A stretch of DNA of 64,000 nt from the NCBI RefSeq assembly GCF_014647115.1, contig NZ_BMOO01000003.1:434001-498000 (forward strand), given 5' to 3'. This document shows positions 1 through 64,000 of this stretch, in pieces. The position numbers and the translations under genes were made by a program. The DNA comes from Halarchaeum rubridurum (GTDB lineage: Archaea; Halobacteriota; Halobacteria; Halobacteriales; Halobacteriaceae). How positions within the stretch are numbered: position 1 is the stretch's first letter; each line of letters starts with the position of its first letter. Below the pieces are notes generated by a model. It made no database searches, was not told the DNA's origin, and saw only the letters and a list, made by a program, of their open reading frames with translations.

Positions 1-624
1 GGGGTCCTCGCCGGGGAGGAGCGCGCCGCGGCGCCCGACGATGGTCACGTCGCTCCCGAACGTCCCGAAGTAGTGCGCGAGCTCCGCGGCGACGTAGCCG
101 CCGCCGACGATGACGAGGCGCTCGGGCGGTTCGTCCGCGCGGAGGGCCTCCGTACTCGTCCAGTAGTCGACGTCCTCGATGCCTTCGACGTCGGGAATCG
201 CGGGGCGGGTGCCGGCGGCGACGACGACCTTCTCGCCGCGGAGCGTCTCGTCGCCGACCGCGATGGTGCGCTCGTCGACGAAGCGGCCGGTGTCGTCGAA
301 AAGCGTGTGGTTCTCTGAGGCCTCGACGCCGCGGCGAATCGCCTCGCTGTCCCGCTCGACGTGGTCGGCGACCTCGTGTACCATCCCCGAGAAGTCGACG
401 TCCTCGACGGTGGCGTCGATGCCGAACTCGTCGGCGGTGTCGATGCCGCGTTTCACGTCGGCGCGGTGGACGAGCATCTTCGAGGGGACACAGCCGCGGT
501 TGAGACAGGTGCCGCCGAGCGGGCCGTCCTCGACGACGGCGACGTCGAGACCCTGCCGGGCGGCGACGGAGGCGACGTCCAGTCCGGAGCCGGAGCCGAC
601 GATGACGAGATCGAAGTCCTGCAT
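1..624 (-). CDS. Dihydrolipoyl dehydrogenase-like flavoprotein disulfide reductase, 3' truncated by window edge
   Basis: About 208 N-terminal residues are present; the gene runs off the left edge. The start is the ATG at 622-624, followed at once by an FAD-binding strand-turn-helix (DLVIVGSGSG). The redox-active disulfide motif GTCLNRGCVPSK lies near residues 39-50 and marks class I pyridine nucleotide-disulfide oxidoreductases. A second Rossmann motif (LVIVGGGYVAAELAHYFG) near residues 169-186 would bind NAD(P). Family members oxidise dihydrolipoamide in 2-oxoacid dehydrogenase complexes, or reduce mercury or mycothiol-like substrates. The C-terminal half that would separate these is missing, and no 2-oxoacid dehydrogenase gene is in view. 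Cytoplasmic. The family is certain; the substrate is not. Confidence 0.88.
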   Translation of the reverse strand, partial: MQDFDLVIVGSGSGLDVASVAARQGLDVAVVEDGPLGGTCLNRGCVPSKMLVHRADVKRGIDTADEFGIDATVEDVDFSGMVHEVADHVERDSEAIRRGVEASENHTLFDDTGRFVDERTIAVGDETLRGEKVVVAAGTRPAIPDVEGIEDVDYWTSTEALRADEPPERLVIVGGGYVAAELAHYFGTFGSDVTIVGRRGALLPGEDP

Positions 625-656
625 GCGCCCCGTTTCGGCCGCCGGCGGGGAATAGC

Positions 657-1421
657 TTAGGAGAGGTCGACGACGACCGGGAGGTGGTCGGAGGGGTAGC
701 GACCGTTCGCGTACTGGTCGCTGCAGACGGCGCGGGCGTCGACCGACCACCCGTCGCTGAGGAGGACGTGGTCTATCGTCCAGTCGGCGTGGAGGCTCCG
801 GTAGTCGTTGCGCGTCGTGTTCGGGCCGTGGTCGTGGGTCGCGGCGGCGCGCGAATCGCGCAGCGACTCGGTGAGGACGTCGTGGGCGGGGTCGCCGACC
901 TCGCAGTTGAAGTCGCCGAGGACGACCGTCGGGACGTCGGTCGCGGCGACGCGCGCCCGGACGAGTTCGGCACCGCGCTCGCGGGCCGTCCGGCCCTCGT
1001 GGTCGAGGTGGATGCAGAAGACGACGAACTGCTCACCGCTCGCGCGCTCTCGGAGGCGCGCCCGCGTGCAGACGCGCGGGTGGGCGGCGTCCCAGCCGAC
1101 GCTCCCGGCGACGGTCGGCGTCTCGGAGAGCCAGAACGTCTCCTCATCGACGAGCTCGAAGCGCTCGTGGGCGTACCCCACGGGGACGTACTCGCCGACG
1201 CCCTCGCCGGCACCGCGCGAGCGCCCGACGAACCGATAGCGCCCGAGACGCTCGCGGACGTCCGCGAGTTGGCCCGCGAGGAGCTCCTGGAGCCCGAGGA
1301 CGTCCGGGTCGTGGTAGCGTATCGTCCCCGCGACCGCGTCGCGCCGGTAGGGCCAGCCGTCCTCGCCGTCCTCCGGGGTGTCGACGCGGACGTTGTACGT
1401 CATGGCGCGCACGGGGTCCAT
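657..1421 (-). CDS. Endonuclease/exonuclease/phosphatase (EEP) family protein
   Basis: A 254-residue protein of the EEP (DNase I-like, PF03372) fold. It starts MDPVRAMTYNVR. The catalytic landmarks are MTYNVR at the N-terminus, LGLQEL (metal-binding Glu), the His of CIHLDHEG, VVLGDFNCE in the middle, and the terminal IDHVLLS and SDHLPVVVDL, the latter carrying the general base His. EEP members cleave phosphodiesters in nucleic acids or inositol phosphates, so the substrate is open. I chose the ATG at 1421 because a TTTTTTA box lies about 25 nt upstream, fitting a leaderless message; ATG 1403 is the other candidate. No signal peptide is seen. It is transcribed away from the HTH gene that follows. 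Confidence 0.88.
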   Translation of the reverse strand: MDPVRAMTYNVRVDTPEDGEDGWPYRRDAVAGTIRYHDPDVLGLQELLAGQLADVRERLGRYRFVGRSRGAGEGVGEYVPVGYAHERFELVDEETFWLSETPTVAGSVGWDAAHPRVCTRARLRERASGEQFVVFCIHLDHEGRTARERGAELVRARVAATDVPTVVLGDFNCEVGDPAHDVLTESLRDSRAAATHDHGPNTTRNDYRSLHADWTIDHVLLSDGWSVDARAVCSDQYANGRYPSDHLPVVVDLS

Positions 1422-1516
1422 CACTACCGGGTTCGCGCGCGGCGGGTAAAAAAGGTTGAGACGGACGGCGGGCATCGACCCGCGCGTTCTTGTCGGTCGA
1501 CGGTCTACGGCCGACG

Positions 1517-2191
1517 ATGACCCTCGTCGCCACCCTCCACCTCCGCTGTGCGGACTTCTCGCTCGTCACGGCGCTGGCCGCCGCACCCGACACGACGGTC
1601 GAGGTCGAGGCGGCGATGGCCGACGACCCGAGCCGGCCCGTGCTGTTCGTGTGGGCGAGCGGCGGGTCGCTCGACCGCTTCGCGGACGCGCTCGCGTCGA
1701 CGGGCGACGCCGTTCGCGTCGATTGCCTCGACGGTGGCGACGGCGACGGTGACGGCGACGACCGCCGGCTCTATCGGGTCCGACTCGACCCGTCGACGCC
1801 GTCGGTCTACGAGACGGCGCTGGACGTCGGGGCGTGCGTCCTCGACGTCGGCGCGACCGCCGAGCACGCGGTGTTCCGCCTCCGCTTTCCGGACCGGGAC
1901 GCGCTCGTCACGTTCCGCGAGACGCTCGTCTCGGCCGGCATCGACGTCACGACCCGCTACCTCGGGACGAGTCGGGACGCGGGGCGCGAGACGCTGACAC
2001 GAAAGCAACGCGAGACGCTGGCGGCGGCCGTGGACGCCGGCTACTTCGCGGTCCCGCGCGAGGCGACGCTAGCGGACGTCGCGGGGACGCTCGGCGTCTC
2101 CCGGCAGGCCACCTCCGAGCGGTTGCGCCGCGGGATGGCGTCGCTCGCGCGTGACGCCGTCGGCGACGGCACCGTCGAGGACGCCGGGTGA
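1517..2191 (+). CDS. Bacterio-opsin activator-type HTH transcriptional regulator
   Basis: A 224-residue haloarchaeal regulator. The N-terminal ~150 residues are an alpha/beta sensor-like domain rich in Asp. The C-terminal segment TRKQRETLAAAVDAGYFAVPREATLADVAG followed by LGVSRQATSERLRRG is the HTH-10 DNA-binding domain of Bat-like proteins: the phrase on turning into a 'Y(F/Y)xxPR' protein and 'LGVSRQATSERLRR' are diagnostic. Such proteins are cytoplasmic and control metabolic or stress genes in haloarchaea. The start is ATG 1517, since upstream codons lack a promoter. It converges on the next gene with a 3-nt gap. The signal sensed cannot be read from the sequence. Confidence 0.85.
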   Translation: MTLVATLHLRCADFSLVTALAAAPDTTVEVEAAMADDPSRPVLFVWASGGSLDRFADALASTGDAVRVDCLDGGDGDGDGDDRRLYRVRLDPSTPSVYETALDVGACVLDVGATAEHAVFRLRFPDRDALVTFRETLVSAGIDVTTRYLGTSRDAGRETLTRKQRETLAAAVDAGYFAVPREATLADVAGTLGVSRQATSERLRRGMASLARDAVGDGTVEDAG

Positions 2192-2194
2192 CGC

Positions 2195-2488
2195 TCAGCG
2201 ACCGAGGCGCGCCGCCGCGCCCGACGCGAGGCGAGTGCCGGCGCGCCCGAGCGACCGGAGCGTGACGTAGAGGAGCGCGTAGACCGCGCTGAGCGCGAGC
2301 GCGAGGGCGGTGGTCGCGGCGACGACGACGAACGAGCCCGCGCCGGCGGCAATCGTCAGCGCCTCCTCGCTCAGCGTCGGGCGCTCGGGGTACGACTCGT
2401 TGAGGTACGGCGCGAGCGCCGCGGCGGGGCGGCGGGCCAGCGACGCGAGACAGCGGCGCGCGAACGCGGCGGGACCGGGGAGCGACAT
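2195..2488 (-). CDS. Small membrane protein of unknown function
   Basis: A 97-residue protein starting MSLPGPAAFARRCLASL. It has an Arg/Ala-rich amphipathic N-terminus, the acidic stretch YLNESYPERPTLSEEA, one clear hydrophobic segment (roughly residues 45-70, AAGAGSFVVVAATTALALALSA) and a basic C-terminal tail. The topology fits a single-pass, possibly hairpin, inner membrane protein. No family is recognised. It stands divergently from the ABC transporter ATPase that follows, so it may share a regulatory region with it. Codon use and composition match the neighbours. Confidence 0.6.
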   Translation of the reverse strand: MSLPGPAAFARRCLASLARRPAAALAPYLNESYPERPTLSEEALTIAAGAGSFVVVAATTALALALSAVYALLYVTLRSLGRAGTRLASGAAARLGR

Positions 2489-2656
2489 GGGTCGTGGTCG
2501 GCGCGGCGCGGACAAAAGCGTGCCCACCGCGACTATCGGCACACCGCGGACACCGGCGCGCGTCGCCGCCGCCGCGCGTCGTCGAGGACCCACGGCGACG
2601 CGTTCCGCGCGCCCGCGACGCGAGGCTATTTGGCACCGGCGGGCGACGCGGGTGAC

Positions 2657-3529
2657 GTGAACGCGATAACGACGGAGGGGCTCCGCAAGTCGTACGGCGA
2701 CCTCACGGCGCTCGCGGGGCTGACGCTCGACGTCCCCGCCGGCGAGCTGTTCGGCCTCCTCGGGCCCAACGGCGCGGGCAAGAGCACGACGATACGGATT
2801 CTCACGGGCCAACTCCGCCCGGACGCGGGCACGGCGTCCGTCCTCGGCGTCGACCCCGTTGATGACCCGGTCGGCGTCCGCGAGCGCGTCGGCGTCCTCC
2901 CCGAGCAGGAGTCCCCGCCGAGTTTCATGACGCCGCGCGAGTACTTCGACTTCGTCGGGTCGGTGCGCGACCTCGACGCCGAGACGGTGGACGCGCGCGT
3001 CGAGACGTGGGCCGACCGGCTCGGCTACGGCGCGAAACTCGACACGATGAACACCGACCTCTCGCGGGGCCAACAGCAGAAGGTGATGATCACCGCGGCG
3101 TTCCTCCACGACCCCGACCTCGTCTTCATCGACGAGCCGCTGGCGAACCTCGACCCCATCGTGCAGGAGACGGTGAAGCGCGTCCTCCGCGACTACCGCG
3201 ACGACGGGAACACGGTCTTCCTCTCGACGCACGACATCGACGTCGCCGCCGACCTCTGCGACCGCGTCGGCATCGTCCGCGAGGGCGAGCTAGTGACGAC
3301 GCGCCGCCCGGCCGGGCTGGGCGAGGAGCGCCTGCTCGACGTCTTCCTCCGCGAAGTCGGCGCGGATACCGACGCGCTGGACGACGCGAGCGGCGGCGCA
3401 GGGGCCGGTGTGGAGACTGGTGCGGACGAGGGTTCCGACGCGGGCGAGGGTTCCGACGCGGACGGGGCCACCGGGCATACCGAGGGCACCGACGCTGGAC
3501 CCGGCCCGGACACCGGCGCGGGGCGATGA
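2657..3529 (+). CDS. ABC transporter ATP-binding protein (ABC-2 type exporter)
   Basis: A 290-residue nucleotide-binding subunit that powers the permease encoded next. It has Walker A (GPNGAGKST), the Q-loop region (LPEQESPP), the ABC signature in a modified form (LSRGQQQKV), Walker B (DLVFIDEPLANLD) and the switch His (STHD). The core ends near residue 235; the last ~55 residues are a Gly/Asp/Ala-rich low-complexity tail with the repeated phrase GSDAGEGSDADG, unusual for the family and probably disordered. The start is taken at GTG 2657 because a CTATTTGG box lies ~27 nt upstream (leaderless); TTG 2630 is the alternative. The stop overlaps the permease start in ATGA, so the two are co-translated. 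The substrate is unknown. Confidence 0.93.
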   Translation: MNAITTEGLRKSYGDLTALAGLTLDVPAGELFGLLGPNGAGKSTTIRILTGQLRPDAGTASVLGVDPVDDPVGVRERVGVLPEQESPPSFMTPREYFDFVGSVRDLDAETVDARVETWADRLGYGAKLDTMNTDLSRGQQQKVMITAAFLHDPDLVFIDEPLANLDPIVQETVKRVLRDYRDDGNTVFLSTHDIDVAADLCDRVGIVREGELVTTRRPAGLGEERLLDVFLREVGADTDALDDASGGAGAGVETGADEGSDAGEGSDADGATGHTEGTDAGPGPDTGAGR

Positions 3530-4935
3530 GCGCCGACCGCGCGGTGCTCGCGGCGATGGTCCGCGAGGAGTGGCGGCTGCACAGCCGGCTGTTCGGCGGG
3601 CGGCGCTTCGCCGCGTTCCCCGTCTTCGTCGCGCTCGTCGGCGGACTGACCGCGTGGGCGCTCGGGACGGCCGGCACGGGGACGGCGACCGTCGTCGCGG
3701 GCGCGCACGTCCTCGTCGCGCTCTTCGGGCTCCAGACGGGGACGGTCGGGCTCGTCGGGCGCGACGCGATGCGCGGCCTGCTGGGCGAGACGACGCTCGT
3801 CGTCTTCAGCGCGCACACCCTCCCGCTGCGCCAGCGCCGACTCCTCGGGCTCTTCCTCCTGAAGGACGTCGGCTACTACGCCGTCCTCCTCCTCCTGCCG
3901 CTCGCCGCCGCGTTCGCGCCGCTCCTCCCCCTCGCGCGTCTCCCGCTCCTCTGGCTGACGCTCGCCTGGACGTTCACGCTCGGCCTCTGCGCGACGGTCG
4001 CGGTCGTCGCGCTCGCCACCCGCGACCGCCCCGGGAAGGTCGTCGCCGCGCTCGGGGCGGGTGCCGTCGTCGCCGCGGCCCTCGCGGGCCTCCCGGTCGT
4101 CGCGGCGACGCCGTACGCGCTCTTCGTCGCGCCCGGGTTCACGAGCGCCGTCGCGGCCGCCCTCCCCCCGCTGTGTCTCCTCTGCGTCGCCGCGTTCGCC
4201 TACGACCCCGAGCACGAACCACCGGCGCGAACCGCGGACAACGCCTATCGCGCGTGGCAGCGCCGCGTCCCCGCGTGGGACGACCCGGTCTTCGTGAAGA
4301 CGATGCTGGACGTCTCGCACTCCGCCGGTGGCTACTGGAAGGTGCTCCTCTCCGCGGGCATCCTCGTCGCCGTGAGCGCCTTCCTCGTCTCCCTCGCCGA
4401 GTCCGTCGTCGGCCTCGGCGTCCTCCCCGGCGTCGCCTTCGGGTCGGTTCTCGGGCTGACGGCCTTCACGACGTACAACTGGCTCACGCAGTTCGACGAC
4501 CCGACGACCTACGCGACGCTCCCCGTCGACACCGCGGCGGTCTTCGACGCGAAGCGCCGCGCCTTCGCGGTGCTCGGCCTCCCGACCGGCGTCGCCTGGT
4601 ACGCCGTCGCCGCGCTCTGGCAGGGGGCCACCCCCCTCGACTTCCTCGCGGGGCTCGCGCTCTGCGTCGGCCTCCAGGCCTACCTGTTCGGCCTCACGGT
4701 CGCGCTCGCCGGCCTCCAGCCGAACGAGTTCCTCTTCGACACCGTGCTGTTCGCGGCCTTCACGTTCGGCGTCGCCGTCCCCCTCGTCCCGGTGCTCGTC
4801 GTCGGCTTCGTCGCCGCGCCCCTCTCCACACCGCTCGCGGGCGCGCTCGTCGTCGCCGGCCTCGTGCTCGCCGGCGTCGGCCACGTCCTCTACGGCCGCG
4901 CCGTCCCGCGCTGGCGCGAACGCGCCCGCGAGTGA
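3526..4935 (+). CDS. ABC transporter permease (ABC-2 type)
   Basis: A 469-residue polytopic membrane protein, partner of the upstream ATPase. After an N-terminal cytoplasmic stretch (MSADRAVLAAMVREEWRLHS) there are about 11-12 hydrophobic segments, the first near residues 25-45. A longer polar loop around residues 225-265 (DPEHEPPARTADNAYRAWQRR) splits the membrane region into two halves. This matches haloarchaeal ABC-2-like permeases of exporters of unknown cargo. The start ATG overlaps the ATPase stop codon. No substrate-binding protein gene is adjacent, which supports export rather than import. Confidence 0.88.
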   Translation: MSADRAVLAAMVREEWRLHSRLFGGRRFAAFPVFVALVGGLTAWALGTAGTGTATVVAGAHVLVALFGLQTGTVGLVGRDAMRGLLGETTLVVFSAHTLPLRQRRLLGLFLLKDVGYYAVLLLLPLAAAFAPLLPLARLPLLWLTLAWTFTLGLCATVAVVALATRDRPGKVVAALGAGAVVAAALAGLPVVAATPYALFVAPGFTSAVAAALPPLCLLCVAAFAYDPEHEPPARTADNAYRAWQRRVPAWDDPVFVKTMLDVSHSAGGYWKVLLSAGILVAVSAFLVSLAESVVGLGVLPGVAFGSVLGLTAFTTYNWLTQFDDPTTYATLPVDTAAVFDAKRRAFAVLGLPTGVAWYAVAALWQGATPLDFLAGLALCVGLQAYLFGLTVALAGLQPNEFLFDTVLFAAFTFGVAVPLVPVLVVGFVAAPLSTPLAGALVVAGLVLAGVGHVLYGRAVPRWRERARE

Positions 4936-4990
4936 GACGCCCCCCTCGGCCGTCGTCACCCCTAAAGCCGCGGCGGCCCTTCTCGTGGGT

Positions 4991-5413
4991 ATGAGCGAGA
5001 CCGAAGAGAGCCTGCCGGAGAGCGAGGACGAGTGGCGCGAGCGCCTCGACGACGAGGAGTACCGCGTCCTTCGAGAGCAGGGGACGGAGGCGAAGTTCAG
5101 CGGCGCGTTCATCGGCAAGGACGACGACGGCGTCTACCGCTGTGCGGGATGTGGGGCCGCGCTCTTCGACTCCGACACGAAGTTCGACGGCGAGGGCTCC
5201 GGGTGGCCGAGTTTCGACGACGCCATCGAGGGCAGCATCGAGCGCCGCGAGGACACGAGCCACGGGATGGTCCGCACGGAGGTCGTCTGTGCGACCTGCA
5301 GGGGCCACCTCGGTCACGTCTTCCAGGACGGCCCGACGGAGACCGGCGAGCGCTACTGTATCAACTCGTGTGCGCTCGACTTCTCGGACGAGGAGAGCGA
5401 CGCCGACCGATAG
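4991..5413 (+). CDS. msrB: Peptide-methionine (R)-S-oxide reductase MsrB
   Basis: A 140-residue cytoplasmic repair enzyme that reduces R-methionine sulfoxide in proteins. The sequence carries the two zinc-binding CxxC pairs (CAGC and CATC), the substrate-pocket phrase GSGWPSF, the HGMVRTEV and GHLGHVF motifs, and the catalytic Cys near residue 123 in RYCINS. Length is normal for MsrB. The start ATG 4991 follows a CCCCTAAAG box and is preferred over the in-frame GTG at 4985. The final codons (coding ESDADR) and the downstream flank are present twice in tandem just after the gene; see the repeat at 5392-5532. No MsrA gene is in view. Confidence 0.96.
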   Translation: MSETEESLPESEDEWRERLDDEEYRVLREQGTEAKFSGAFIGKDDDGVYRCAGCGAALFDSDTKFDGEGSGWPSFDDAIEGSIERREDTSHGMVRTEVVCATCRGHLGHVFQDGPTETGERYCINSCALDFSDEESDADR

Positions 5414-5532
5414 GGAGGCGTCGAAATACCGAACGGCGAAGCCGTGAGGACGGATGCGGAGAGCGACGCCGACCGATAGGGAGGCGTCGAAATACCGAAC
5501 GGCGAAGCCGTGAGGACGGATGCGGAGAGCGA
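5392..5532. repeat. 66-bp tandem duplication of the msrB tail and flank
   Basis: Two complete 66-bp copies (5392-5457 and 5458-5523) plus the first 9 bases of a third (5524-5532). The unit begins with the last seven codons of msrB including its TAG and continues into the intergenic flank, which contains the palindromic phrase GAACGGCGAAGCCGTGAG (5431-5448 and 5497-5514). The copies look identical. This leaves a second, orphan 'SDADR-stop' after the gene. The short GGAGAGCGA at each junction suggests slippage or recombination between short direct repeats. Confidence 0.93.
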
Positions 5533-5549
5533 AGCGACGTGACGGCCGA

Positions 5550-5924
5550 CTACTCCAGGCCGACGGGCGGGAGGACGACGCAAGGGATGTCGACGTGACC
5601 GACGAGCGCGCCGGCGGTCCGGCCGAGGCCGTACTCCGCGCCGGGGCCGGGTTGATGCGCGCCGATGACGAGTTCGTCGACGTCGCCGCGGTCGAGCTCC
5701 TCGCGGATTTCGTCGACGGCCTCGCCGTCGCGGACCGCGGTCTCGACGGTGGGGGTCGTGAGGCGGGCGGAGGCGACGTTGACGGCGTCGCCCGCGTCGC
5801 GCGAGCCGTCCTCGGTGACGCCGATGACGCGGACGCTGTCGTCGGCGTCGAGTCGGGGCCCGAGGTAGTCACAGGCGGCCGCGGTCGTGTGGACGGAGTC
5901 GGTGGCGACGAGGAAGCGCGTCAT
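5550..5924 (-). CDS. Universal stress protein (UspA) family
   Basis: A 124-residue Usp-domain protein starting MTRFLVATDSVHTT. The N-terminal beta strand followed by TDS is the usual Usp opening. The nucleotide-binding signature is recognisable as ELVIGAHQPGPGAEYGLGRTAGALVGHVDIPCVVLPP near residues 85-120, corresponding to the G-x2-G-x9-G(S/T) pattern of ATP-binding Usps, although the first Gly positions are shifted. Cytoplasmic, and family members support stress survival. It is shorter than the usual ~140 residues. It converges with msrB across the tandem duplication. Confidence 0.85.
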   Translation of the reverse strand: MTRFLVATDSVHTTAAACDYLGPRLDADDSVRVIGVTEDGSRDAGDAVNVASARLTTPTVETAVRDGEAVDEIREELDRGDVDELVIGAHQPGPGAEYGLGRTAGALVGHVDIPCVVLPPVGLE

Positions 5925-5960
5925 GTTCGGCCCCTCAAGCGCCGCCGGGAAAAAGCTACG

Positions 5961-6419
5961 CTACTCGGCGTCCGCGTCCTCGCCGCTCACGGCGCGATAC
6001 CGCTCGAAGAGCGCGCGGGCGCGTTCGCTCTCGCCGGCTTCGGCCTCGACGGCGGAGTCCTCGACGGCCTCGAACTCCCGGTCCTCGTGGCCCGCCCACG
6101 CGCGCAGCGCTTCGTTGGCGGCCTGGGCGTGCTCCTCCGCGGCCGCGACGACGCCGTCGGCGGCGGCGCGCTCCTCGGGGTCGTCGGCCTCCTCGAACGA
6201 CTCGCTGTAGACGACCGTCCACTCGTCCGCGCCGAGGTCGTAGCCGACGCCCTGCACGATTCCGTCGCGCACGAGCACGAGGGCGGAGACGAGGCGTTCG
6301 TCTTCGCCGCGGGCGGTGTGCGCGCTCGCGGGCGCGACCATCCGGAAGGCGTCGCTGCGGTGGAGCGCGCGCCCCTCCGCGATGGTGAGCGGCCGAGCGG
6401 GCAGTGAGTCCATCGCCAT
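5961..6419 (-). CDS. Conserved haloarchaeal-type hypothetical protein
   Basis: A 152-residue acidic protein with no family I can name. The N-terminal half (residues 1-75) is mixed alpha/beta with the phrase SALVLVRDGIVQGVGYDLGADEWTVVYSE, which could be a small antiparallel sheet. The C-terminal half is a Glu/Ala-rich helical region (EERAAADGVVAAAEEHAQAANEALRAW) ending in an acidic tail. It is soluble and has no cysteine. Two start codons are possible: ATG 6419 (MAMD) and ATG 6413 (MDSL). It lies between UspA and the cold-shock gene on the same strand. Confidence 0.7.
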   Translation of the reverse strand: MAMDSLPARPLTIAEGRALHRSDAFRMVAPASAHTARGEDERLVSALVLVRDGIVQGVGYDLGADEWTVVYSESFEEADDPEERAAADGVVAAAEEHAQAANEALRAWAGHEDREFEAVEDSAVEAEAGESERARALFERYRAVSGEDADAE

Positions 6420-6520
6420 GGCTCGGGGGACGCGCTCGACGAAGAAGAACCGGGCGATACGTCGCCGCCGCTCGTCGGGTGCGGCGTCTCGAAAAAACGC
6501 GTTCTCGTGTGTGTGCCGGA

Positions 6521-6715
6521 TTAGACGCGCGTGACGTTCGTCGCGCGCGGGCCCTTCTGGGCCTCCTCGACGTCGAACTCTATCTCCTCGCCCTCCGTGA
6601 GGTCCGCGCCGCCGACGTCCTCCATGTGGAAGAAGACGTCCTCGTCCGCGTCGTCAGTCTCGATGAATCCGTAACCGCCAGTTTGGTTGAAGAAGTCAAC
6701 CGTTCCGCGTGCCAT
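6521..6715 (-). CDS. cspA: Cold-shock protein, CspA family
   Basis: A 64-residue single cold-shock domain protein that binds single-stranded RNA or DNA as an RNA chaperone. RNP1-like GYGFIET (residues 14-20) and RNP2-like DVFFHME (residues 26-32) are both visible, and the C-terminus GPRATNVTRV is typical. Length is exactly that of a CSD. A CCCTTATCG box lies about 30 nt upstream of the ATG on this strand and is a plausible promoter. The gene follows the GH3 gene on the same strand after 75 nt, but probably has its own transcript. Confidence 0.96.
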   Translation of the reverse strand: MARGTVDFFNQTGGYGFIETDDADEDVFFHMEDVGGADLTEGEEIEFDVEEAQKGPRATNVTRV

Positions 6716-6790
6716 TACAGAGGGTACTACGCCGGACGCGACGATAAGGGTTGCGCGACGCCCGGTAGCACGGGTGTCAGCGCGCGCCGA

Positions 6791-9133
6791 TCACTGGCTC
6801 GCGCCGGGCGTCGGGTCGAGCGGGACGGTCTCGTCGACGGTGAGCGTCGTCGTCTCGCCACCGAGTTCGACGGTGAAGTCGCCGGCCTCGACGACCGGGT
6901 CGGCGTCGCCCGGCACCTCGCCGGGGACGACGGCGAGCGCGGCGAGCGGGAACTCGACGGTCACGCGCTGCGAGCGCCCGGGCGCGAGTTCGACCTTCTC
7001 GGAGCCGAGGCGCTTGCGGCGCGGATACTGGACGGAGCCGTACGCCTCCGTGTAGTAGGCCTCGGCGAGCGCGGTGCCCGTCCGGTCGCCGGTGTTCGTC
7101 ACGGTCACGCTCGCGGTCGCCGTCCCCGTGCGCGCGGCGTTCGCCACGGTGGACGGCGAGACGGTGAGGTCGGAGAACGCGAACTCCGTGTAGCTCTCTC
7201 CCGCACCGAAGTCGAAGAGCGCGTCCGCGTTGTCCTTCGCGGGGTGGTACTGGTTGTAGTAGTTCGGGACCTGCCCGACGCCGTCCGGCCAGCGGAAGGC
7301 GAGGCGGCCGCCGGGGTCGGCGTCGCCGTAGAGGACGTCCGCGACGGCACCGCCGGCGCTTCCCGGGTAGTACGCCATGGCGAAGGCGTCGAGTTTGGCG
7401 AGCGTCTCGCTCGTCCCGCGCGGCCGGCCGGCGACGAGGAGACCGACGACCTCCGTGTCGAGGTCGGCGACGGCGTCCACGAGTTCGCGCTGGGCGGCGG
7501 GGAGCGCGAGCTCGTCCGTGTTCCCGAACCCCTCCGCGTACGGGCCCTCGCCGAGGACGAGGACGACGCGGTCGGCGGCCTTCGCGTCCGCGACGATGGC
7601 GGCCTTCGTCCCGGCGTCGAGCGACCACTCGTCGTCGCTCCAGCGGTTGAACGTGTAGCCGGTCTCGTGGACGGCGACGCCGCCGACGGCGCGCGAGCGC
7701 ACGCCCTCCGCGATGGTCGTCGCCCACGGCTTCGCGTCGTCCGCGTGGAGGCCCTGCCAGCCGATGGTCCACCCGCCACACTGCGCCCGGACGTCGTCGA
7801 CGTTCGGCCCGGCGAGCACGACGTTCTGCGTCGGGGAGAGCGGGAGCGCGTCGCCCTCGTTCTTCAGGAGGGTGAGGGATTCGCGGACGGCCTCGCGGGC
7901 GGCGTCCTTCGCGCCGCCGACGACGTCCGGGGCGCGCGTCGGGTCGACGTACGGGTCCTCGAGGAGGCCGAGTTCGGCCTTCAGTTCGAGCGAGCGGCGG
8001 GCGGCCTCGTCGATGCGCGACTCGGGTACCTCGCCGGCCTCGACGAGGTCGAGGAGCGCCGTGTAGAACTCCTCAACGTGCGCCATGTCGGAGAGCATCG
8101 CCATGTCGACGCCGGCGTTGACGCCGGCTTTCACGGCCGCTCGGAGGTCGGGGGCGTACTCGTGCATGTCGACCATTCGGTGGAAGTCGTTCCAGTCGGA
8201 GACGGCGAGGCCCTCGAAACCCATCCGGTCGCGCAGGACGTCGGTGAGGAGCCACGAGGAGGCGTGGGCGGGGACGCCGTTGACCGAGCCGCTGTTGACC
8301 ATCACGGTGAGGGGTTCCTCCTGGAGGCCCATGTGGTGGGGGACGAAGTGGTTCTCCACGAGGTCGCGCACCGGGATGCGGGCCGGGCTGCGGTCGTCGC
8401 CGTTCTGCGGTTCGCTATACGCCGCGAAGTGCTTCACGCTCGCCGCGACGCCGCCGTGGTCGGCGTCGCCCTCCTGGAGGCCGCGGACGGCCGCCGCGCC
8501 GAGTTCGCCCGCGAGGTGCGGGTCCTCGGAGAGCGTCTCGTAGAACCGTCCCCAGCGGGGGTCGCGGGCGATTCCGCTCGTCGGGGCGAACCCCCAGTGT
8601 GCGCCGACGGCGGCCGCGGAGTCGCCGGTGTGTTTCGCGGCGGCCGCCATCAGTTCGGGGTCGCGGGTCGCGCCCATCCCGACGTTGTGGGGGAAGGCCG
8701 TCGAGCCCTCGACGGTGACGTTCCCGTGGACGGTGTCGAGGCCGTAGACGAACGGCACGCCGTTGCCCTCGTTGATCGCGTACTCCTGGAGGGCGTTGAC
8801 GCCCTTCGCGAGTTCGACGGGGTCGCGCGACGGCGGGTAGGCGGAGCCGGTGAGGAGCGAGCCGACGTGGTAGTCCGTGAACAGCGACGCGACCTCGCTC
8901 GCGTCGACCGTCGAGACGTTCGCCTGAATCATCTGTCCGATTTTCTCCTCGACGCTCAGCTCCGAGAGGATGGCCTCGACGTCCGTCTCCGGCGGTGCCG
9001 GGCGCGAACCGTCGCCGTACGTCTGCATCTCCTGCGCGCTGACGCTCTCGGCCCCGCCCGCGACGGCGGCCGCGCCGAGCGCGCCCGTCGCCTGGAGGAA
9101 CCGTCGCCGCGAGTGCGTGTTGTTATCAGACAT
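6791..9133 (-). CDS. Glycoside hydrolase family 3 beta-glycosidase, Tat-exported
   Basis: A 780-residue secreted glycosidase. The N-terminus has a twin-arginine signal (SRRRFLQATGALGAAAVAGG), so the folded enzyme would be exported by Tat. The GH3 N-terminal TIM-barrel domain spans about residues 50-380, with GRDPRWGRFYE-like IARDPRWGRFYETLSEDP and the nucleophile Asp in GLAVSDWNDF. The GH3 C-terminal sandwich spans about 410-610, with LLKNEGDALPLSP and GEGPYAEGFGN. A fibronectin III-like domain ends the protein. This is the BglX-like architecture for beta-glucosides or beta-xylosides; the sugar is not known. No sugar transporter is adjacent. The start ATG 9133 follows a palindromic AT-rich promoter region. 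Confidence 0.95.
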   Translation of the reverse strand: MSDNNTHSRRRFLQATGALGAAAVAGGAESVSAQEMQTYGDGSRPAPPETDVEAILSELSVEEKIGQMIQANVSTVDASEVASLFTDYHVGSLLTGSAYPPSRDPVELAKGVNALQEYAINEGNGVPFVYGLDTVHGNVTVEGSTAFPHNVGMGATRDPELMAAAAKHTGDSAAAVGAHWGFAPTSGIARDPRWGRFYETLSEDPHLAGELGAAAVRGLQEGDADHGGVAASVKHFAAYSEPQNGDDRSPARIPVRDLVENHFVPHHMGLQEEPLTVMVNSGSVNGVPAHASSWLLTDVLRDRMGFEGLAVSDWNDFHRMVDMHEYAPDLRAAVKAGVNAGVDMAMLSDMAHVEEFYTALLDLVEAGEVPESRIDEAARRSLELKAELGLLEDPYVDPTRAPDVVGGAKDAAREAVRESLTLLKNEGDALPLSPTQNVVLAGPNVDDVRAQCGGWTIGWQGLHADDAKPWATTIAEGVRSRAVGGVAVHETGYTFNRWSDDEWSLDAGTKAAIVADAKAADRVVLVLGEGPYAEGFGNTDELALPAAQRELVDAVADLDTEVVGLLVAGRPRGTSETLAKLDAFAMAYYPGSAGGAVADVLYGDADPGGRLAFRWPDGVGQVPNYYNQYHPAKDNADALFDFGAGESYTEFAFSDLTVSPSTVANAARTGTATASVTVTNTGDRTGTALAEAYYTEAYGSVQYPRRKRLGSEKVELAPGRSQRVTVEFPLAALAVVPGEVPGDADPVVEAGDFTVELGGETTTLTVDETVPLDPTPGASQ

Positions 9134-9149
9134 GTCCCATCGTGGAGTG

Positions 9150-9174
9150 GTAATACGTACTGTAAAAACATTAC
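9150..9174 (-). promoter_or_regulatory. Promoter region of the GH3 gene with an inverted repeat
   Basis: An AT-rich island in front of the GH3 start. GTAAT at 9150-9154 and ATTAC at 9170-9174 form an inverted repeat spaced by 15 nt, and TACGTA lies inside. On the minus strand the run GTTTTTACAG gives a TATA-like element ~25-35 nt before the ATG at 9133. The inverted repeat could be a regulator site overlapping the promoter. No other signal is seen in the 100-nt gap. Confidence 0.45.
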
Positions 9175-9235
9175 TATCTCTGTACGCAACGATGGTGATA
9201 GACCGCGCGAGGCGAGGGGACGAGCGCGGGCGGCG

Positions 9236-10861
9236 TTACCGGCGTCGCAGGCGGACGACGGCGAGGAGCGCGCCCAGGAGCGCGAACGCGCCGGCGAGGA
9301 GGCCGAACCCGGGCGACGACCCGCCGGACGTTCCTGCAGTGCTCTCGCTGTCCGCGAGCGACGGCCGGATGTCGTTCACCGCCGCGACGTCCGGCCCGTG
9401 TACGACCGTCACCGTCTCAGCCGTGTGGACGACGCGGTACGCACCCCGGTAGCCGTCGCCCTCGGGGACGACCCACGTCCCGTTCTCCCGGGCCGCGTCG
9501 TGGGCCTTCAGCGCCGCGACGTAGCCGTCCGCGAAGTCGCCCGCGTCGGCGTCCGTCTCCCACGCGCTCTTCCAGACGAAGCCGTCGGCGTCGCCGTTCC
9601 GATAGGGGAGGACCGTATCGCCCGCCCACCCCGCGGAGGCCGGCGCGGCGTAGCGGAACGTCCGGTAGCCGTCGTCCGCGCGGATGTCCGTCGGCACGAC
9701 GCCCGCGTCGTAGCGCGCGCTCTGCCACCAGAGACCCATGAATATCGAGGCCTCGCCGAGCGTGTCCGTCCCGGTCCCGTTCGCGCCGACGCCCGCGTAC
9801 GTCCGCCAGCCGTTCGTCGCCGCGTCGCGGTCGACGGTCACGTCCCGCACCGCGGGGGCTTCACCGTGGATGATCTCGGTCGTCGTCGTCGGTGGGTCCC
9901 GCCACGCGGCGTCGACGGCGTCCCAGCCGCCGCGTTCGAGCAGCTCGTGGACGTATCCGGGTCCGCTCGCGTACGGGAAGTAGAGCGTGTACTGGAGGCT
10001 CACGGGGGGCGACGAGCCAGCCGATCCTCCAGAGTCGGACGACGACGACGAGTCGCCCGTCGAGGGCGTGGCGACACAGCGCCACGTCCCGTTCGTACAG
10101 CGCTCCGTGTACCGGTTCTGGACGTACCGGGCCTCACCCTCGATGAGCCCGCTCGTCGCGAGCTGGGTGTCCTGTGTCTCGCCGCCGTACTTCGACTCGG
10201 CGAGGTCGTAGGTCTGGTCCTGGAGGGCGTGGGTCAACTCGTGGGCGAGCGTCGCGCGGTCGATGTACGCCCGCTTCCCCGAGGGGACGATTATCTCGAT
10301 GGCGTCGTCGCTCGGCGAGTAGAACCCCTGCACGCTGTCGGAGTAGTACGAGGACATCGCCGCGGAGAGGTTCGTGTCGGAGCCGACGATGAGGGCGGCC
10401 TCCCACACCTGCTGGTTCCACCGCGCGTGCGTCGCGTTCGTCGGCGCGCTCGACGTGTTCGCGCGGTATTCGGCGCGCGACATGACGTTCACGGGGACCG
10501 GCTTCTCGAAGTCGTGCCCGCGGAGGCGCTCGACGCGCGCCATCGTCCGCCGGACGTACGCGTGAATCTCCGCGTCGCTCAGTCCGTCGGACTGATCGAC
10601 CCGTATCGCGGTGTCGTACCGATAGCCGTCGACGTAGCCGATGGACCGGTTCGCGTCGCCCGCGTCGTCGGTCTGCGCGGGCGCGGGGCCGTCGGTCGAA
10701 GCCGCGCTCGCGGTCGAGGCCGGGGTCGTGTTCACGCCCGCGCTCGCGTTCGCGTTCACCCGGTCGACGCCCGACGCGCCCGCGGCCGTCGCGCTCGCCG
10801 TCGCCGCGCTCGACGCGACGAGGAGGGCGACGACGAACAGCGTCCTGAGTCGTGTGCGCAT
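9236..10861 (-). CDS. PGF-CTERM surface protein with a HExxH metalloprotease-like motif (Hvo_1808 family-like)
   Basis: A 541-residue exported protein. It starts MRTRLRTLFVVALLVASSAATASATA, a Sec signal peptide, followed by a Thr/Ala-rich linker. Near residue 210 is TLAHELTHALQDQTYDL, whose HELTH matches the HExxH zinc site of metallopeptidases. Near the end, SPGFGLLAGAFALLGALLAVVRLRRR is a PGF-CTERM tail: PGF, one membrane segment and a basic end, which archaeosortase A would process to a lipid-anchored surface protein. The arrangement matches what I recall of the haloarchaeal Hvo_1808 surface-protein family. Whether it is an active protease is untested. The start is ATG 10861 because it directly precedes the signal peptide. 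Confidence 0.85.
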   Translation of the reverse strand: MRTRLRTLFVVALLVASSAATASATAAGASGVDRVNANASAGVNTTPASTASAASTDGPAPAQTDDAGDANRSIGYVDGYRYDTAIRVDQSDGLSDAEIHAYVRRTMARVERLRGHDFEKPVPVNVMSRAEYRANTSSAPTNATHARWNQQVWEAALIVGSDTNLSAAMSSYYSDSVQGFYSPSDDAIEIIVPSGKRAYIDRATLAHELTHALQDQTYDLAESKYGGETQDTQLATSGLIEGEARYVQNRYTERCTNGTWRCVATPSTGDSSSSSDSGGSAGSSPPVSLQYTLYFPYASGPGYVHELLERGGWDAVDAAWRDPPTTTTEIIHGEAPAVRDVTVDRDAATNGWRTYAGVGANGTGTDTLGEASIFMGLWWQSARYDAGVVPTDIRADDGYRTFRYAAPASAGWAGDTVLPYRNGDADGFVWKSAWETDADAGDFADGYVAALKAHDAARENGTWVVPEGDGYRGAYRVVHTAETVTVVHGPDVAAVNDIRPSLADSESTAGTSGGSSPGFGLLAGAFALLGALLAVVRLRRR

Positions 10862-10937
10862 CCACTCGTCCTTCGGGGGGCGCGGCAAAACCGCTGTGGG
10901 TTACGGCCCCGTCCGGTCCCGACGGGCCCGCCGGGCG

Positions 10938-11099
10938 TCACGAGCGCGGTTTCACGACGGTCTCACAGGACGGGCAGGCGGCGTACGCGGCTTCGCCATC
11001 GTCGTCCTCGTACTCGATGAGCACCGCGCTCGCGGGGACGTCGGCCCCGCACTCCGGACAGCGACCCAGCGCCCCGTCGGTCCCGTCGGCGTCGGTCAT
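10938..11099 (-). CDS. Small zinc-ribbon protein
   Basis: A 53-residue protein starting MTDADGTDGALGRCPECGAD. Two CxxC knuckles (CPEC at residues 14-17 and CPSC near 44-47) are separated by ~27 residues including an acidic strand (VLIEYEDDDGEAAYAAC), the pattern of a rubredoxin-like zinc ribbon. Haloarchaea encode many such mini zinc fingers of unknown role. It lies upstream of the surface protein gene on the same strand, and its start is only 86 nt from the divergent GNAT gene. Confidence 0.7.
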   Translation of the reverse strand: MTDADGTDGALGRCPECGADVPASAVLIEYEDDDGEAAYAACPSCETVVKPRS

Positions 11100-11185
11100 T
11101 CGCTTGGCCGAGACGAGTCGCCGAACGGCCATAACTGTTCGGCGGGACAGATAGGGTCTTCCGTCCCGACCGCCTGCCGTCGGAT

Positions 11186-11626
11186 ATGCACGGCGTCCAC
11201 GTAGTGGAGACGGCGGCGGGATTCCGCGAGGCGCTCGCGGTCCGGTACGCCGTCTTCGTCGACGAACAGGGCGTTCCGGCGTCGGTCGAGGTGGACGACC
11301 ACGAGGACGAGGCGACGCACTTCCTCGCGCGCGTCGAGGGCGACCCCGCGGCCGTCGGCACCGCGCGCTACCGGACGGCCGAGTCGGGCGCGGCGAAGAT
11401 CGAGCGCGTCGCCGTCCGCGACGCCCACCGCGGCGAGGGGTGGGGCGCGCGCCTGATGGACGCGGTCGAGGCCCACGCGCGCGAGACGGGCCACGACCGG
11501 GCGGTGCTCGACGCCCAGACGAGCGCCGCGGACTTCTACGCCGCGCGCGGCTACGAACGCGTCGGCGACGTCTTCGACGAGGCCGGAATCCCGCACGTCA
11601 CGATGAAGCGCGCGCTCGACGGATAG
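11186..11626 (+). CDS. GNAT family N-acetyltransferase
   Basis: A 146-residue acetyl-CoA-dependent acyltransferase. The opening MHGVHVVETAAGFREALAVRYAVFVDEQGVP with the phrase RxxVFVxEQxVP is the signature of the ElaA/YjcF-type GNAT group. The acetyl-CoA loop is visible as VRDAHRGEGWGARLMDAVEAHARE (R/Q-x-x-G-x-G/A). The C-terminal ADFYAARGYERVGDVFDEAGIPHVTMKR is typical. The substrate is unknown. A SAM/ribosome site is not evident. It is likely monocistronic and divergent from the zinc-ribbon gene. Confidence 0.92.
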   Translation: MHGVHVVETAAGFREALAVRYAVFVDEQGVPASVEVDDHEDEATHFLARVEGDPAAVGTARYRTAESGAAKIERVAVRDAHRGEGWGARLMDAVEAHARETGHDRAVLDAQTSAADFYAARGYERVGDVFDEAGIPHVTMKRALDG

Positions 11627-11890
11627 CGGACCACGCGAACGAGCGAGCCACACGAAACGGTCGTCGGGCGACGGACCGCCCGCCGTCCGAGTCCCACGGT
11701 CCCCCTTTGTGGCCGACCGCACGTGGACGGAGACACCGAACGGGGAAGACGACCCTTACCGTACTCGTTAGCGTCCGCGTCGAACACCGCGTCGAGGAGC
11801 GTGCGCTGGGCGACGCGGAGGGAGGCCTCGTGGGTGCCCGGCGAGCGCGCGAGCCGCCACGCCTACGGTCACCCCGCGCCGTGGGTCGGT
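11627..11890. other. 264-bp gap with a coding-like fragment on the minus strand (possible gene remnant)
   Basis: No complete gene is seen. On the minus strand, between a TAG near 11855 and about 11752, one frame reads AWRLARSPGTHEASLRVAQR and then TLLDAVFDADANEYG, with almost every third codon base G or C, as in neighbouring genes. Beyond 'NEYG' the frame loses that codon bias. This may be a decayed gene fragment or chance. The right part contains the promoter and leader of nadE. Confidence 0.3.
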
Positions 11891-12730
11891 GTGGCAGACT
11901 CCGACCGCGGCGCTTCCACCGACACCGGTCACGGTACCGACCCCACCGCCGACGCGACGCGGGGCCGCATCGACCCCGACCGCGCCGCCGAGCGCATCAC
12001 CGCTTTCCTCCGCGACGGGCTCGCCGACACGGGCGCGAACGGCTACGTCGTCGGCGTCAGCGGCGGCCTCGACTCCGCCGTGGGGCTGCGCCTCGCCGTC
12101 GACGCCGTCGGCCCGGAGCGCGTCCACGGCCTCGTCCTCCCCGGCGCGCCGAGCGACCCGCAGAACATGGTCGACGCCCGCGACCTCTGCGAGTCGCTCG
12201 GCGTCGACTACGACGAGGAGTCCATCGAGGCCCACGTCGAGGCCGTCCGCGGGGATGCCGTCGCCCTCGACGAGCGCGATGCGGGGAACGTCCGCGCCCG
12301 CGCCCGGATGCTCCGGCTCTACGCCGCCGCGAACGCCCGCGACCTGCTCGTGCTCGGCCCGGACAACCGCTCCGAGCACCTGCTCGGCTACTTCACGAAG
12401 GGCGGCGACGGCGTCGTCGACCGCGCGCCGCTGTGCGACCTGTACAAGACGGAGGTCGTCGCGCTCGCCGAGGCGCTCGTCCTCGACCCGCGCTTCGTCG
12501 AGAAGGAGCCGACCGCGGGGCTCTGGGCGGGCCAGACGGACCGCGAGGAACTCGGCGCGCCCTACTCGGTCATCGACCCCGTCCTCCGCTGTCTGGTGGA
12601 CGACGGGCTCGACGTCGACGCGACCGCGGCGCGGGTCGAAGCGACGGAGGAGACGGTCGCGCGCCTCGCCGACCTACACGAAGCGAGCGCGCACAAGCGC
12701 CGGCCGGCGCCGACGCCGGGTCTGCGCTGA
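11891..12730 (+). CDS. nadE: NAD+ synthetase
   Basis: A 279-residue enzyme that amidates deamido-NAD+ to NAD+, the last step of NAD synthesis. The PP-loop SGGLDSAVGLRLA lies near residues 55-67; RARARMLRLYAAAN, LVLGPDNRSEHLLGYFTKGGDG and the C-terminal WAGQTDREELG and HKRRPAPTPG are NadE signatures. There is no glutaminase domain, so it should use free ammonia. GTG 11891 was chosen because upstream codons resemble non-coding sequence, but the first ~25 residues (ADSDRGASTDTGHGTDPTAD) are still an unusual low-complexity extension, and a start nearer GRIDPDRAAER is possible. It converges with the monooxygenase gene, leaving 3 nt. Confidence 0.94.
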   Translation: MADSDRGASTDTGHGTDPTADATRGRIDPDRAAERITAFLRDGLADTGANGYVVGVSGGLDSAVGLRLAVDAVGPERVHGLVLPGAPSDPQNMVDARDLCESLGVDYDEESIEAHVEAVRGDAVALDERDAGNVRARARMLRLYAAANARDLLVLGPDNRSEHLLGYFTKGGDGVVDRAPLCDLYKTEVVALAEALVLDPRFVEKEPTAGLWAGQTDREELGAPYSVIDPVLRCLVDDGLDVDATAARVEATEETVARLADLHEASAHKRRPAPTPGLR

Positions 12731-12733
12731 CCC

Positions 12734-13039
12734 TCAGAACTCGACGTCAGTCGCGGAGTCGACCGCGAAGCGTGTCGCCTCGGGTTCGCCCGCGAGGACG
12801 TCGGGGAGGCTGGCGGCGAACGCCCGGAAGTGCTCGCTCTCCTCGTGGACCTCGACGGCCGCGGCGTCCTCGTAGCGCTCGACGAACCGGAGGACGTTCT
12901 CGTCCTCGACGTCGACCGCGGCGCGGTAGTCGACGACGCCGGGTTCCTCGGTGGACGCCGCGACGACGTCGCGGGCGAGGTCGAGCGCTTCCTCGCGGCG
13001 GGACGGGTCTATCGGGAAGGTCGCGTGGACGACGATCAT
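12734..13039 (-). CDS. Antibiotic biosynthesis monooxygenase (ABM)-domain protein
   Basis: A 101-residue protein with the ABM dimeric alpha/beta-barrel fold (PF03992, YgiN/quinol monooxygenase-like). It opens MIVVHATFPIDPSRREEAL, continues with EEPGVVDYRAAVDVEDENVLRFVERYEDAAAVEVHEESEHFRAF, where 'E(S)EHF' is the usual family motif, and ends in a short strand. Such proteins act on quinones or serve as small stress enzymes; a function cannot be fixed. Full length for the family. Confidence 0.9.
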   Translation of the reverse strand: MIVVHATFPIDPSRREEALDLARDVVAASTEEPGVVDYRAAVDVEDENVLRFVERYEDAAAVEVHEESEHFRAFAASLPDVLAGEPEATRFAVDSATDVEF

Positions 13040-13127
13040 CGTGCGACCCTACGCGGAGAAGGCCGAAAAGCCGTCGGGTGGCGGTGGTCGCGGCCGTCAC
13101 CGGGAGCGGCGAGCGGTGGGCGGAGGC

Positions 13128-13225
13128 GGACGGTGGATGGTGGACAGCGGACGGTGGATGGTGGACAGCGGACGGTGGATGGTGGACAGCGGACGGTGGA
13201 TGGTGGACAGCGGACGGATGGTGGA
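13128..13225. repeat. Four-copy 21-bp tandem repeat upstream of the Lrp gene
   Basis: Four identical 21-bp units at 13128-13148, 13149-13169, 13170-13190 and 13191-13211, followed by a broken fifth starting GGACGGATGG. The unit contains GGACGGTGGATGG and GTGGACAGC. It is G-rich on the plus strand and lies about 55-150 nt before the Lrp start. Because 21 is divisible by 3 the array is open in several frames, but the peptides (VDSGRWM repeated) do not look like a protein. It is the main content of the 241-nt intergenic gap; an AAGACCGGA stretch nearer the gene may hold the promoter. Confidence 0.93.
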
Positions 13226-13280
13226 GGCGGACGGCGGGCGGAGGGACAACCCTAAGACCGGACGCGTTCTGCACGCGAGT

Positions 13281-13772
13281 ATGGACGACGAGCGCAGACG
13301 CGTCCTCGACCTCCTGTGCGAGGACGCCCGGTACACGGCGGAGGACGTCGCCCGACAACTCGACCTCGCCCCGGAGGACGTCGAGGCCCACGTCGAGGCC
13401 CTCGAAAACGCGGGCGTCGTGCGCGGCTACACCGCGGTCGTGGACTGGGCGGCGCTCGACGACGGGATCGTCGAGGCGAAGGTCGAGTTGAACGTCGAGC
13501 TCGACCGCGAGACGGGCTACGAGGACATCTCGCGGCGGATCGCCAAATTCCCCGAGGTGACGGCGTTCCAGCTCGTCAGCGGCGACTACGACTTCGCCCT
13601 GGAGGTGCGCGCGGACACGATGAACGCCGTCTCGCGCTTCGTCTCCGAGGAGATCGCGCCGATCCCCGAAGTCACGCAGACGGTCACGCACTACGTCATG
13701 GAGACCTACAAGGACGACGGAATCGAGTTCGACGACGGCGAGACGGACGACCGGCTCTCCTACTCCCCATGA
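13281..13772 (+). CDS. Lrp/AsnC family transcriptional regulator
   Basis: A 163-residue feast/famine regulator. Residues 1-50 form the winged helix-turn-helix (RRVLDLLCEDARYTAEDVARQLDLAPEDVEAHVEALENAGVVRGYTAVV), and residues 65-145 form the RAM ligand-binding domain (ISRRIAKFPEVTAFQLVSGDYDFALEVRADTMNAVSRFVSEEIAPIPEVTQTVTHYVMETYK). The signature VxxxxxVSGxYDxxL is present. It overlaps the aminotransferase gene by ATGA, so it is the first gene of a Lrp-aminotransferase-Sir2 operon and probably controls it in response to an amino acid. The start is ATG 13281, right at the HTH domain. Confidence 0.95.
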   Translation: MDDERRRVLDLLCEDARYTAEDVARQLDLAPEDVEAHVEALENAGVVRGYTAVVDWAALDDGIVEAKVELNVELDRETGYEDISRRIAKFPEVTAFQLVSGDYDFALEVRADTMNAVSRFVSEEIAPIPEVTQTVTHYVMETYKDDGIEFDDGETDDRLSYSP

Positions 13773-14914
13773 GCCGCCTCTCCGAGCGCGCGGAGCGAAC
13801 GCCGCCGTCGGGCATCCGGCGGTTCTTCGAGATCGCAGAGGAGATGGATGACGTCGTCTCGCTCGGCGTCGGCGAACCCGACTTCAGCGCGCCGTGGCCC
13901 GCCCGGAAGGCCGCCATCGACGCCTTAGAGCGCGGGCAGACCTCCTACACGTCGAACCGCGGGCGGCGCGACCTCCGCGAGGCCATCGAGGCCCACGTGA
14001 CGCGCTACGGCCACGAGTACGGCGCGGACGAGGAGATACTCGTCACGACGGGCGTCAGCGAGGCGATGGACCTCGCCATGCGCGCGCTCGTCGACCCCGG
14101 CGACGTCGTCGCGGTCGCCGAACCCGCCTACATCTCCTACGGGCCGGACGCCTCCTTCGCGGGCGGCGAGGTCCTGCGCGTCCCGACGCGCGCCGAGGAC
14201 GAGTTCCGCCTCACCTACGACGCCCTCGAACGCGCCGGCGCCGAACGCGCCGACCTCCTCGTGCTCTGCTACCCGAACAACCCGACGGGCGCCGTAATGG
14301 ACGCCTCGGGGCTCGCCGAGGTCGCGGAGTTCGCCCGCGAGCACGACCTCTTCGTGCTCTCCGACGAGGTGTACGCCGCGCTCACCTACGAGGGAGAACA
14401 CGACAGCATCGCCACCCAGCCCGGGATGCGCGAGCGCACCGTCGTCTTCAACGGCTTCTCGAAGGCCTACGCGATGACGGGGCTGCGCCTCGGCTACGCG
14501 ATGGGGCCCCCGGAGGTCATCGACGGGATGAACCGCATCCACCAGTACACGATGCTCTCCGCGCCGACGACCGCGCAGGCCGCCGCGCTCGAAGCCCTGG
14601 AGAGCTGTGACGACGCCGTCGTCGACATGCGCGAGCAGTACGACCGGCGGCGGCGCTTCGTGCTCTCGCGCTTCCGCGAGATGGGTCTGGAGTGCTTCGA
14701 GGCCCGCGGGGCCTTCTACGTCTTCCCGTCCGTCCCCGGCGACGACGAGGCGTTCGCGGAGGAACTCCTCCGCGAGGCCGAGGTCGCGGTCGTCCCCGGG
14801 CGCGTCTTCGGCGACGGCGGCGAGGGCCACGTCCGCGTCTCCTACGCGCGCTCGCTCCCCGAACTCCGCGAGGCGACCAACCGCATCGAGGACTTCCTCG
14901 CCGAGCACCGATGA
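13769..14914 (+). CDS. Class I/II PLP-dependent aminotransferase (aspartate-type)
   Basis: A 381-residue PLP enzyme of the archaeal aspartate/aromatic aminotransferase type. Visible are SLGVGEPDF near residues 31-39, TTGVSEAMDLAMRAL, CYPNNPTGA near residue 169-177, SDEVYAALTYEG with the PLP-binding Asp, and the Schiff-base Lys in FNGFSKAYAMTGLRLGYAMGP near residue 232. The C-terminal ARGAFYVFPSV and the Arg in HVRVSYARS (carboxylate binding) complete the fold. Amino-acid preference is not determined. It overlaps Lrp at its start and the Sir2 gene at its end (ATGA at 14911), so all three should be co-translated. Confidence 0.96.
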   Translation: MSRLSERAERTPPSGIRRFFEIAEEMDDVVSLGVGEPDFSAPWPARKAAIDALERGQTSYTSNRGRRDLREAIEAHVTRYGHEYGADEEILVTTGVSEAMDLAMRALVDPGDVVAVAEPAYISYGPDASFAGGEVLRVPTRAEDEFRLTYDALERAGAERADLLVLCYPNNPTGAVMDASGLAEVAEFAREHDLFVLSDEVYAALTYEGEHDSIATQPGMRERTVVFNGFSKAYAMTGLRLGYAMGPPEVIDGMNRIHQYTMLSAPTTAQAAALEALESCDDAVVDMREQYDRRRRFVLSRFREMGLECFEARGAFYVFPSVPGDDEAFAEELLREAEVAVVPGRVFGDGGEGHVRVSYARSLPELREATNRIEDFLAEHR

Positions 14915-15666
14915 GTGCCGCGCGGGCCGTCGAGGCGACGGCGGACGCACTCGCCTGCGCCGACACCGCGGTCGCGTTCACCGGCGCGGGCGTCAGCACC
15001 GCGTCCGGAATCCCGTCGTTCCGCGGCGAGAACGGCGTCTGGAACGGCGCGTACGACCCCGCGGACTTCCGTATCGAGCGCTTCGAGCGCGACCCCGCCG
15101 GGTTCTGGGTCGATCGGGTCGACCTCCACGAGGCGATGTATCCGCCGGACGTCGCGCCGAACGCCGCCCACGACGCCCTCGCCGCGCTGGAGGACGCGGG
15201 CGTCCTCGACGCCGTGATCACGCAGAACGTCGACGGCCTCCACGCGGCCGCCGGGACGGATACCCTCCTCGAGATCCACGGGAACGCCCGGCGCTCCGTC
15301 TGCGTCGACTGCGGCGAGACGGTCCCGACGGGTGACGTCCGCGAGCGCGTCCGCGACGATGACGGCGATCAGCCACCGCGCTGCGCCTGCGGCGGCCTCC
15401 TCAAGCCGGACGTGGTACTGTTCGGCGAACGCCTCCCCGACTGCTTCAGCGAGGCGCGACGGCTCGCCCGCGAGGCGGACGCCTTCCTCGTCGCGGGGTC
15501 GTCGCTCACCGTCGCACCCGCCTCGACGCTCCCCGAGATCGCGGCGCGGGACGGCACGCTCTGCATCGTGAACGACGAAGCGACGCCGCACGACGACGCG
15601 GCGCTCGCGGTCTGCCGGGCCGACGTCACGGACGTCCTCCCGACGATGGCGGATCGACTCGCGTAA
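14911..15666 (+). CDS. NAD-dependent protein deacylase, Sir2 family
   Basis: A 251-residue sirtuin that removes acyl groups from lysines using NAD+. GAGVSTASGIPSFRGENGVW (residues 24-43) is the NAD-binding motif, TQNVDGLHAAAG follows, the catalytic His is in EIHGN near residue 115, zinc ligands are CVDC and CAC, and VVLFGERLP, VAGSSLTV and IVNDEATP are conserved. Length is normal. Sirtuins need NAD+, and nadE is two transcription units upstream. Its place behind an Lrp regulator and an aminotransferase suggests a link to amino-acid status. Ends just before a strong hairpin and T-run. Confidence 0.96.
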   Translation: MSAARAVEATADALACADTAVAFTGAGVSTASGIPSFRGENGVWNGAYDPADFRIERFERDPAGFWVDRVDLHEAMYPPDVAPNAAHDALAALEDAGVLDAVITQNVDGLHAAAGTDTLLEIHGNARRSVCVDCGETVPTGDVRERVRDDDGDQPPRCACGGLLKPDVVLFGERLPDCFSEARRLAREADAFLVAGSSLTVAPASTLPEIAARDGTLCIVNDEATPHDDAALAVCRADVTDVLPTMADRLA

Positions 15667-15670
15667 ACGA

Positions 15671-15710
15671 CCACGGGTCGGGTGACCCGTGGAACTCTCG
15701 CTGTTTTCTT
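15671..15710 (+). terminator. Hairpin plus T-rich tract after the Sir2 gene
   Basis: A perfect 9-bp stem, CCACGGGTC paired with GACCCGTGG around a GGGT loop (15671-15692), followed by TGTTTTCTTT at about 15702-15710. It ends the Lrp-aminotransferase-Sir2 unit and also faces the convergent RHH gene, whose stop codon lies at its right end, so it may act in both directions. Archaeal termination needs mainly the T-run; the stem may add 3'-end stability. Confidence 0.7.
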
Positions 15711-15940
15711 TAGAACTCGTACTCGTCGCCGAGCGAGCGCTCGCTCGTCTCGCGCATCTCCGCCTCGAACTCCTCCATCTCGGCCTCCTCGTCGTTCCCC
15801 GAGGTGACGTCGTAGACGTTCAGCCCCGTCGAGAGCAGTTCCTCGACGGCTTCCTTGCGGTTGAGGAACTCGCCCTCGTCGACGAGGCGGTCGATCTCGA
15901 CTTCGAGGTCGCTCGGGAGGTCAACTTCGGCGGTGGGCAT
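15710..15940 (-). CDS. Ribbon-helix-helix (CopG-like) small DNA-binding protein
   Basis: A 76-residue protein starting MPTAEVDLPSDLEVEIDRLVDEGEFLNRKEAVEELLSTGLNVYD. The first ~45 residues match a ribbon-helix-helix: a beta strand (AEVDLPSDL), then two helices around the 'GEFLNRKEAVEELL' turn. The C-terminal 25 residues are acidic and helical. Such small RHH proteins are common haloarchaeal regulators, sometimes of antitoxin origin, but no toxin gene is adjacent. It directly follows the MFS gene on the same strand, with a 29-nt gap. Confidence 0.85.
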   Translation of the reverse strand: MPTAEVDLPSDLEVEIDRLVDEGEFLNRKEAVEELLSTGLNVYDVTSGNDEEAEMEEFEAEMRETSERSLGDEYEF

Positions 15941-15969
15941 CGTGACGGGTGGTTCCCGCGCGCGACGTT

Positions 15970-17424
15970 TCAACCCTCCGGCCCGGCCGCGTCGCCCGCG
16001 TCCCGCGAGTGCCCGTAGACGGTCCCGACGAGGACGGCGACGACGCCGACGGCGAGGACGGCACCGAGGACGAACGGCGGCCACGGCGCGAGGACGTAGA
16101 GGGCGGTCATCGCGGGCGGCCCGACGGTCCGGCCGAGGCTCCCCGCGCTCTGCGTGACCCCGAACGCCGCGCCCTGCTCGTCGGCGGGCGCGGCGGCGGA
16201 GACGAGCGTCGTGAGGGCGACGTTCAGCAGGCCGTTGCCGACGGAGAGGAGGGCGAGGTCGACGAGGAGGGCGACGAGCGCGGGCGTGAGCCACGCGGGC
16301 GCGCCGGCGAGGAGCGACGGCGGGACGAGCGCGGCACCGAGCGCGGGCGTGAACGGGACGACGGCGAGCGAGGCGACGAGCGCGAGCGCGCCGACGACGG
16401 CGAGGGCGTCGTCGCGGTACCGCCGCGAGAGGCGGCCGACGACGACCGCCTGATTCACGACGCCGAGCACCCCGATGTACGTGAGGAGGAGCGCCGTCTC
16501 GGCCTCGCCGTAGCCGAAGGTGTCGGCCGCGAAGGGGACGAAGACGACCTGCATCCCCGAGAAGGCGACGGAGACGAGGAGGAAGGTCAGGACGTACGGT
16601 CGGAGGGTCGGCGAGCGTGCGGCGTCGAGGAAACCGGCGACGACGCCGGTTCGCTCCGCGGACGCGGTGCGGTGGCGCGACGGCTCCGGGAGGAAGGCGT
16701 ACGTGGCGGCGCAGGCGAGGACGGCGAGGCCCGCGGCGGCGAAGCTCGGGAGGCTGAAGCGCGTCGCGGGGACGAACGCGGGGAAGCCGTCGCGGGCCGC
16801 GGCGACGACGGGGTCGCTGGCGAGGAGGCCGCCGAGCGCCGGCCCGAAGACGAAGCCGAGGCCGAACGCCGCGCCGATGAGGCCGAGCGCGCCCGCGCGG
16901 TTCTCGCGGGTCGTGACGTCCGCGACGTACGCCTGCGCGGTGGCGACGTTCCCGCCCATCGCGCCGGCGACCATCCGCGCGACGAAGAGCGTACCGACGC
17001 CGCCGGCGACGCCGAAGAGGGCCTCGAACTCCGCGCCGAGGCCGAACAGCGTCCACGCGATGGCGCTCCCCGCGACCGAGAGCATCAACACCGGCCGTCG
17101 GCCGTGCTCGTCGCTGAGGCGGCCGAGCAGCGGCGCGAAGACGAACTGCAACAGCGAGTACGACGCCGCGAGCAGGCCGATGTAGACGTCGCTCACCCCG
17201 AAGCTCCGGACGTAGTAGGGGAGGATGGGGACGATGATGCCGAAGCCGAGGAGGTCGATGAAGACGATGGCGAGTACGGTGGCGAGCGCGCGTCGCGGCT
17301 GCTCGACCCCGTTCGTCCCGCCGCCGGGCTCATCGTCACCCCGGACGGCGTCGCTCGCGTCCGCGCCCGCGTCCGCACCCGCATCCGTCTCCACGCTCGC
17401 GGCCGCCGCCTCCGGCGCGCTCAC
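15970..17424 (-). CDS. MFS transporter (TetA/MdtG-like multidrug efflux type)
   Basis: A 484-residue, 12-TM major facilitator. After a ~45-residue low-complexity acidic N-terminus it has IVFIDLLGFGIIVPILPYY, the MFS motif A in LLGRLSDEHGRRPVLML (loop 2-3), and TTRENRAGALGLIGAAFGLGFVFGPALGGLLA, the motif C of drug/H+ antiporters in TM5. The profile is that of TetA-like efflux pumps; the substrate is unknown. A second start nearer RRALATVLAIVF is possible, as the Asp/Ala repeats (DAGADAGADASDA) are not conserved in general. It is divergent from the HTH gene at 17566. Confidence 0.92.
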   Translation of the reverse strand: MSAPEAAAASVETDAGADAGADASDAVRGDDEPGGGTNGVEQPRRALATVLAIVFIDLLGFGIIVPILPYYVRSFGVSDVYIGLLAASYSLLQFVFAPLLGRLSDEHGRRPVLMLSVAGSAIAWTLFGLGAEFEALFGVAGGVGTLFVARMVAGAMGGNVATAQAYVADVTTRENRAGALGLIGAAFGLGFVFGPALGGLLASDPVVAAARDGFPAFVPATRFSLPSFAAAGLAVLACAATYAFLPEPSRHRTASAERTGVVAGFLDAARSPTLRPYVLTFLLVSVAFSGMQVVFVPFAADTFGYGEAETALLLTYIGVLGVVNQAVVVGRLSRRYRDDALAVVGALALVASLAVVPFTPALGAALVPPSLLAGAPAWLTPALVALLVDLALLSVGNGLLNVALTTLVSAAAPADEQGAAFGVTQSAGSLGRTVGPPAMTALYVLAPWPPFVLGAVLAVGVVAVLVGTVYGHSRDAGDAAGPEG

Positions 17425-17565
17425 CGCACTCCTCCCCCGTTCCGGTCGTCCATACCGCGGCGTGCACCCGCCTGCGCCAAGACGGTTGCGACCGCGGCGA
17501 CGCGAACCGGTCGATACCTAAGGGTCGGGTGCGTACGTCCGCCCGACGACCCGCACGGGGACAGC

Positions 17566-17931
17566 ATGAGTGCATCCGACGACGACCTCGACCTCGCGCG
17601 CGTCCTGGATGCGCTCAACGACGCGGACTGTCGTGCCTTCCTCCGTGCGCTCGAAGAACCAATGACGGCGAACGAACTCTCGGAGGCGTGCGACGTGCCA
17701 CTCTCGACGACCTACAGGAAACTCGAACTGCTCACCGACGCGACGCTCGTCGACGAGGAGACGGAGGTCCGCTCCGACGGCCGACACCGCTCGCGCTATC
17801 GGACGGCGTTCGACTCCCTCGAAATCGCGTTCGACGACGACCACGACCTCGACCTCGACGTCGAGCGTCCCGCGCGTGGCCCGTCCGAGCGCCTCGCGGA
17901 CATCTGGGCGGAGGTGCAAAAGGAGACGTGA
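17566..17931 (+). CDS. Winged HTH transcriptional regulator (ArsR-like)
   Basis: A 121-residue regulator. Residues 8-75 form a winged helix: LARVLDALNDADCRAFLRALEEPMTANELSEACDVPLSTTYRKLELLTDATLVDEETEVRSDGRHRSRYRTAF, with the recognition helix around PLSTTYRKLELL. The tail is acidic. Haloarchaea commonly pair this regulator with a small membrane protein, as here (next gene, 5-nt gap). It probably controls that pair and perhaps the divergent MFS pump. No metal-binding cysteine cluster is seen, only two isolated Cys. Confidence 0.88.
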   Translation: MSASDDDLDLARVLDALNDADCRAFLRALEEPMTANELSEACDVPLSTTYRKLELLTDATLVDEETEVRSDGRHRSRYRTAFDSLEIAFDDDHDLDLDVERPARGPSERLADIWAEVQKET

Positions 17932-17936
17932 CCCCG

Positions 17937-18218
17937 ATGGGAATCGGACTCGCCACCCTCGTGACGGTCCTCAAGACGGTGACGCTGCTCCTCGGCGGCG
18001 CGATAACGTACTTCGCCTACGAGGCGTCGATACGCACCCACTCGCGCTCCATCCGCCTGCTCGCGCTCGGCTTCGGCGTCGTCACCGTCGGCGCGCTCAT
18101 CGCCGGCTTCGTCGACACCCTCCTCCACGTCGACCCGATGCTCGCGCTCGTCGTCGAGAGCGGGTTCACCGGCGTCGGCTTCGCCGTCATCCTCTACTCG
18201 CTCTACGCCGAGGACTGA
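17937..18218 (+). CDS. Small three-helix membrane protein (DUF7521-like)
   Basis: A 93-residue membrane protein, MGIGLATLVTVLKTVTLLLGGAITYFAYEA and onward, with three hydrophobic helices (about residues 5-25, 40-60 and 67-88) and a short polar loop (SIRTHSRSIR). It matches in size and layout what I recall as DUF7521, which in haloarchaea sits right behind this type of HTH gene. The spacing (5 nt) shows co-transcription. The role is unknown; the pairing suggests a membrane partner or target of the regulator. Confidence 0.75.
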   Translation: MGIGLATLVTVLKTVTLLLGGAITYFAYEASIRTHSRSIRLLALGFGVVTVGALIAGFVDTLLHVDPMLALVVESGFTGVGFAVILYSLYAED

Positions 18219-18295
18219 ATCGGCCACGTTCGCGCCGGAATCGACGGCTTCTCACCGGCGAAGGACGAACGCGGCACAACGCGGACGCCACGGAC

Positions 18296-18952
18296 ATGAC
18301 CGACGGAACGCCCACTCACGACGAGCACGACGGCACGGACGACGAGCGCGACGGCACCCACGACGGCTGGGACGGCAACGGTACGCACGACGACGGGCCG
18401 GTCGACCGCGAGCAACTCGCGCACGCGACCCGCCTCCTCCTCGACGCCATCGGCGAGGACCCCGGCCGCGACGGCCTCGTGGAGACGTGGGAGCGCCGCG
18501 TCCCCGCCGCCTACGAGGAACTCACGCGAGGCTACCGCGAGGACGAGCGCCCGACGATGCGGACCTTCGATACCGAGACGGACGACCTCGTCGTGAAGAC
18601 CGGCATCCCCGTCTACTCGCTCTGCGAACACCACCTCCTCCCCTTCCACGGCGTCGCGCACGTCGCCTATCGGCCCGACGGCGAGGTCGTCGGCCTCTCG
18701 AAGCTCGCGCGCTACGTCAAGTGGGCCTCCCGCAAACTCACCGTCCAGGAGCGCCTCACGCGCGACATCGCGGAGGGTCTCGACGACGCCATCGGGCCCG
18801 ACGCCATCGCCGTCGAGCTCTCGACGACCCACCTCTGCGAGGCGATGCGCGGCGTCGAGGCGCACACGACCACGACCTCGCGCGCGACCGTCGGCGACCT
18901 CACCACGGACGAGCGCGAGCGCTTCCGCGACGCCATCGCCGCCGAGCGCTGA
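18296..18952 (+). CDS. folE: GTP cyclohydrolase I (FolE type)
   Basis: A 218-residue enzyme converting GTP to dihydroneopterin triphosphate, feeding pterin or 7-deazaguanine (archaeosine) synthesis. The catalytic/zinc motif SLCEHHLLPFHG (Cys and His) lies near residues 108-119, VGLSKLARYVKWASRKLTVQERLT follows, and the second zinc Cys is in STTHLCEAMRGVE. The first ~35 residues are an unusual His/Asp-rich low-complexity extension (DGTHDGWDGNGTHDDG). The gene's TGA overlaps the next ATG (TGATG), coupling it to a CHY zinc-finger gene. Confidence 0.95.
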   Translation: MTDGTPTHDEHDGTDDERDGTHDGWDGNGTHDDGPVDREQLAHATRLLLDAIGEDPGRDGLVETWERRVPAAYEELTRGYREDERPTMRTFDTETDDLVVKTGIPVYSLCEHHLLPFHGVAHVAYRPDGEVVGLSKLARYVKWASRKLTVQERLTRDIAEGLDDAIGPDAIAVELSTTHLCEAMRGVEAHTTTTSRATVGDLTTDERERFRDAIAAER

Positions 18953-19290
18953 TGGAGCGCACCGTCGGCGACACGGTCGTCCGCGGCCTCGACGTCGACC
19001 CCGAGACCCGCTGTGCGCACTACGACACCGCACGCGACGTGGTCGCCGTCCGAGCCGCGTGCTGCGACACGTACTACCCCTGCCGCGCCTGTCACGACGC
19101 CGTCGCCGACCACGACCACGAGGTCGTCCCGCGCGACGCCTTCGACGACCCCGCCGTCCTCTGCGGGGCCTGCGGGGCGACGCTCACCGTCCGCGAGTAC
19201 GCCGACTGCGACGACGCCTGCCCCGCGTGCGGACACGCGTTCAACCCCGGCTATAAACGCCACTGGAGTCGGTACTTCGCCGAGCGGTAG
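18952..19290 (+). CDS. CHY-type zinc finger protein
   Basis: A 112-residue protein with the CHY zinc finger (PF05495), normally bound to three zinc ions. The Cys/His ligands are seen in RCAHYDTARD, ACCDTYYPCRACHDAVADHDHEV, LCGACGATLTV and CDDACPACGHAFNPGYKRH. The motif 'CC..YYPC..CH' is diagnostic. Function in archaea is unknown; eukaryotic relatives are ubiquitin ligases such as Pirh2, but no RING domain is present. It is co-translated with folE, itself a zinc enzyme, which hints at metal handling, but that is inference. Confidence 0.93.
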   Translation: MERTVGDTVVRGLDVDPETRCAHYDTARDVVAVRAACCDTYYPCRACHDAVADHDHEVVPRDAFDDPAVLCGACGATLTVREYADCDDACPACGHAFNPGYKRHWSRYFAER

Positions 19291-19624
19291 CCGCGCCGCT
19301 CGACGCGGTGGCAGGCGGAAAGGAGCGCGCGGAACGGGACGGACGGCGATACCCTCGGCTCCGGGTGATGCGACAGTAAAAGTGCCCACGAACGCGTCGC
19401 GCTCGTGAGCGAAGAGGTGAGCGGGACGCCGCGTCCCGCTCGCCCTCGCGTCGCTTACGCTTCCGCGAGATTGCGTGAGACGCTCGCGCGCCTCACTAAT
19501 GCTTGCCTCGGCTTACGCCTCGGCAAGCACGGGGGCGAATCGGAGATTCGCCATCCCTCACGTCGCTTACGCTTCCGCGAGATTGCGTGAGACGCTCGCG
19601 CGCCTCACTAATGCTTGCCTCGGC
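19291..19624. other. Intergenic region between the CHY gene and rpl11
   Basis: 334 nt without a gene. The left 150 nt show no clear motif except the run CGACAGTAAAAGTGCCC around 19370-19386, a possible relic promoter. The right part is filled by the first copy and most of the second copy of the 83-bp repeat described separately. Ribosomal protein genes L1, L10 and L12, which in many haloarchaea follow L11, are absent here. Confidence 0.6.
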
Positions 19625-19643
19625 TTACGCCTCGGCAAGCACG
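19449..19643. repeat. 83-bp direct repeat containing the rpl11 tail
   Basis: Two copies, 19449-19531 and 19561-19643, separated by 29 bp, that appear identical. The right copy contains the last codons of rpl11 (coding for VLAEA and the TAA) and its downstream flank; the left copy is therefore an orphan duplicate of the gene's 3' end. Each copy holds the inverted repeat GCTTGCC...GGCAAGC, which may fold as an rpl11 3'-end hairpin. This parallels the msrB tail duplication. Confidence 0.92.
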
Positions 19644-20104
19644 TCGTCGAACTCGCCGTCGTCGACGCGGGCCTTGAAGCCGCGCGCGTCCTCGCCCTCG
19701 ATGGTGACACCGAGCGAGACGCAGGTGCCCGCGACTTCCTTCGCGGCGTTCTTCGTGTCGTACGCGAGCAGGTCGGACTGCTTCTGCTCGGCGATGGACT
19801 TCAGCTGCTCGATGGAGAGGTCCGCGACGAAGTCGTTCTGGGGCTCGCCGGACCCGGTCTCGAAGCCGGCCTCGTCCTTGATGAGCTCCGCCGTCGGCGG
19901 AACACCGACGTCGATGGAGAAGGAGCCGTCCTCCTCGTACTCGACGGTGACGGGGACCTCCGTGCCGTCGAAGGCCGCGGTCTGGTCGTTGATCTCCTGG
20001 ACGACCGCCTGCACGTCGACGGGCGTGGGACCGAGCTCCGGGCCGAGGGGCGGGCCGGGGTTGGCCTGCCCGCCGGGGACGAGCACTTCGATGGTATCAG
20101 CCAT
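19625..20104 (-). CDS. rpl11: Large ribosomal subunit protein L11 (uL11)
   Basis: A 159-residue ribosomal protein that binds 23S rRNA in the GTPase-associated region. MADTIEVLVPGGQANPGPPLGPELGP with the conserved PGGxAxPGPPLGP is the archaeal L11 signature; the RNA-binding C-terminal domain shows DLSIEQLKSIAEQKQSDLLAYDTKNAAKEVAGTCVSLGVTIEG. The start is ATG 20104, with a leader only a few nt after an AT-rich GGATTTAAACCG box. Full length. Downstream is a duplicated copy of its own 3' end and no L1-L10-L12 cluster. Confidence 0.98.
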   Translation of the reverse strand: MADTIEVLVPGGQANPGPPLGPELGPTPVDVQAVVQEINDQTAAFDGTEVPVTVEYEEDGSFSIDVGVPPTAELIKDEAGFETGSGEPQNDFVADLSIEQLKSIAEQKQSDLLAYDTKNAAKEVAGTCVSLGVTIEGEDARGFKARVDDGEFDDVLAEA

Positions 20105-20176
20105 GCGTGGACGCAATCGCGCGTCGGATTTAAACCGTTCGAAAGTCGCCGCTCACGCGGGCCGTGCGTCGCCCCC

Positions 20177-20377
20177 TCACGGGAGACTGACGCCCTGTCG
20201 CGCGAGGTAGTCGCTCACCGCACGAATCTCGACCGGGCTCCCGATTATCCGCACGACGCCGTCGCGCTCGAACAGCGTCACGGTGAAGCGCTCGTCGAGG
20301 GACGCATCGAGGCCGTCGAGCACCTCGACCGGGAGGACGATCTGCGTGCTGTCCCGGTAGCGCGACGGGTCACCCAT
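20177..20377 (-). CDS. Small conserved haloarchaeal protein (VNG_1110C-like)
   Basis: A 66-residue protein starting MGDPSRYRDSTQIVLPVEVLDGLDASLDERFTVTLFERDGVVRIIGSPVEIRAVSDYLARQGVSLP. The N-terminal STQIVLPxEVLDGL suggests an AbrB/SpoVT or RHH-like strand-helix unit, and the rest an alternating beta fold. I recall an equivalent small gene (VNG_1110C) next to L11 and a GTP-binding protein gene in Halobacterium, so the L11 - small protein - GTPase order looks conserved. Function unknown. It is divergent from the GTPase gene. Confidence 0.72.
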   Translation of the reverse strand: MGDPSRYRDSTQIVLPVEVLDGLDASLDERFTVTLFERDGVVRIIGSPVEIRAVSDYLARQGVSLP

Positions 20378-20484
20378 ACCGGTCGTGTCTCCCGAGCCGC
20401 CGAATAAACGTGTCGAAGATAGTGAGAGACCCGCGCGACGCCCGGACGAAAGTGCTTTCCGGCGAGACGGCCCACGTTCGACCA

Positions 20485-21600
20485 ATGGGACTGGAGGCGG
20501 AGATCGAGGAACTCGAAGAGGAGATAGCCAACACTCCGTACAACAAGTCCACGGAAGCGCACATCGGCCGGCTGAAGGCGAAGCTCGCGGACAAAAAGGA
20601 GAAGCTCGAGGCCCAGCAGGCCGGCTCCGGTGGCGGCGGGGGCTACTCCGTCAAACAGCAGGGCGACGCGACCGTCGCGCTCGTCGGCTTCCCCTCCGTC
20701 GGCAAGTCCACGCTCGTCAACGCCCTCACGAACGCCGACAGCGAGGTCGGCGCCTACGAGTTCACGACGCTCGACGTCAACCCCGGGATGCTCAAGTACC
20801 GCGGCGCGGACATCCAGATTCTCGACGTCCCCGGGCTCATCGAGGGAGCCGCGGGCGGGCGCGGGGGCGGGCGCGAAGTCCTCTCCGTCATCCGCTCGAC
20901 CGACCTCGTCGTCTTCGTCCTCTCCGCCTTCGAAATCGAGCAGTACGACCGGCTCTACGACGAACTCTACGACAACAAGATTCGCCTCGACACCGAACCG
21001 CCCCACGTCCGCATCTCGAAGAAGATCAAGGGCGGCATCGACGTGAACACCTCCGGGGACCTCGACCTCGACCACGACACCGTCCGACAGGTCCTCCGCG
21101 AGCAGGGATACGTGAACGCGGACGTCACGATTCGCGGGAACCCGGACGTCGACGAGCTCGTCGACGGCGTCCTCGACAACCGCGTCTACCTCCCCTCGCT
21201 CGCCGTCGTCAACAAGACGGACCTCATCGAGCCCTCCTACGTCGACACGGTGAAGGCCGCCCTCGAAGAGCGCGACATCGACCCCGACGAGGACGCGGTC
21301 TTCATCAGCGCACACGAGGAGAAGGGCCTCGACGCCCTCAAGGAGCGCCTCTGGACCGAACTCGACCTCATCCGGGTCTACATGGACAAGCCGGGTCGCG
21401 GCGTCGATTACGACGAACCGCTCATCCTCAGACGCGGCGAGACGGTCGACGACGCCCTCGATAAGCTCGGTGGCGACATGGACGACCGATTCCGGTTCGC
21501 GCGCGTCACCGGCCCCTCCGCGAAACACGACGACCAGCAGGTCGGGCGCGACCACGAACTCGAGGACGAGGACGTCCTCCGGCTCATCGTTCGCCGATAG
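20485..21600 (+). CDS. DRG-family GTPase with TGS domain
   Basis: A 371-residue OBG/DRG-type GTPase that acts on ribosomes or translation. Residues 1-45 are a basic coiled coil (EIEELEEEIANTP, LKAKLADKKEKLEAQQ). G1 GFPSVGKST is at about 69-77, G3 DVPGLIEGAAGGRGGG follows, G4 is NKTD near residue 242 and G5 is ISAHEEKG. The insert around 140-215 is the DRG-specific helical domain. The C-terminal TGS domain (IRVYMDKPGRGVDYDEPLILRRGETVDDALDKLGGDM) ends in HELEDEDVLRLIVRR. ATG 20485 is used; ATG 20410 in frame would add a non-conserved leader. Confidence 0.96.
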   Translation: MGLEAEIEELEEEIANTPYNKSTEAHIGRLKAKLADKKEKLEAQQAGSGGGGGYSVKQQGDATVALVGFPSVGKSTLVNALTNADSEVGAYEFTTLDVNPGMLKYRGADIQILDVPGLIEGAAGGRGGGREVLSVIRSTDLVVFVLSAFEIEQYDRLYDELYDNKIRLDTEPPHVRISKKIKGGIDVNTSGDLDLDHDTVRQVLREQGYVNADVTIRGNPDVDELVDGVLDNRVYLPSLAVVNKTDLIEPSYVDTVKAALEERDIDPDEDAVFISAHEEKGLDALKERLWTELDLIRVYMDKPGRGVDYDEPLILRRGETVDDALDKLGGDMDDRFRFARVTGPSAKHDDQQVGRDHELEDEDVLRLIVRR

Positions 21601-21704
21601 GGCGTCCACGCGACCGGGGCCGGAAGCCCGCGACGGCACACGCGTGCCGTGTGCCGCCGCCGAACGACCGAAAGACCCTCGTCGCGGGCGCGCGAAGCCC
21701 GCGT

Positions 21705-22181
21705 ATGTCGCGTCGTCGCGCCGCCCGTCGCCTCCTCCTCCTCTGCGTCGTCGGCGCGCTCCCGTGGACGGTCATCCGCTGGAGCGGGGACGCCGGCGTG
21801 CAGTACGGGGCCTTCTTCGCCTACGGCCTCGGACCGCTCCTCGGCCCGCTCGGCGAGCGCTTCACGTACCTTCCGCGCTATCTCGCGGTGGCGATAATCG
21901 ACACCTACTGGCGACAGGCGTGGCCGACCGGGGCGTTCCTCTACGCGTGCGCGCTCGGGAGCGCCGCGCTCGGGCTGCTCGGCCGCGAGGACCGCCGCGT
22001 CACCGCCGGCCTGCTCGTGATGAGCGGCGGGGCGGAGTTGCTCTACGGCCTCGGCCTCGCGGGGTCGCGCTCGGACCTCCTCGTGCTCCCCGTCGCGCCC
22101 CTGCTCTGCTGGGGTGTCGCCGCGCTCTGCTACCGGGACGGCCTGCGACGCCTCGTCTACCTCCGGCCGGCAGAGGCCTGA
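21705..22181 (+). CDS. Four-helix membrane protein (TIGR04206-like)
   Basis: A 158-residue protein starting MSRRRAARRLLLLCVVGALPWTVIRWSGDAGVQYGAFFAYGLGP. It has a basic N-terminus and four or five hydrophobic segments (about residues 9-25, 33-50, 68-86, 95-113 and 118-138). The 'LLLL..ALPWTV' opening resembles the haloarchaeal TIGR04206 family as I remember it, whose function is unknown. ATG 21705 was preferred over 21651 because the upstream part is polar and lacks a promoter. Placed between the GTPase and VOC genes. Confidence 0.68.
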   Translation: MSRRRAARRLLLLCVVGALPWTVIRWSGDAGVQYGAFFAYGLGPLLGPLGERFTYLPRYLAVAIIDTYWRQAWPTGAFLYACALGSAALGLLGREDRRVTAGLLVMSGGAELLYGLGLAGSRSDLLVLPVAPLLCWGVAALCYRDGLRRLVYLRPAEA

Positions 22182-22229
22182 ACCGCCGACGCCGGTACGC
22201 TTAACGCCTCCGCGGTCCACGCCTCGACC

Positions 22230-23015
22230 ATGAGCGAGAGTGACTACGTGCTCGATCACGTGATGATGCGCGTCGGCGACCTCGAGGAGTCGCTGGAGTG
22301 GTACCAGAACCACCTCGACTACGTCGAGTACGGCCGCTGGGAGGCCGAGACGTTCACCAACGTCTACCTCGGCCCCGAGGACCGCGGCGAGGAGGACGCC
22401 GTCCTCGAACTGACGTACAACCACGACACGAGCGAGTACGACATGGGCGACGCGTGGGGCCACATCGCCGTGCGCGTCGAGGACGTCTTCGAGGCCTACG
22501 AGGAGCTGATGGACGAGGGCGTCGAGGACTACCGGGACCCCGAGTCCTGCGGCGGCTCCTACGCCTTCGTGACGGACCCGGACGGCCACGAGGTCGAGAT
22601 CGTCGAGCGCGACCACGGCCAGAAGTGGAGCCTCGACCACACGATGATCCGCGTCGAGGACGCCGACGAGGCGCTTGGCTTCTGGACGCGGAAGTTCGAG
22701 TACGAACCGGACGGCCGCTGGGAGTCCGACTCGTTCGCCAACTACTTCGTGAAGCCCGCGGGGGCGAGCGAGCGCGCGATGACCGTCGAGCTCACCTACA
22801 ACTACGACGGGCGCACCTACGAGGACGCCGACGGCTGGGGCCACCTCGCGGTGCGCGCCGACGACCTCGGCGACGCGTGGGACGAACTGATGGAGCGCGA
22901 GGCCGAGGACTACCGGGACCCCGAGTCCTGCGACTGGAACTACGCGTTCACGAAGGACCAGGACGGTCACGAGATCGAGGTCGTGACCCCCGACACCGAC
23001 GTGATGGACGACTAA
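22230..23015 (+). CDS. gloA: Tandem VOC-domain protein (glyoxalase I-like)
   Basis: A 261-residue protein made of two glyoxalase/bleomycin-resistance (VOC) domains, residues about 8-130 and 136-255, that are clear duplicates: LDHVMMRVGDLEESLEWYQ versus LDHTMIRVEDADEALGFWT, LELTYNHD versus VELTYNYD, WGHIAVRVEDVFEAYEELM versus WGHLAVRADDLGDAWDELM, and DPDGHEVEIVE versus DQDGHEIEVV. The metal ligands His and Glu repeat in each. Glyoxalase I isomerises the hemithioacetal of methylglyoxal and a thiol; haloarchaea use gamma-glutamylcysteine rather than glutathione. Whether both halves are active is untested. Confidence 0.9.
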   Translation: MSESDYVLDHVMMRVGDLEESLEWYQNHLDYVEYGRWEAETFTNVYLGPEDRGEEDAVLELTYNHDTSEYDMGDAWGHIAVRVEDVFEAYEELMDEGVEDYRDPESCGGSYAFVTDPDGHEVEIVERDHGQKWSLDHTMIRVEDADEALGFWTRKFEYEPDGRWESDSFANYFVKPAGASERAMTVELTYNYDGRTYEDADGWGHLAVRADDLGDAWDELMEREAEDYRDPESCDWNYAFTKDQDGHEIEVVTPDTDVMDD

Positions 23016-23093
23016 CGGCTCTCGGTACCTGTCGGTGAACGGGAACGCGCGGTCGGCGGCCGTCGCCGACCGAGAGGCGCGAGCGAGCCCCCG

Positions 23094-23390
23094 TTAGCTC
23101 CCCTCGTCGAGGGGTGCGGGGCCGACGTGTTCGGCGACCCAGTGGCGCTGGCGTTCGAGCCAGCGGCTCCCTTCCTCGGTGACGACGTAGGCGTTCGTTC
23201 GGCCGTCGGCGTGGCGTTTCTCGACGAAGCCGCGCTCGCAGAGCGCGTCGAGGTGATGGTAGAGCTGCTCGCTCCGAATCTCGGCGTCGTGGTACGCCTC
23301 CAGTTCCCGTTTGATGTCCTGCCCGCACGGGTCGCCGTAGTCGACGACCAGCACGAGCATCTCACGTTGCAGGGCGTGGAGTGTCCGCAT
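23094..23390 (-). CDS. PadR family transcriptional regulator
   Basis: A 98-residue winged-HTH protein of the short PadR type. ALQREMLVLVVDYGDPCGQDIKRELEAYHDAEIRSEQLYHHLDALCERGFVEKRHADGRTNAYVVTEEGSRWL holds the HTH helices (GQDIKRELEAYHDAEI), the recognition segment SEQLYHHLDALCERG, and the wing HADGRTNAYVVTEEG. It lacks the C-terminal helix of larger PadRs. Its partner gene is not obvious; it converges with the VOC gene. Confidence 0.9.
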   Translation of the reverse strand: MRTLHALQREMLVLVVDYGDPCGQDIKRELEAYHDAEIRSEQLYHHLDALCERGFVEKRHADGRTNAYVVTEEGSRWLERQRHWVAEHVGPAPLDEGS

Positions 23391-23486
23391 CGAGTGACAG
23401 TTTCGCGGGCGGTGTTATCAACTTATTGTGATCCGGGCCGGGTGCCGGGAGCCGAACCGACCCGCACGGACCCGCGCCCTCGCCCG

Positions 23487-24296
23487 TCACTCGGCCGTCG
23501 TGAGGTCGGCGGGCGCGCCGGCGAGCCCGCGGAGGGCCTCGGCCTCGACGTGGTGGAGGTCGCCGGGGACGATCAGCATGTGGAGCGGGTCGCCGAAGTC
23601 GGCGTCCGCGAGCGCGGCGAGTCGGTCCGCGCGGACGGTGGGGTCCGGGCTGCCGGCGCGGGCGACGACGACGCCGAGCGCGTCGGGGTCCCAGGCCTCC
23701 GCGAGCAGGCCGGCGGCGTAGTCCGCGCTCATGTACTCCTCGAAGTCGGGGTCCGCGCCCTCGGGGCCGCGCCCGACCTTGATGTCGAGGTAGCAGAGCG
23801 TGTGCAACCCCCGAGCGCGGTTGTCCTCGATGGTCTCGGTCACCGAGCCGGGGACGACGTCGGCGCCGTGCGCCCACTCGAAGGGGAGCGTCGTCGCCTT
23901 CCCGAAGCGGTAGTTCTGGAGGCCCGTGAGGCTGGACGCGGCGGACTCGGCCGTCGGGGCGTGTATCACGCGCGTCTCGATGCCGCGCTCGTGGGCGCGG
24001 AGGCGCAGGTCGACGTGCGTCGTCGAGATCATCGTGTCGCCCGCGGTGAGGAAGACGGCGTCGCCGGACTCGGCGGCGTCGAAGATGGGGGCGGGCTCCT
24101 GCTCGACACCCGCGCGGTCCCGCACGTCGACCTCGACGCCGTGATAGGCCTCGATGTCGGCGACGTCCGCGCCGACGAGGTGGCTCGTGTAGAACTCCGC
24201 GAAGACCGCGCCGTCGTCCGCGTCGGCGATGGCGTCCCGCCCCTCGACGGTGATGGAGGACTCGTCGTAGAGGCCGAGTCCGACGAACGTGAGCAT
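23487..24296 (-). CDS. dphB: Diphthine synthase
   Basis: A 269-residue SAM-dependent methyltransferase that methylates the modified His of elongation factor 2 in diphthamide synthesis. MLTFVGLGLYDESSITVEGRDAIADADDGAVFAEFYTS is the archaeal DphB opening; AESGDAVFLTAGDTMISTTHVDLRLRAHERGIETRVIHAPTAESAASSLTGLQNYRFGKATTLPF is the tetrapyrrole-methylase-like core; RGLHTLCYLDIKVGRG follows. The ATG 24296 gives the standard length; upstream codons are not conserved. It diverges from trm5 with a 146-nt gap. Confidence 0.97.
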   Translation of the reverse strand: MLTFVGLGLYDESSITVEGRDAIADADDGAVFAEFYTSHLVGADVADIEAYHGVEVDVRDRAGVEQEPAPIFDAAESGDAVFLTAGDTMISTTHVDLRLRAHERGIETRVIHAPTAESAASSLTGLQNYRFGKATTLPFEWAHGADVVPGSVTETIEDNRARGLHTLCYLDIKVGRGPEGADPDFEEYMSADYAAGLLAEAWDPDALGVVVARAGSPDPTVRADRLAALADADFGDPLHMLIVPGDLHHVEAEALRGLAGAPADLTTAE

Positions 24297-24442
24297 ACGC
24301 GGGTGTGGGGTCGCGGCGTGGATACGGGTTTCGTTGCGCCGCGTGGGCGACGCGCCGGGACGTCGGACGCGAGGGGTCACCGACCAGCCCCCGTGCCCGC
24401 GGGAACGCCAGCCGTAAGGCCGCCCGGCGCGCACTCTCGCAT

Positions 24443-25426
24443 ATGTACGCGCCCTGCGTCCGCGTCCCGACCGAGGAGGGCGAAGCGACGCGCCGCCGCC
24501 TCGCCGACGCCGACCTCGTCGACGAGTCCTACGACATCGTCGTCGACGACGGCGCGCTCTACATCCCCGTCGTCGACTCCGACGCCGTCCCGGACGACTT
24601 CGCGGTCGTCGAGCGCGACGTCCCCGAGCGCGAGACCCCCACCTCGCCCGCGGACGTGCTCGGCTTCGAGCCGTCGTACGAGCGCCTCGGCGACGTCGTC
24701 ATCCTCGACGAGGACGACCCGGCGCGCGCCGCGCGAATCGCGGACGCCATCGTCGAGTCGAACGTCCGCGCCGAGACCGTCGTCAACCGCGCCTCGAAGG
24801 TGAAAGGCGAGACGCGCGTCCGCGACTGGGACGTCCTCGTCGGGGAGAGCACGGAGACCGTCCACCGCGAATACGGCTGCGAGTTCGCCCTCGACATCGC
24901 CGAGGTGTACTTCTCGCCGCGCCTCGCCACCGAACGCCACCGCGTCGTCCAGCAGGTCGAGGCGGGCGAGCACGCCTTCGACATGTTCGCGGGCGTCGGT
25001 CCCTACGCGATTCCCATGGCGAAAGCGGGTGCCGAAGTGGTCGCCGCCGACATCAACGAGACGGCCATCGACTACCTCCGGGCGAACGCCGCGCGCAACG
25101 ACGTCGCGGGCCGAGTCACCGCGCACGCGGGCGACGTGCGCGACCTCACGGCCGACTACGCGGGGTGGGCCGAGCGCCTCGTGATGAACCTCCCGCACAC
25201 GGCACAGGAGTTCCTCGACGCCGCCGTCGCGCTCGCGGGCGAGGAGTGCCTCCTCCACTACTACGACATCCAACACGAGGACGCGCGCTACGAACCCGGC
25301 GAGGCCGCGATTCGCGCCGCGGCCGAACCCGACTACGACGTGACGGTGGAGACGCGTCACACCGTCCGCTCGTACGCGCCACACGAGTACAACGTCTGTC
25401 TCGACGTGCGGCTCAGGCGACGGTGA
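24443..25426 (+). CDS. trm5: tRNA (guanine-N1)-methyltransferase Trm5 type
   Basis: A 327-residue class I SAM methyltransferase that makes m1G37 in tRNA (Trm5/Tyw2 group). The N-terminal part (residues 1-130) is the D1/D2 tRNA-binding region (VVNRASKVKGETRVRDWDVLVGE). The SAM site is AFDMFAGVGPYAIPMAKAGAEVVAADINETAIDYLRANAARN (about 177-218), the catalytic loop is LVMNLPHTAQEFLDAAVAL, and the C-terminal HTVRSYAPHEYNVCLDVRL closes the fold. Start ATG 24443 follows an upstream CTCTCGCAT sequence. It precedes a hairpin-rich region and a tRNA gene. Confidence 0.93.
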   Translation: MYAPCVRVPTEEGEATRRRLADADLVDESYDIVVDDGALYIPVVDSDAVPDDFAVVERDVPERETPTSPADVLGFEPSYERLGDVVILDEDDPARAARIADAIVESNVRAETVVNRASKVKGETRVRDWDVLVGESTETVHREYGCEFALDIAEVYFSPRLATERHRVVQQVEAGEHAFDMFAGVGPYAIPMAKAGAEVVAADINETAIDYLRANAARNDVAGRVTAHAGDVRDLTADYAGWAERLVMNLPHTAQEFLDAAVALAGEECLLHYYDIQHEDARYEPGEAAIRAAAEPDYDVTVETRHTVRSYAPHEYNVCLDVRLRRR

Positions 25427-25728
25427 CCGAAGGGAACGGTCGCCGAACGAGCGAGCGCGAACGGACGTGAGACGCGAGCACGCGTGGTCCCGAGAGGGAC
25501 CACGTCAACTCGAACGGCGTAGCCGTGAGACCACGCGGCACTGAACGAAGTGACGTTCCGCGTCCAGTACGAGCGGGGAGCACGGCGACCCGCGAGCGAC
25601 GCGACGGCGCGTCGGCGTGCGACGCCGTGGCGTGCGAGTGCCCCGCCGACCGCCCCCGATTCGCAAGCCTTATTCCTTCCATGCGGCTACGGAGAAGTGA
25701 GTACGAGCGCCCGACGCGGGCGACGTGC
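25427..25728. other. Intergenic region between trm5 and tRNA-Thr, with hairpins
   Basis: No protein gene is supported in these 302 nt. Notable parts: an imperfect hairpin just after trm5 (GGTGACCG...CGGTCGCC near 25420-25443); a perfect 9-bp stem with GAGA tetraloop at 25483-25504; the phrase GAACGGCGTAGCCGTGAG (25512-25529), near-identical to the msrB repeat; and AAGCCTTATTCCTTCC near 25666-25681, a likely promoter for the tRNA. Confidence 0.6.
25483..25504 (+). other. Perfect hairpin with GAGA tetraloop
   Basis: CGTGGTCCC (25483-25491) pairs perfectly with GGGACCACG (25496-25504) around a GAGA loop, a stable GNRA-type tetraloop. It is not followed by a T-run, so it is not a typical terminator. 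It may be a processing or stability element at the 3' end of the trm5 transcript, or part of an unannotated RNA. Confidence 0.6.
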
Positions 25729-25801
25729 GCCGGAGTAGCTCAGCTGGCAGAGCGATTCCTTCGTAAGGAATAGGTCGAGGGTTCAAATCCCTCCTCCGGC
25801 T
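25729..25801 (+). tRNA. tRNA-Thr (anticodon CGT)
   Basis: A 73-nt intronless tRNA. The acceptor stem GCCGGAG (25729-25735) pairs with CTCCGGC (25794-25800), the D-arm is GCTC-AGCTGGCA-GAGC, the anticodon stem ATTCC/GGAAT encloses the loop TTCGTAA with anticodon CGT at 25762-25764, and the T-arm is GAGGG-TTCAAAT-CCCTC. The discriminator is T, as expected for archaeal tRNA-Thr. It reads ACG threonine codons. CCA is not encoded. Confidence 0.97.
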
Positions 25802-25916
25802 CTCCTCACTTCACTACGCTTCTGAGCGACGCCGCTCGTCGCCGTGTCCGTTTCGTGGCCTCGACCCGACGTGCTGAGGAGACAGCGCTATATCGGATGG
25901 GGGCGACCGATGCGTA

Positions 25917-26348
25917 ATGAGTGTCGAGGAGCGGATCGCGGCGCTGCACGGCTCGGGAAAACGTGACGAAGCGGCCACGCTCGCGCGTGCGGCGTTGCGG
26001 AACGACGCGGTCCGCTCGGTCGAACTCGGGACGGACCGGGTCGACGTGACGACGGCGTCGTTCGTCGGCCACCACGCCATCGCGCGGTGGACGGACGGCG
26101 AGCCGGTCGTGGAGTCGGCGGGCGAGTACGCCCTCCGCGAGGACGAGCGCGTCGGGTTCGACGTCGGCGTCCTCCACGACCACGTTTTCGCGGCAATCGA
26201 GGCGGCGGAGTCGAACGACGGGCACGTCGGAGCGCGTGATGCGGTAGCGCGGGACGTGGCGTCCGAGGAGCGGGACGCGGTGACCGAGGGGCGTGACGCG
26301 CCACGCGCCGGCGACGCGAGCGCGGACGACCGGCGCGCGACGTTCTGA
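25917..26348 (+). CDS. Hypothetical protein, conserved-looking N-terminal domain
   Basis: A 143-residue acidic protein. Residues 1-95 (MSVEERIAALHGSGKRDEAATLARAALRNDAVRSVELGTDRVDVTTASFVGHHAIARWTDGEPVVESAGEYALREDERVGFDVGVLHDHVFAAIEA) look structured; the last ~45 residues are a low-complexity acidic/Arg tail (DAVARDVASEERDAVTEGRDA). The family is not recognised. The gene starts ATG 25917, with a TATATCGGATGG box ~25 nt upstream. It converges with the nitroreductase gene, leaving 3 nt. Confidence 0.7.
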   Translation: MSVEERIAALHGSGKRDEAATLARAALRNDAVRSVELGTDRVDVTTASFVGHHAIARWTDGEPVVESAGEYALREDERVGFDVGVLHDHVFAAIEAAESNDGHVGARDAVARDVASEERDAVTEGRDAPRAGDASADDRRATF

Positions 26349-26351
26349 GTT

Positions 26352-27002
26352 TCAGTAGTCGTCGATGTGGAGGACGTCGTCGACGGAGCGCCGCGGGAGG
26401 CGCTCGGGTTCGTCGCCGCCGCTCTCGCCGAGGGCGATGAGGACGACGGGAATCTGGTCGTCGGGGAGGTCGAGGAAGTCGGCGACGCCGTCGAAGTCGA
26501 AGCCGGTCATCGGCGTGGCCTTCAGCCCCCGGGCGTGCGCGGAGAGGAGGAAGTTCTCGGCGGCGAGGCTGGCGTTCCGGATGGCGAACTCGCGGTCCGG
26601 GTCGTCGGCTTCCGCCTGCGCGATGCGCTCCGCTGCGTCGTCCTCGGTGATGCGGCCGGCTTCGGCCCACTCGGTGTAGACGCGCTCGGCGTTCCGCTCG
26701 CTCTCCGTGTGGCCGACGACGACGACGCCCGTGCCGGCGTCGCGGAGGTGGTCCTGGCCGAAGGCGAGGTCGACGAGGGTGTCGAGGCGCTCGTCGTCGC
26801 GGACGGCGACGAACTCCCACGGCTGGAGGTTGAAGGCGGAGGGCGCGAACGTCGCGTCGCGGACGATTTCGCGCAGCGTCTCCTCGCTCACGTCGCCATC
26901 GGGGTCGAAGTTGTGCCCCGAGCGGCGGGTGCGGATGGCCTCGACGGCCGCGGGGAACTCGGCGTCCGGTGCGTCCTCGCTGGCGGGCGACTGTCGTGTC
27001 AT
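26352..27002 (-). CDS. Nitroreductase family flavoprotein
   Basis: A 216-residue FMN-dependent oxidoreductase. AIRTRRSGHNFDPDGDVSEETLREIVRDATFAPSAFNLQPWEFVAVRD holds the RRS/R FMN-phosphate site and the APSAxNxQPWEF motif; NASLAAENFLLSAHARGLKATPMTGFDFDGV is the second conserved block (AxxNxxLxAxxxGL). Members reduce nitro compounds, quinones or flavins with NAD(P)H. The start is ATG 27002. It diverges from the aldehyde dehydrogenase gene, with both promoters in a 162-nt gap. Confidence 0.94.
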   Translation of the reverse strand: MTRQSPASEDAPDAEFPAAVEAIRTRRSGHNFDPDGDVSEETLREIVRDATFAPSAFNLQPWEFVAVRDDERLDTLVDLAFGQDHLRDAGTGVVVVGHTESERNAERVYTEWAEAGRITEDDAAERIAQAEADDPDREFAIRNASLAAENFLLSAHARGLKATPMTGFDFDGVADFLDLPDDQIPVVLIALGESGGDEPERLPRRSVDDVLHIDDY

Positions 27003-27164
27003 GGTCGAAGCTACGCAGAGTGTCCCATATCCCACACGGGGAAGCCGTCTTTCTCGCCGGTATGGGTCGTGTGAGCGGGGAACGGCCGTGGCGTGGTCGG
27101 TCCGAGTCGCGGCGAGCGTGACGGGCGCCCGTAGCTACAACTGCCGGGCGACCCTGCGGCCGAT

Positions 27165-28559
27165 ATGGACCGCGTGAATCCCGCGACCGGGGAGGCGCTC
27201 GGAGTGGTCGAGGCGGACGACGAGGCCGAGGTCGAAACCGCCCTCGAAACGGCCGCGGAGACGTTCGAGACGTGGCGAGACGTGCCGCTCGCGGAGCGCG
27301 AGAACCTGCTCTCGAACGCGGCCGACGTCCTCCGGGAGAACGAGACGGAGTACGCGGAGCTGATGACCGAGGAGATGGGCAAGCCGCTGGCCGCGGCGCG
27401 TTCGGAGGTCGAGAAGTGCGCGTGGGTCTGCGACTACTACGCCGAGCACGCGGGCGAACACCTCCAGGACGACCACATCGGCACGGAGCCGGGCGTGGAC
27501 TCGTTCGTCGCGTACGAGCCACTCGGGCCGATTCTGGCCGTGATGCCGTGGAACTTCCCGTTCTGGCAGGTGTTCCGCTTCGCCGCGCCCCACCTCACCT
27601 CGGGAAACGTCGGGCTCCTCAAGCACGCCTCGAACGTCCCCGGCTGCGCCGCGGCCATCGAGGAGGTCTTCCGCGAGGCCGGCTACCCCGAGGGGGTCTT
27701 CCAGACGCTCCTCGTCGGCTCGGACCTCGTGGACGACGTGGTCGAGGACGACCGCGTGAAGGCCGTGACGCTCACGGGGAGCGAGCGCGCGGGTCGCGCC
27801 GTCGCGGAGACGGCGGGCGCGGAGTTGAAGAAGACGGTGCTCGAACTCGGCGGGAGCGACCCCTTCGTCGTGCTCGACGACGCGGACGTGGAGGCCGCGG
27901 CCGCGACGGGCGCGCGGGCCCGGACTATCAACTCGGGGCAGTCCTGCATCGCCGCGAAGCGCTTCGTCGTCCACACCGACGTCTACGACGAGTTCGTCGA
28001 GGCGTTCGTCGCGGAGATGGACGCCCTCGACGTCGGCGACCCGACGGCGGACGTCGACCTCGGCCCGCAGGCCCGCGCGGACCTCATGGACGACCTCCAC
28101 GACCAGGTGGAGCGGAGCGTCGCGGCGGGTGCACACGTCGAACTCGGCGGCGAACCGCTCGACCGAGAGGGGTTCTTCTACCCGCCGACGGTGTTGACGG
28201 ACGTCCCGCGCGATTCGGCGGTCGCCGAAGAGGAGGTCTTCGGCCCGGTCGCGCCGGTCTTCGAGGTCGCGGACGAGGCCGAGGCAATCGACCTCGCGAA
28301 CGAGACCGACCTCGGGCTCGGCGGGTCGGTCTGGACGGCGGACCGCGAGCGTGGGACGCGCGTCGCCCGCGAAATCGAGAGCGGCACGGTGTTCGTGAAC
28401 GAACTCACGAAGTCGGACCCCCGCCTGCCGTTCGGCGGGGTCGGTGACTCGGGCTACGGGCGCGAACTCGGCGCGATGGGCATCCACGAGTTCGTGAACC
28501 GCAAGACCGTCTGGGTACAGGACGCCGAAGAACCGGCTGACGGGCCCGCGGGAGAGTGA
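27165..28559 (+). CDS. NAD(P)-dependent aldehyde dehydrogenase (succinate-semialdehyde type)
   Basis: A 464-residue aldehyde dehydrogenase. MDRVNPATGEALG opens the fold; ILAVMPWNFPFWQVFRFAAPHLTSGNVGLLKHASNVP is the cofactor-binding stretch; the general base Glu lies in VLELGGSDPF near residue 227; the nucleophile Cys is in NSGQSCIAAKRF near residue 261; EEEVFGPVAPVF and NELTKSDPRLPFGGVGDSGYGRELG complete it. The pattern resembles bacterial Sad/GabD-like enzymes oxidising succinate semialdehyde, but the substrate is inferred. It is the last gene before the origin-like region. Confidence 0.94.
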   Translation: MDRVNPATGEALGVVEADDEAEVETALETAAETFETWRDVPLAERENLLSNAADVLRENETEYAELMTEEMGKPLAAARSEVEKCAWVCDYYAEHAGEHLQDDHIGTEPGVDSFVAYEPLGPILAVMPWNFPFWQVFRFAAPHLTSGNVGLLKHASNVPGCAAAIEEVFREAGYPEGVFQTLLVGSDLVDDVVEDDRVKAVTLTGSERAGRAVAETAGAELKKTVLELGGSDPFVVLDDADVEAAAATGARARTINSGQSCIAAKRFVVHTDVYDEFVEAFVAEMDALDVGDPTADVDLGPQARADLMDDLHDQVERSVAAGAHVELGGEPLDREGFFYPPTVLTDVPRDSAVAEEEVFGPVAPVFEVADEAEAIDLANETDLGLGGSVWTADRERGTRVAREIESGTVFVNELTKSDPRLPFGGVGDSGYGRELGAMGIHEFVNRKTVWVQDAEEPADGPAGE

Positions 28560-28645
28560 CGGGGTTCTCCGGGCCGAAGAAACGACCGGTGAGACGCGAG
28601 CGAGCGTGACCCGGCCGCGGGAGCGTGCGCGGCGGGGCCGAGTTG

Positions 28646-28675
28646 CCCCCACACACCACTGCCGCAAGTGTTTCG
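28646..28675 (-). repeat. ORB-like element 1
   Basis: A 30-nt element. On the minus strand it starts CGAAACACTTGCGGCAGTGG and ends with a run of G residues. Matches ORB2 (28987-29016) at 28 of 30 positions, and the three right-hand elements over the core. G-string end points left, away from cdc6. Confidence 0.78.
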
Positions 28676-28692
28676 ACGTGAGGGACAGGGGC

Positions 28693-28840
28693 GAGGGAGA
28701 GAAGGAAGAAAGGAGGGGAGAGTGGGGGTGAGGGAGAGAAGGAAGAAAAGAGGGGAGAGTGGGGGTGAGGGAGAGAAGGAAGAAAAGAGGGGAGAGTGGG
28801 GGTGAGGGAGAGAAGGAAGAAAAGAGGGGAGAGTGGGGGT
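28693..28840. repeat. Four-copy 37-bp purine-rich tandem repeat
   Basis: Four units at 28693-28729, 28730-28766, 28767-28803 and 28804-28840; units 2-4 identical, the first differs by a base or two. The plus strand is almost pure purine except for one T per TGGGGGT block (e.g. GAGGGAGAGAAGGAAGAAAA). It sits between the two left ORB-like elements. Such homopurine DNA can adopt unusual structures. Confidence 0.95.
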
Positions 28841-28986
28841 GAGGGTGAGGAACGTTGGAGAAAGAGAGGGGGCGAGCGAACGCGGCGACGCGTGTGAGGG
28901 CGAAACGCGTGGAGAGACGCCGTCACCCGCGAGCACGGCACAGTCTCGTGTCCCACGCCGTCGTCGCGGCGTGCCGAACGCGTCGC

Positions 28987-29016
28987 CCCCCACACACCAC
29001 CGCTGCAAGTGTTTCG
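28987..29016 (-). repeat. ORB-like element 2
   Basis: Same orientation as element 1. Core on the minus strand: ACACTTGCAGCGGTGGTGTG, then a G-run. It is ~205 nt upstream of the cdc6 start codon. Confidence 0.8.
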
Positions 29017-29222
29017 TCGCGATGGGTGGGGGTTGGGAGTGGGGGGGATAGGAGTGGACGGGACGCATCGAAAGAAGGGGATGGGGGAGAGCGGGACGTA
29101 TCGGGAGAGGGTGACGGGAGTGGACGAGGTACGTCGGGGGTGGACAGAACGGACGAAACAGACGCGACAGTTGTAACAGTTGCATCGGTGGGTTTTAGCC
29201 GACCGGGTGACTCCGTCGGGGC

Positions 29223-30467
29223 ATGACGGTGTTCGAGCGGACCCACGCGATCTTCGACGACGAAGACGTGCTCCGCGATGACTACCAACCCGAGCGGATC
29301 GAGGAGCGCGACGAGGAGCTAGAGGAGTACAAGGCGTACTTCCAGCCGGTCATAAACGGCAAGCAGCCCCGGAACATCTTCCTCTACGGAAAGACCGGCG
29401 TCGGGAAGACGGTCGCCACGAAGTACCTCCTCTCGCACCTCGAACGCGACGCCGAGCAGTACGACGACCTCGACGTCACGACGGTCTACCTCAACTGCGA
29501 ACACCTCACCTCCTCCTACCGCGTCGCCGTCAACCTCGTGAACGAGCTCCGCACTGAGGGCGAGGAGATTTCGACGACCGGCTATCCCCGCGACGCCGTC
29601 TACGACATGCTTTGGGCGGAGTTGGAGAACGTCGGGGGAACGATACTCGTGGTCCTCGACGAGATCGACTACATCGGCGACGACGACAGCCTCCTCTACC
29701 AGATTCCGCGGGCACGCTCGAACGAGAACCTCCACGACGCCAAAGTCGGCATCATCGGCATCTCGAACGACTTCAAGTTCCGCGAGCAACTCGACCCCAG
29801 AGTAGAGGACACGCTCTGCGAGCGCGAGATTCACTTTCCGCCGTACGACGGGAACGAACTCCGGAACATCCTCGAGAAGCGCTCCGCGCTCGCGTTCGAG
29901 GACGGCGTGCTCTCCGAGGACGTCGTCCCGCTCTGCTCGGCGCTCGCCGCCCAGGACAGGGGGAGCGCGCGACAGGCGCTCGACCTCCTCTTCGAGGCGG
30001 GCGACCTCGCGCGGCGGAACGGCGACGAGAGCGTCACCGAACACCACGTTCGCAACGCCCGCGCGCGGCTGGAGAAACGCCAGATCGAGGAGTCGATGAA
30101 GGACCTGACGAGCCACGACCACCTCACCCTCTACACGATTACGGCGCTGACGGTGTTCGGCGAGGAGATGCCGGTACGCCGCCAGACGATCTACGACCGC
30201 TACGAGGACGTGGCGACGAGCACGGACCACGACCCGCTGGCGATGCGGAGCCTCCACGCGCACCTCTCCGACCTCGTGATGCTCGGTATCCTCGAACGAC
30301 ACGAGCGCAACGAGGGCCGCAGCGGCGGCGCGTACTACGAGTACGAACTCGGCGTCGACCTCGACGCGGTCGTCACGACCCTCGATGGCCTCGCCATCAC
30401 GGGGAACCTCGACACCGACCGTCTCCGGGCCGCCGCAGTCCGGCAGGGACTCATCGACGCGTCCTAA
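29223..30467 (+). CDS. cdc6: Orc1/Cdc6 family replication initiator
   Basis: A 414-residue AAA+ origin-binding protein. Walker A is GKTGVGKT (56-63), Walker B is ILVVLDEIDYIGDD, sensor I is IIGISND, and sensor II is RGSARQALDLLFEAGDLA. The C-terminal winged helix spans about 300-405 (HDHLTLYTITALTVFGEEMPVRRQTIYDRYEDVA to YYEYELGVDLD). Length is standard. Orc1/Cdc6 proteins bind ORB repeats and load the MCM helicase; here candidate ORBs flank the gene on both sides. Haloarchaea carry many paralogues; which subfamily this is cannot be told without alignment. The start at 29223 follows a GTTTTAG box ~25 nt upstream. Confidence 0.97.
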   Translation: MTVFERTHAIFDDEDVLRDDYQPERIEERDEELEEYKAYFQPVINGKQPRNIFLYGKTGVGKTVATKYLLSHLERDAEQYDDLDVTTVYLNCEHLTSSYRVAVNLVNELRTEGEEISTTGYPRDAVYDMLWAELENVGGTILVVLDEIDYIGDDDSLLYQIPRARSNENLHDAKVGIIGISNDFKFREQLDPRVEDTLCEREIHFPPYDGNELRNILEKRSALAFEDGVLSEDVVPLCSALAAQDRGSARQALDLLFEAGDLARRNGDESVTEHHVRNARARLEKRQIEESMKDLTSHDHLTLYTITALTVFGEEMPVRRQTIYDRYEDVATSTDHDPLAMRSLHAHLSDLVMLGILERHERNEGRSGGAYYEYELGVDLDAVVTTLDGLAITGNLDTDRLRAAAVRQGLIDAS

Positions 30468-30610
30468 CGCCGGGTTCGACGCGCGGTGACGAGCGACCGG
30501 CGACGCCGCCTCGACCGCCGATACCGACCCACTCGACGACGCCGAGCGGCCGATAGACGGCCCGTATCAGGAGTCGAAAGCCGAGCCATCGTTCGCCCCC
30601 GGAGAGCGCG

Positions 30611-30690
30611 GAGCTCTTTTAGTGTGAATAGCTCTTGGGGTAGGTACAATTATTACTCCTACTATTACTAGCTAGCGTCTAGCTAGAAGA
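30611..30690. other. AT-rich patch with palindromic CTAG cluster (candidate unwinding element)
   Basis: The stretch from GAGCTCTTTTAGTGTGAATA through GTACAATTATTACTCC and ACTATTACTA is by far the most AT-rich DNA in the window. It is followed by CTAGCTAG-CGT-CTAGCTAG (30668-30686), a perfect 8-bp inverted and direct repeat. In replication origins such DNA marks the duplex unwinding element; that role is inferred from context. Confidence 0.6.
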
Positions 30691-30947
30691 GAGAGAAGAA
30701 AGGGGGGACGAGGAAGGGAAGCGAGAGATGAGGAGTGAAGAAAGATGGGGGTGGGAGACGAGAGGCGAGAGAAAGAGCGTGTGGGAGCTAGTTCGTCGCT
30801 GCGATGGCCGCGGTATCCCGTCGTGTGGTGGGGCGTATTCCCCGCTGTTCACCACCTATGGCGACGGTATGGGACGACGCCGTTCTCGGCCGTCGCGGTC
30901 ACCGCCGTCGGCCCTCCCACCGCTACCCTCCCACCCCACTCTCACGC

Positions 30948-30979
30948 CGAAACACTTGCAGCGGTGGTGTCCCCGGGGG
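30948..30979 (+). repeat. ORB-like element 3
   Basis: Reads CGAAACACTTGCAGCGGTGG then TGTCCCCGGGGG. Core identical to element 2 but in the opposite orientation, so its G-end points right, away from cdc6. Confidence 0.8.
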
Positions 30980-31102
30980 CGACTCGCTCCGTGCCCGCCG
31001 GTTCCATTCACCAATCCACCTACCCACCTACCCGCCTATCCACCACCTACCAACCTACTCACCCATTCACCCCTCCCCCCCACCCACTCCCGCGTCGATA
31101 CG

Positions 31103-31132
31103 CGAAACACTTGCAGCGGTGGTGTCCCCCCG
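31103..31132 (+). repeat. ORB-like element 4
   Basis: Reads CGAAACACTTGCAGCGGTGG followed by TGTCCCCCCG. Same orientation as element 3. Confidence 0.8.
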
Positions 31133-31172
31133 GCCATCCCCGACCGACCATCGCCCCCACCCACACCGCACC

Positions 31173-31205
31173 CGAGAACACTTGCAGCGGTGGGGTGTGT
31201 GCCCC
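31173..31205 (+). repeat. ORB-like element 5
   Basis: Reads CGAGAACACTTGCAGCGGTG then GGGTGTGTGCCCC. The core ACACTTGCAGCGGTG is exact; the flanks are more divergent. Same orientation as elements 3 and 4. Confidence 0.78.
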
Positions 31206-31358
31206 ATCGACTCACCCAAAACTCATCTACTGCGGTCGGCGCGCGTCCACGACGACGGTATTCTCGCGGGCGCGACGACGGCATTTTCGTGGCGACAGCG
31301 ACGACGCGACGCCCGCGGCGGCCGCAGCGTCACTCACGCTGACGCGCCGGCCGTGCCG

Positions 31359-32432
31359 TCACTCGTACGTGTGCGTGGCGAGCGTCGTCCCGTTCGCGGC
31401 GCGGACGGTCACGGTGTCGCCGCCGTTGTTCCAGACGGCGCTCCCGGCGGCCCAGTAGTAGTCGCCCCCACCGTCGGTGCCCGTGCCGGTGTGGAGCGTG
31501 AGCGACGCGCCCGGGGCGAGCGTCACGCCGTCGGGGAACGTGTAGACGTGGTCTGCGGCGTCGCTCACCCGCGCGCCCCCGAGGTCGAGCGTCGCGTCGC
31601 CCGTGTTCCGCAGGACGACGTACTCGTCGTTCAGGTTCTCGTCGTCCCGCCCCGCGGCGTCGGCGTGGACGTCGACGGCGATGGGGCCGTCACTCGCGCT
31701 CGTCCCGTCCGCAGACCCCTCGTTCGTGCTGCCGTCGTCCGTTCCACCCGCGCTGTCGTCCGTGCCGCTCGTCCCGCCGTCCGTCGCGCCCGTCGCGCAC
31801 GTCCAGAGGCCGGTCCGGTTCTCGTAGGCGGCGCCCTCCGCGCGCTGGAACGCGGGCTTGCGCGAGAAGTCGCTATCGTCGTAGACCCGCGCGAGGCCGC
31901 GGTCGATCAGCGCCGCGTTGTGGTTCGTCCCGTTCACGTAGACGTACGCGAGCAGGCGGCCGTAGTAGCCCCGACGGTCGGTGTTCGGGTCGAAGGCGAG
32001 CGTGACGTCCGCCCCGGAGAGGCGCGAAGCCGTGTAGTCGCTCGCCTCGTGCCCCCACCCGCGGAGGCAGTCGCGGTTCGCGGACGTGTTCGCCAGCCCG
32101 CGGAACTCGCGGGGCGTGTTCTCGACCCAGACCTCGGGCGTGTCGACGCCGACCAGCCGAATCGTCTCCTCGCTCCCGTTCGCCAGGCGCACGTCGACGG
32201 TGTCGCCGTCCGCGACGTCGACCACGGTGGCGTTCAGCGTCCCCGCGAACCCCGTGTCGGTACCGACGCCCACCGTCCCGTTCGCGCCCGCGCCGGCGGT
32301 CCCGGTGGTCGTCGCGCCGTTCGCCGTCCGGTCGAGCGCCGTCGTCCCCGCGCCGCCCGTTCCGCCCGTCGCGCAGCCGGCCAGCGCGCAGAGCAGACAG
32401 AGGGCGAGCGCGATTCCGGTCTCGCGTCTCAC
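31359..32432 (-). CDS. Secreted lipoprotein: thermonuclease (SNase) plus lamin-tail domain
   Basis: A 357-residue exported protein. The signal MRRETGIALALCLLCALAGCATGG ends in a lipobox (LAGC), so it should be a lipoprotein on the outer face of the membrane. After a Thr/Gly linker, residues ~65-190 form an SNase domain: VVDVADGDTVDVRLANGSEETIRLVGVDTPE, GRLLAYVYVNGTNHNAALIDRGLARVY, with the catalytic Arg/Glu/Arg pattern (RLVGVDTPE, YGRLLAYV). A Gly/Ser/Asp linker leads to a lamin-tail domain (about 245-355: LNDEYVVLRNTGDATLDLGGARVSD, VYTFPDGVTLAPGASLTLHTG). Probably degrades extracellular nucleic acids, perhaps for phosphate. It is the right-hand neighbour of the origin. Confidence 0.93.
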   Translation of the reverse strand: MRRETGIALALCLLCALAGCATGGTGGAGTTALDRTANGATTTGTAGAGANGTVGVGTDTGFAGTLNATVVDVADGDTVDVRLANGSEETIRLVGVDTPEVWVENTPREFRGLANTSANRDCLRGWGHEASDYTASRLSGADVTLAFDPNTDRRGYYGRLLAYVYVNGTNHNAALIDRGLARVYDDSDFSRKPAFQRAEGAAYENRTGLWTCATGATDGGTSGTDDSAGGTDDGSTNEGSADGTSASDGPIAVDVHADAAGRDDENLNDEYVVLRNTGDATLDLGGARVSDAADHVYTFPDGVTLAPGASLTLHTGTGTDGGGDYYWAAGSAVWNNGGDTVTVRAANGTTLATHTYE

Positions 32433-32456
32433 GGCGGTCGTTTCGGGCCTCGCTCC

Positions 32457-34682
32457 TTAACGACCCCGGCCGCGGACGCGGCGCGCGCCCACGAGCAAGA
32501 GCGCGGCCAGCGCGACGCCGAGACCGAAGCCGGGCGCACCACCGGTCGTCCCCGCACCCGAACCGTCGTGTTCGTCGCCGACGCCGCCCGTCCCGTCACC
32601 CACACCGCCCGTCTCACTCCCGGTCCCGTCGCCCGCCGCGACCGCGACGGAGACGGTCCGGTCCGCGACGGTCACGGTGTGCGTCCCCGCGTCGGGGAAC
32701 GTCACGACGAACGTCGCCGTCCGCGTCTCGTTCGCCACGAGGTGCGGCGTCCACGTCGTGCGCCGCTCGCCGTCGATTGCCACGTCGTAGGTCGCGTTCG
32801 CCGGCACGGCCGTCGGGTTCTCGACCGTCGCGCGCACGCCCACGGGCTCGCCCGCCCCCGCCCGCGTCCGGTTCGCGGAGACGTCGACCACGCGGGGCTC
32901 TGTGGGCCGCACGACGCGAACCGGTACCGCCCGCGGACCGAGTTCGACGACGTAGTCGCCGGCGTCGCGCGCCGCCGCGGACACCGAGACGGACGCCGTC
33001 GCGCCCGGGTCGAGCGTGCCGCCCGCGGCGTCGAGCACTTCGCCGTCGGTCGACGCGTCGTCGTTCGTCCCGTCCGCTGACGGTCCGCCACTCGTTCCGC
33101 CGCTCGCGTCCCCACCGGTCCCGCCGCTCGCGTTCCGCCGAATCGCCACCTCGTACGCGCCCGCCCGGTCGCCGGCGTTTCGCACCGTCGCTCGGACCGT
33201 CAGCGTCTCGCCGACCGCGAGCGTCGGCACCGACCCGGCCGTCGCGTTCCGCCACGGGCCCGCGACCGCGTAGCCGTCGTCCCCGAGCGCGTACGTGATC
33301 CGCGACGGCGTCGTCCCGAAGGCGCGCCGGTAGTCCGCCGCCGACCACGTCTCGGGCACCGCCTCGGTCCGCGTGTAGCGCGCCGCGGCGTCGCGGACGT
33401 CGTCGCCGCCGACCGACGCGACGGCGTCGAGGAAGTCGGTCTCCGTCACCGTCCCCGCGTCGTTCAGGCGCGCGAAGACGTCGGCGAAACTCCGCGTGCC
33501 GTCCGTGGCGAGCTGGATGCGCCGGTCGAGCGCCCCGACGACGAGCGCGCCCTTCCGGTAGTCCGCGGACGCGACCCACGTCGAGGGCTCGGCGAGCACC
33601 GCGTCAGCGACCGACGCCCGCGTCCCGCGCGCGAGGTGCGACCGGAAGGCGTCGTAGCCGATCCGCTCGTCCGCAAGCGCGAGGTACGCGGCGTAGTACT
33701 CGGCGCTCGCCTCGGTCAGCCACCGCGTTCCGGTCGTCGTCTCGAACGCCTGGCGGGTGTGGACGTACTCGTGGACCCAGACGTCCGCGGCGACGTCGAG
33801 GCGCGCGTCGGCGCGCACCCACGCGTCGCTCCCGCCGTACTCCAGGCCCTCCGTCGCCCAGCGGACGCCCGTCGGCGCGGCGAAGAGCCGAACGGTCGGG
33901 TCGCGCTCGCCGACCGCGAGCGTCCGCGAGGCCGACACGAGCGCGCCGAGGATTTCGCCGGGCGACTCGCGGAGCGACGCCGCCGCGGGGACGACGAGGC
34001 GGAGCGACTGCCCGGCCGCGCGGCGCTCGTACGTCTCGCTCGGGCCGAGGTACACCACGTTCTCGCCGGCGACGCCCGCGCCGTCCACGCGCGTCTCCCG
34101 GTCGAGCGTCACGTCGCCGCCCCGCCAGCGCCACTGCGTCCCGACGCGCGGGACGGGGACGAGCGCCCACGACCCCGTATCGACGAACGTGTAGCCGGCG
34201 CTCGATGCGTCCGCGCCGTCGGCTGCCGTCGGTTCGACGGTCGGCGGTTCGGCCGTCGTCGCGCCCGCGTCACTCGCGCTCGCCGCACTCGCCGTCGCTG
34301 AACGCGCCGCGCTCGCCTCGCGGGCGTCCAACCTCGTCCGCGTCCGGTTCGCGTCCACCGCGAGCGTCAGCGTCGGCCGCGCCGTCTCGCCGTCCCACCG
34401 GTAGCCGCCGTCGGCCGTCGCCGCGAAGCCGTCGGTATCGGTGACGGTGACGGCCGTCCCCTCCGAGGGGAGCGAGACGGTCAGCCCGGTGACGGGGTCC
34501 GGAACGTCGTAGGCGACCGTCGCGTCCACCTCGCCGGGCGTCTCCGGGGTCAACGAGAACGTCGTCGTCCGCGTGATGACGCCGTCGTCGCCCGCCGCAC
34601 CCGCGACGCCGACGCCCGCGGGCGCACACGCCGCGAGGAGCACGACCGCGACGAGCGCCGCCCGCCACGCCTGTCGCTGCAT
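32457..34682 (-). CDS. PGF-CTERM surface metalloprotease (gluzincin, M1-like)
   Basis: A 741-residue surface protein starting MQRQAWRAALVAVVLLAACAPAGVGVAGA, a signal peptide. The middle carries WVHEYVHTRQAFETTTGTRWLTEASAEYYAAYLALA, with HEYVH as HExxH and a Glu ~22 residues later, the zinc site of gluzincins (M1/M61-like). The C-terminal third has two CARDB/Ig-like repeats (VGETLTVRATVRNAGDRAGAYEVAI; GEPVGVRATVENPTAVPANATYDVAI), then Gly/Asp linker and APGFGLGVALAALLLVGARRVRGRGR, a PGF-CTERM anchor. Many N-x-T/S sequons suggest glycosylation. Start ATG 34682 directly precedes the signal; the stop is 24 nt from the SNase start, so they may be co-transcribed. Confidence 0.9.
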   Translation of the reverse strand: MQRQAWRAALVAVVLLAACAPAGVGVAGAAGDDGVITRTTTFSLTPETPGEVDATVAYDVPDPVTGLTVSLPSEGTAVTVTDTDGFAATADGGYRWDGETARPTLTLAVDANRTRTRLDAREASAARSATASAASASDAGATTAEPPTVEPTAADGADASSAGYTFVDTGSWALVPVPRVGTQWRWRGGDVTLDRETRVDGAGVAGENVVYLGPSETYERRAAGQSLRLVVPAAASLRESPGEILGALVSASRTLAVGERDPTVRLFAAPTGVRWATEGLEYGGSDAWVRADARLDVAADVWVHEYVHTRQAFETTTGTRWLTEASAEYYAAYLALADERIGYDAFRSHLARGTRASVADAVLAEPSTWVASADYRKGALVVGALDRRIQLATDGTRSFADVFARLNDAGTVTETDFLDAVASVGGDDVRDAAARYTRTEAVPETWSAADYRRAFGTTPSRITYALGDDGYAVAGPWRNATAGSVPTLAVGETLTVRATVRNAGDRAGAYEVAIRRNASGGTGGDASGGTSGGPSADGTNDDASTDGEVLDAAGGTLDPGATASVSVSAAARDAGDYVVELGPRAVPVRVVRPTEPRVVDVSANRTRAGAGEPVGVRATVENPTAVPANATYDVAIDGERRTTWTPHLVANETRTATFVVTFPDAGTHTVTVADRTVSVAVAAGDGTGSETGGVGDGTGGVGDEHDGSGAGTTGGAPGFGLGVALAALLLVGARRVRGRGR

Positions 34683-34770
34683 GGCCCGTTCTCCGGTCGC
34701 CGGCGGCAAAGGCGTATCCACTCGCTCGGGTACAACAGGCGCTCCGCGAGCCCCGGAACCACCGTCCCGC

Positions 34771-35937
34771 TCACTCGGTCCGCGTCCGCACACCCGTCTC
34801 CCTCCCCCGAAGCGCGTCCGCGACGGCCTCCCGGAGCGCCGCGTCGTCGCCGCTCACGACGACGGTTGCGTCCGCGAGCGCCGCGAGGCGCGCGTTCGCG
34901 CCGACCTCGCGTGCGCCCTCGGGGACGACCACGACGTCGGCCTCGCGGACGCGCGCGGCGGCGCGCTCGAACGCCTCGTCGCTCACGGACCCGAAGGGCG
35001 GCGTCGTCACCGCGGGACGGTCAAGGCGACGCGCGGCCTCGTGGTCGAGTCCGCCGTCCACGACGGGGCCGACGGTGACGCGGTAGCCCGCGACCACGAG
35101 CGGGTCGAGGAGGCCGACGGCGGCGTCGCCCGCGCCGAGGACGTGGACGCGCGCGTCCCGTTCGCCGGGGTGGGTGAGGGGCGTGACCGACGGCGTGCCG
35201 GTCACGGGGTCGGTGCCGACGGCCGCGCTCGCGTCGAAGGCGTCGCGGAGCGCGTCGCGCGTCACCACCTCCGCGGGGGGGCCGGCGGCGTGGACGCGCC
35301 CGCCGGAGAGGACGACGAGGCGGTCGCAGTAGCGCGCGGCCAGCGCGAGGTCGTGAATCGCGGCGACGGCGCGTCGCCCCTCGTCGATGAGGTCGCGCAC
35401 GAGGTCGAGCGTGCGGACCTGGTGGTTGACGTCGAGGCCCGCGGTGGGTTCGTCAAGGAGCGTCACGGGCGTGTCCTGCGCGAGCGCGCGGGCGAGGAGG
35501 ACGCGCCGGCGCTCGCCGCCGCTGACCGCCGTGACCGGCCGCTCGGCGAGGTCGGTGAGCTCGCAGCGTTCGAGCGCGTCCTCGACGTGCGTCGCACCGT
35601 CCGCGTCGTCGGCGGGCCGGAGCCGCGAGCGGTAGGGGTGACGACCCATGGCGACGACGTCGCGGACCGCGAAGTCGAAGGAGAACGCGCTCGACTGGGG
35701 GACGACGGCGACGCGGCGGCTCGCGGCCTTCGAGGCGAGCGCGTGCACGTCGTCGCCATCGACGCGCACCGACCCCGAGTCGGGGGTGAGGTAGCCGGCG
35801 AGCGTCCGGAGGAGCGTGGTCTTGCCCGCGCCGTTCGGGCCGACGAGGCCGACGAGCTCGCCGGACTCGACGGCGAGCGAGACGCCGTCGAGGATTTCGG
35901 TGCCGCCGAGGGAGACGGTGAGGTCGCGCGCGTCCAT
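34771..35937 (-). CDS. btuD: Cobalamin/iron-type ABC importer ATP-binding protein with C-terminal extension
   Basis: A 388-residue ATPase of the FecE/BtuD importer group. Walker A GPNGAGKTTLLRTLAGYL (35-52), signature VSGGERRRVLLARALAQD, Walker B VTLLDEPTAGLD and switch His AAIHDLALAARYCDR are complete. Residues ~255-385 are an extra alpha/beta domain (VHVLGAGDAAVGLLDPLVVAGYRVTVGPVVDGGLDHEAARRL ... VREADVVVVPEGAREVGANARLAALADATVVVSGDDAALREAV) that haloarchaeal BtuD proteins also carry, absent from bacterial ones. It abuts btuC with no gap. The B12 substrate is inferred from family and context. Confidence 0.9.
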   Translation of the reverse strand: MDARDLTVSLGGTEILDGVSLAVESGELVGLVGPNGAGKTTLLRTLAGYLTPDSGSVRVDGDDVHALASKAASRRVAVVPQSSAFSFDFAVRDVVAMGRHPYRSRLRPADDADGATHVEDALERCELTDLAERPVTAVSGGERRRVLLARALAQDTPVTLLDEPTAGLDVNHQVRTLDLVRDLIDEGRRAVAAIHDLALAARYCDRLVVLSGGRVHAAGPPAEVVTRDALRDAFDASAAVGTDPVTGTPSVTPLTHPGERDARVHVLGAGDAAVGLLDPLVVAGYRVTVGPVVDGGLDHEAARRLDRPAVTTPPFGSVSDEAFERAAARVREADVVVVPEGAREVGANARLAALADATVVVSGDDAALREAVADALRGRETGVRTRTE

Positions 35938-36957
35938 CTAGAGCTCGTGCACCTCGCGTTTGCGGAGGAGGTAGAGGAAGAAGGGCGCGCCGACGAACGC
36001 GGTGGCGACGCCGACGGGGAGGCTGGTCGCGCCGAGGCGCGTCGTCGTGTCGACGGCGACGAGGAAGACGCCGCCGGCGAGCGCGCTCGTCGGGAGGAGG
36101 ATGCGGTGGTCGGGGCCGACGAGGAGGCGCATCACGTGGGGGACGACGAGGCCGACGAAGCCGACGATGCCGACGAACGCGACGCACGCCGCGGTGACGA
36201 CGGCGGAGACGGCGAGGAGGATGCGTTTGGTGCGCTCGACCTCGATTCCGAGCGCGTGGGCGTCCTCCTCGGAGAGCAGGAGGACGTTCAGGTCGCGGGC
36301 GTACGCGAGCAGGACGGCGAGCCCGAGGAGGACGACGGGGAGGGCGACGGCGACCTCGCTCCACAGCGTGTTCCGGAGGCTGCCCATCAGCCAGACGATG
36401 GCCTCGCGGAGGCTGTGGTCGTCGGTGCGGACGAGGAGGAGGCTGACGACCGCGCCGAGGAACGTCTGGACGGCGACGCCGGCGAGGAGGAGGGTGGCGA
36501 CGGGGGTCCGGCCGCCCTCGGTGGCGATGGCGTAGACGCCGAAGGCGGCGAGGAGCGCGCCGCAGAAGGCGGCGAAGGGGAGGCCGAGCGGGAGGACGAC
36601 GCCGGCGGCGATGACGACCACCGCGCCCGCGGCCGCCCCGGAGGAAACGCCGATTATCGCGGGGTCGGCCATCGGATTGCGGAAGAAGCCCTGCATCACG
36701 GTGCCCGCGCCGGCGAGGCCCGCGCCGACCACCGCGCCGAGGGCGACGCGGGGCATCCGGAGGGTCGTGACGACGAAGGGGTACGGGTCGGGGACGGCGA
36801 CGCCGGTGGAGACGCCGAGCGCGTTGAGGACGCTGGCGACGACGAACCGCGGCGGGATGTCGATGGTCCCCATCGCGGCCCCGGCGACGCAGACGGCGAC
36901 GAGCAGGACGGCGAGGGCGCTCGTCCACGCGGCGACGCGGAGCCGACCCAGTGGCAT
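35938..36957 (-). CDS. btuC: Cobalamin/iron-type ABC importer permease (FecCD family)
   Basis: A 339-residue polytopic permease with about 10 membrane helices, starting [39 protein letters not shown]. Family signatures include [48 protein letters not shown] and [56 protein letters not shown] 36957 is preferred; the longer reading would use a TTG inside a palindromic operator. Its stop TAG is directly followed by the btuD start, so the two are one unit, divergent from the binding-protein gene. Confidence 0.94.
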
Positions 36958-36963
36958 CGGTGA

Positions 36964-36995
36964 CAAGTCGACTTGCAGTAGGTAAATACTTATTG
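36964..36995. promoter_or_regulatory. Divergent btuC/btuF promoter with 12-bp palindrome
   Basis: CAAGTCGACTTG (36964-36975) is a perfect palindrome, immediately upstream of the btuC ATG. Next to it lies GGTAAATACTTATTG (36981-36995), AT-rich and TATA-like in both directions. The short divergent space (59 nt) should hold both promoters, so the palindrome is a candidate operator controlling the whole B12 importer. Confidence 0.55.
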
Positions 36996-37016
36996 AACAG
37001 GCGGTGACGGGAGGAC

Positions 37017-39236
37017 ATGAAACGACAGCTGTGCCTCGTCGCGCTCGTCCTCGTCGCCGCGCTCGCCGGCCCGACCGGCGGCGCGCTCGCCGCGACCGGG
37101 GACGACGCGCCGTCGACCATCGACGTGCCGACGGCCGCGACGAACAACACTACTGCGACGAACGAGACAGCGACGACTGACAACACTACCACAACGAACG
37201 AGACAGCGACAACCGACAACACCACTACGACGAACGGGACAGCGACGACTGACAACACTACCACAACGAACGAGACAGCGACGACTAACAACACTACCAC
37301 AACGAACGAGACAGCGACGACCGACAATACCACTACGACGAACGAGACAACGACGACCGACAACACCACTACGACGAACGAGACAACGACGACCAACAAC
37401 ACCACGTACTCGACCGTTCCCTCGACCTGTTCGTACCCGTTCTCGTCGACGGACGCGACGGGGACGAACGTCAGCGTGGAGGGCGCACCGGAGCGCATCG
37501 TCGCCATCGGCCCGAGCGCGACGCAGACGCTCTGGGAAATTAGCGCGCAAGACCGCGTCGTCGGCATCCAACACTCGAGTTACATCGCGTACCTGAACAA
37601 CGCGAGCGCGAAGCCGGACATCCCCGGAGACTTCGGGAAGGCGGACGTCGAATCCATCGTCGCGCAATCGCCCGACATGGTGTTACTGGCGAACATCCAG
37701 AGCAACACGACGGCCCAGCGACTGCGGCAGGCGGGCATCACCGTCTACAAGTTCGAGGCCGCGGGGAGCATCGAGGACATCTACGCGAAGACGCGGCTGA
37801 CCGGCCACCTCGTCGGGAACTGCGCGGGCGCGGAGGACACGGTGAGCTGGATGCAGGACCGGCTCAACACGGTCGAGGAGGTCCGCGACCGAGCCGACAG
37901 CGCGCCGACGATGTTCTACCCGATGGCGGGGAGTTACACCGCCGGGTCGGGGACGTTCGTCTCGGACGTGATGCGCCTCGGCGGCGCGCGGAACGTCGCG
38001 CTCGACGCGGGCATCACGGGCTACAAACCGTACAGCGAGGGGTTCATCCTGAAGCAGTCGCCGGAGTGGCTCCTCGCCACGTACTCGCTGCCGGAGCACG
38101 GTGAGGCGCAGAACCTCCTCCCGAAGACCCAGGAGATCAACCAGACCGAAGCCTACCGCGAGGACCGCGTCGTCGCGGTGAACGCGAACTACCTCAGCCA
38201 GCCCGCGCCGCGCGTCGTCTACGCCATCGAGGAGATCGCGGAGACCGTCCACCCGGACGCGTGGGCGGCCGTCCACGACACGGGTCGCACCTACCACGAC
38301 GACGACGATGACGACGACGTCGACTGGGTGGACCTCCAGGACGACGCGGCGACGAATGACGCGGCGACGAACGAGACGGCGAACGAGAGCAGCGCTGACG
38401 GGGCGGCGAACGCGGCTTCGCCCGTCTCCATCACCCGCTCGAACGGGAGCGTCACCGCGACCGTCCGCAACGCCACGGGGGCCGTCTCCTTCGACCTCGT
38501 GAACGCCAGCGCGGCGAACGCGAACACGAGCGTGAACGTGACGACGAACGTGACGGCGACGAACGTCAGCACGGCGAACGCGACGGTGGCGAACGCGACG
38601 GCCAACGCCACGGCTGCGGCGACGAACGCGACCGTCACGGCGCTCACGGGCGCGACCGTCTCGCTGCGCGCCGGCACGAACGCGAGCGAACTGTCGTTCA
38701 CCGCGAGCGACCCGACGGCGACGGCACCGAACGCCACCCCGGCGCTCGACGCGCCGAACGCCACGCCGATGCGGTACTTCAGCGCGAACGTCTCCGGCGT
38801 CGACGCGGACGACCTCGACAACGCGACCCTACGATTTAGCGTCGCGCCCGCCGACCTCCCGAACGGCACCGACCCGGCGGACGTCGCCCTCTATCGCTAT
38901 CACAACGCGTCGTGGGGGCCGCTCCCGACCGAGCACCTGAACGGGAGCGCGTACGTGGCGACGACGCCCGGGTTCTCCGCGTTCGCCATCGGGTCGACGA
39001 ACGCGACGGCCGCCGAAAGCGAGACGACGACGACCGAGACGACAACCACGAGCACGTCGTCGGCGTCGCAGAACGACAGCGTGACGACGACGGCCACAAA
39101 CGCGACGACTACGACGACCACCGCGAACGCGACGACGAGCGCGACGAGCACGTCCTCGGGGTCGTCGCCCGGCCTCGGACCGGCGGTCGCGGCGCTGGCG
39201 GTCGCGCTCGCCGCGTGCCTGCTGCGGCGGCGCTGA
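37017..39236 (+). CDS. btuF: Surface-anchored ABC importer substrate-binding protein (BtuF-like), PGF-CTERM type
   Basis: A 739-residue exported protein; canonical BtuF is about 250-300 residues. Order: signal peptide ([25 protein letters not shown]); a Thr/Asn stalk of seven 12-residue units (about 49-130); a TroA/BtuF-type binding domain (about 155-420: [32 protein letters not shown] ... [16 protein letters not shown] ... [13 protein letters not shown]); an Asp run ([10 protein letters not shown]); an N/T-rich region with a PGF-pre-PGF-like domain ([55 protein letters not shown]); and a C-terminal anchor [27 protein letters not shown] rather than PGF. GGGAGG at 37009-37014 is a good ribosome binding site. 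It captures the ligand for BtuC/BtuD. Confidence 0.9.
37161..37406 (+). repeat. Seven-unit, 36-bp coding repeat in btuF (glycosylation-rich stalk)
   Basis: In-frame units of 12 codons reading [12 protein letters not shown] with small changes (NGT, ATTNNT, NETTTT). Each unit offers about two N-x-T sequons, so up to ~14 N-glycosylation sites precede the ligand-binding domain. Codons drift between units, so it is not a very recent expansion. Confidence 0.92.
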
Positions 39237-39282
39237 CGCGCGCCTCCGACACGTTTTACCCACGGCGTCGACTAGTCCCGGT

Positions 39283-39564
39283 ATGGTCGAGAACGTCATC
39301 TGGCCCGCGTACTTCGACGCGACCCTCTCGCGTCGTGAGGGCCGCCGCGTCCCCCGCTCGCTCGCCGTCGACGACCCGACGGTGGACGAGATCGCGCAGG
39401 CCGTCGGGCAGGTCGGCTACGACGCCGTCATCGAACGCGAGAAGGCCTACCCCCGACGGGGGTGGACGGAGTCCGGGCGCGTCCTCGTGAAGGACGCGGA
39501 CGACGCCGGGAAGTCCGACCTCCTGCAGGCCGTCGGCGCGTACGTCGCCACGCTCCGCGAATGA
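39283..39564 (+). CDS. srp19: Signal recognition particle 19 kDa protein
   Basis: A 93-residue archaeal SRP19 that binds 7S RNA and helps assemble SRP54. [70 protein letters not shown] shows the conserved IWPxYxDxxxSRxxGRxVP and PR..W...GRV..K elements. Full length. The TGA overlaps the ATG of gar1 (ATGA), coupling the two. Confidence 0.97.
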
Positions 39565-39785
39565 AGCGTGCCGGCGACGTCGTCCGGAGCGCGCAGGGGC
39601 TCGCCATCGTCCGCTGTCCCGGCGACGACCACCCCGACATCGGCGCGGACGTCGTGGACGAACGACTCGCGGACGTCGGGCGCGTCGTCGACGTCTTCGG
39701 GCCGGTCTCGAAGCCCTACCTCGCGGTGACGCCGGACGACGCGACGCCCGCGGAGCTCCTCGGCGCGAAACTCTACGTCCGGTAG
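39561..39785 (+). CDS. gar1: H/ACA ribonucleoprotein subunit Gar1
   Basis: A 74-residue archaeal Gar1 with a single six-stranded barrel: [62 protein letters not shown]. The GRVxDVFGPVxxPY(L/I)xV motif is diagnostic. It supports Cbf5-dependent rRNA pseudouridylation guided by H/ACA RNAs. It follows srp19 in one operon. Confidence 0.94.
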
Positions 39786-39825
39786 CGAGCGAAAGGGCGA
39801 AGGGTCGCGGGCGGGTTTCGCCGGT

Positions 39826-40854
39826 ATGACTCAGCGACAGGGCGTGCTCGCCGCCTGCGGCGGCATCGTCGTCACCTTCCTCGCCGTCCAGTTCGGCGCG
39901 CTCGCGCTCGTCGAGCCGTTCAAGCAGGCGGGCTATCAGACCGTGCAGGACCCGCAGAACCCGCTCAACAGCGCCTTCTACGTCGGCGTCCTGCTCGTCG
40001 CCACGGCCGCGATTCTCGTCGCGCTGAAGTACGGCGGCAAACGCGTCCTCCGGGCCTTCATCGTCCTCACGGGCGCAATGATAACCGCGTACGTCGCGGG
40101 CGTCCTCCCCGGCGTGGCCGTCGCCGGCGTGAACGTCCTCCCCTACGCCGCCGCGGGCGTCCTCGTCGTCGCCCTCTACGTCTACCCGGAGTGGTGGGTG
40201 ATCGACCTCGCGGGCGTCGTGATGGGCGCGGGCGCGGGCGCGCTCTTCGGCATCAGCTTCGGCGTCCTCCCTGCCATCGTCCTCCTCGGCGCGCTCGCCG
40301 TCTACGACGCCATCAGCGTCTACGGCACCGAGCACATGCTCACGCTCGCCTCCGGCGTCGTCGAGCTCAAAGTCCCCGTCCTCCTCGTCTACCCCACCGT
40401 ACGCGGCTACTCCTTCCGCGAGCGCGCCGCCGAGGTCGCCGCACGCGACGAGGAGGACGCGGTCGGGACCGACAGCGACGACGACGGCGACGAATCGACC
40501 GGGACGGAGACGGACGTCGATGAGTACGAGGGCGAGGCCGAGACGCACGGCGAGGACGGCCGCGACAGCATCATGATCGGGCTCGGCGACGCCGTGATGC
40601 CGACCGTGATGGTCGCCTCCGCGGCCTTCTTCGTCACCGACGTCCCGCACGTCGCCGGCGTGCCGCTCCCCGCCGCGACCGCCGTCGTCGGCACGACCCT
40701 CGGCCTCCTCGTCCTCCTCCGGATGGTCCTGCAGGGCCGCGCGCACGCCGGCCTCCCGCTCCTCAACGGCGGCGCGATTCTGGGGTATCTCGTCGGCGCG
40801 CTCGCCTCCGGCCTCTCGCTCGTCTCGGCGCTCGGCCTCGGCCCGTATCTCTAG
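39826..40854 (+). CDS. Presenilin-family intramembrane aspartyl protease (PSH type)
   Basis: A 342-residue, nine-TM-like membrane protease. The catalytic Asp motifs are LGALAVYDAISVYGTEHML (the YD in TM6) and MIGLGDAVMPTVMVASAAFF (the GxGD in TM7); between them is an acidic cytoplasmic loop (about residues 204-245). The C-terminal PLLNGGAILGY corresponds to the PAL region. Members cleave membrane-embedded helices. It follows gar1 after 40 nt on the same strand. Its final CTAG is also the stop region of the converging lipoprotein gene. Confidence 0.93.
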   Translation: MTQRQGVLAACGGIVVTFLAVQFGALALVEPFKQAGYQTVQDPQNPLNSAFYVGVLLVATAAILVALKYGGKRVLRAFIVLTGAMITAYVAGVLPGVAVAGVNVLPYAAAGVLVVALYVYPEWWVIDLAGVVMGAGAGALFGISFGVLPAIVLLGALAVYDAISVYGTEHMLTLASGVVELKVPVLLVYPTVRGYSFRERAAEVAARDEEDAVGTDSDDDGDESTGTETDVDEYEGEAETHGEDGRDSIMIGLGDAVMPTVMVASAAFFVTDVPHVAGVPLPAATAVVGTTLGLLVLLRMVLQGRAHAGLPLLNGGAILGYLVGALASGLSLVSALGLGPYL

Positions 40855-42044
40855 CTCTGCGGCCGACCGATTCCGTGGAGCCCGTCGGCAGCGGAGACGT
40901 ACACCGCACCGTCGACGGGCGTGACGCCGTCGATACCGCGGACGACCGTGTCCCCGACGTTCGCTGACCCCGTTCCGTACCACCAGCGTTGGCGCCCATC
41001 CGCGACGTCGAACGCCCGGAGCGTGTCCCGGTCCACGGCGTAGAGCGTGCCACCGCGACGTCCCACCGGACGGCCCGCCGCCTCGAACTCGGTGGCGACA
41101 CGTCCGTCCGACGGGTCGAGCGAGACGAGGGGGTCGCCACCGACGTGCACGGCGTCGTCCGCGACGACGGGCGTGCCGGCGATGGCGGTATCGCCGAGCG
41201 CTCGCCACCGTTCCTCGCCGGTCCGGGCGTCGACCGCGACGAGACCGGCGGCGTCGTCGACGACGAACACCGTTTCGTTCGACACGACCGGCGTGCTCCC
41301 TCCAACGTCCGAGAGCGGACGGTGCCATCGCGTCTCGCCGTTCCGCGTATCGAGCGCGTGCAGTCCGTCGCGGTCCGTGAGGGAGACCGTATCGTCGGCG
41401 ACGGCGACCGGCGAGCTGGCTTCTCCCCTGGTCCCGTGTCGCCAGCGCGTTGCACCCGTCTCGGCGTCGAGTGCGCGGAGGTGGGCGTCGGTGTTCTCGT
41501 CGCCGCCGGTGCGAACGTAGACGACTCCGTCGGCGACTGTCGGCGACACCTCGATTCCCGACATCTCGGGGCCGCGCCACCGGATCGCGTCGCCCGCGAC
41601 GTCGACGCGGTACGCCCGCTCCGCATCCGTTCCGTAGACGCCACCGGCGGCGACCGTCGGGGGACCGTTCGTGTCGACATCGCCGAGCGAAACGCGTTCG
41701 ACCGCTGCGGCCGTTCCGGACTCGCGCCGTGTGAGCGCCGTCCGCGATGCGTCTGTCTGCCAGTTGTAGAGCGCGCCGTCCGCGACGACGGGGACGTCGC
41801 CTGCGTCGAGTATCCAGTACGTCTCGATATCGGGCAGACCTGTCCCGTCCGCGACGGCGGCGTTCGTGGCGTCGTACCGACGGCTCGGCCACGTCCCGGC
41901 GGCGTCGAGAGCGGGCGAGCCGGGGGGCTCGGCCGAGACACCCGCGTCCGTTCGGCTGCCACCCCCACCACAGCCGGCGAGCGTCGCAGCGAGGCCGGTG
42001 CCGAGCACCTGAAGGGCGCGGCGTCGCGTTCGGGGGCGTGTCAC
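40851..42044 (-). CDS. PQQ-type beta-propeller lipoprotein (BamB-like repeats), copy 1
   Basis: A 397-residue exported propeller. GTG 42044 starts VTRPRTRRRALQVLGTGLAATLAGCGGGG, a twin-arginine signal with a lipobox (LAGC), so a Tat-exported lipoprotein. The rest is at least seven PQQ-like WD blades (WILDAGDVPVVADGALYNW, IRWRGPEMSGIEVSPTVADGVVYVRT, TRWRHGTRGEASSPVAVADDTVSL, TRWHRPLSDVGGSTPVVSNETVFVVDD). It probably acts as a scaffold at the outer membrane face; no enzyme motif is seen. It is paralogous to the next gene. Its stop codon and the presenilin stop share the same CTAG. Confidence 0.9.
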   Translation of the reverse strand: MTRPRTRRRALQVLGTGLAATLAGCGGGGSRTDAGVSAEPPGSPALDAAGTWPSRRYDATNAAVADGTGLPDIETYWILDAGDVPVVADGALYNWQTDASRTALTRRESGTAAAVERVSLGDVDTNGPPTVAAGGVYGTDAERAYRVDVAGDAIRWRGPEMSGIEVSPTVADGVVYVRTGGDENTDAHLRALDAETGATRWRHGTRGEASSPVAVADDTVSLTDRDGLHALDTRNGETRWHRPLSDVGGSTPVVSNETVFVVDDAAGLVAVDARTGEERWRALGDTAIAGTPVVADDAVHVGGDPLVSLDPSDGRVATEFEAAGRPVGRRGGTLYAVDRDTLRAFDVADGRQRWWYGTGSANVGDTVVRGIDGVTPVDGAVYVSAADGLHGIGRPQS

Positions 42045-42105
42045 GCGTCTGCCTGCACGCGGCGCGAGCAAGTGTCTTCGGGTGCCCGAACGCGCGGCAC
42101 CGAGT

Positions 42106-43374
42106 CTAGCGCGGCGGCCCGAAACCGTGGAAGCCGTCCGCGGCGTGGACGTACACCGCGCCCTCGACGGGCGTGACGCTGTAGATGGACTGCGAGATTA
42201 CGTCCGTCACCTGCACCCGCTCCGTCTCGTGCGCCCACAGTTCGCCGCCGCCGTCCCGGTCGAGCGCGCGGAGCGTCCCGCGGTCGGCCGCGTAGACGAC
42301 GTTGCCGGCGAGCGCCGCCGGTGTGCCACTACCGCCGAGGCGCGCGGCGACCGACCCGTCTGCGGGGTCGAGCGCCGCGACCCCCGACTCGGTGCCGACG
42401 TAGAGACGCGACGCGTCCGCGACCGGCGGGGCGTTCCCCATCCCCGAGAGCGCCGTCCGCCACCGGACGTCGCCGCTCGCGGCGTCCACCGCGACGAGCG
42501 AATCGTTCCCGTCGCCGCCGAACGCGTACACCGCGCCGTGCGCCGCGACCGGCGTCGACCACGGGTCGGCGACCGCGGACTGGCGAAAGACCCGCTCGCC
42601 GCTCGCGGCGTCGACGGCGTGGAGACCGTCGCGCGCCGCGACGTACACCGTCCCGTCCGCGACTGCGGGGGTGCCCTTGGTCTCCGCGGCGGTGTCGTAG
42701 CGCCAGCGCTCCGTGCCGTCCGCGGCGTCGAACGCGCGGAGGTGGGCGGGAACGTCCTCGAAGCCGGCGCTGTTGACGTACACCATCCCGTCCGCGACGG
42801 CTGGCGGGCACTCGACCCCGTCCATCTCCGGACCGCGCCACAGCACCGCGTCGCGGTCGGCGGCGAGACAGAACACCTCGATGAAGGTCGAGACGTAGAC
42901 GCGCCCGTCCGCGACGACCGGCGGGCCGTTCACGCCGTACTGGACGAGCGACGTGCGCGACGAGACGGCCATCGTCGCCGGCTCGCGCCGCGTCAGGTCG
43001 GTGTGGGCCTGCTCGCGCCGATAGGTGTTGTAGAGCGTCCCGTCGGCGAGCACGACGGCGTTCCCGGCGTCGAGTCGCCAGTACTGCTCGCCGTCGCGGA
43101 GGCCCGCACTATCGGGGTTCGCGGCGGCGTTCGCGGCGTCGAAACGGGGCTGTGGCCACGTGCCCGCCGGCGCGAGTGCGGGCTGGCCGGGTGGCTCCGT
43201 CGTCTCGCGCTCGTCGATGCCCGCGCCCGTGCCGCGGGCGGTCGTTCGCGTCGACTCGGTGCTCGTCGTCGCACCACTCCCGTCACCGCTGCCGTCCGCA
43301 CAGCCGGCGAGGGCCGCGACGAAACCGGTGCCGAGCGCTCGGAGGGCGCGGCGTCGCGTTCGGGGACGTGTCAC
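42106..43374 (-). CDS. PQQ-type beta-propeller lipoprotein, copy 2
   Basis: A 422-residue paralogue of the preceding gene: both begin TRPRTRRRAL, end the signal in a lipobox (here AALAGCADG), and share the phrases LRAFD, YAVDRDTLR-type and CLAxD/WRGPEM. Blades include YWRLDAGNAVVLADGTLYNTY, VLWRGPEMDGVECPPAVADGMVYVNS, ERWRYDTAAETKGTPAVADGTVYVAA and VRWRTALSGMGNAPPVADASRLYVGT. GTG 43374 is the start. It carries a longer Thr/Gly linker. Likely an old tandem duplication. Confidence 0.9.
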   Translation of the reverse strand: MTRPRTRRRALRALGTGFVAALAGCADGSGDGSGATTSTESTRTTARGTGAGIDERETTEPPGQPALAPAGTWPQPRFDAANAAANPDSAGLRDGEQYWRLDAGNAVVLADGTLYNTYRREQAHTDLTRREPATMAVSSRTSLVQYGVNGPPVVADGRVYVSTFIEVFCLAADRDAVLWRGPEMDGVECPPAVADGMVYVNSAGFEDVPAHLRAFDAADGTERWRYDTAAETKGTPAVADGTVYVAARDGLHAVDAASGERVFRQSAVADPWSTPVAAHGAVYAFGGDGNDSLVAVDAASGDVRWRTALSGMGNAPPVADASRLYVGTESGVAALDPADGSVAARLGGSGTPAALAGNVVYAADRGTLRALDRDGGGELWAHETERVQVTDVISQSIYSVTPVEGAVYVHAADGFHGFGPPR

Positions 43375-43506
43375 ATGGCTCGATTCACCCGGGTTCGGTA
43401 AGTGCCTTCGGTCGCGGTCGGCGGAACCAAAGGGTGTATGACCGCTTCGGCGCGTGGGTCGACGTAATGACGCACACGGACCGCACCGACGCCGGGGTGG
43501 GCGGGC

Positions 43507-44349
43507 GTGTCTGACGCCGTCGACGCCGCACCGGACGCGACGACCGCGCGACGGCTCGCCGCCGACGCCGAGCGCGTCGTCGTGAAGGCGGGGACGAACT
43601 CGCTCACGGACGACGACTCGAACCTCGACGACGCCAAACTCGACACGCTCGTCGACGACATCGCGGCGCTCCGCGAGCGCGGCACGGAGGTCCTCCTCGT
43701 CTCCTCGGGAGCGGTCGGCGCGGGCATCGGGATGCTCGACATCGACGAGGACCGCGAGACGGTTGAGGAGTCCCAGGCGCTCTCCACCGTGGGGCAGGGA
43801 CGTCTGATGCACCGCTACACGGAGAGCTTCGCGCGCTACGACACGCAGGTCGCCCAACTGCTCCTCACCCAACACGACCTGGAGGACCCCGAGCGCTACA
43901 CGAACCTCCAGAACACCATCGAGACGCTCTTCGAGTGGGGCGTCGTCCCCATCGTGAACGAGAACGACGCGGTCGCCACCGAGGAGATACGCATCGGCGA
44001 CAACGACATGCTCTCCTCGTCGCTCGCGGTTGGCATCGACGTCGACCTCCTCGTGACGCTCACGGACGTCGGCGGCGTCTACACCGGCAACCCGAAGCGC
44101 GACGACGACGCGCGGCGCGTCGCGGCCGTCGGCGAGAACTACGACGAGATTCAGGACCTCGTGGACGAGACGGCGACGGGCGCGTTCGGCGGCATCCAGA
44201 CGAAGGTGCAGGGCGCACGCCAGGTCGCGGAGCACGGCTCGCCCGCCATCATCGCGGCCTCGGACGCCCCGGACGTCCTCGAACGCGTCGCGCGCGGCGA
44301 ACCCGTTGGAACGATATTCCTCCCGGTCGACGGTGACGATGATGAGTGA
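43507..44349 (+). CDS. proB: Glutamate 5-kinase
   Basis: A 280-residue amino-acid kinase that phosphorylates glutamate in proline synthesis. It opens with [18 protein letters not shown], then [55 protein letters not shown] (the substrate loop), FGDND-like [30 protein letters not shown] and [23 protein letters not shown]. No C-terminal PUA domain is present. The GTG 43507 start gives an acidic leader. The last 8 nt overlap proA. proC is not in the window. Confidence 0.95.
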
Positions 44350-45703
44350 GAGCGACCCATCCACGGAGACGAAGGTCGAGGCCGCGGAGGCCGCCGCGCT
44401 CGACCTCGCGAACGTCGACGACGAGGACCGGAGTGCCGCGCTCCACGCCCTCGCGGACGCCATCGAGGACGCCGAGGCCGAGATTCTCGACGCGAACGAG
44501 ACGGACGTCGCCGCGGCCGAGGAGAAACTCGCGGCGGGCGACTACACCCAGTCGTTCGTCGACCGGCTGACGCTCGACGCCGCGAAGGTCGAGAGCATCG
44601 CCGAGATGGTGCGCAGCGTCGCCGAACAGGACGACCCGCTCGGGGAGACCCTGGAGGCGCGACGCCTCGACGACGCCCTCGAACTCTACAAGGTCGGCGT
44701 CCCCATCGGCGTCGTCGCCACCGTCTTCGAGTCCCGGCCGGACGCGCTCGTCCAGATCGCCGCGCTCGCCCTGAAGTCCGGCAACGCCGTCATCCTCAAG
44801 GGCGGCAGCGAGGCGACGCACTCCAATCGCGTCCTCTACGACGTCATCCGCGAGGCGACCGCCGACATGCCCGACGGCTGGGCGCAGCTCATCGAGGCCC
44901 GCGAGGACGTCGACACCCTCCTCGGGATGGACGACGCCGTCGACCTCGTGATGCCCCGCGGGAGTTCGGCGTTCGTCCAGTACGTCCAGGACAACACGAA
45001 GATTCCCGTCCTCGGGCACACCGAGGGCGTCTGTCACGTCTACGTCGACCGCGACGCCGACCTCGACATGGCCGCGGACGTCGCCCTCGACGCGAAGGTG
45101 CAGTACCCCGCGGTCTGCAACGCCGTCGAGACCCTGCTCGTCCACGAGTCGGTCGCCGCCGACTTCCTCCCCGGGATGCTCGAACGCTACGCCGACGCCG
45201 GCGTCGAACTCCGCGGTGATCGGCGGACGCGCGACATCGCCGCCGACGCCGACGCGGACGTCGAAGTCGCGGCGGCCCGCGAGGCCGACTGGACGCAGGA
45301 GTACGGCGACCTCGTGCTCGCCGTGAAGGTCGTCGACTCGCTCGACGCCGCGGTCGAGCACGTCAACGCGAACGGCTCGAAGCACACCGAGTCGATACTC
45401 ACCGACGACGCCGACCGCGCCGGCGACTTCATGCGCCGGGTCGACGCCGCGTCCGTCTTCCACAACGCCTCGACGCGCTTCGCGGACGGCTATCGCTACG
45501 GCCTCGGCGCGGAGGTCGGCATCAGCACGGGCAAGATTCACGCCCGCGGTCCCGTCGGCCTCGACGGCCTCACGACCTACAAGTACTACCTGGAGGGCGA
45601 CGGCCAGCTCGTCGCCTCCTACGCCGGCGAGAACCCCACGCCGTTCCTCCACGAGGAGTTCGACGGCGAGTGGGTTCCCGGCCACCGCTCCGACTCCGCA
45701 TAA
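44342..45703 (+). CDS. proA: Glutamate-5-semialdehyde dehydrogenase (gamma-glutamyl phosphate reductase)
   Basis: A 453-residue NADPH-dependent enzyme reducing glutamyl phosphate to the semialdehyde. ProA signatures: [95 protein letters not shown], the catalytic Cys in [14 protein letters not shown] near residue 260, and [36 protein letters not shown] (here [12 protein letters not shown]). Starts ATG 44342 (or ATG 44339), overlapping proB; the pair is an operon. Confidence 0.97.
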
Positions 45704-45745
45704 CGCTTCTCCCCCCGTTTTGCCGTCCGCTCCGTTCCCCACTCC

Positions 45746-46780
45746 CTACTCCTCCGTCTCCTCCTCGCCTTCGACCCCCTCCAGCCCGAAGGCGTCGGCG
45801 AGCCGGGCGGTGACGACCGTCGCGACGAGGTCGCAGAGCGCGTCGCCGTCGGCGGCGTCGTCCGCGAAGATGCCGAGCGGTATCTCGCCGCCCGCCATCT
45901 CGCGGTGGCCGCCCGCGTTCCCGACGTCCGCGAAGGCGTCCCCGAGCGCGTCCCCGACGTGCACACGGGAGTCCGTCGAGCGCGCGCTGAGCTGGACGGT
46001 GTCCTCGACGATGCCGAAAACGATGGCGGTCTCGACGCCTTCGAGGGTGGCGAGGTAGTCCGCGGCCTGCGGGAGGGCGTCGCGCTCGCTCGTCCGGCCG
46101 ACGTTCGAGAGGAGCGTCGACCCGCGAATCGTGCGGTGCTCGATGGCGGTGGCGATGGCGTCGGCGGTCGCGCCGCTGACCGCGGGGGAGGCGAGACGAC
46201 GCAGGAGGTCGGCGTCCGCCGCCTCGTGGAGGAACGCCGCGGCGTCGTACTCGGCGCGCGTCACGCCGCGGAGGAAGCCGAGCGTCTCGCGGCGGATGGC
46301 GAACAGGAGCGCGGTGGCGAGCGTCCCGTCGAGGTCGACGTCGAGTTCGCGGACGTACTCCGCGAGGATGGTCGCCGTCGCGCCGACGCCCTCGCGGTGG
46401 TCGACGAAGCGCGCGTCGAGCGCGTCGTGCGGGTGGTGGTCGATGACGACGTCGACCGGCGTCCCCTCGGGGACGCGGTTGTTCGCGCCCGGGACGGCGT
46501 GGTCGACGAACGCGAGCAGCGACCCCTCCTCGCGGTCCCGGACGCTCTCCGGGTCGAGGGTGGCGAGGTCGACGTCGAGGAGGTTGACGAACGCCCGGTT
46601 CTGCTGGTGGGATATCTCGCCGCTGTAGAGGATGCGTCGCTCGTCGACGCCCGCGGCGGCGGCGATGCGCCCGAGCGCGAGCGCCGACGCGAGGCAGTCG
46701 GGGTCCGGGTTGTTGTGACAGACGATGGTGAGCTCCGTCGCCCCGGCGAGGAGGTCGCGGAGGTCGGTGGCGGCGGTCAT
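45746..46780 (-). CDS. DHH family phosphoesterase (NrnA/pAp phosphatase-like)
   Basis: A 344-residue DHH-DHHA1 phosphoesterase. The motif I NPDPDCLASALALG (residues 25-38), motif II FVDHAVPGANN, motif III IDHHPHD (the DHH box) and motif IV VGATATILAEYV are all present; DHHA1 near the end has GNAGGHREMAGGEIPLG. Family members degrade nanoRNA, pAp or cyclic dinucleotide products. No CBS or membrane domain. The start is ATG 46780. Converges with proA across a 42-nt T-containing gap. Confidence 0.94.
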   Translation of the reverse strand: MTAATDLRDLLAGATELTIVCHNNPDPDCLASALALGRIAAAAGVDERRILYSGEISHQQNRAFVNLLDVDLATLDPESVRDREEGSLLAFVDHAVPGANNRVPEGTPVDVVIDHHPHDALDARFVDHREGVGATATILAEYVRELDVDLDGTLATALLFAIRRETLGFLRGVTRAEYDAAAFLHEAADADLLRRLASPAVSGATADAIATAIEHRTIRGSTLLSNVGRTSERDALPQAADYLATLEGVETAIVFGIVEDTVQLSARSTDSRVHVGDALGDAFADVGNAGGHREMAGGEIPLGIFADDAADGDALCDLVATVVTARLADAFGLEGVEGEEETEE

Positions 46781-46876
46781 ACGCGGGGTAGGAGTCCGGG
46801 ACGCATAGTGGTGGGTGGCCGCCGCGGTCGCGCGGGCCGGGGCTGACGCCCGACTCGCCGCCGACGCGCCCGCCCG

Positions 46877-47680
46877 TCAGCGCGCGCCGAGCACCCGCTC
46901 TATCGCCGCGCGCGTCCGCTCGACGCGCTCGCTCTCCCGCGCGACCGCCGACAGCACGGGGTACGTCGTCGCCAACCCGTCGTAGACGTACTCCTCGAAC
47001 CCGGGCGCGTCGAGCGACGGGGGAATCCGTCGCTCGGGGCGGAGGTCGCCGCTCTGTCGGCGCTCCGCGAGCGACTCGCAGCGCGCCGCGAGGTCCGCGA
47101 GGTCGGCGCGCAGTCGGGCGAGTTCGCCCCGCTCGCAGGACGCGAACGGTCGGGAGTCGACGACGGCGCGCTCCGTTTCGACGTCGGTGAGGGCGTCCGC
47201 GGCGGCGTCGAGGGCCGCGCGTTCGCGTTCGAGCGCGTCGAGGACCGCCGCGCGACTCGCCTCGGCCTCGCGGGCCGCCGCGACGACCTGCTGTTGGAGG
47301 AACGCGGGGAGGCCGGGTTCGTCGCGGAGCGCGGCGGCGAGCGCGGGCCCGAACTCCGCCGCGAGGTGCGCGCGGTACGACTCGCCGTACTCCTCGTCGT
47401 AGTGCGGGACGGCCATCACCGTCTCCGCGTAGGCCTCGCGGACCCGCGAGCCCGCCCGCCCGTCGCCGCGCCCCTCCGTGAGCAGGCCGTCGTAGGCGTC
47501 GCTCGCTGCCTCTGTCGTCCCGAGCGCGCCGACGCGCCGCGCGAACGCGTCGAAGGCGTCGCACTCCGCAGTCAGCACGTCGCGCTCGCGTTCGAGCGCC
47601 CGCCGCGCGCGCTCGAAGCCGACGTCACCGGTTGGCTCCCGCTCCTCGTCCGTCCCGCGTGTGTCTGCGCGCGTCGCCAT
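46877..47680 (-). CDS. Haloarchaeal helical protein (DUF7260-like)
   Basis: A 267-residue, soluble, helix-rich protein starting MATRADTRGTDEEREPTGDVGFERARRALERERDVLTAECDAFDAFARRVGAL. Long charged helices dominate (AAAREAEASRAAVLDALERERAALDAAADALTDVETERAVV; LARLRADLADLAARCESLAERR), with the conserved-looking segments YAETVMAVPHYDEEYGESYRAHLAAEFGP and PGFEEYVYDGLATTYPVL. It fits what I recall of the haloarchaeal DUF7260 family, of unknown function. Start ATG 47680. It may be the tail of the MoxR operon, 141 nt behind DUF58, but has room for its own promoter. Confidence 0.7.
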   Translation of the reverse strand: MATRADTRGTDEEREPTGDVGFERARRALERERDVLTAECDAFDAFARRVGALGTTEAASDAYDGLLTEGRGDGRAGSRVREAYAETVMAVPHYDEEYGESYRAHLAAEFGPALAAALRDEPGLPAFLQQQVVAAAREAEASRAAVLDALERERAALDAAADALTDVETERAVVDSRPFASCERGELARLRADLADLAARCESLAERRQSGDLRPERRIPPSLDAPGFEEYVYDGLATTYPVLSAVARESERVERTRAAIERVLGAR

Positions 47681-47821
47681 ACGTCGGGCGACGACGGTGG
47701 CACGGGTGTAGCTTGCTAGGAGGAGTACGGCGGTCTCAATAGCCCTCACGAGTGCCCGCGACACCCCCGCACTGATGGCGCGCGTCGCCGCCCCGTGCGT
47801 CGTCACGCGTTCCGTCGCGCC

Positions 47822-48700
47822 TCAGCGCCGCGCCGCCGCGTCCGGGTCGGCCCGCAGCGCGGCGAAGGCGTCGAAGAAGTCCTGTCCGGTGTCGATCAGG
47901 GCGTGGTCGGCCCGCAGGTCGCGGGCACGCTCGGCGACGGCGGCGACGTGGTCGTCGAGTCGGTCGCGGTACTGGGCCGTGCGTCGCCCGCCGAAATACG
48001 CCCGCTCCGTCGCGCCCGTTTCGAGGTCGCGAAAGACCGTATCGCCCGTCGGCTCCGGGTCGAGTTCGGCCGGCGAGAGCACCTGCGCGAGGACGACGTC
48101 GTTCCGCGAGAGCGCGGCGAGCCCCGACGCCACGTCCGCGGGGTCGACGAGGCAGTCGCTGACGACGACCACGAGCGACTTCGAGCCGATGGTCGCCGCG
48201 TAGTCGTCGAGGGCGTCGACGAACGCCGTCTCGCCCGACGGCGTCGTGTCGTTCAGCCGGTCGACGAGCGCGAGGAGTTCGCTCCGGGACGACCGGCCCG
48301 TATCGAGGCGCTCGGGGCGCTCGCCGAAGAGCGAGAACCGGAAGTCGTTGTGCTCCTCGGCGGCGAGGTAGGCGAAGCCGAGACCGAGTTTCGCGCCGAA
48401 GTCGAACTTGCGCGTGTCGCCGTCACCGTAATCCATCGACGCGCTCGCGTCGACGAGGACGTGGACGGTGAGGTTGCGCTCGGCCTCGAAGACCTTCACG
48501 AACAGCTCCTCGGTGCGCGCGAAGAGCCGCCAGTCGATGAGGCGGGTGTCGTCGCCGGGCGCGTAACGCCGGTAATCCGCGAACGTCAGCCCCTCGCCCG
48601 CGTACGGCGAGCGCTGTTCGCCCTGTCGGCGCGCGGACGTCTCGCGGCGGAGCGACGCCCGGAAGCGCGCGAGTTCGTCGAGGAAGGCGGGGTCGATCAT
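47822..48700 (-). CDS. DUF58 domain protein (VWA-like), MoxR operon
   Basis: A 292-residue protein with the DUF58 signature RRYAPGDDTRLIDWRLFARTEELFVKVFEAERNLTVHVLVDASASMDYG. The final DASAS is a MIDAS (DxSxS) metal site, so the DUF58 part is VWA-like. The N-terminal ~40 residues (RASLRRETSARRQGEQRS PYAGEGLTFADY) precede it. In other prokaryotes DUF58 proteins partner with MoxR ATPases to assemble or activate target complexes. ATG 48700 overlaps the MoxR stop by ATGA. Confidence 0.94.
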   Translation of the reverse strand: MIDPAFLDELARFRASLRRETSARRQGEQRSPYAGEGLTFADYRRYAPGDDTRLIDWRLFARTEELFVKVFEAERNLTVHVLVDASASMDYGDGDTRKFDFGAKLGLGFAYLAAEEHNDFRFSLFGERPERLDTGRSSRSELLALVDRLNDTTPSGETAFVDALDDYAATIGSKSLVVVVSDCLVDPADVASGLAALSRNDVVLAQVLSPAELDPEPTGDTVFRDLETGATERAYFGGRRTAQYRDRLDDHVAAVAERARDLRADHALIDTGQDFFDAFAALRADPDAAARR

Positions 48701-49668
48701 GCGCGCTCGTCGAGCAGGCGGCCGACGGCGTCGTCCGGCGTCAGCCCCTCGCGTTCCGCGCGGAAGTCGAGGCGGATGCGGTGGCGGAGCACGGGCCGCG
48801 CCATCGCCGCGACGTCCTCCCAACTGACGTGCGCGCGCCCGGCGAGGAAGGCGCGGGCCTTCGCCGTCCGGACGAGCGCCATGCTCGCGCGGGGGCTCGC
48901 ACCGTACTCGACGTCGTCGCCCTCGCGGGTCGCACGCACGAGGTCGATTGCGCCGTCGCGGATGTCGTCCGAAATCGGTACCTCGCGGACGAGCGATTGG
49001 ACCTCGCGTATCTCCGCGTTCGTCAGCACCCGCTCGACGGGGTCGGGGCGGACGTCGCCCGTGTAGCGCCGCACGATTTCGCGTTCCTCGTCGCGCTCGG
49101 GGTAGTCGACGACGATCTTCAGCAGGAAGCGGTCCGTCTGGGCCTCCGGGAGCGGATACGTCCCCTCCTGGTCGATGGGGTTCTGCGTGGCGAGCACGAA
49201 GAAGGGGTCGGGGAGGGCGTGCGTCTCACCGGCGGCCGTCACCTGTCCCTCCTGCATCGCCTCCAGCATCGCGGCCTGCGTCTTCGGCGTCGCGCGGTTT
49301 ATCTCGTCGGCGAGGACGACGTTGGCGAATATCGGCCCCTCCTCGAAGACGAACTCGCGGCCCGCACCGTCCTCGCGGATGATCTCGGTGCCCGTGATGT
49401 CCGAGGGCATCAGGTCGGGGGTGTTCTGGACGCGCGAGAAGGAGAGGTCGCTCGCCGCCGCGAGCGCCCGGACCATCGAGGTCTTCCCGAGACCGGGGTT
49501 GCTCTCCAGCAGGGCGTTGCCGTCGGCGAGCACGCAGACGAGCAGCTGGTCGACGACCTCGCGCTGGCCGACGATCTGCTTCCCGATCTCCTCGCGGACC
49601 GCGTCGATTCGTCCCTGCAGCGCGTCGATGTCCGTCTCGGTGTCAGGTTCGTCCTCGGTGTCGGTCAT
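48697..49668 (-). CDS. MoxR family AAA+ ATPase
   Basis: A 323-residue AAA+ chaperone-type ATPase. Walker A is NPGLGKTSMVRALA near residues 60-73, Walker B is VVLADEINRATPKTQAAMLEAMQEGQVT, sensor 1 is FFVLATQNPIDQEGTYPLPEAQTDRFLLKI, and the lid domain follows to ARPVLRHRIRLDF. Such ATPases use VWA proteins as effectors; DUF58 and two VWA proteins are in the same operon. It overlaps the upstream gene's TGA (ATGA) and the downstream gene's start. Confidence 0.97.
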   Translation of the reverse strand: MTDTEDEPDTETDIDALQGRIDAVREEIGKQIVGQREVVDQLLVCVLADGNALLESNPGLGKTSMVRALAAASDLSFSRVQNTPDLMPSDITGTEIIREDGAGREFVFEEGPIFANVVLADEINRATPKTQAAMLEAMQEGQVTAAGETHALPDPFFVLATQNPIDQEGTYPLPEAQTDRFLLKIVVDYPERDEEREIVRRYTGDVRPDPVERVLTNAEIREVQSLVREVPISDDIRDGAIDLVRATREGDDVEYGASPRASMALVRTAKARAFLAGRAHVSWEDVAAMARPVLRHRIRLDFRAEREGLTPDDAVGRLLDERA

Positions 49669-50591
49669 GGCTGGCTCTGATTGGCTCTGATTCGCAGGGT
49701 GTACTCGCGGATCAACTCGGCGTCCTCGATGCCGCCCGGGTCGTCGTAGCCGGCCTGCTGGCTCTCGACCGCGACGTCCGAGCCGCCGGCGTAGCCGCCC
49801 GCGTCGTACGACTCGGGGTCCCGACTCTCGCCGCCCGTCCCGCCGCCGCTCGCGTCCACGGAGGCGTCGAGCGCGTCGTCGCCCGCCGCGACGTCCGTCG
49901 GGTCGCCGAGGACGCCCGAACCGTTCCGGAGGCCGCCGTACTCGTCGCTCGCGCCGCCACCACCACCGCCGCCCGTGCCCGCGGTCGCGGGGCCCGGCCC
50001 GCCCCCGACGTCGAACGCGATTCCGGCGACGGCGGCGTGGACGCAGAGCAGGCTCACGACGACGACGGCGACGACCGTCGCGGCGACGCGGCGAGCGTCG
50101 AGGAGCGCGACGCTCGACGTCTCCCGGAGGTCGGCGAGCACCCGCTCGTAGAGGCGCGCGGCCATCCGCGTGTCGCTGCCCGCGGCGACGGCGTCGCGCG
50201 CGGTCCGCAACGCCTCTCGCACCGCTGGGTTCGCGGCCTCGAACTGCTCGACGAGCGGCCGTCGTATCCGAAGCGTGTACTCGACCCCGAAGACGAACAC
50301 GCCGCAGAGCGCTGCGACGAGTATCGGGACGGGGAGCGCGCTGATCGGTGTGGCCGCCGGGAGTGCGACACGCTCGGGGACGACCGCGAGCGTCGCGCAC
50401 GCGAGGTCCGCGAGGAGCGCGAGCAACACCGCATCACTCGTCGCGTAGATCGCCGCGACCTTCCGCCCCTCGCGGCGGACGTCGCGCAGCGCCGCGGCCA
50501 TGCGGTCGCTCGCGTCGGTCGCCCCGCGGCCGTCGTCGTGTCCAGCGGCGGCCGCGTCGTCGACCGCGTCCGGGGCCGCGCCGTCGGCCAT
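49665..50591 (-). CDS. Membrane protein of the MoxR operon (DUF7502-like)
   Basis: A 308-residue protein. The N-terminal ~30 residues are polar, then three or four TM segments (about residues 45-65, 80-105, 165-190) with IYATSDAVLLALLADLACATLAVVP and RRVAATVVAVVVVSLLCVHAAVAGI. After residue 195 it is a Gly/Asp-rich exposed region ending YTLRIRANQSQP. It resembles a haloarchaeal family annotated DUF7502 as I recall. It overlaps MoxR by ATGA. Probably anchors the complex in the membrane, by inference from the operon. Confidence 0.75.
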   Translation of the reverse strand: MADGAAPDAVDDAAAAGHDDGRGATDASDRMAAALRDVRREGRKVAAIYATSDAVLLALLADLACATLAVVPERVALPAATPISALPVPILVAALCGVFVFGVEYTLRIRRPLVEQFEAANPAVREALRTARDAVAAGSDTRMAARLYERVLADLRETSSVALLDARRVAATVVAVVVVSLLCVHAAVAGIAFDVGGGPGPATAGTGGGGGGGASDEYGGLRNGSGVLGDPTDVAAGDDALDASVDASGGGTGGESRDPESYDAGGYAGGSDVAVESQQAGYDDPGGIEDAELIREYTLRIRANQSQP

Positions 50592-50598
50592 CGTCACG

Positions 50599-51198
50599 TC
50601 ACGCCACCCCCGGGGGCGCGCTGAGCCGCGCGGTTTGCTGGCTCTCCAGTTCGTCGATGCGGTCGTTCAGCCGCTCGATCCGCGCGTTCAGGTCGTCGAT
50701 CTGGTCGTTCAGGTCGTCGACGCGCTCGCGGAGGTCCTCGTTCGTGGACTGGAGGTTCCGGTTCTCCGCGCGGAGGTCGTCGTTCTCGTCCGCGAGCTCC
50801 TCGTTCGTCTCCTCCAGGTCGTCGACCTCGTTCTGGAGGTCGTTCACGCGGGCGTTCGCCCGCCGGAGGTCGGTGCGGGTCTCGGAGAGCTGTTCGCGCG
50901 CGGTCGAGAGGTCCGACTCCGTGTCCTCGAGTTCGCCCGAGACCTGCTCGACGTCGCCGCGGGCGCGCTCGACGCTCTCGTTGAGCGACCGGAGGCGGTC
51001 GCGCGTCTCGTCGAGCGTCGAGCGCGTCTCGCTGAGGGTCTCGCGGAGCTGCTCGTTCTGCGTTTCGAGGCGGTCGTTCTGCGAAGCGAGGTCCGCCGCG
51101 GAGTGCTGGAAGAACAGCGTTGCCCCGCCCGTCCCGGCGACCGAGAGACAGAGCAGGCCGACGAGGGCGACGTTGAGCGTGCTCCCGATGGCCGTCAC
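50599..51198 (-). CDS. Membrane-anchored coiled-coil protein of the MoxR operon
   Basis: A 199-residue protein: one N-terminal TM helix (ALVGLLCLSVAGTGGATLFF, residues ~10-30), then an unbroken coiled coil of ~150 residues with heptads such as LETQNEQLRETLSETRSTLDETRDRLRSLNESVERARGDVEQVSGELEDTESDLSTAREQLSETRTDLRRANARVNDLQNEVDDLEETNEELADEN. It ends RLSAPPGVA. GTG 51198 overlaps the VWA gene's TGA (GTGA). A long rod outside or inside the membrane may space or cluster the VWA components. Confidence 0.88.
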   Translation of the reverse strand: MTAIGSTLNVALVGLLCLSVAGTGGATLFFQHSAADLASQNDRLETQNEQLRETLSETRSTLDETRDRLRSLNESVERARGDVEQVSGELEDTESDLSTAREQLSETRTDLRRANARVNDLQNEVDDLEETNEELADENDDLRAENRNLQSTNEDLRERVDDLNDQIDDLNARIERLNDRIDELESQQTARLSAPPGVA

Positions 51199-53543
51199 GG
51201 CAGCCCACCCCGGTTCGTCGCCGTGCCGCGGTAGACGAGCAGCCGCCGGACGACGATTTCGCCCGTGAGCACGAGGAGCGCGCCGAGGAGGCAGAGCCAC
51301 CCCCAGTCGGTCCGGACGGTGCGGACCTTCGTGGACTGCTCGCGGGCGAACGACGCGATTGCGGCGCCGTCGTCCGGCTCGAAGGTCCGCCCGCCGGTCG
51401 CGTCGACGGCCGCGGAGAGCGCGGGCGAGGGGCCGAACGCGCCGTACTCCGCGGGGTAGTTCGCGGCGTACGTCGCGCCGAGCACGCTCGCGTAGCCTGG
51501 GTCGCTCGGCGTCACCGTCGCCCGGTAGACGCCGTCGCCGACCGCGCGGAAGTCGAGGCCGTCGGCGCTCGGGCGCTCGGCCCCCCGGTAGGTGACGGTC
51601 GTCGACTCGCCGACGCGCGTGTCCGCGACGTCCGTGACGCCGCTCCGTTTTCGCTCGGGGTCGCCGATGGCGTAGTTGACGGCCTTCGTCACGAGCAGCG
51701 AGTCCGGCCGGGTGAGCAGGCCGTCGAGACTGTTGTCGGTGTCGTGGGCCGTGACCGTGAGCACGCGCCCGAGACCGTAGCGCCACGACGCGACCGCGGG
51801 CGTCCCGTCCGCCGTGGCGACGAGGTAGTCCGCGCCGGGTTTCACGGTGACGGCGTTGGCCGCACCGGGGTTCGAGCGGAGCGTGACGCCCGCCGTGACG
51901 AACGAGTTCGGGTCGACGACGGTCAGCCCCGACCCCCGGTAGCGCCGCGTCGCGTCGCCGAACTGGAGGCTGAGCCGGTTCGTCTCGTCCGCCCGGTAGT
52001 ACGTCCCGCCGGAGGCGTCGGCGATGCCGCGGAGGGTGCCCTCGTCCGTCGACTCGCCGACGCCGACGCTGATGACGCGCGTGCCCGCCGAGCCGAGTTG
52101 CGAGGCGGCGCGGACCGCGGCCTCGCGGTTGGCGAAGCCGTCGCTCACGAGGATGACGGTACCGCGCTCCTCGCCGAGCAGTTCGTCCGCGCCGCGCAGG
52201 CCCGCGGCGATGTCCGTCGCGCCGCCCGCGGTGAGTCGGCGGACGAGCGTCCGGGTCTCTTCGCGGGTCTCCCCGAGCGGCCGGAGGTCCGCGATCCGGT
52301 ACGCCTGGCTGTTGAACGCGACGACGCCGACGCTGTTGGAGTCGCCGAGCTGGTCGAGGACGTCGAGCGCGATGGCCTTCTGCGTCCCGAGGCCGCCCTG
52401 CGCGCTCCCCGAGATGTCGACGGCGAGCACGACGTTCGCGCGCGACCCGCCCGCCGCCCCGCTCGTCACGGGGAGCATCGACCCGACGGCGCTGCTCGCG
52501 TAGTCGCCGTGCTCGAACGCCCGGTCGCCACCCGCGACGACGAGGCCGCCGCCGTCGATGACGAAACGCTGGAGCGCCTCCGCGTTCCCCAGCTCGCCCG
52601 CCGCGAGGTTCTGCACCACGACGGCGTAGTAGGGGTCGAGGTCCGACGGGACCGACGAGGCCGTCTCCACGTCGTAGAGCGTTCCGAGGTAGTCGCGGAG
52701 CGGGTAGTCGCCCCGGGAGACGTAGAGGACGCGCGGGCGCTCGACGACGGTCACTGAGCGCCGGTGGACGTCGTTGACGTCGTAGACGTCGTCGCCCGCG
52801 ATGGTCGCCGTGACGCGGTGCGAACCGGTCGTCTCGAAGGTGTGCGAGAACGCGACGTCGCCGTCACCGTCGAGCGTCCGCGAGACGACCTCCGTGCCGT
52901 CGACCGTGACGCGGAGCGCGACGTCGCCGTCCGTCTCGACGCCGTCGACGCTCGCGAGGAAGCTGTTCTCGACGCCGACGCTCGTCTTCGCGGGGCCGCT
53001 CACCCGGACGTGGCGCTCCGTCCGCGAGGGCGTGACGTCGACGGCGCTGATCGTCGCGTTCAGCGAGCGCGCGAGCTCCGCGGTGGCGGCGAGGCTCCGC
53101 CCGCCCGTCACCTGCCCGTCCGAGACGACGACGACGCTCCCGTCCGTCTGGAGGTTCGCGGCGATGCCGTCGCCGATGCGCGAGCGGGTGCCCTCGCCGA
53201 CCGTCGCGGTCGTCACCGGCACGCCCTCCCGTTCGATGGCATCCGTGAGTCCGTCCACGGGGTCCGTGACGTTCATACTGTCGGAGCGGTCGGTCAACAG
53301 CGTCACGTGCGGGTCGCCCGGCGTCTCCGCGCTCGCCACGGTGTACGGACCCGCGGCCGCGCCGACGAGGAGGACGACGATGACGGCGCGCGAGGCGCAC
53401 AGCGCGAGGCGACTGCGGCGCGACGCCGTCCCGTCCGCCCGATACGCGACGAGCGCCCAGAGCGCGACGAGCGCGAGCGGGACGCCGAGGAGCGCGAGCG
53501 GCGTCGTCAGCCCACCGGTGACGCCGGCGACCGTGACGGTCAC
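51195..53543 (-). CDS. Large membrane protein with glutamine amidotransferase-like and VWA domains
   Basis: A 782-residue protein. Two TM segments at the N-terminus (PLALLGVPLALVALWALVAY and AVIVVLLVGAAAGPY), an outside part of ~230 residues, a class I amidotransferase-like domain (RPRVLYVSRGDYPLRDYLGTLYDVETASSVPSDLDPYYAVVVQNL ... DGGGLVVAGGDRAFEHG), a VWA domain with a full MIDAS (VVLAVDISGSAQGG ... GGATDIAAGL), a beta domain, and a last TM segment (WLCLLGALLVLTGEIVV). GTG 53543 overlaps the upstream gene's TGA. It is a BatA/BatB-like partner of MoxR. Confidence 0.92.
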   Translation of the reverse strand: MTVTVAGVTGGLTTPLALLGVPLALVALWALVAYRADGTASRRSRLALCASRAVIVVLLVGAAAGPYTVASAETPGDPHVTLLTDRSDSMNVTDPVDGLTDAIEREGVPVTTATVGEGTRSRIGDGIAANLQTDGSVVVVSDGQVTGGRSLAATAELARSLNATISAVDVTPSRTERHVRVSGPAKTSVGVENSFLASVDGVETDGDVALRVTVDGTEVVSRTLDGDGDVAFSHTFETTGSHRVTATIAGDDVYDVNDVHRRSVTVVERPRVLYVSRGDYPLRDYLGTLYDVETASSVPSDLDPYYAVVVQNLAAGELGNAEALQRFVIDGGGLVVAGGDRAFEHGDYASSAVGSMLPVTSGAAGGSRANVVLAVDISGSAQGGLGTQKAIALDVLDQLGDSNSVGVVAFNSQAYRIADLRPLGETREETRTLVRRLTAGGATDIAAGLRGADELLGEERGTVILVSDGFANREAAVRAASQLGSAGTRVISVGVGESTDEGTLRGIADASGGTYYRADETNRLSLQFGDATRRYRGSGLTVVDPNSFVTAGVTLRSNPGAANAVTVKPGADYLVATADGTPAVASWRYGLGRVLTVTAHDTDNSLDGLLTRPDSLLVTKAVNYAIGDPERKRSGVTDVADTRVGESTTVTYRGAERPSADGLDFRAVGDGVYRATVTPSDPGYASVLGATYAANYPAEYGAFGPSPALSAAVDATGGRTFEPDDGAAIASFAREQSTKVRTVRTDWGWLCLLGALLVLTGEIVVRRLLVYRGTATNRGGLP

Positions 53544-55348
53544 AGGTCGCCCTCCCGCCGGAGGTAGGCGAGTTCGAGGAGACAGCACAGGAGTGCGGCG
53601 AACGCGACGTACCCCGTGAGCGGCCGCGGAACGGGGCTGCGCTCGACGCGCGTCGGCGGCGCGGCGTCGTCACCCGAGCGGGCCGCGAGCGGCGTCGTCG
53701 CCACCGCGGACTCGGACTCGCTCGTCAGCGCCGCGCCGTAGCGCCGGTCGCCGACGGTGTAGTAGCCCGCCTCATCGAGGCGCACGCTCGTCGCGTTCAC
53801 CGTCCCCGTCGGCGTCCCGACGGTCGTCGGGGCCTCGAAGGCGAGTCGCGTCCCCGTCTCACGGTTCGACGCCGCGAGGCTCTCGCGGCCGGCGAGGTGT
53901 GCGACCGCGCGCTTCCAGAACACCGGATACTCGTAGTCGTACTTGAACGCCGAGGCGTCCGGGAGGTAGCCATCGTAGAGGACGCGTCCCGGGCCGCGCT
54001 CCGCTATCGCCACGAGCGGCGTCCCGTCGCTCGTCGCCACGAGCGTCCGGCCCTCGCGGAGGCTCCCCGTCAGGTAGCGCTCGGGTGGCGGGAAGGAGAG
54101 CCCGCGGGTCAACTCGCTCTCCGCGGACGGCGCGAGCGTCGGGTTCCGCGCGGTGCCGTCCGGCGAGACGATGAGGAGGTCGCCGTACGACTCGACCGGC
54201 ATGTCGTCGGTCTGCGCGCGGACCACGACGCCGCCGCCGCGCGCGAGCGTCTCGTGGCCCACCTGGACGTTCCCGGCCAGCAGGCGCTCGGGCCGAAGCG
54301 CGTCGTATATCACGACGTCGTAGGTGCCCTCGACGGCCGTCGGCGGGCGCTCGACCGTCAACGCCACCTCGTCGTTCACCGAGAGCGCCGTCGTCAGGTA
54401 CTCGTCGGGGTCGTTGGTCAGCAGGAGGACGTCCACCGTCGGGTCGGCGGGCGCGGCGACCGGGACGGCGTCGTCGGTCGGGAAGGCGTCCCCGGGCGTC
54501 AGCGCGACCGTCCCACCGCCGCCCGGCACCGTAAACGTCGTACTCCGCACGTCCCCGGGCGCGAGCGTCAGCGTCCGGCGCTGGTCGCCGAGCGTCACCG
54601 ACCGCTCGACGGTCGCCTCGGCGTAGCTCTTCACCGTGACCGTGACGTTCCGCCCCGAGAAGGTTCGCCCGACGATGCCGACGTTCGCGTCGCCGCCGCC
54701 GCCGAACTGCCGGAGGTCGACCGCGAGCCCGCGCGCCCGTGCCGACGTGACGGCGTCGTCCCACGCCGAGTCGTCCGCGAAGTCGCTGTAGACGACGATT
54801 CGGGCGTCGGCGTCCGCGATTGCCGCCGCCTGCGAGAGCGCGCTCCGGAGGTCGCCCGGGGCGTCCGTCACGCGGAGGTCGTCGAGCGCGCGCCGGGCGG
54901 CCGCCGACCCGCCGCGCCGGAGGACGACCCGACTCTCGCCGCCGGCGACGACGAGGGATGTCGTCCCCGTCACGTCCGCGCGCGCCGCGTCGAGCGCGCG
55001 GGCGAAGCGCGTCGCCCCGTCCGTCTCGGTGCCCATGCTCGCGCTCCCGTCGACGACGAGTACGGTCTGCTCGACGGTCGAACTCGCCGGGACGGTGACG
55101 TACGGTGCGGCGAGCGCGAGGGCGAGCGCGACGAGCGCGAGCACCTGAAGGACGAGCAGGAGGTTTCGCCGGAGGCGCGCGAGGCGGGGGCGCGTCTCCG
55201 CGTCGCGCTCGCCCCCGACGAGGAAGCGCAGCGTCGGGAGGTCGCGCCGTGCGGGGTCGGGCTTGACGAGGTAGAGGAGGACGACCGGGAGGAGGGCCAG
55301 GAGGGCCAGCAACCCCATCGGGGCGAGGAGGACGTCCGCGAGGGCCAT
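53540..55348 (-). CDS. BatA-like membrane protein with VWA domain
   Basis: A 602-residue protein and the first gene of the MoxR operon. MALADVLLAPMGLLALLALLPVVLLYLVKPDPARRDLPTLRFL is the BatA/DUF4159-type N-terminus (two TM helices around 'LLYLVKPDP...LPTLRFL'), followed by a second TM, a VWA domain (LVVDGSASMGTETDGATRFARAL; MIDAS DGSAS), a long extracytoplasmic beta region, a receiver-like region with AIAERGPGRVLYDGYLPDASAF, and a C-terminal TM segment (GYVAFAALLCCLLELAYL). ATG 55348. Its stop codon overlaps the next GTG. Confidence 0.92.
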   Translation of the reverse strand: MALADVLLAPMGLLALLALLPVVLLYLVKPDPARRDLPTLRFLVGGERDAETRPRLARLRRNLLLVLQVLALVALALALAAPYVTVPASSTVEQTVLVVDGSASMGTETDGATRFARALDAARADVTGTTSLVVAGGESRVVLRRGGSAAARRALDDLRVTDAPGDLRSALSQAAAIADADARIVVYSDFADDSAWDDAVTSARARGLAVDLRQFGGGGDANVGIVGRTFSGRNVTVTVKSYAEATVERSVTLGDQRRTLTLAPGDVRSTTFTVPGGGGTVALTPGDAFPTDDAVPVAAPADPTVDVLLLTNDPDEYLTTALSVNDEVALTVERPPTAVEGTYDVVIYDALRPERLLAGNVQVGHETLARGGGVVVRAQTDDMPVESYGDLLIVSPDGTARNPTLAPSAESELTRGLSFPPPERYLTGSLREGRTLVATSDGTPLVAIAERGPGRVLYDGYLPDASAFKYDYEYPVFWKRAVAHLAGRESLAASNRETGTRLAFEAPTTVGTPTGTVNATSVRLDEAGYYTVGDRRYGAALTSESESAVATTPLAARSGDDAAPPTRVERSPVPRPLTGYVAFAALLCCLLELAYLRREGDL

Positions 55349-55475
55349 ACCGACACGTCGGCCCGCCGGCTATTGAGCGTGTCCACTACTCCCACCGGCC
55401 GGCGCGCCCGGTGCACGCCCCAATCACAACTACCATACCCCGGGCCGCCGGAGTTGCCGACATCAGGTGACTCTC

Positions 55476-56588
55476 GTGACCGAGAAACGCGAATACACGG
55501 GCGACTACCCCGACAAGACGCTGTACATCCCCGGCCCGACGGAAGTCCGCGAGGACGTCATCGACGAGATGGCCCAGCCGATGTTCGGCCACCGGATGGA
55601 CCGGATGACCGACCTCTACACGACCATCGTCGAGGACACGAAGGAGTTCCTCGGCACCGACAACGAGGTCGTCGTCCTCACGGCCTCCGGCACGGAGTTC
55701 TGGGAGGCCTCGACGCTCAACCTCGTCGACGAGAACATCCTCGTGCCGACCTGCGGGTCGTTCAGCGAGCGCCACGCGAACGTCGCCGAGCGCCTCGGCA
55801 AGGACGTCGACCGACTGGAGTACGAGTGGGGCGAGGCCATCAAGCCCGAGGACGTCCGCGCGCACCTCGAGGCGAGCGACAAGCACTACGACGTCGTGAC
55901 GTGCGTGATGAACGAGTCCTCGACGGGCGTGCGCAACCCCATCGAGGAGATCGGCGACGTCGTCGCCGAGTACCCGGACACGTACTTCGTCGTCGACGCC
56001 GTCTCCGCGCTCGGCGGTGACTACGTCGACATCGACGAGCACGGCATCGACGTCATCTTCGCCTCGACCCAGAAGGCCTTCGCCATGCCGCCCGGCCTCG
56101 CGGTCTGCGTCGTCAGCGACGAGGCCTACGAGCGCGAACTGGAGAAGGACGAGGCGTCGTGGTACGGCGGCTTCCAGCGCTCGCTCGACTACTACGACCG
56201 GAAGGGCCAGACACACTCGACGCCCGCGATTCCGGTGATGCTCGCCTACCGCAAGCAGATGAAGCACATGCTGGAGGAGGGCCACGAGGCCCGCAGCGAG
56301 CGCCACCGGGAGATGGCCGAGTACACCCGCGAGTGGGCGAGAGAGCACTTCGACGTCTTCCCCGAGGCGGGCTACGAGTCCCAGACCGTCTCCTGCATCG
56401 AGAACACGGCGGGCATCGACGTCGCCGCGACCATCGACGCCGTCAGCGAGGAGTACGACTACGTCTTCTCCAACGGCTACGGCTCCGCGCTCGGCGAGAA
56501 GACCTTCCGCATCGGCCACATGGGCGAACACGACGTCGAGAGCATCCGCGCGCTCACGGACGCCATCGAGGACGTCGCCGACCTCTAG
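55476..56588 (+). CDS. Class V PLP aminotransferase (serine/alanine-glyoxylate type)
   Basis: A 370-residue PLP enzyme. IPGPTEVREDVIDEMAQPMFGHR is the class V opening (PGPTxV); VVVLTASGTEFWEAS, CVMNESSTGVRNPIEEIGDVV, the PLP Asp in FVVDAVSALGGDYVDIDEHGIDVIFASTQKAFAMPPGLAV with the Schiff-base Lys in STQKAFAMPPG near residue 198, and FRIGHMGEHDVESIRAL are all present. Members transfer amino groups from serine or alanine to glyoxylate. GTG 55476 is favoured over GTG 55467. Divergent from the MoxR operon. Confidence 0.94.
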   Translation: MTEKREYTGDYPDKTLYIPGPTEVREDVIDEMAQPMFGHRMDRMTDLYTTIVEDTKEFLGTDNEVVVLTASGTEFWEASTLNLVDENILVPTCGSFSERHANVAERLGKDVDRLEYEWGEAIKPEDVRAHLEASDKHYDVVTCVMNESSTGVRNPIEEIGDVVAEYPDTYFVVDAVSALGGDYVDIDEHGIDVIFASTQKAFAMPPGLAVCVVSDEAYERELEKDEASWYGGFQRSLDYYDRKGQTHSTPAIPVMLAYRKQMKHMLEEGHEARSERHREMAEYTREWAREHFDVFPEAGYESQTVSCIENTAGIDVAATIDAVSEEYDYVFSNGYGSALGEKTFRIGHMGEHDVESIRALTDAIEDVADL

Positions 56589-56591
56589 GCC

Positions 56592-56745
56592 GTCCGACGC
56601 ACCGCGGCTTCGACGCACCGCAGTCCCGACGCACCGCAGCTTCGACACACCGCACCGTGTCTCACCGCACCGCGGCTTCGACGCACCGCAGCTTCGACGC
56701 CGCGCAGTCCCGACGCACCGTGCCTCACCGCACCGCGCCTCAGCC
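56592..56745. repeat. Degenerate ~15-bp repeats (CGACGCACCGCAGCTT type)
   Basis: About ten imperfect copies of a 14-16-bp unit with the common core ACGCACCGC and a TTCGACGC/CCCGACGC linker, running from just after the aminotransferase gene to about 56745. Copies differ by a few bases, with occasional CTCACCGC variants. It fills most of the 286-nt gap. No coding potential is seen; TTCGAC-type units also give many small hairpins. Confidence 0.85.
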
Positions 56746-56782
56746 CACCCGCTCGGTGACGGGACGCTCGCGAAGAACCGGG

Positions 56783-56806
56783 TACTATAAACTCGTTTAT
56801 CGAGTA
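56783..56806 (+). promoter_or_regulatory. Nested palindromes at the sulfatase promoter
   Basis: ATAAAC-TC-GTTTAT (56787-56800) and ACTCG-TTTAT-CGAGT (56791-56805) overlap, bracketed by TACT/AGTA (56783-56786, 56803-56806). The sequence TACTATAAAC also serves as a TATA box for the gene starting at 56875. Likely an operator; the bound factor is unknown. Confidence 0.5.
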
Positions 56807-56874
56807 TCGGGCCGTATCACGCGGGCGGCGACCGCGGCGTCCGGAGGGGCGCAACCGCCGTCCGCTCGCCGACC

Positions 56875-58317
56875 ATGACCATCTCGAACGTCCTCCTCGT
56901 CACCGTCGACTCCCTACGCGCCGACGCCGTCGGCCCGTACGACGAGGGACGGCACACGCCGGTCCTCGACGACCTCGCCGCCCACGGCACCGTCTTCGAG
57001 CGCGCGTTCGCCACCGGCAACTGGACGCCCTTCTCCTTCCCGTCCATCCTCGCCTCGCGGCCCGTCTTCGCCGACACCGGCGCGATTGGCGTCACGGAGT
57101 CGCCGACGCTCGCCGAGACGCTCGCCGACGACGGCGTCGCCACCGGCGGGTTCAACGCCGCGAACGGATTCCTCACGGAACACTGGGGGTACGACGACGG
57201 CTTCGACGCGTTCGACGCGTTCGTCACCGGCTCCGGGAGCGGGCGCTACGGACGCTATCTCGCCACGCACCCGACCGTCGAGGCGTGGGTCCAACTCGCC
57301 ACGTCGCCCGCGCGACGCCTCCGCGCGTGGCTCGGCGGCGACGCCGACGACCGGCCGTTCCTCGACGCCTCGCGGCTCTTCGACGTCGAGGACGCGGCGA
57401 CGTCGTTCATCGCGGACGCCGACGGGCCCTTCTTCTGCTGGGTCCACTACATGGACACCCACACGCCCTACGTCCCCGCGCCGCGCTACATCCGCGAGGT
57501 GTCGGGCGACCGCGTCGGCACCCACCGGATGCTCCACGCGCACGTCCGCACCGGCCTCGGCCTCGACGTCGACGAACGCACCCTCGCGGAACTGCGCACG
57601 CTCTACCAGGCCGCGGTTCGGCAGGTCGACGCCAGCATCGGCCGCCTCCGCGAGACGCTCGCCGCCACCGGTCACTACGACGACACCGCCATCGTCGTCG
57701 TCGGCGACCACGGCGAGGAGTTCCAAGAACACGGCCACCTCGCTCACTATCCGAAGCTCTACGACGAACTCGTCCGCGTCCCCTTCATCGTCGACGTCCC
57801 CGGCGCCGAGGGCGGGCGCGTCGCCGAACACGTCGGCCTCGATGCGGTCCCGCCGACCGTCGCGGACCTCCTCGGTGCCGACCCCGACCCCGCGTGGACC
57901 GGCGACTCGCTCGTCCCGACGGTCGCCGACGGCGAGACGCCGCGCGACGACCCCGTCGTCTCCGTCGCCGTCCGCGGCGAGGAGGTCACGAGCCAGCCGA
58001 TTCCACGCTCGCTCGCCGACGGCGACCTCCTCGTGAGCGCGCGCGACCGGGACTGGACCTACATCCGGAACGTCGACGCCGAGGGCGACGCCGACGCCGA
58101 CGCCGACGAGCTCTATCACCGGCCGAGCGACCCCGACCAGCGGGAGGACCTGTCCGTCGACCCGGCCCCCGAGGCCGCCGCCGCCATCGAGCGGCTCCGG
58201 CCCGCCGTCGAGGACCACGCCGCATCGCTCCGCGAGGCGAGCGCCGACGCGAGCGACGCCGAGGGCGACGCCGACGCGGACCTCGAAGCGCACCTGGAAG
58301 CCCTCGGCTACCGATAG
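56875..58317 (+). CDS. Sulfatase family protein (alkaline phosphatase fold)
   Basis: A 480-residue sulfatase-fold hydrolase. NVLLVTVDSLRADAVGPY opens it (metal ligands), DDLAAHGTVFERAFATGNWTPFSFPSILASR is the active-site region, and VHYMDTHTPYVPAPRYI, TAIVVVGDHGEEFQEHGHLAHYPKLYDELVRVPFIV (second metal site, DHG) and YHRPSDPDQREDL are family landmarks. The usual CxPSR formylglycine motif is replaced by SFPSI, so a Ser- or Thr-type nucleophile, as in phosphoglycerol transferase-like members, is possible. No signal peptide, so probably cytoplasmic or membrane-associated. It abuts GtrA (next ATG right after its TAG). Confidence 0.93.
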   Translation: MTISNVLLVTVDSLRADAVGPYDEGRHTPVLDDLAAHGTVFERAFATGNWTPFSFPSILASRPVFADTGAIGVTESPTLAETLADDGVATGGFNAANGFLTEHWGYDDGFDAFDAFVTGSGSGRYGRYLATHPTVEAWVQLATSPARRLRAWLGGDADDRPFLDASRLFDVEDAATSFIADADGPFFCWVHYMDTHTPYVPAPRYIREVSGDRVGTHRMLHAHVRTGLGLDVDERTLAELRTLYQAAVRQVDASIGRLRETLAATGHYDDTAIVVVGDHGEEFQEHGHLAHYPKLYDELVRVPFIVDVPGAEGGRVAEHVGLDAVPPTVADLLGADPDPAWTGDSLVPTVADGETPRDDPVVSVAVRGEEVTSQPIPRSLADGDLLVSARDRDWTYIRNVDAEGDADADADELYHRPSDPDQREDLSVDPAPEAAAAIERLRPAVEDHAASLREASADASDAEGDADADLEAHLEALGYR

Positions 58318-58743
58318 ATGCGCGCGCTCCTCCGCGGGCTCACCCAGGGGCCACACGCCGTCCGCCTCCGGCGGTTCGTCGCCGTCGGCGCGTTCGCCGC
58401 CGGCGTCCAGTTGGTCCTCCTGTGGCTGCTCGTCGACGTCCTCGCGTGGCACTACCTCGTCGGCGCGACCGTCGCCATCGAGTGTACGATCCTCCTCACG
58501 TACGTCCTCAACAACGCCTGGACGTTCCGCGAGCACCGCCACACGACGCTGCGCGAGTACGCCCGCGGGCTCCTCACGACGAACGTCATCCGCGGGACGG
58601 CGATCCCCATCCAGCTCGGCGTCCTCGCCGCCCTCGTCGAACTCCGCGGCGTCACCTACCTCTGGGCGAACGTCGTCGCCATCCTCGTGAGCGGTCTCTA
58701 TCGGTACGTCCTCGACACGCGACTGACGTGGCGCGGCGCGTGA
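58318..58743 (+). CDS. GtrA family membrane protein
   Basis: A 141-residue, four-TM protein of the GtrA family (PF04138): RFVAVGAFAAGVQLVLLWLLVDVLAWHYLVGATVAIECTILLTYVLNNAWTFREHRH, with the hallmark (N)NxxWTF after TM2. GtrA proteins help move sugar lipids across membranes in polysaccharide modification. It starts directly after the sulfatase stop codon, so the two are one operon and likely act on the same glycan or lipid. Confidence 0.95.
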   Translation: MRALLRGLTQGPHAVRLRRFVAVGAFAAGVQLVLLWLLVDVLAWHYLVGATVAIECTILLTYVLNNAWTFREHRHTTLREYARGLLTTNVIRGTAIPIQLGVLAALVELRGVTYLWANVVAILVSGLYRYVLDTRLTWRGA

Positions 58744-58810
58744 GAGCGAGCGAAGTCGCCACGGGACGCCCGGCGTCGGGGTTCGCAGCCGGCACGTCCC
58801 GTCCCCGTCG

Positions 58811-59218
58811 TCACTCCGACGACGCCACGTCCTCCACGTCCTCCGCGTCCGCACGGTCCGCGACGGGGGCGATGACGGCCTCGTCGAGGCGCGCGAGGAC
58901 GGTCGGGCTGACGATGCCGACGAGTTCGGCCGCCTCGTCGTCGGCGTCCTCGATGTCCAGCACGTCGTCGAAGAATCGGTTGAGCACCTCGTACTCCTCG
59001 TGGAGCGACGCCGCCCGCTCGCGCCCGGCGTCGGTGAGTCGAACGCCCTGGTAGGCCTCGTACTCCACGAGACCGTGGTCGTCGAGCCGCTGGATGGCCT
59101 CCGTCGTCGTCGGCCGGGAGCGACCGACGGCGTCGGAGAGCGCGCTCGTCGAGACGCGCTCGTCGGTCGTCCCCGCGAGCTCGTACACCGCGAGCAGGTA
59201 GCGCGTGGCGACCGTCAC
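58811..59218 (-). CDS. DtxR/SirR-type metal-dependent transcriptional regulator
   Basis: A 135-residue DtxR-family regulator. TVATRYLLAVYELAGTTDERVSTSALSDAVGRSRPTTTEAIQRLDDHGLVEYEAYQGVRLTDAGRERA is the DNA-binding winged helix; the C-terminal EEYEVLNRFFDDVLDIEDADDEAAELVGIVSPTVLARLDEAV carries the dimerisation and metal site (the segment usually has a C/E-x-x-E/H cluster; only acidic residues are clear here). Members repress iron or manganese uptake genes when metal-loaded. It begins at GTG 59218 inside the preceding small ORF's TGA. Two TTAGG-N4-CCTAA operators lie upstream, suggesting autoregulation. Confidence 0.93.
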   Translation of the reverse strand: MTVATRYLLAVYELAGTTDERVSTSALSDAVGRSRPTTTEAIQRLDDHGLVEYEAYQGVRLTDAGRERAASLHEEYEVLNRFFDDVLDIEDADDEAAELVGIVSPTVLARLDEAVIAPVADRADAEDVEDVASSE

Positions 59219-59340
59219 GCGCCGTCACCCGCCGTCGCAGTCGTCGCGTCGTCGTCCGCGGCCTCCTCGCTCCCGTCGCCGAACAGCCGGCAGAAGAGCG
59301 CGGCCCAGAGTCGCCCGTCGCGCCGACGTCGTCCCGTCAT
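59215..59340 (-). CDS. 41-residue ORF overlapping the DtxR-type gene
   Basis: Reads MTGRRRRDGRLWAALFCRLF and then GDGSEEAADDDATTATAGDG, ending Ala-stop. Start ATG overlaps the stop of a 20-codon ORF before it (ATGA), and its TGA overlaps the GTG of the DtxR-type gene (GTGA), so it sits in a chain of coupled ORFs. A basic/hydrophobic N-terminus with one Cys and an acidic tail. Such short conserved-looking peptides in front of regulators may be regulatory; the reading could also be chance, but the double overlap is suggestive. Confidence 0.5.
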   Translation of the reverse strand: MTGRRRRDGRLWAALFCRLFGDGSEEAADDDATTATAGDGA

Positions 59341-59399
59341 CCCCCCATAGCGAGGCGCTCGCGTCGTCTCGACCCGTTTCTCCCGCCGTCGTCACGCAT
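59337..59399 (-). CDS. Possible 20-residue leader peptide upstream of the DtxR-type gene
   Basis: ATG 59399 opens the peptide MRDDGGRNGSRRRERLAMGG, whose TGA overlaps the next start codon. A TATATGG box on this strand at about 59422-59430 is ~28 nt upstream, the spacing expected for a leaderless transcript starting at this ATG. Very short, so support is only positional. Confidence 0.35.
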   Translation of the reverse strand: MRDDGGRNGSRRRERLAMGG

Positions 59400-59404
59400 A
59401 ATTT

Positions 59405-59418
59405 TTAGGCCCTCCTAA
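59405..59418. promoter_or_regulatory. Iron-box-like operator 1 (TTAGG-CCCT-CCTAA)
   Basis: A perfect 5-bp inverted repeat TTAGG-N4-CCTAA, extended by one more T/A pair on each side (TTTAGG...CCTAAA). It matches the dyad of DtxR-type boxes and lies between the TATA element and the predicted transcription start of the DtxR operon. Confidence 0.75.
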
Positions 59419-59440
59419 ATCCATATAGTCTCTTCGGTTA

Positions 59441-59454
59441 TTAGGACGGCCTAA
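59441..59454. promoter_or_regulatory. Iron-box-like operator 2 (TTAGG-ACGG-CCTAA)
   Basis: Same geometry as operator 1, 36 bp to the right, upstream of the minus-strand TATA element. Together the two sites bracket the DtxR promoter and could also influence the divergent DUF1508 gene. Confidence 0.75.
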
Positions 59455-59541
59455 AAATCGACGGTCGCGCGTCGCGGGGAGCGCGGTGTTGCGGCGGGGT
59501 CGCCCGAACCGTTTTGCCGATTCGCTCGGTACGTGGTACCG

Positions 59542-59730
59542 ATGAGCAATGCGACCTTCGAGGTCTTCACGGACGCGGCGGGGGAGTGGCGCTGGCGTCT
59601 CGTCCACGACAACGGGAACGTCATCGCGGACTCCGGCGAGGGGTACGCCTCCAGGCAGAAGGCGACGCAGGGTATCGAGAGCGTCAAGCGAAACGCACCC
59701 GACGCCGAGGTGGTCGACGTCGACGGGTGA
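59542..59730 (+). CDS. DUF1508 (YegP-like) protein, HVO_2922 family-like
   Basis: A 62-residue protein: MSNATFEVFTDAAGEWRWRLVHDNGNVIADSGEGYASRQKATQGIESVKRNAPDAEVVDVDG. This is one DUF1508 repeat: F(E)VFxDxxGEWRWRLxxxNGxVIADSGEGYxSxxxAxxGIxSVxxNA. It adopts a small beta-beta-alpha fold; function is not known, and relatives occur in stress contexts. ATG 59542 follows an upstream GTG (59533), which is not needed. Divergent from the DtxR unit. Confidence 0.92.
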   Translation: MSNATFEVFTDAAGEWRWRLVHDNGNVIADSGEGYASRQKATQGIESVKRNAPDAEVVDVDG

Positions 59731-59841
59731 GAGCGGGTGGCGCGGACTCGACCCCGGCCGTGAGCCGCGACCACCTTCGGCGTCGGTGGTCGCGTCGATG
59801 CAGGGGGAATCGTTAACCCCGCATTTCGCCAAGGAGTATCC

Positions 59842-61257
59842 ATGGCGGACGAGGACCGTATCACCGTCCTGTACGTGAACGACGACCCGCAGCTCTTGGA
59901 CCTGCTCGACACCCAGTTGCGCAACGAGGACCCCCGTCTGGACGTCGTCACCGCGGAGACGGCGGCTCGCGGGCGGGAGCTCCTCGACGACGTGGCCGTC
60001 GACTGCGTCCTCTCGGACTACCACCTCGAAGCGTCGAACGGCGTCGCGTTCCTCCGCGACGTCCGCGACACGCACCCAGACCTCCCCTTCATTCTCTTCA
60101 CCGAGACCGGAAACGAGACGGTCGCCAGCGAGAGCATCGAGGCCGGCGTCACCGACTACGTCATCCAGAAAGCCGTGGGGAATCAGGCCCCGCTGCTCGC
60201 ACGGAAGATCACCACGTCCGTCGAGCACCGCCGCGCGCAGCGCGAGGCCGAGCGGACGGACCGGCGACTCCGCGAAATCGTCTCCGTCACCGAGCAGGTG
60301 CTGTGGGTGTTCTCCGCGGACTGGTCGGAGCTCCAGTTCATCAACGACCGACACGAGGCGCTGTTCGGCCAGTCGACCGAGACCCTCCGCGACGACCCGG
60401 CGTCGTTCCTGGAGCGGGTCCACGACGACGACGCGGAGCGCGTGCAGGTGGCGATGGAGCACGCCTCGGGCGGCGAACCGCAGGTCGTCGAGTACCGCGT
60501 CGAGAAGTCCGACGCCGTCCAGCTCTGGGTCGAGTCGCGCTGTCGCCCCATCCGGGACGACGACGGCGACGTCGTGTCAATTGTCGGGCTCTCGCGCGAC
60601 GTCACCGACCGGAAGGTGTACCAGCACGAACTGGTCGAGAAGGTCGACCAGCTGGAGGAGTTCGCGGGCACCGTCGCCCACGACCTGCGGAACCCGCTGA
60701 ACGTCGCGGACGGGAACGTCCGCCTCGTGGCGGACGAACACGACCACGAGCGCCTGTGGACGGCGCTCGACGCGCTCGGCCGCATGGACGCGTTGGTCGA
60801 GGACCTCCTCGAACGCGCCCGCGAGGGCGAACGGGTCGGAGAGCGACAGTGCGCCGAGTTCGCCGAGCTGATAACCGGGAGCTACGAGAACGTCCACGCG
60901 CCCGGGAGCTCGCTCGACGTCACGGGCAGCATCGCGCTCGACTGCGACGTCACGCGCGTGATGGAGGCCTTCGAGAACCTGATTCGGAACGCGGTCGAAC
61001 ACGGTTCGAGCGACGTGACGATTACCGCCGGCGTCCTCGCGGACGACCGCGGCGTCTACGTCGAGGACGACGGCCCCGGCATCCCCGCGAGCGAGCGCGA
61101 ACGGGTCTTCGAGAAGGGATACACGACCGCGAAGACTGGGAGCGGCTTCGGGCTGGCAATCGTCGAGCGAATCGTCGACGGCCACGGCTGGTCGCTCGAC
61201 GTTCGGGAGGGGACGGACGGCGGCGCGCGCTTCGAGATAGTCGTCGGCGACGCGTAG
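59842..61257 (+). CDS. Hybrid receiver-PAS-histidine kinase
   Basis: A 471-residue signalling protein. Order: receiver domain (5-125) with the acidic pair NDDP, phospho-Asp in CVLSDYHLEASNGV (near residue 58), and Lys in VIQKA; PAS domain (about 145-262, QVLWVFSADWSELQFINDRHEALFG ... IVGLSRDVTDRK); HisKA-type helix pair with phospho-His in FAGTVAHDLRNPLNVADG; and HATPase_c with N box NLIRNAVEHG, G1 DDGPGIP and G2 GSGFGLAIVERI. No TM segment, so cytoplasmic. AAGGAG at 59831-59836 is a good ribosome binding site. Partner regulator not adjacent. Confidence 0.96.
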   Translation: MADEDRITVLYVNDDPQLLDLLDTQLRNEDPRLDVVTAETAARGRELLDDVAVDCVLSDYHLEASNGVAFLRDVRDTHPDLPFILFTETGNETVASESIEAGVTDYVIQKAVGNQAPLLARKITTSVEHRRAQREAERTDRRLREIVSVTEQVLWVFSADWSELQFINDRHEALFGQSTETLRDDPASFLERVHDDDAERVQVAMEHASGGEPQVVEYRVEKSDAVQLWVESRCRPIRDDDGDVVSIVGLSRDVTDRKVYQHELVEKVDQLEEFAGTVAHDLRNPLNVADGNVRLVADEHDHERLWTALDALGRMDALVEDLLERAREGERVGERQCAEFAELITGSYENVHAPGSSLDVTGSIALDCDVTRVMEAFENLIRNAVEHGSSDVTITAGVLADDRGVYVEDDGPGIPASERERVFEKGYTTAKTGSGFGLAIVERIVDGHGWSLDVREGTDGGARFEIVVGDA

Positions 61258-61298
61258 CGTGACGAGCGGCGGAGACGGCGGACGGGGACGACGGCGGC

Positions 61299-62348
61299 TC
61301 AGTCGAGCGGGTCCTCCAAGTTCCCCATTACGGTTTCGAGCGCGTCCGTGGCGGTGAGGAGGCCGACGACGCTCCCGTCACGGAGGACGAGAGCGATCTC
61401 CTGGTCCTCGGCTTGGAACTGGTCGAACGCGTCGCTGACGCTCGTGTCCGCGGCGAGCGTCATCGGCGGGGCCGCGATCTCCTCGAACGACGTCGTTCCC
61501 GCCTTCAGGCCCTCGTAGTGGTCGATTATCGACGGCGAATAGACGATACCGTGGAAGTCGGTGAGGTCGTCGCCGACGAGCGGGAACCGCGTGTGCGGGC
61601 TACTGCGGATTCGCTCGAGGTTCTCCTCCACGTCCGCCGACACGGAGATCGCCACGATATCCGACGCCGGCACCATGATTTCGCTGATTTCGAGTTCGTC
61701 CGCGTCGAGCGCGTTCATCACCTCCTCGCGGCGCTCCTCCGGGAGCTCGCCGCGGGTGAGGAGCGAGTCGAGGCGGTTGCGGAGGTCCGCGCGGGACTCC
61801 AGGACGTCCGCCTCGGTTTCGAGCCACGCGCCGGTCATCTCGACGCCGAAGAGCTTCAGCGTCCCCTTGGCGACCGAGTCGCCGAGCGTGATGAGCGGCG
61901 AGATGAGCCGATTGAACCAGTAGAGCGGCGTCGCGCCGTACCGACAGACGGTGCGCGAGCGCTCGACGCCGAGGTAGGTCGGGGTCTGTTCACCGTGCGT
62001 GAGGTGGAGGAGGTTGATGAGCGCGAAGGCGAGAATCGCCCCGGCACCCACCGAGGCGAGCGCCGTCCCCGCGACGTACGGCTCGAAGAGCGCGGCGAGC
62101 GCGGGCTCGGCGACTATCCCGACCGCGATACTGGAGCCGGTGATGCCGACCTGACAGGTCGTCAGGTAGACTTCGAGGTCGTTCGTCATCTCCCACGCGC
62201 GTTCGAGCGCGGGGGTTTCGCCGACGAACTCCGACTCGCTGAACTGGCGGGCGCGCGTCAACCCGAACTCGATTGCCACGAAGAACCCGTTCGCCAGGAT
62301 GAGGCCGACCCCGGCGAGGAGGCGTATCACGATCTCGGCGGGCGTCAT
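61299..62348 (-). CDS. CNNM/CorC family transmembrane protein with CBS pair
   Basis: A 349-residue membrane protein of the HlyC/CorC (CNNM, DUF21) group. The N-terminal DUF21 domain has three or four TM helices (AEIVIRLLAGVGLILANGFFVAIEFGLTRAR; LASVGAGAILAFALINLLHLTHGEQTPTYLGVERS, with the EF(A/G)LxxxR and GEQxP motifs). The cytoplasmic part carries two CBS motifs (MVPASDIVAISVSADVEENLERI...HTRFPLVGDD; AAPPMTLAADTSVSDAFDQFQAEDQEIALVLRDGSVVGLLTATDALE). Such proteins handle Mg2+ efflux or regulation. The CorC_HlyC C-terminal domain is absent. Start ATG 62348. Confidence 0.93.
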   Translation of the reverse strand: MTPAEIVIRLLAGVGLILANGFFVAIEFGLTRARQFSESEFVGETPALERAWEMTNDLEVYLTTCQVGITGSSIAVGIVAEPALAALFEPYVAGTALASVGAGAILAFALINLLHLTHGEQTPTYLGVERSRTVCRYGATPLYWFNRLISPLITLGDSVAKGTLKLFGVEMTGAWLETEADVLESRADLRNRLDSLLTRGELPEERREEVMNALDADELEISEIMVPASDIVAISVSADVEENLERIRSSPHTRFPLVGDDLTDFHGIVYSPSIIDHYEGLKAGTTSFEEIAAPPMTLAADTSVSDAFDQFQAEDQEIALVLRDGSVVGLLTATDALETVMGNLEDPLD

Positions 62349-62468
62349 CGCGGGGACATACCGGGAACGGGACCAAAAAATCGGGGGCCGACGCGTCCGT
62401 GTCGCCCCGAGTGCCCGAGCGCTCACCCGGGTCGTGATGCCGACCGACGCCGGGCGTGCACCGCCGCG

Positions 62469-63428
62469 CTATCGCGTCCGCTCCAGAACCACGCCACCGT
62501 CACCGACGGCGACGGTCGGGTCGCCGACGGCGACCGCCCGGAGGGTCGCGCCCGTCGGCGTGTCGTCGGCCGACCACGACCCCCCGCCGCCGTGGAAGAC
62601 GACACCGCCATCGCCCACGGCGACGACACCGCGCTCGGTTCGCTCGACATCGCGCAGGGTCGCATCACCGAGGTCACGCCGGGACCACGTCCGGCCGTCG
62701 TAGCGGCGGACCGTCCCGTTCCCGCCCACGACATCGACGTCGTCCGCGGCCCCGCCGTCGATACCGTAGAAGTCGACGTTCGCGTCCTCCACCCCGATAT
62801 TCGACCACGTCTCGCCGTCCGCCGTGGCGAAGACCGTCCCGTTCGTGTCGACCGCGTGGCCGGCACGCGGGCCGTAGCAGTCGAGCGCGGGGAGCGACGC
62901 GCCGCTCCCGGGCGTGACCGCGTCCCACGTTCCCGTCGCGCCGTCCCCGAAGGAGTAGTGGACGTGTCCGGCGGCGTCGGCCACGTAGACGTTCGCCTCG
63001 TCGGCGACGCCCGTGACGGCGAGCGCCCGATAGTCGTCCGTATCGTCGTTCGGCGCGGCGTGCGACGTCATCGTGTCCGTCGCGACGTCGTACTCGCCGA
63101 CCACGCCGCTCGCGCCCGCCACCCACAGGCGGCCACCGTCCTCGGTCACGCTCGCGGCGGCGAGGTCGCGGCCGTCGCCCGTCACGCCCGTCTCGCGGAC
63201 CGTCTCCCATCCCTGCTCGCCACGGGTCACTATCACACCGCCGTCGCCCACCGCGTAGCGTCCATCGGCGGTGGCAACCACGTCGTGCAGCGAGACGTCC
63301 ACCGGCGTCTCCGCGACCCGCCACGACCCCCCGTCGTCGAACGCGGTGTAGCCGACACCACCCGCGACCACGAGCGCCCCGATTCCCGATAGCGCCTGCC
63401 GCCGACTCACGTCGAAGGAACCACTCAT
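62469..63428 (-). CDS. Tat-exported beta-propeller protein
   Basis: A 319-residue exported protein. The N-terminus MSGSFDVSRRQALSGIGALVVAGGVGY has a twin-arginine motif (SRRQAL). The remainder is a chain of about seven short blades of the type DVSLHDVVATADGRYAVGDGGVIVTR and VRAVAVGDPTVAVGDGGVVLERTR, like YCF48/photosynthesis-assembly or sialidase-type propellers. No catalytic motif is seen. Start ATG 63428. It is separated from the truncated MFS gene by 126 nt. Confidence 0.85.
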   Translation of the reverse strand: MSGSFDVSRRQALSGIGALVVAGGVGYTAFDDGGSWRVAETPVDVSLHDVVATADGRYAVGDGGVIVTRGEQGWETVRETGVTGDGRDLAAASVTEDGGRLWVAGASGVVGEYDVATDTMTSHAAPNDDTDDYRALAVTGVADEANVYVADAAGHVHYSFGDGATGTWDAVTPGSGASLPALDCYGPRAGHAVDTNGTVFATADGETWSNIGVEDANVDFYGIDGGAADDVDVVGGNGTVRRYDGRTWSRRDLGDATLRDVERTERGVVAVGDGGVVFHGGGGSWSADDTPTGATLRAVAVGDPTVAVGDGGVVLERTR

Positions 63429-63554
63429 GTCCGCCGTATCCGGGGGCACGCCGAAAAAGTGCGGCGGCCGTGCGTGCATCGACCGGCGCGGCGATGCGAG
63501 ACCCGGGCGGGCAGCACGCGGACAGCACGCGGACAGCGCGCCGAACGATACGTC

Positions 63555-64000
63555 CTACCACTCGGTGAGCGCGTCGCGGCCGTGGTCACGGACCAACACG
63601 AGGAGGAACGCGAGCGCGCCGGAAATCGCGGCGGCACCACCGGCGTAGAAGACCCACGCCATCCCGACCGACCCCATGAGCCACCCACCGAATAGCGGCG
63701 CGAGGAGACTCCCCGGCCGCCAGACGAGGTCGCGGATGCCGAAGCTCGCAGCGACGCCGCTCGACTCGTCGCTACTCCCCTCGTCCGCGAACAACGCCAT
63801 GCTCGCGGGCTCGCGGAACGCCTCCGTGACTCCGAGGAGCGCGTTCAGCGCGAGAAGCGGGACGAACGCCACCGACACGTACCCGACGTGCGGTATCGTC
63901 TCCGGGAGCCCGAGCGCCGCGCCGAGCGCCGGCGTGAACGGCACGGCGAACGCGACGAGTCCGTACGCGCCGCCACCGACGAAGACGAAGAGCGCACGGC
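63555..64000 (-). CDS. MFS transporter, C-terminal part (5' end beyond window)
   Basis: About 148 residues of an MFS permease, entering from the right edge. It reads RALFVFVGGGAYGLVAFAVP ... VSVAFVPLLALNALLGVTEAFREPASMALFADEG, then FGIRDLVWRPGSLLAPLFGGWLMGSVGMAWVFYAGGAAAISGALAFLLVLVRDHGR, giving four or five TM segments. The pattern 'EAFREPASMALFAD..' with an interior polar loop resembles haloarchaeal MFS efflux proteins. The stop is at 63555. Family certain, substrate unknown. Confidence 0.82.
   Translation of the reverse strand, partial: RALFVFVGGGAYGLVAFAVPFTPALGAALGLPETIPHVGYVSVAFVPLLALNALLGVTEAFREPASMALFADEGSSDESSGVAASFGIRDLVWRPGSLLAPLFGGWLMGSVGMAWVFYAGGAAAISGALAFLLVLVRDHGRDALTEW

Follow-up and report, generated by a model that had tools for sequence, protein, structure and literature searches.

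A candidate plasmid-type Orc1/Cdc6-ORB replication-origin module in the chromosome of Halarchaeum rubridurum

The cdc6 locus and its elements

The window, a 64-kb stretch of the Halarchaeum rubridurum genome (G000:C3:434001-498000), contains between a tRNA-Thr gene and a nuclease gene an orc1/cdc6 gene, which is flanked on both sides by ORB-like elements and accompanied by an AT-rich island. The features are, in window positions:

25729-25802, plus strand: tRNA-Thr(CGT) (ARAGORN), left boundary of the variable interval containing the module
28646-28675, minus strand: ORB-like element L1, GGTGG end outward (left), two mismatches to the 23-mer core; repeat family D6/I1
28987-29016, minus strand: ORB-like element L2, 23-mer core with no mismatch
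29148-29192, plus strand: five 9-bp half-ORB units, AACGGACGA AACAGACGC GACAGTTGT AACAGTTGC ATCGGTGGG (lag-9 z = 5.6)
29193-29198, plus strand: presumed TATA box of cdc6, TTTTAG, 30 nt before the ATG (29223)
29223-30467, plus strand: orc1/cdc6 gene, 414 aa (TIGR02928, 2e-136; PF22703, PF09079 and AAA domains; solved relatives 2v1u and 2qby)
30615-30686, no strand: AT-rich island, four CTAG at 30668-30686; a candidate for the DNA unwinding element by AT content, CTAG density and conservation
30948-30979, plus strand: ORB-like element R1, GGTGG end outward (right), 23-mer core with no mismatch
31103-31132, plus strand: ORB-like element R2, 23-mer core with no mismatch
31173-31205, plus strand: ORB-like element R3, four mismatches to the 23-mer core and none to the 16-mer core
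31359-32432, minus strand: nuclease with a lamin-tail domain (PF00565, PF00932), right border of the interval

The Cdc6 protein is composed of an AAA+ ATPase domain, a Cdc6 lid and a C-terminal winged helix and is, as looked for at an origin, an Orc1/Cdc6 of more than 300 aa with both AAA+ and winged-helix domains; its solved relatives are Aeropyrum and Sulfolobus proteins.

All five elements described by a previous sequence-only reading were recovered with the positions and orientations it gave them, while a sixth, degenerate copy on the plus strand (29175-29190), which overlaps the cdc6 core promoter, had been overlooked. Mismatches to the core CGAAACACTTGCAGCGGTGGTGT number none at 28994, 30948 and 31103, two at 28653 and four at 31174, and the end of R3, GGTGGGGTGTG, resembles the lone distal ORB copies described below. 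The motif AACACTTGCAGCGGTG occurs with up to two mismatches six times in the window, each time inside the 2.6-kb cdc6 locus; with up to three mismatches just these six copies are found again, whereas shuffling gave an expectation of 0.21 and never as many as six, and the whole 2.81-Mb genome adds just one copy with up to two mismatches. A terminal G-run, attributed by the sequence-only reading to all the elements, is present in the two left copies (GTGTGTGGGGG) but not in the right copies, which end in GGTGGTGTCCCC... or GGTGGGGTGTGTG; the end common to all five, GGTGGNGT, does point outward in five of five, as had been claimed for the G-ends, but is no G-string.

Inverted ORB-like repeats are present in the intergenic regions adjoining cdc6, including a cluster of three downstream of the gene as in oriC2D. 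Because no minus-strand ORB was found between cdc6 and the AT/CTAG island, a close inverted pair of the classical type is missing, and the inverted partners of the right ORBs are located on the far side of the gene. Between L1 and L2 (28688-28835), a 37-bp purine-rich tandem repeat (GGGGTGAGGGAGAGAAGGAAGAAAAGAGGGGAGAGTG) is present in four copies; it was not apparent in the equivalent spacer of two sister species.

AT content in the window is highest in a 60-mer beginning at 30615 (65% versus 28%), which lies between cdc6 and the right ORBs. The spacer upstream of cdc6 peaks at 48% AT in the window and was rejected as the unwinding site. The tetranucleotide CTAG is 13-fold depleted in the 499-kb contig (106 occurrences, 1420 expected), of which the island, with four CTAG in 19 bp, is the densest cluster. 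Two sister species have the island, including CTAGCTAGC..CTAGCTAG, in the equivalent position, although the surrounding spacer has diverged; likewise the island, the right ORBs and the promoter element are conserved in three species, but the neighbouring sequence is not. In relatives, CTAG reaches 13.4 per kb between the ORBs upstream of cdc6 versus 0.62 per kb elsewhere, and for 129 haloarchaeal cdc6 genes it is 8.7-fold more frequent upstream than within the gene body. Enrichment of CTAG upstream of haloarchaeal orc1/cdc6 has been reported (PMC4752239), with its role left open (PMC5867850, PMC6471742). An AT-rich element flanked by inverted ORBs is present, but cdc6 separates it from the left ORBs; as the presumed unwinding island lies downstream of cdc6 in Halarchaeum and upstream in relatives, its place on the other side of the gene would correspond to a shifted initiation site. 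On another contig (C1:130319), an N4/N6-type DNA methyltransferase with an SPPY motif is encoded, a candidate orphan CTAG methylase.

Kinship, conservation and chromosomal position

The Cdc6 of Halarchaeum nitratireducens, the closest named genome, is 99% identical. Outside Halarchaeum, the nearest Cdc6 proteins are plasmid-encoded (64-68% identity), and in the tree the Halarchaeum clade is sister to six plasmid-encoded Cdc6 with support 100/100. Over the two sets compared, the best identity is 68% for the collection of plasmids and 56% for other Halobacteriaceae genomes; the published origin families, among whose listed members are the chromosomal orc10, orc2 and cdc6E, are delimited at 80% or more Cdc6 identity (Wu et al. 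2012, PMC3528665). A second Cdc6 group of ~54% identity occurs on both chromosomes and plasmids. Plasmid pNMAG02 (255 kb) and a 41-kb Haloplanus plasmid encode a single cdc6 each, and on the latter nearly all ORBs lie at this gene; as some plasmids with this gene type have only one cdc6, it is presumably their replicator.

In H. rubridurum itself, at least ten further cdc6 genes score above the family cut-off. The other cdc6 loci examined each carry different flanking repeats, including the canonical oriC1-type GAAACGAAGGGGT, so that the ORB type of the present locus belongs to this Cdc6 paralogue, as the sequence-only reading had suspected; the canonical GAAAC...GGGG ORB is found at other cdc6 loci of the genome and not at this one.

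Conservation beside orthologous cdc6 genes, whose absence would have counted against the sequence-only reading by its own terms, was observed across genera. Related ORBs flank the orthologue on both sides in Halarchaeum and also the 54%-identical cdc6 of Natrinema, Halorientalis, Halorhabdus, Haloglomus, Halopenitus and Halocatena. At 26 orthologous loci, cdc6 is accompanied by ORBs of its own subfamily type, in most on both sides; outward orientation predominates at the outer sides, with upstream ORBs mostly on the minus strand (51 copies) and downstream ORBs mostly on the plus strand (70 copies), and opposite-strand ORBs (37 upstream, 20 downstream) make inner inverted pairs. In each of 14 relative genomes, nearly all matches sit at the cdc6 locus. 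Common to the ORBs of kin is GTGGTGT, while the core varies by subfamily (AACACTTGCAGC, AACGATTGAATC, TTCACTTGCAAC and GCGGACA types); across 392 genomes of the order, the exact 16-nt core was encountered in two, each a Halarchaeum. Bracketing of the gene, which had been called unusual, must consequently be regarded as the rule in this clade, since orthologous cdc6 genes in other genera are bracketed by related ORBs, and ORBs on both sides, the same layout as here, have been published for cdc6E, orc8, orc10 and others (Wu et al. 2012, PMC3528665). In Halorhabdus amylolytica, a second cluster on another contig (G403 C25:64252-64377) mirrors the ORBs downstream of cdc6 and is possibly a duplicate origin.

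In one sister species, Halarchaeum G135, the flanks are the same but the cdc6-ORB cassette between them is inverted as a whole (C1:44000-56000 compared with window positions 25700-32400), and the inverted module directly adjoins tRNA-Thr(CGT); the inverted ORBs at the cassette ends could have been the crossover points. Genome G141 shows an empty-site arrangement, with tRNA-Thr and the nuclease gene ~0.9 kb apart and cdc6 absent, and the interval is variable in further genomes. This arrangement fits the gain of an origin, which has been proposed to occur in haloarchaea (PMC3528665); instead, the module may have been lost in other genomes. On the 499-kb contig, GC skew peaks within cdc6, but its amplitude is small, G135 is without a signal and the two single-cdc6 plasmids have no clear extremum at cdc6; GC skew, a check that the sequence-only reading had put forward, gives no reliable support and was discarded as origin evidence.

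A half-ORB array in the cdc6 promoter and lone distal ORBs

The array of half-ORB units runs directly into the TATA box, and its final two units constitute the degenerate sixth ORB. These units and the TATA box are conserved in two sister species, nearly all relatives in the closest groups place the TATA box 30-32 nt before the ATG, and the cdc6 transcript is probably leaderless. Sister species and plasmid relatives show the same promoter layout, each in its own ORB sequence and mostly with GTGG touching the TATA box.

Among 129 non-redundant haloarchaeal cdc6 promoters, the 9-bp lag gives a mean best z of 2.46 versus ~1.0 at all other lags, and z exceeds 3.5 in 22% of the promoters versus at most 1% at other lags; all these promoter figures are descriptive, as related genes and sequences are not independent. 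Promoters of genes other than cdc6 show lag 9 in 4.9% and lag 12 in 5.3%, a codon signal. Codon periodicity was rejected as the source of the 9-bp signal, as cdc6 promoters show no lag 12, whereas in other genes lags 9 and 12 are about equal. A clear array is present in only 41% of the promoters (53 of 129), and for 60% of these genes the match between the units and the flanks of the same gene ranks in the top 10%. Reversed and shuffled units drop to 11% and 13%, whereby base composition was rejected as the cause of the match. Arrays of 9 bp before the TATA box are also observed at distant cdc6 families, in this genome on C8 and at C2:520937, and in other genomes.

As the units match each gene's own ORBs, autoregulation is indicated, which suggests that Cdc6 may control its own promoter through the 9-bp units. 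Precedent for an Orc1 protein acting at promoters is provided by the Sulfolobus Orc1-2 regulator (PMC9738581). No report of half-ORB arrays or iterons at cdc6 promoters was found in the open-licence papers searched.

Lone ORB copies, AACACTTGCAACGGTGGGG, are located at the 3' end of idsA in three of four Halarchaeum genomes, H. rubridurum (C3:402162-402180, 61 kb from cdc6), G165 (61 kb) and G170. G135 lacks a copy at idsA but possesses two lone copies at other sites, the first 6.5 kb away from its cassette and the second 3' of isopentenyl phosphate kinase; both gene names were read from sequence. All lone copies in the four genomes lie in 3' or convergent spacers, and a function as promoter element of idsA or its neighbour was rejected on account of this position. 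The sequence AACACTTGCAACGGTGGGG occurs in none of 21 other Halobacteriaceae genomes, and no clear lone distal ORB was found in 14 relatives that would make it a general feature. Our guess is that the lone distal ORB serves the titration of Cdc6.

We give even odds to the wider proposition that a control element of haloarchaeal initiator genes has gone unrecognised, namely an array of half-ORBs of the gene's own family running into the TATA box, on which Cdc6 would load and shut the promoter as an archaeal counterpart of DnaA and Rep-iteron autoregulation, with the conserved lone ORB tens of kilobases away acting in Halarchaeum as a datA-like sink.

Interpretation and relation to known systems

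The sequence-only reading of the locus as a candidate replication origin with ORBs has gained support, as the protein belongs to the Cdc6 family and the elements are far above chance and conserved beside orthologous cdc6 genes. With a probability of about three in four, we consider the locus a plasmid-type Orc1/Cdc6-ORB replication-origin module resident in the Halarchaeum chromosome between tRNA-Thr(CGT) and the nuclease gene. Cdc6 would bind its own diverged ORBs, which flank its gene on both sides; from the outward ORBs around the island 30615-30686 it would open the island and load MCM; on the half-ORB units before the TATA box it would limit its own synthesis; and the spare ORBs of the locus, together with the conserved lone ORB 61 kb away, would soak up the initiator. 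These steps, from DNA binding by Cdc6 and unwinding to autoregulation, titration and firing in the cell, are predicted from sequence.

That the origin is dormant or inactive, with Cdc6 binding the ORBs and regulating its own gene while the chromosome normally relies on oriC1 or other origins for its replication, is a serious possibility, if a less than probable one; one of the further cdc6 genes of the genome, at least ten in number, has canonical oriC1-type ORBs, and Haloferax mediterranei possesses dormant origins with intact ORBs (PMC4595724), but the cassette has been retained in at least three species, even through an inversion, with island, ORBs and promoter conserved. A purely regulatory cluster, whose ORBs buffer Cdc6 and act as operators while initiation takes place elsewhere, appears unlikely, as the AT/CTAG island sits inside the ORB bracket and the genome offers no other cluster of this ORB type from which Cdc6 could fire; nevertheless, the oriC2D cluster downstream of cdc6E in Haloarcula hispanica is inactive as an origin and restrains oriC2 (PMC3936714), and the lone distal ORBs in 3' and convergent intergenic positions fit titration.

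The inversion of the whole cassette between the same flanks in Halarchaeum G135 and the variability of the interval among genomes could also be expected if the outward repeats were recombination sites of an invertible or mobile cassette and not initiator sites. We hold this to be very improbable, as the cassette is without a recombinase, the repeats covary with the Cdc6 subfamily and recur in the cdc6 promoter, and relatives keep them at cdc6 on plasmid and chromosome alike. Chance or low-complexity similarity in G-rich spacer DNA has a negligible probability: both spacers are indeed purine- or pyrimidine-rich and contain simple repeats, but six copies stand against 0.21 expected, and they are exactly conserved across species despite diverging spacers.

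As a probable origin module of plasmid type, the locus would be a case of such an origin settled in a chromosome, with the empty-site arrangement at hand in a related genome. The control of the initiator level in archaea is a largely open question; since the promoter array is specific, mutable and found at many cdc6 genes, autoregulation becomes directly testable, and the 9-bp regularity across haloarchaeal cdc6 promoters reaches beyond this one locus. The dense CTAG cluster inside the presumed unwinding site is, moreover, well suited to testing whether methylation of CTAG sets the timing of replication.

Plasmid Rep iterons put initiator sites into the promoter of the initiator gene itself. 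The DnaA boxes of the dnaA promoter and titration by datA are further examples (cited in PMC3936714), and the present locus resembles these systems in combining initiator sites on the own promoter with a distal binding site; it differs in that the initiator is an archaeal Orc1/Cdc6 and the sites are 9-bp ORB half-units, and shared ancestry is not implied. CTAG is enriched beside cdc6 as in the clusters of Blow et al. 2016 (PMC4752239), which are located upstream of orc1/cdc6, whereas here the cluster lies downstream within the AT island.

Closest in protein outside the genus are the cdc6 loci of six plasmids or strains, Natrialba magadii pNMAG02, Haloterrigena salifodinae pHTS171, Natronorubrum aibiense, Halosolutus, Natrinema SYSU A 869 and Halalkalicoccus jeotgali plasmid 2, which share the 9-bp units before the TATA box with Halarchaeum but have the ORB AACGATTGAATCGGTGGTGT and an inverted ORB pair with the AT/CTAG region upstream of cdc6. 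The origin oriP-cdc6K of H. hispanica pHH400, for which autonomous replication was shown (PMC3528665), belongs to the same broad Cdc6 group (54% identity), with kin that carry a 9-bp array in their own ORB sequence; its ORB, however, is of the GCGGACA type, which in the present genome is found at another paralogue (C2:324845).

Also in H. hispanica, the G-run is essential at oriC1 (PMC3936714), whereas the right-hand ORBs here are without one. The oriC2-cdc6E/oriC2D region of the same species is similar in having ORBs on both sides and a cluster downstream of cdc6, for which titration has been proposed; there the origin lies upstream and the downstream cluster is regulatory, while here the best unwinding candidate is downstream (PMC3936714). 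With the haloarchaeal orc/cdc6-adjacent origins (Wu et al. 2012, PMC3528665), the locus has in common family-specific inverted ORBs in the intergenic regions flanking cdc6 and an AT-rich element; distinct from them are a 16-nt core restricted to Halarchaeum among 392 genomes, a G-run on the left copies only and an AT/CTAG island downstream of the gene. Among these systems, the locus stands as a convincing candidate for an origin of a known kind, with its own ORB subtype and a displaced unwinding island.
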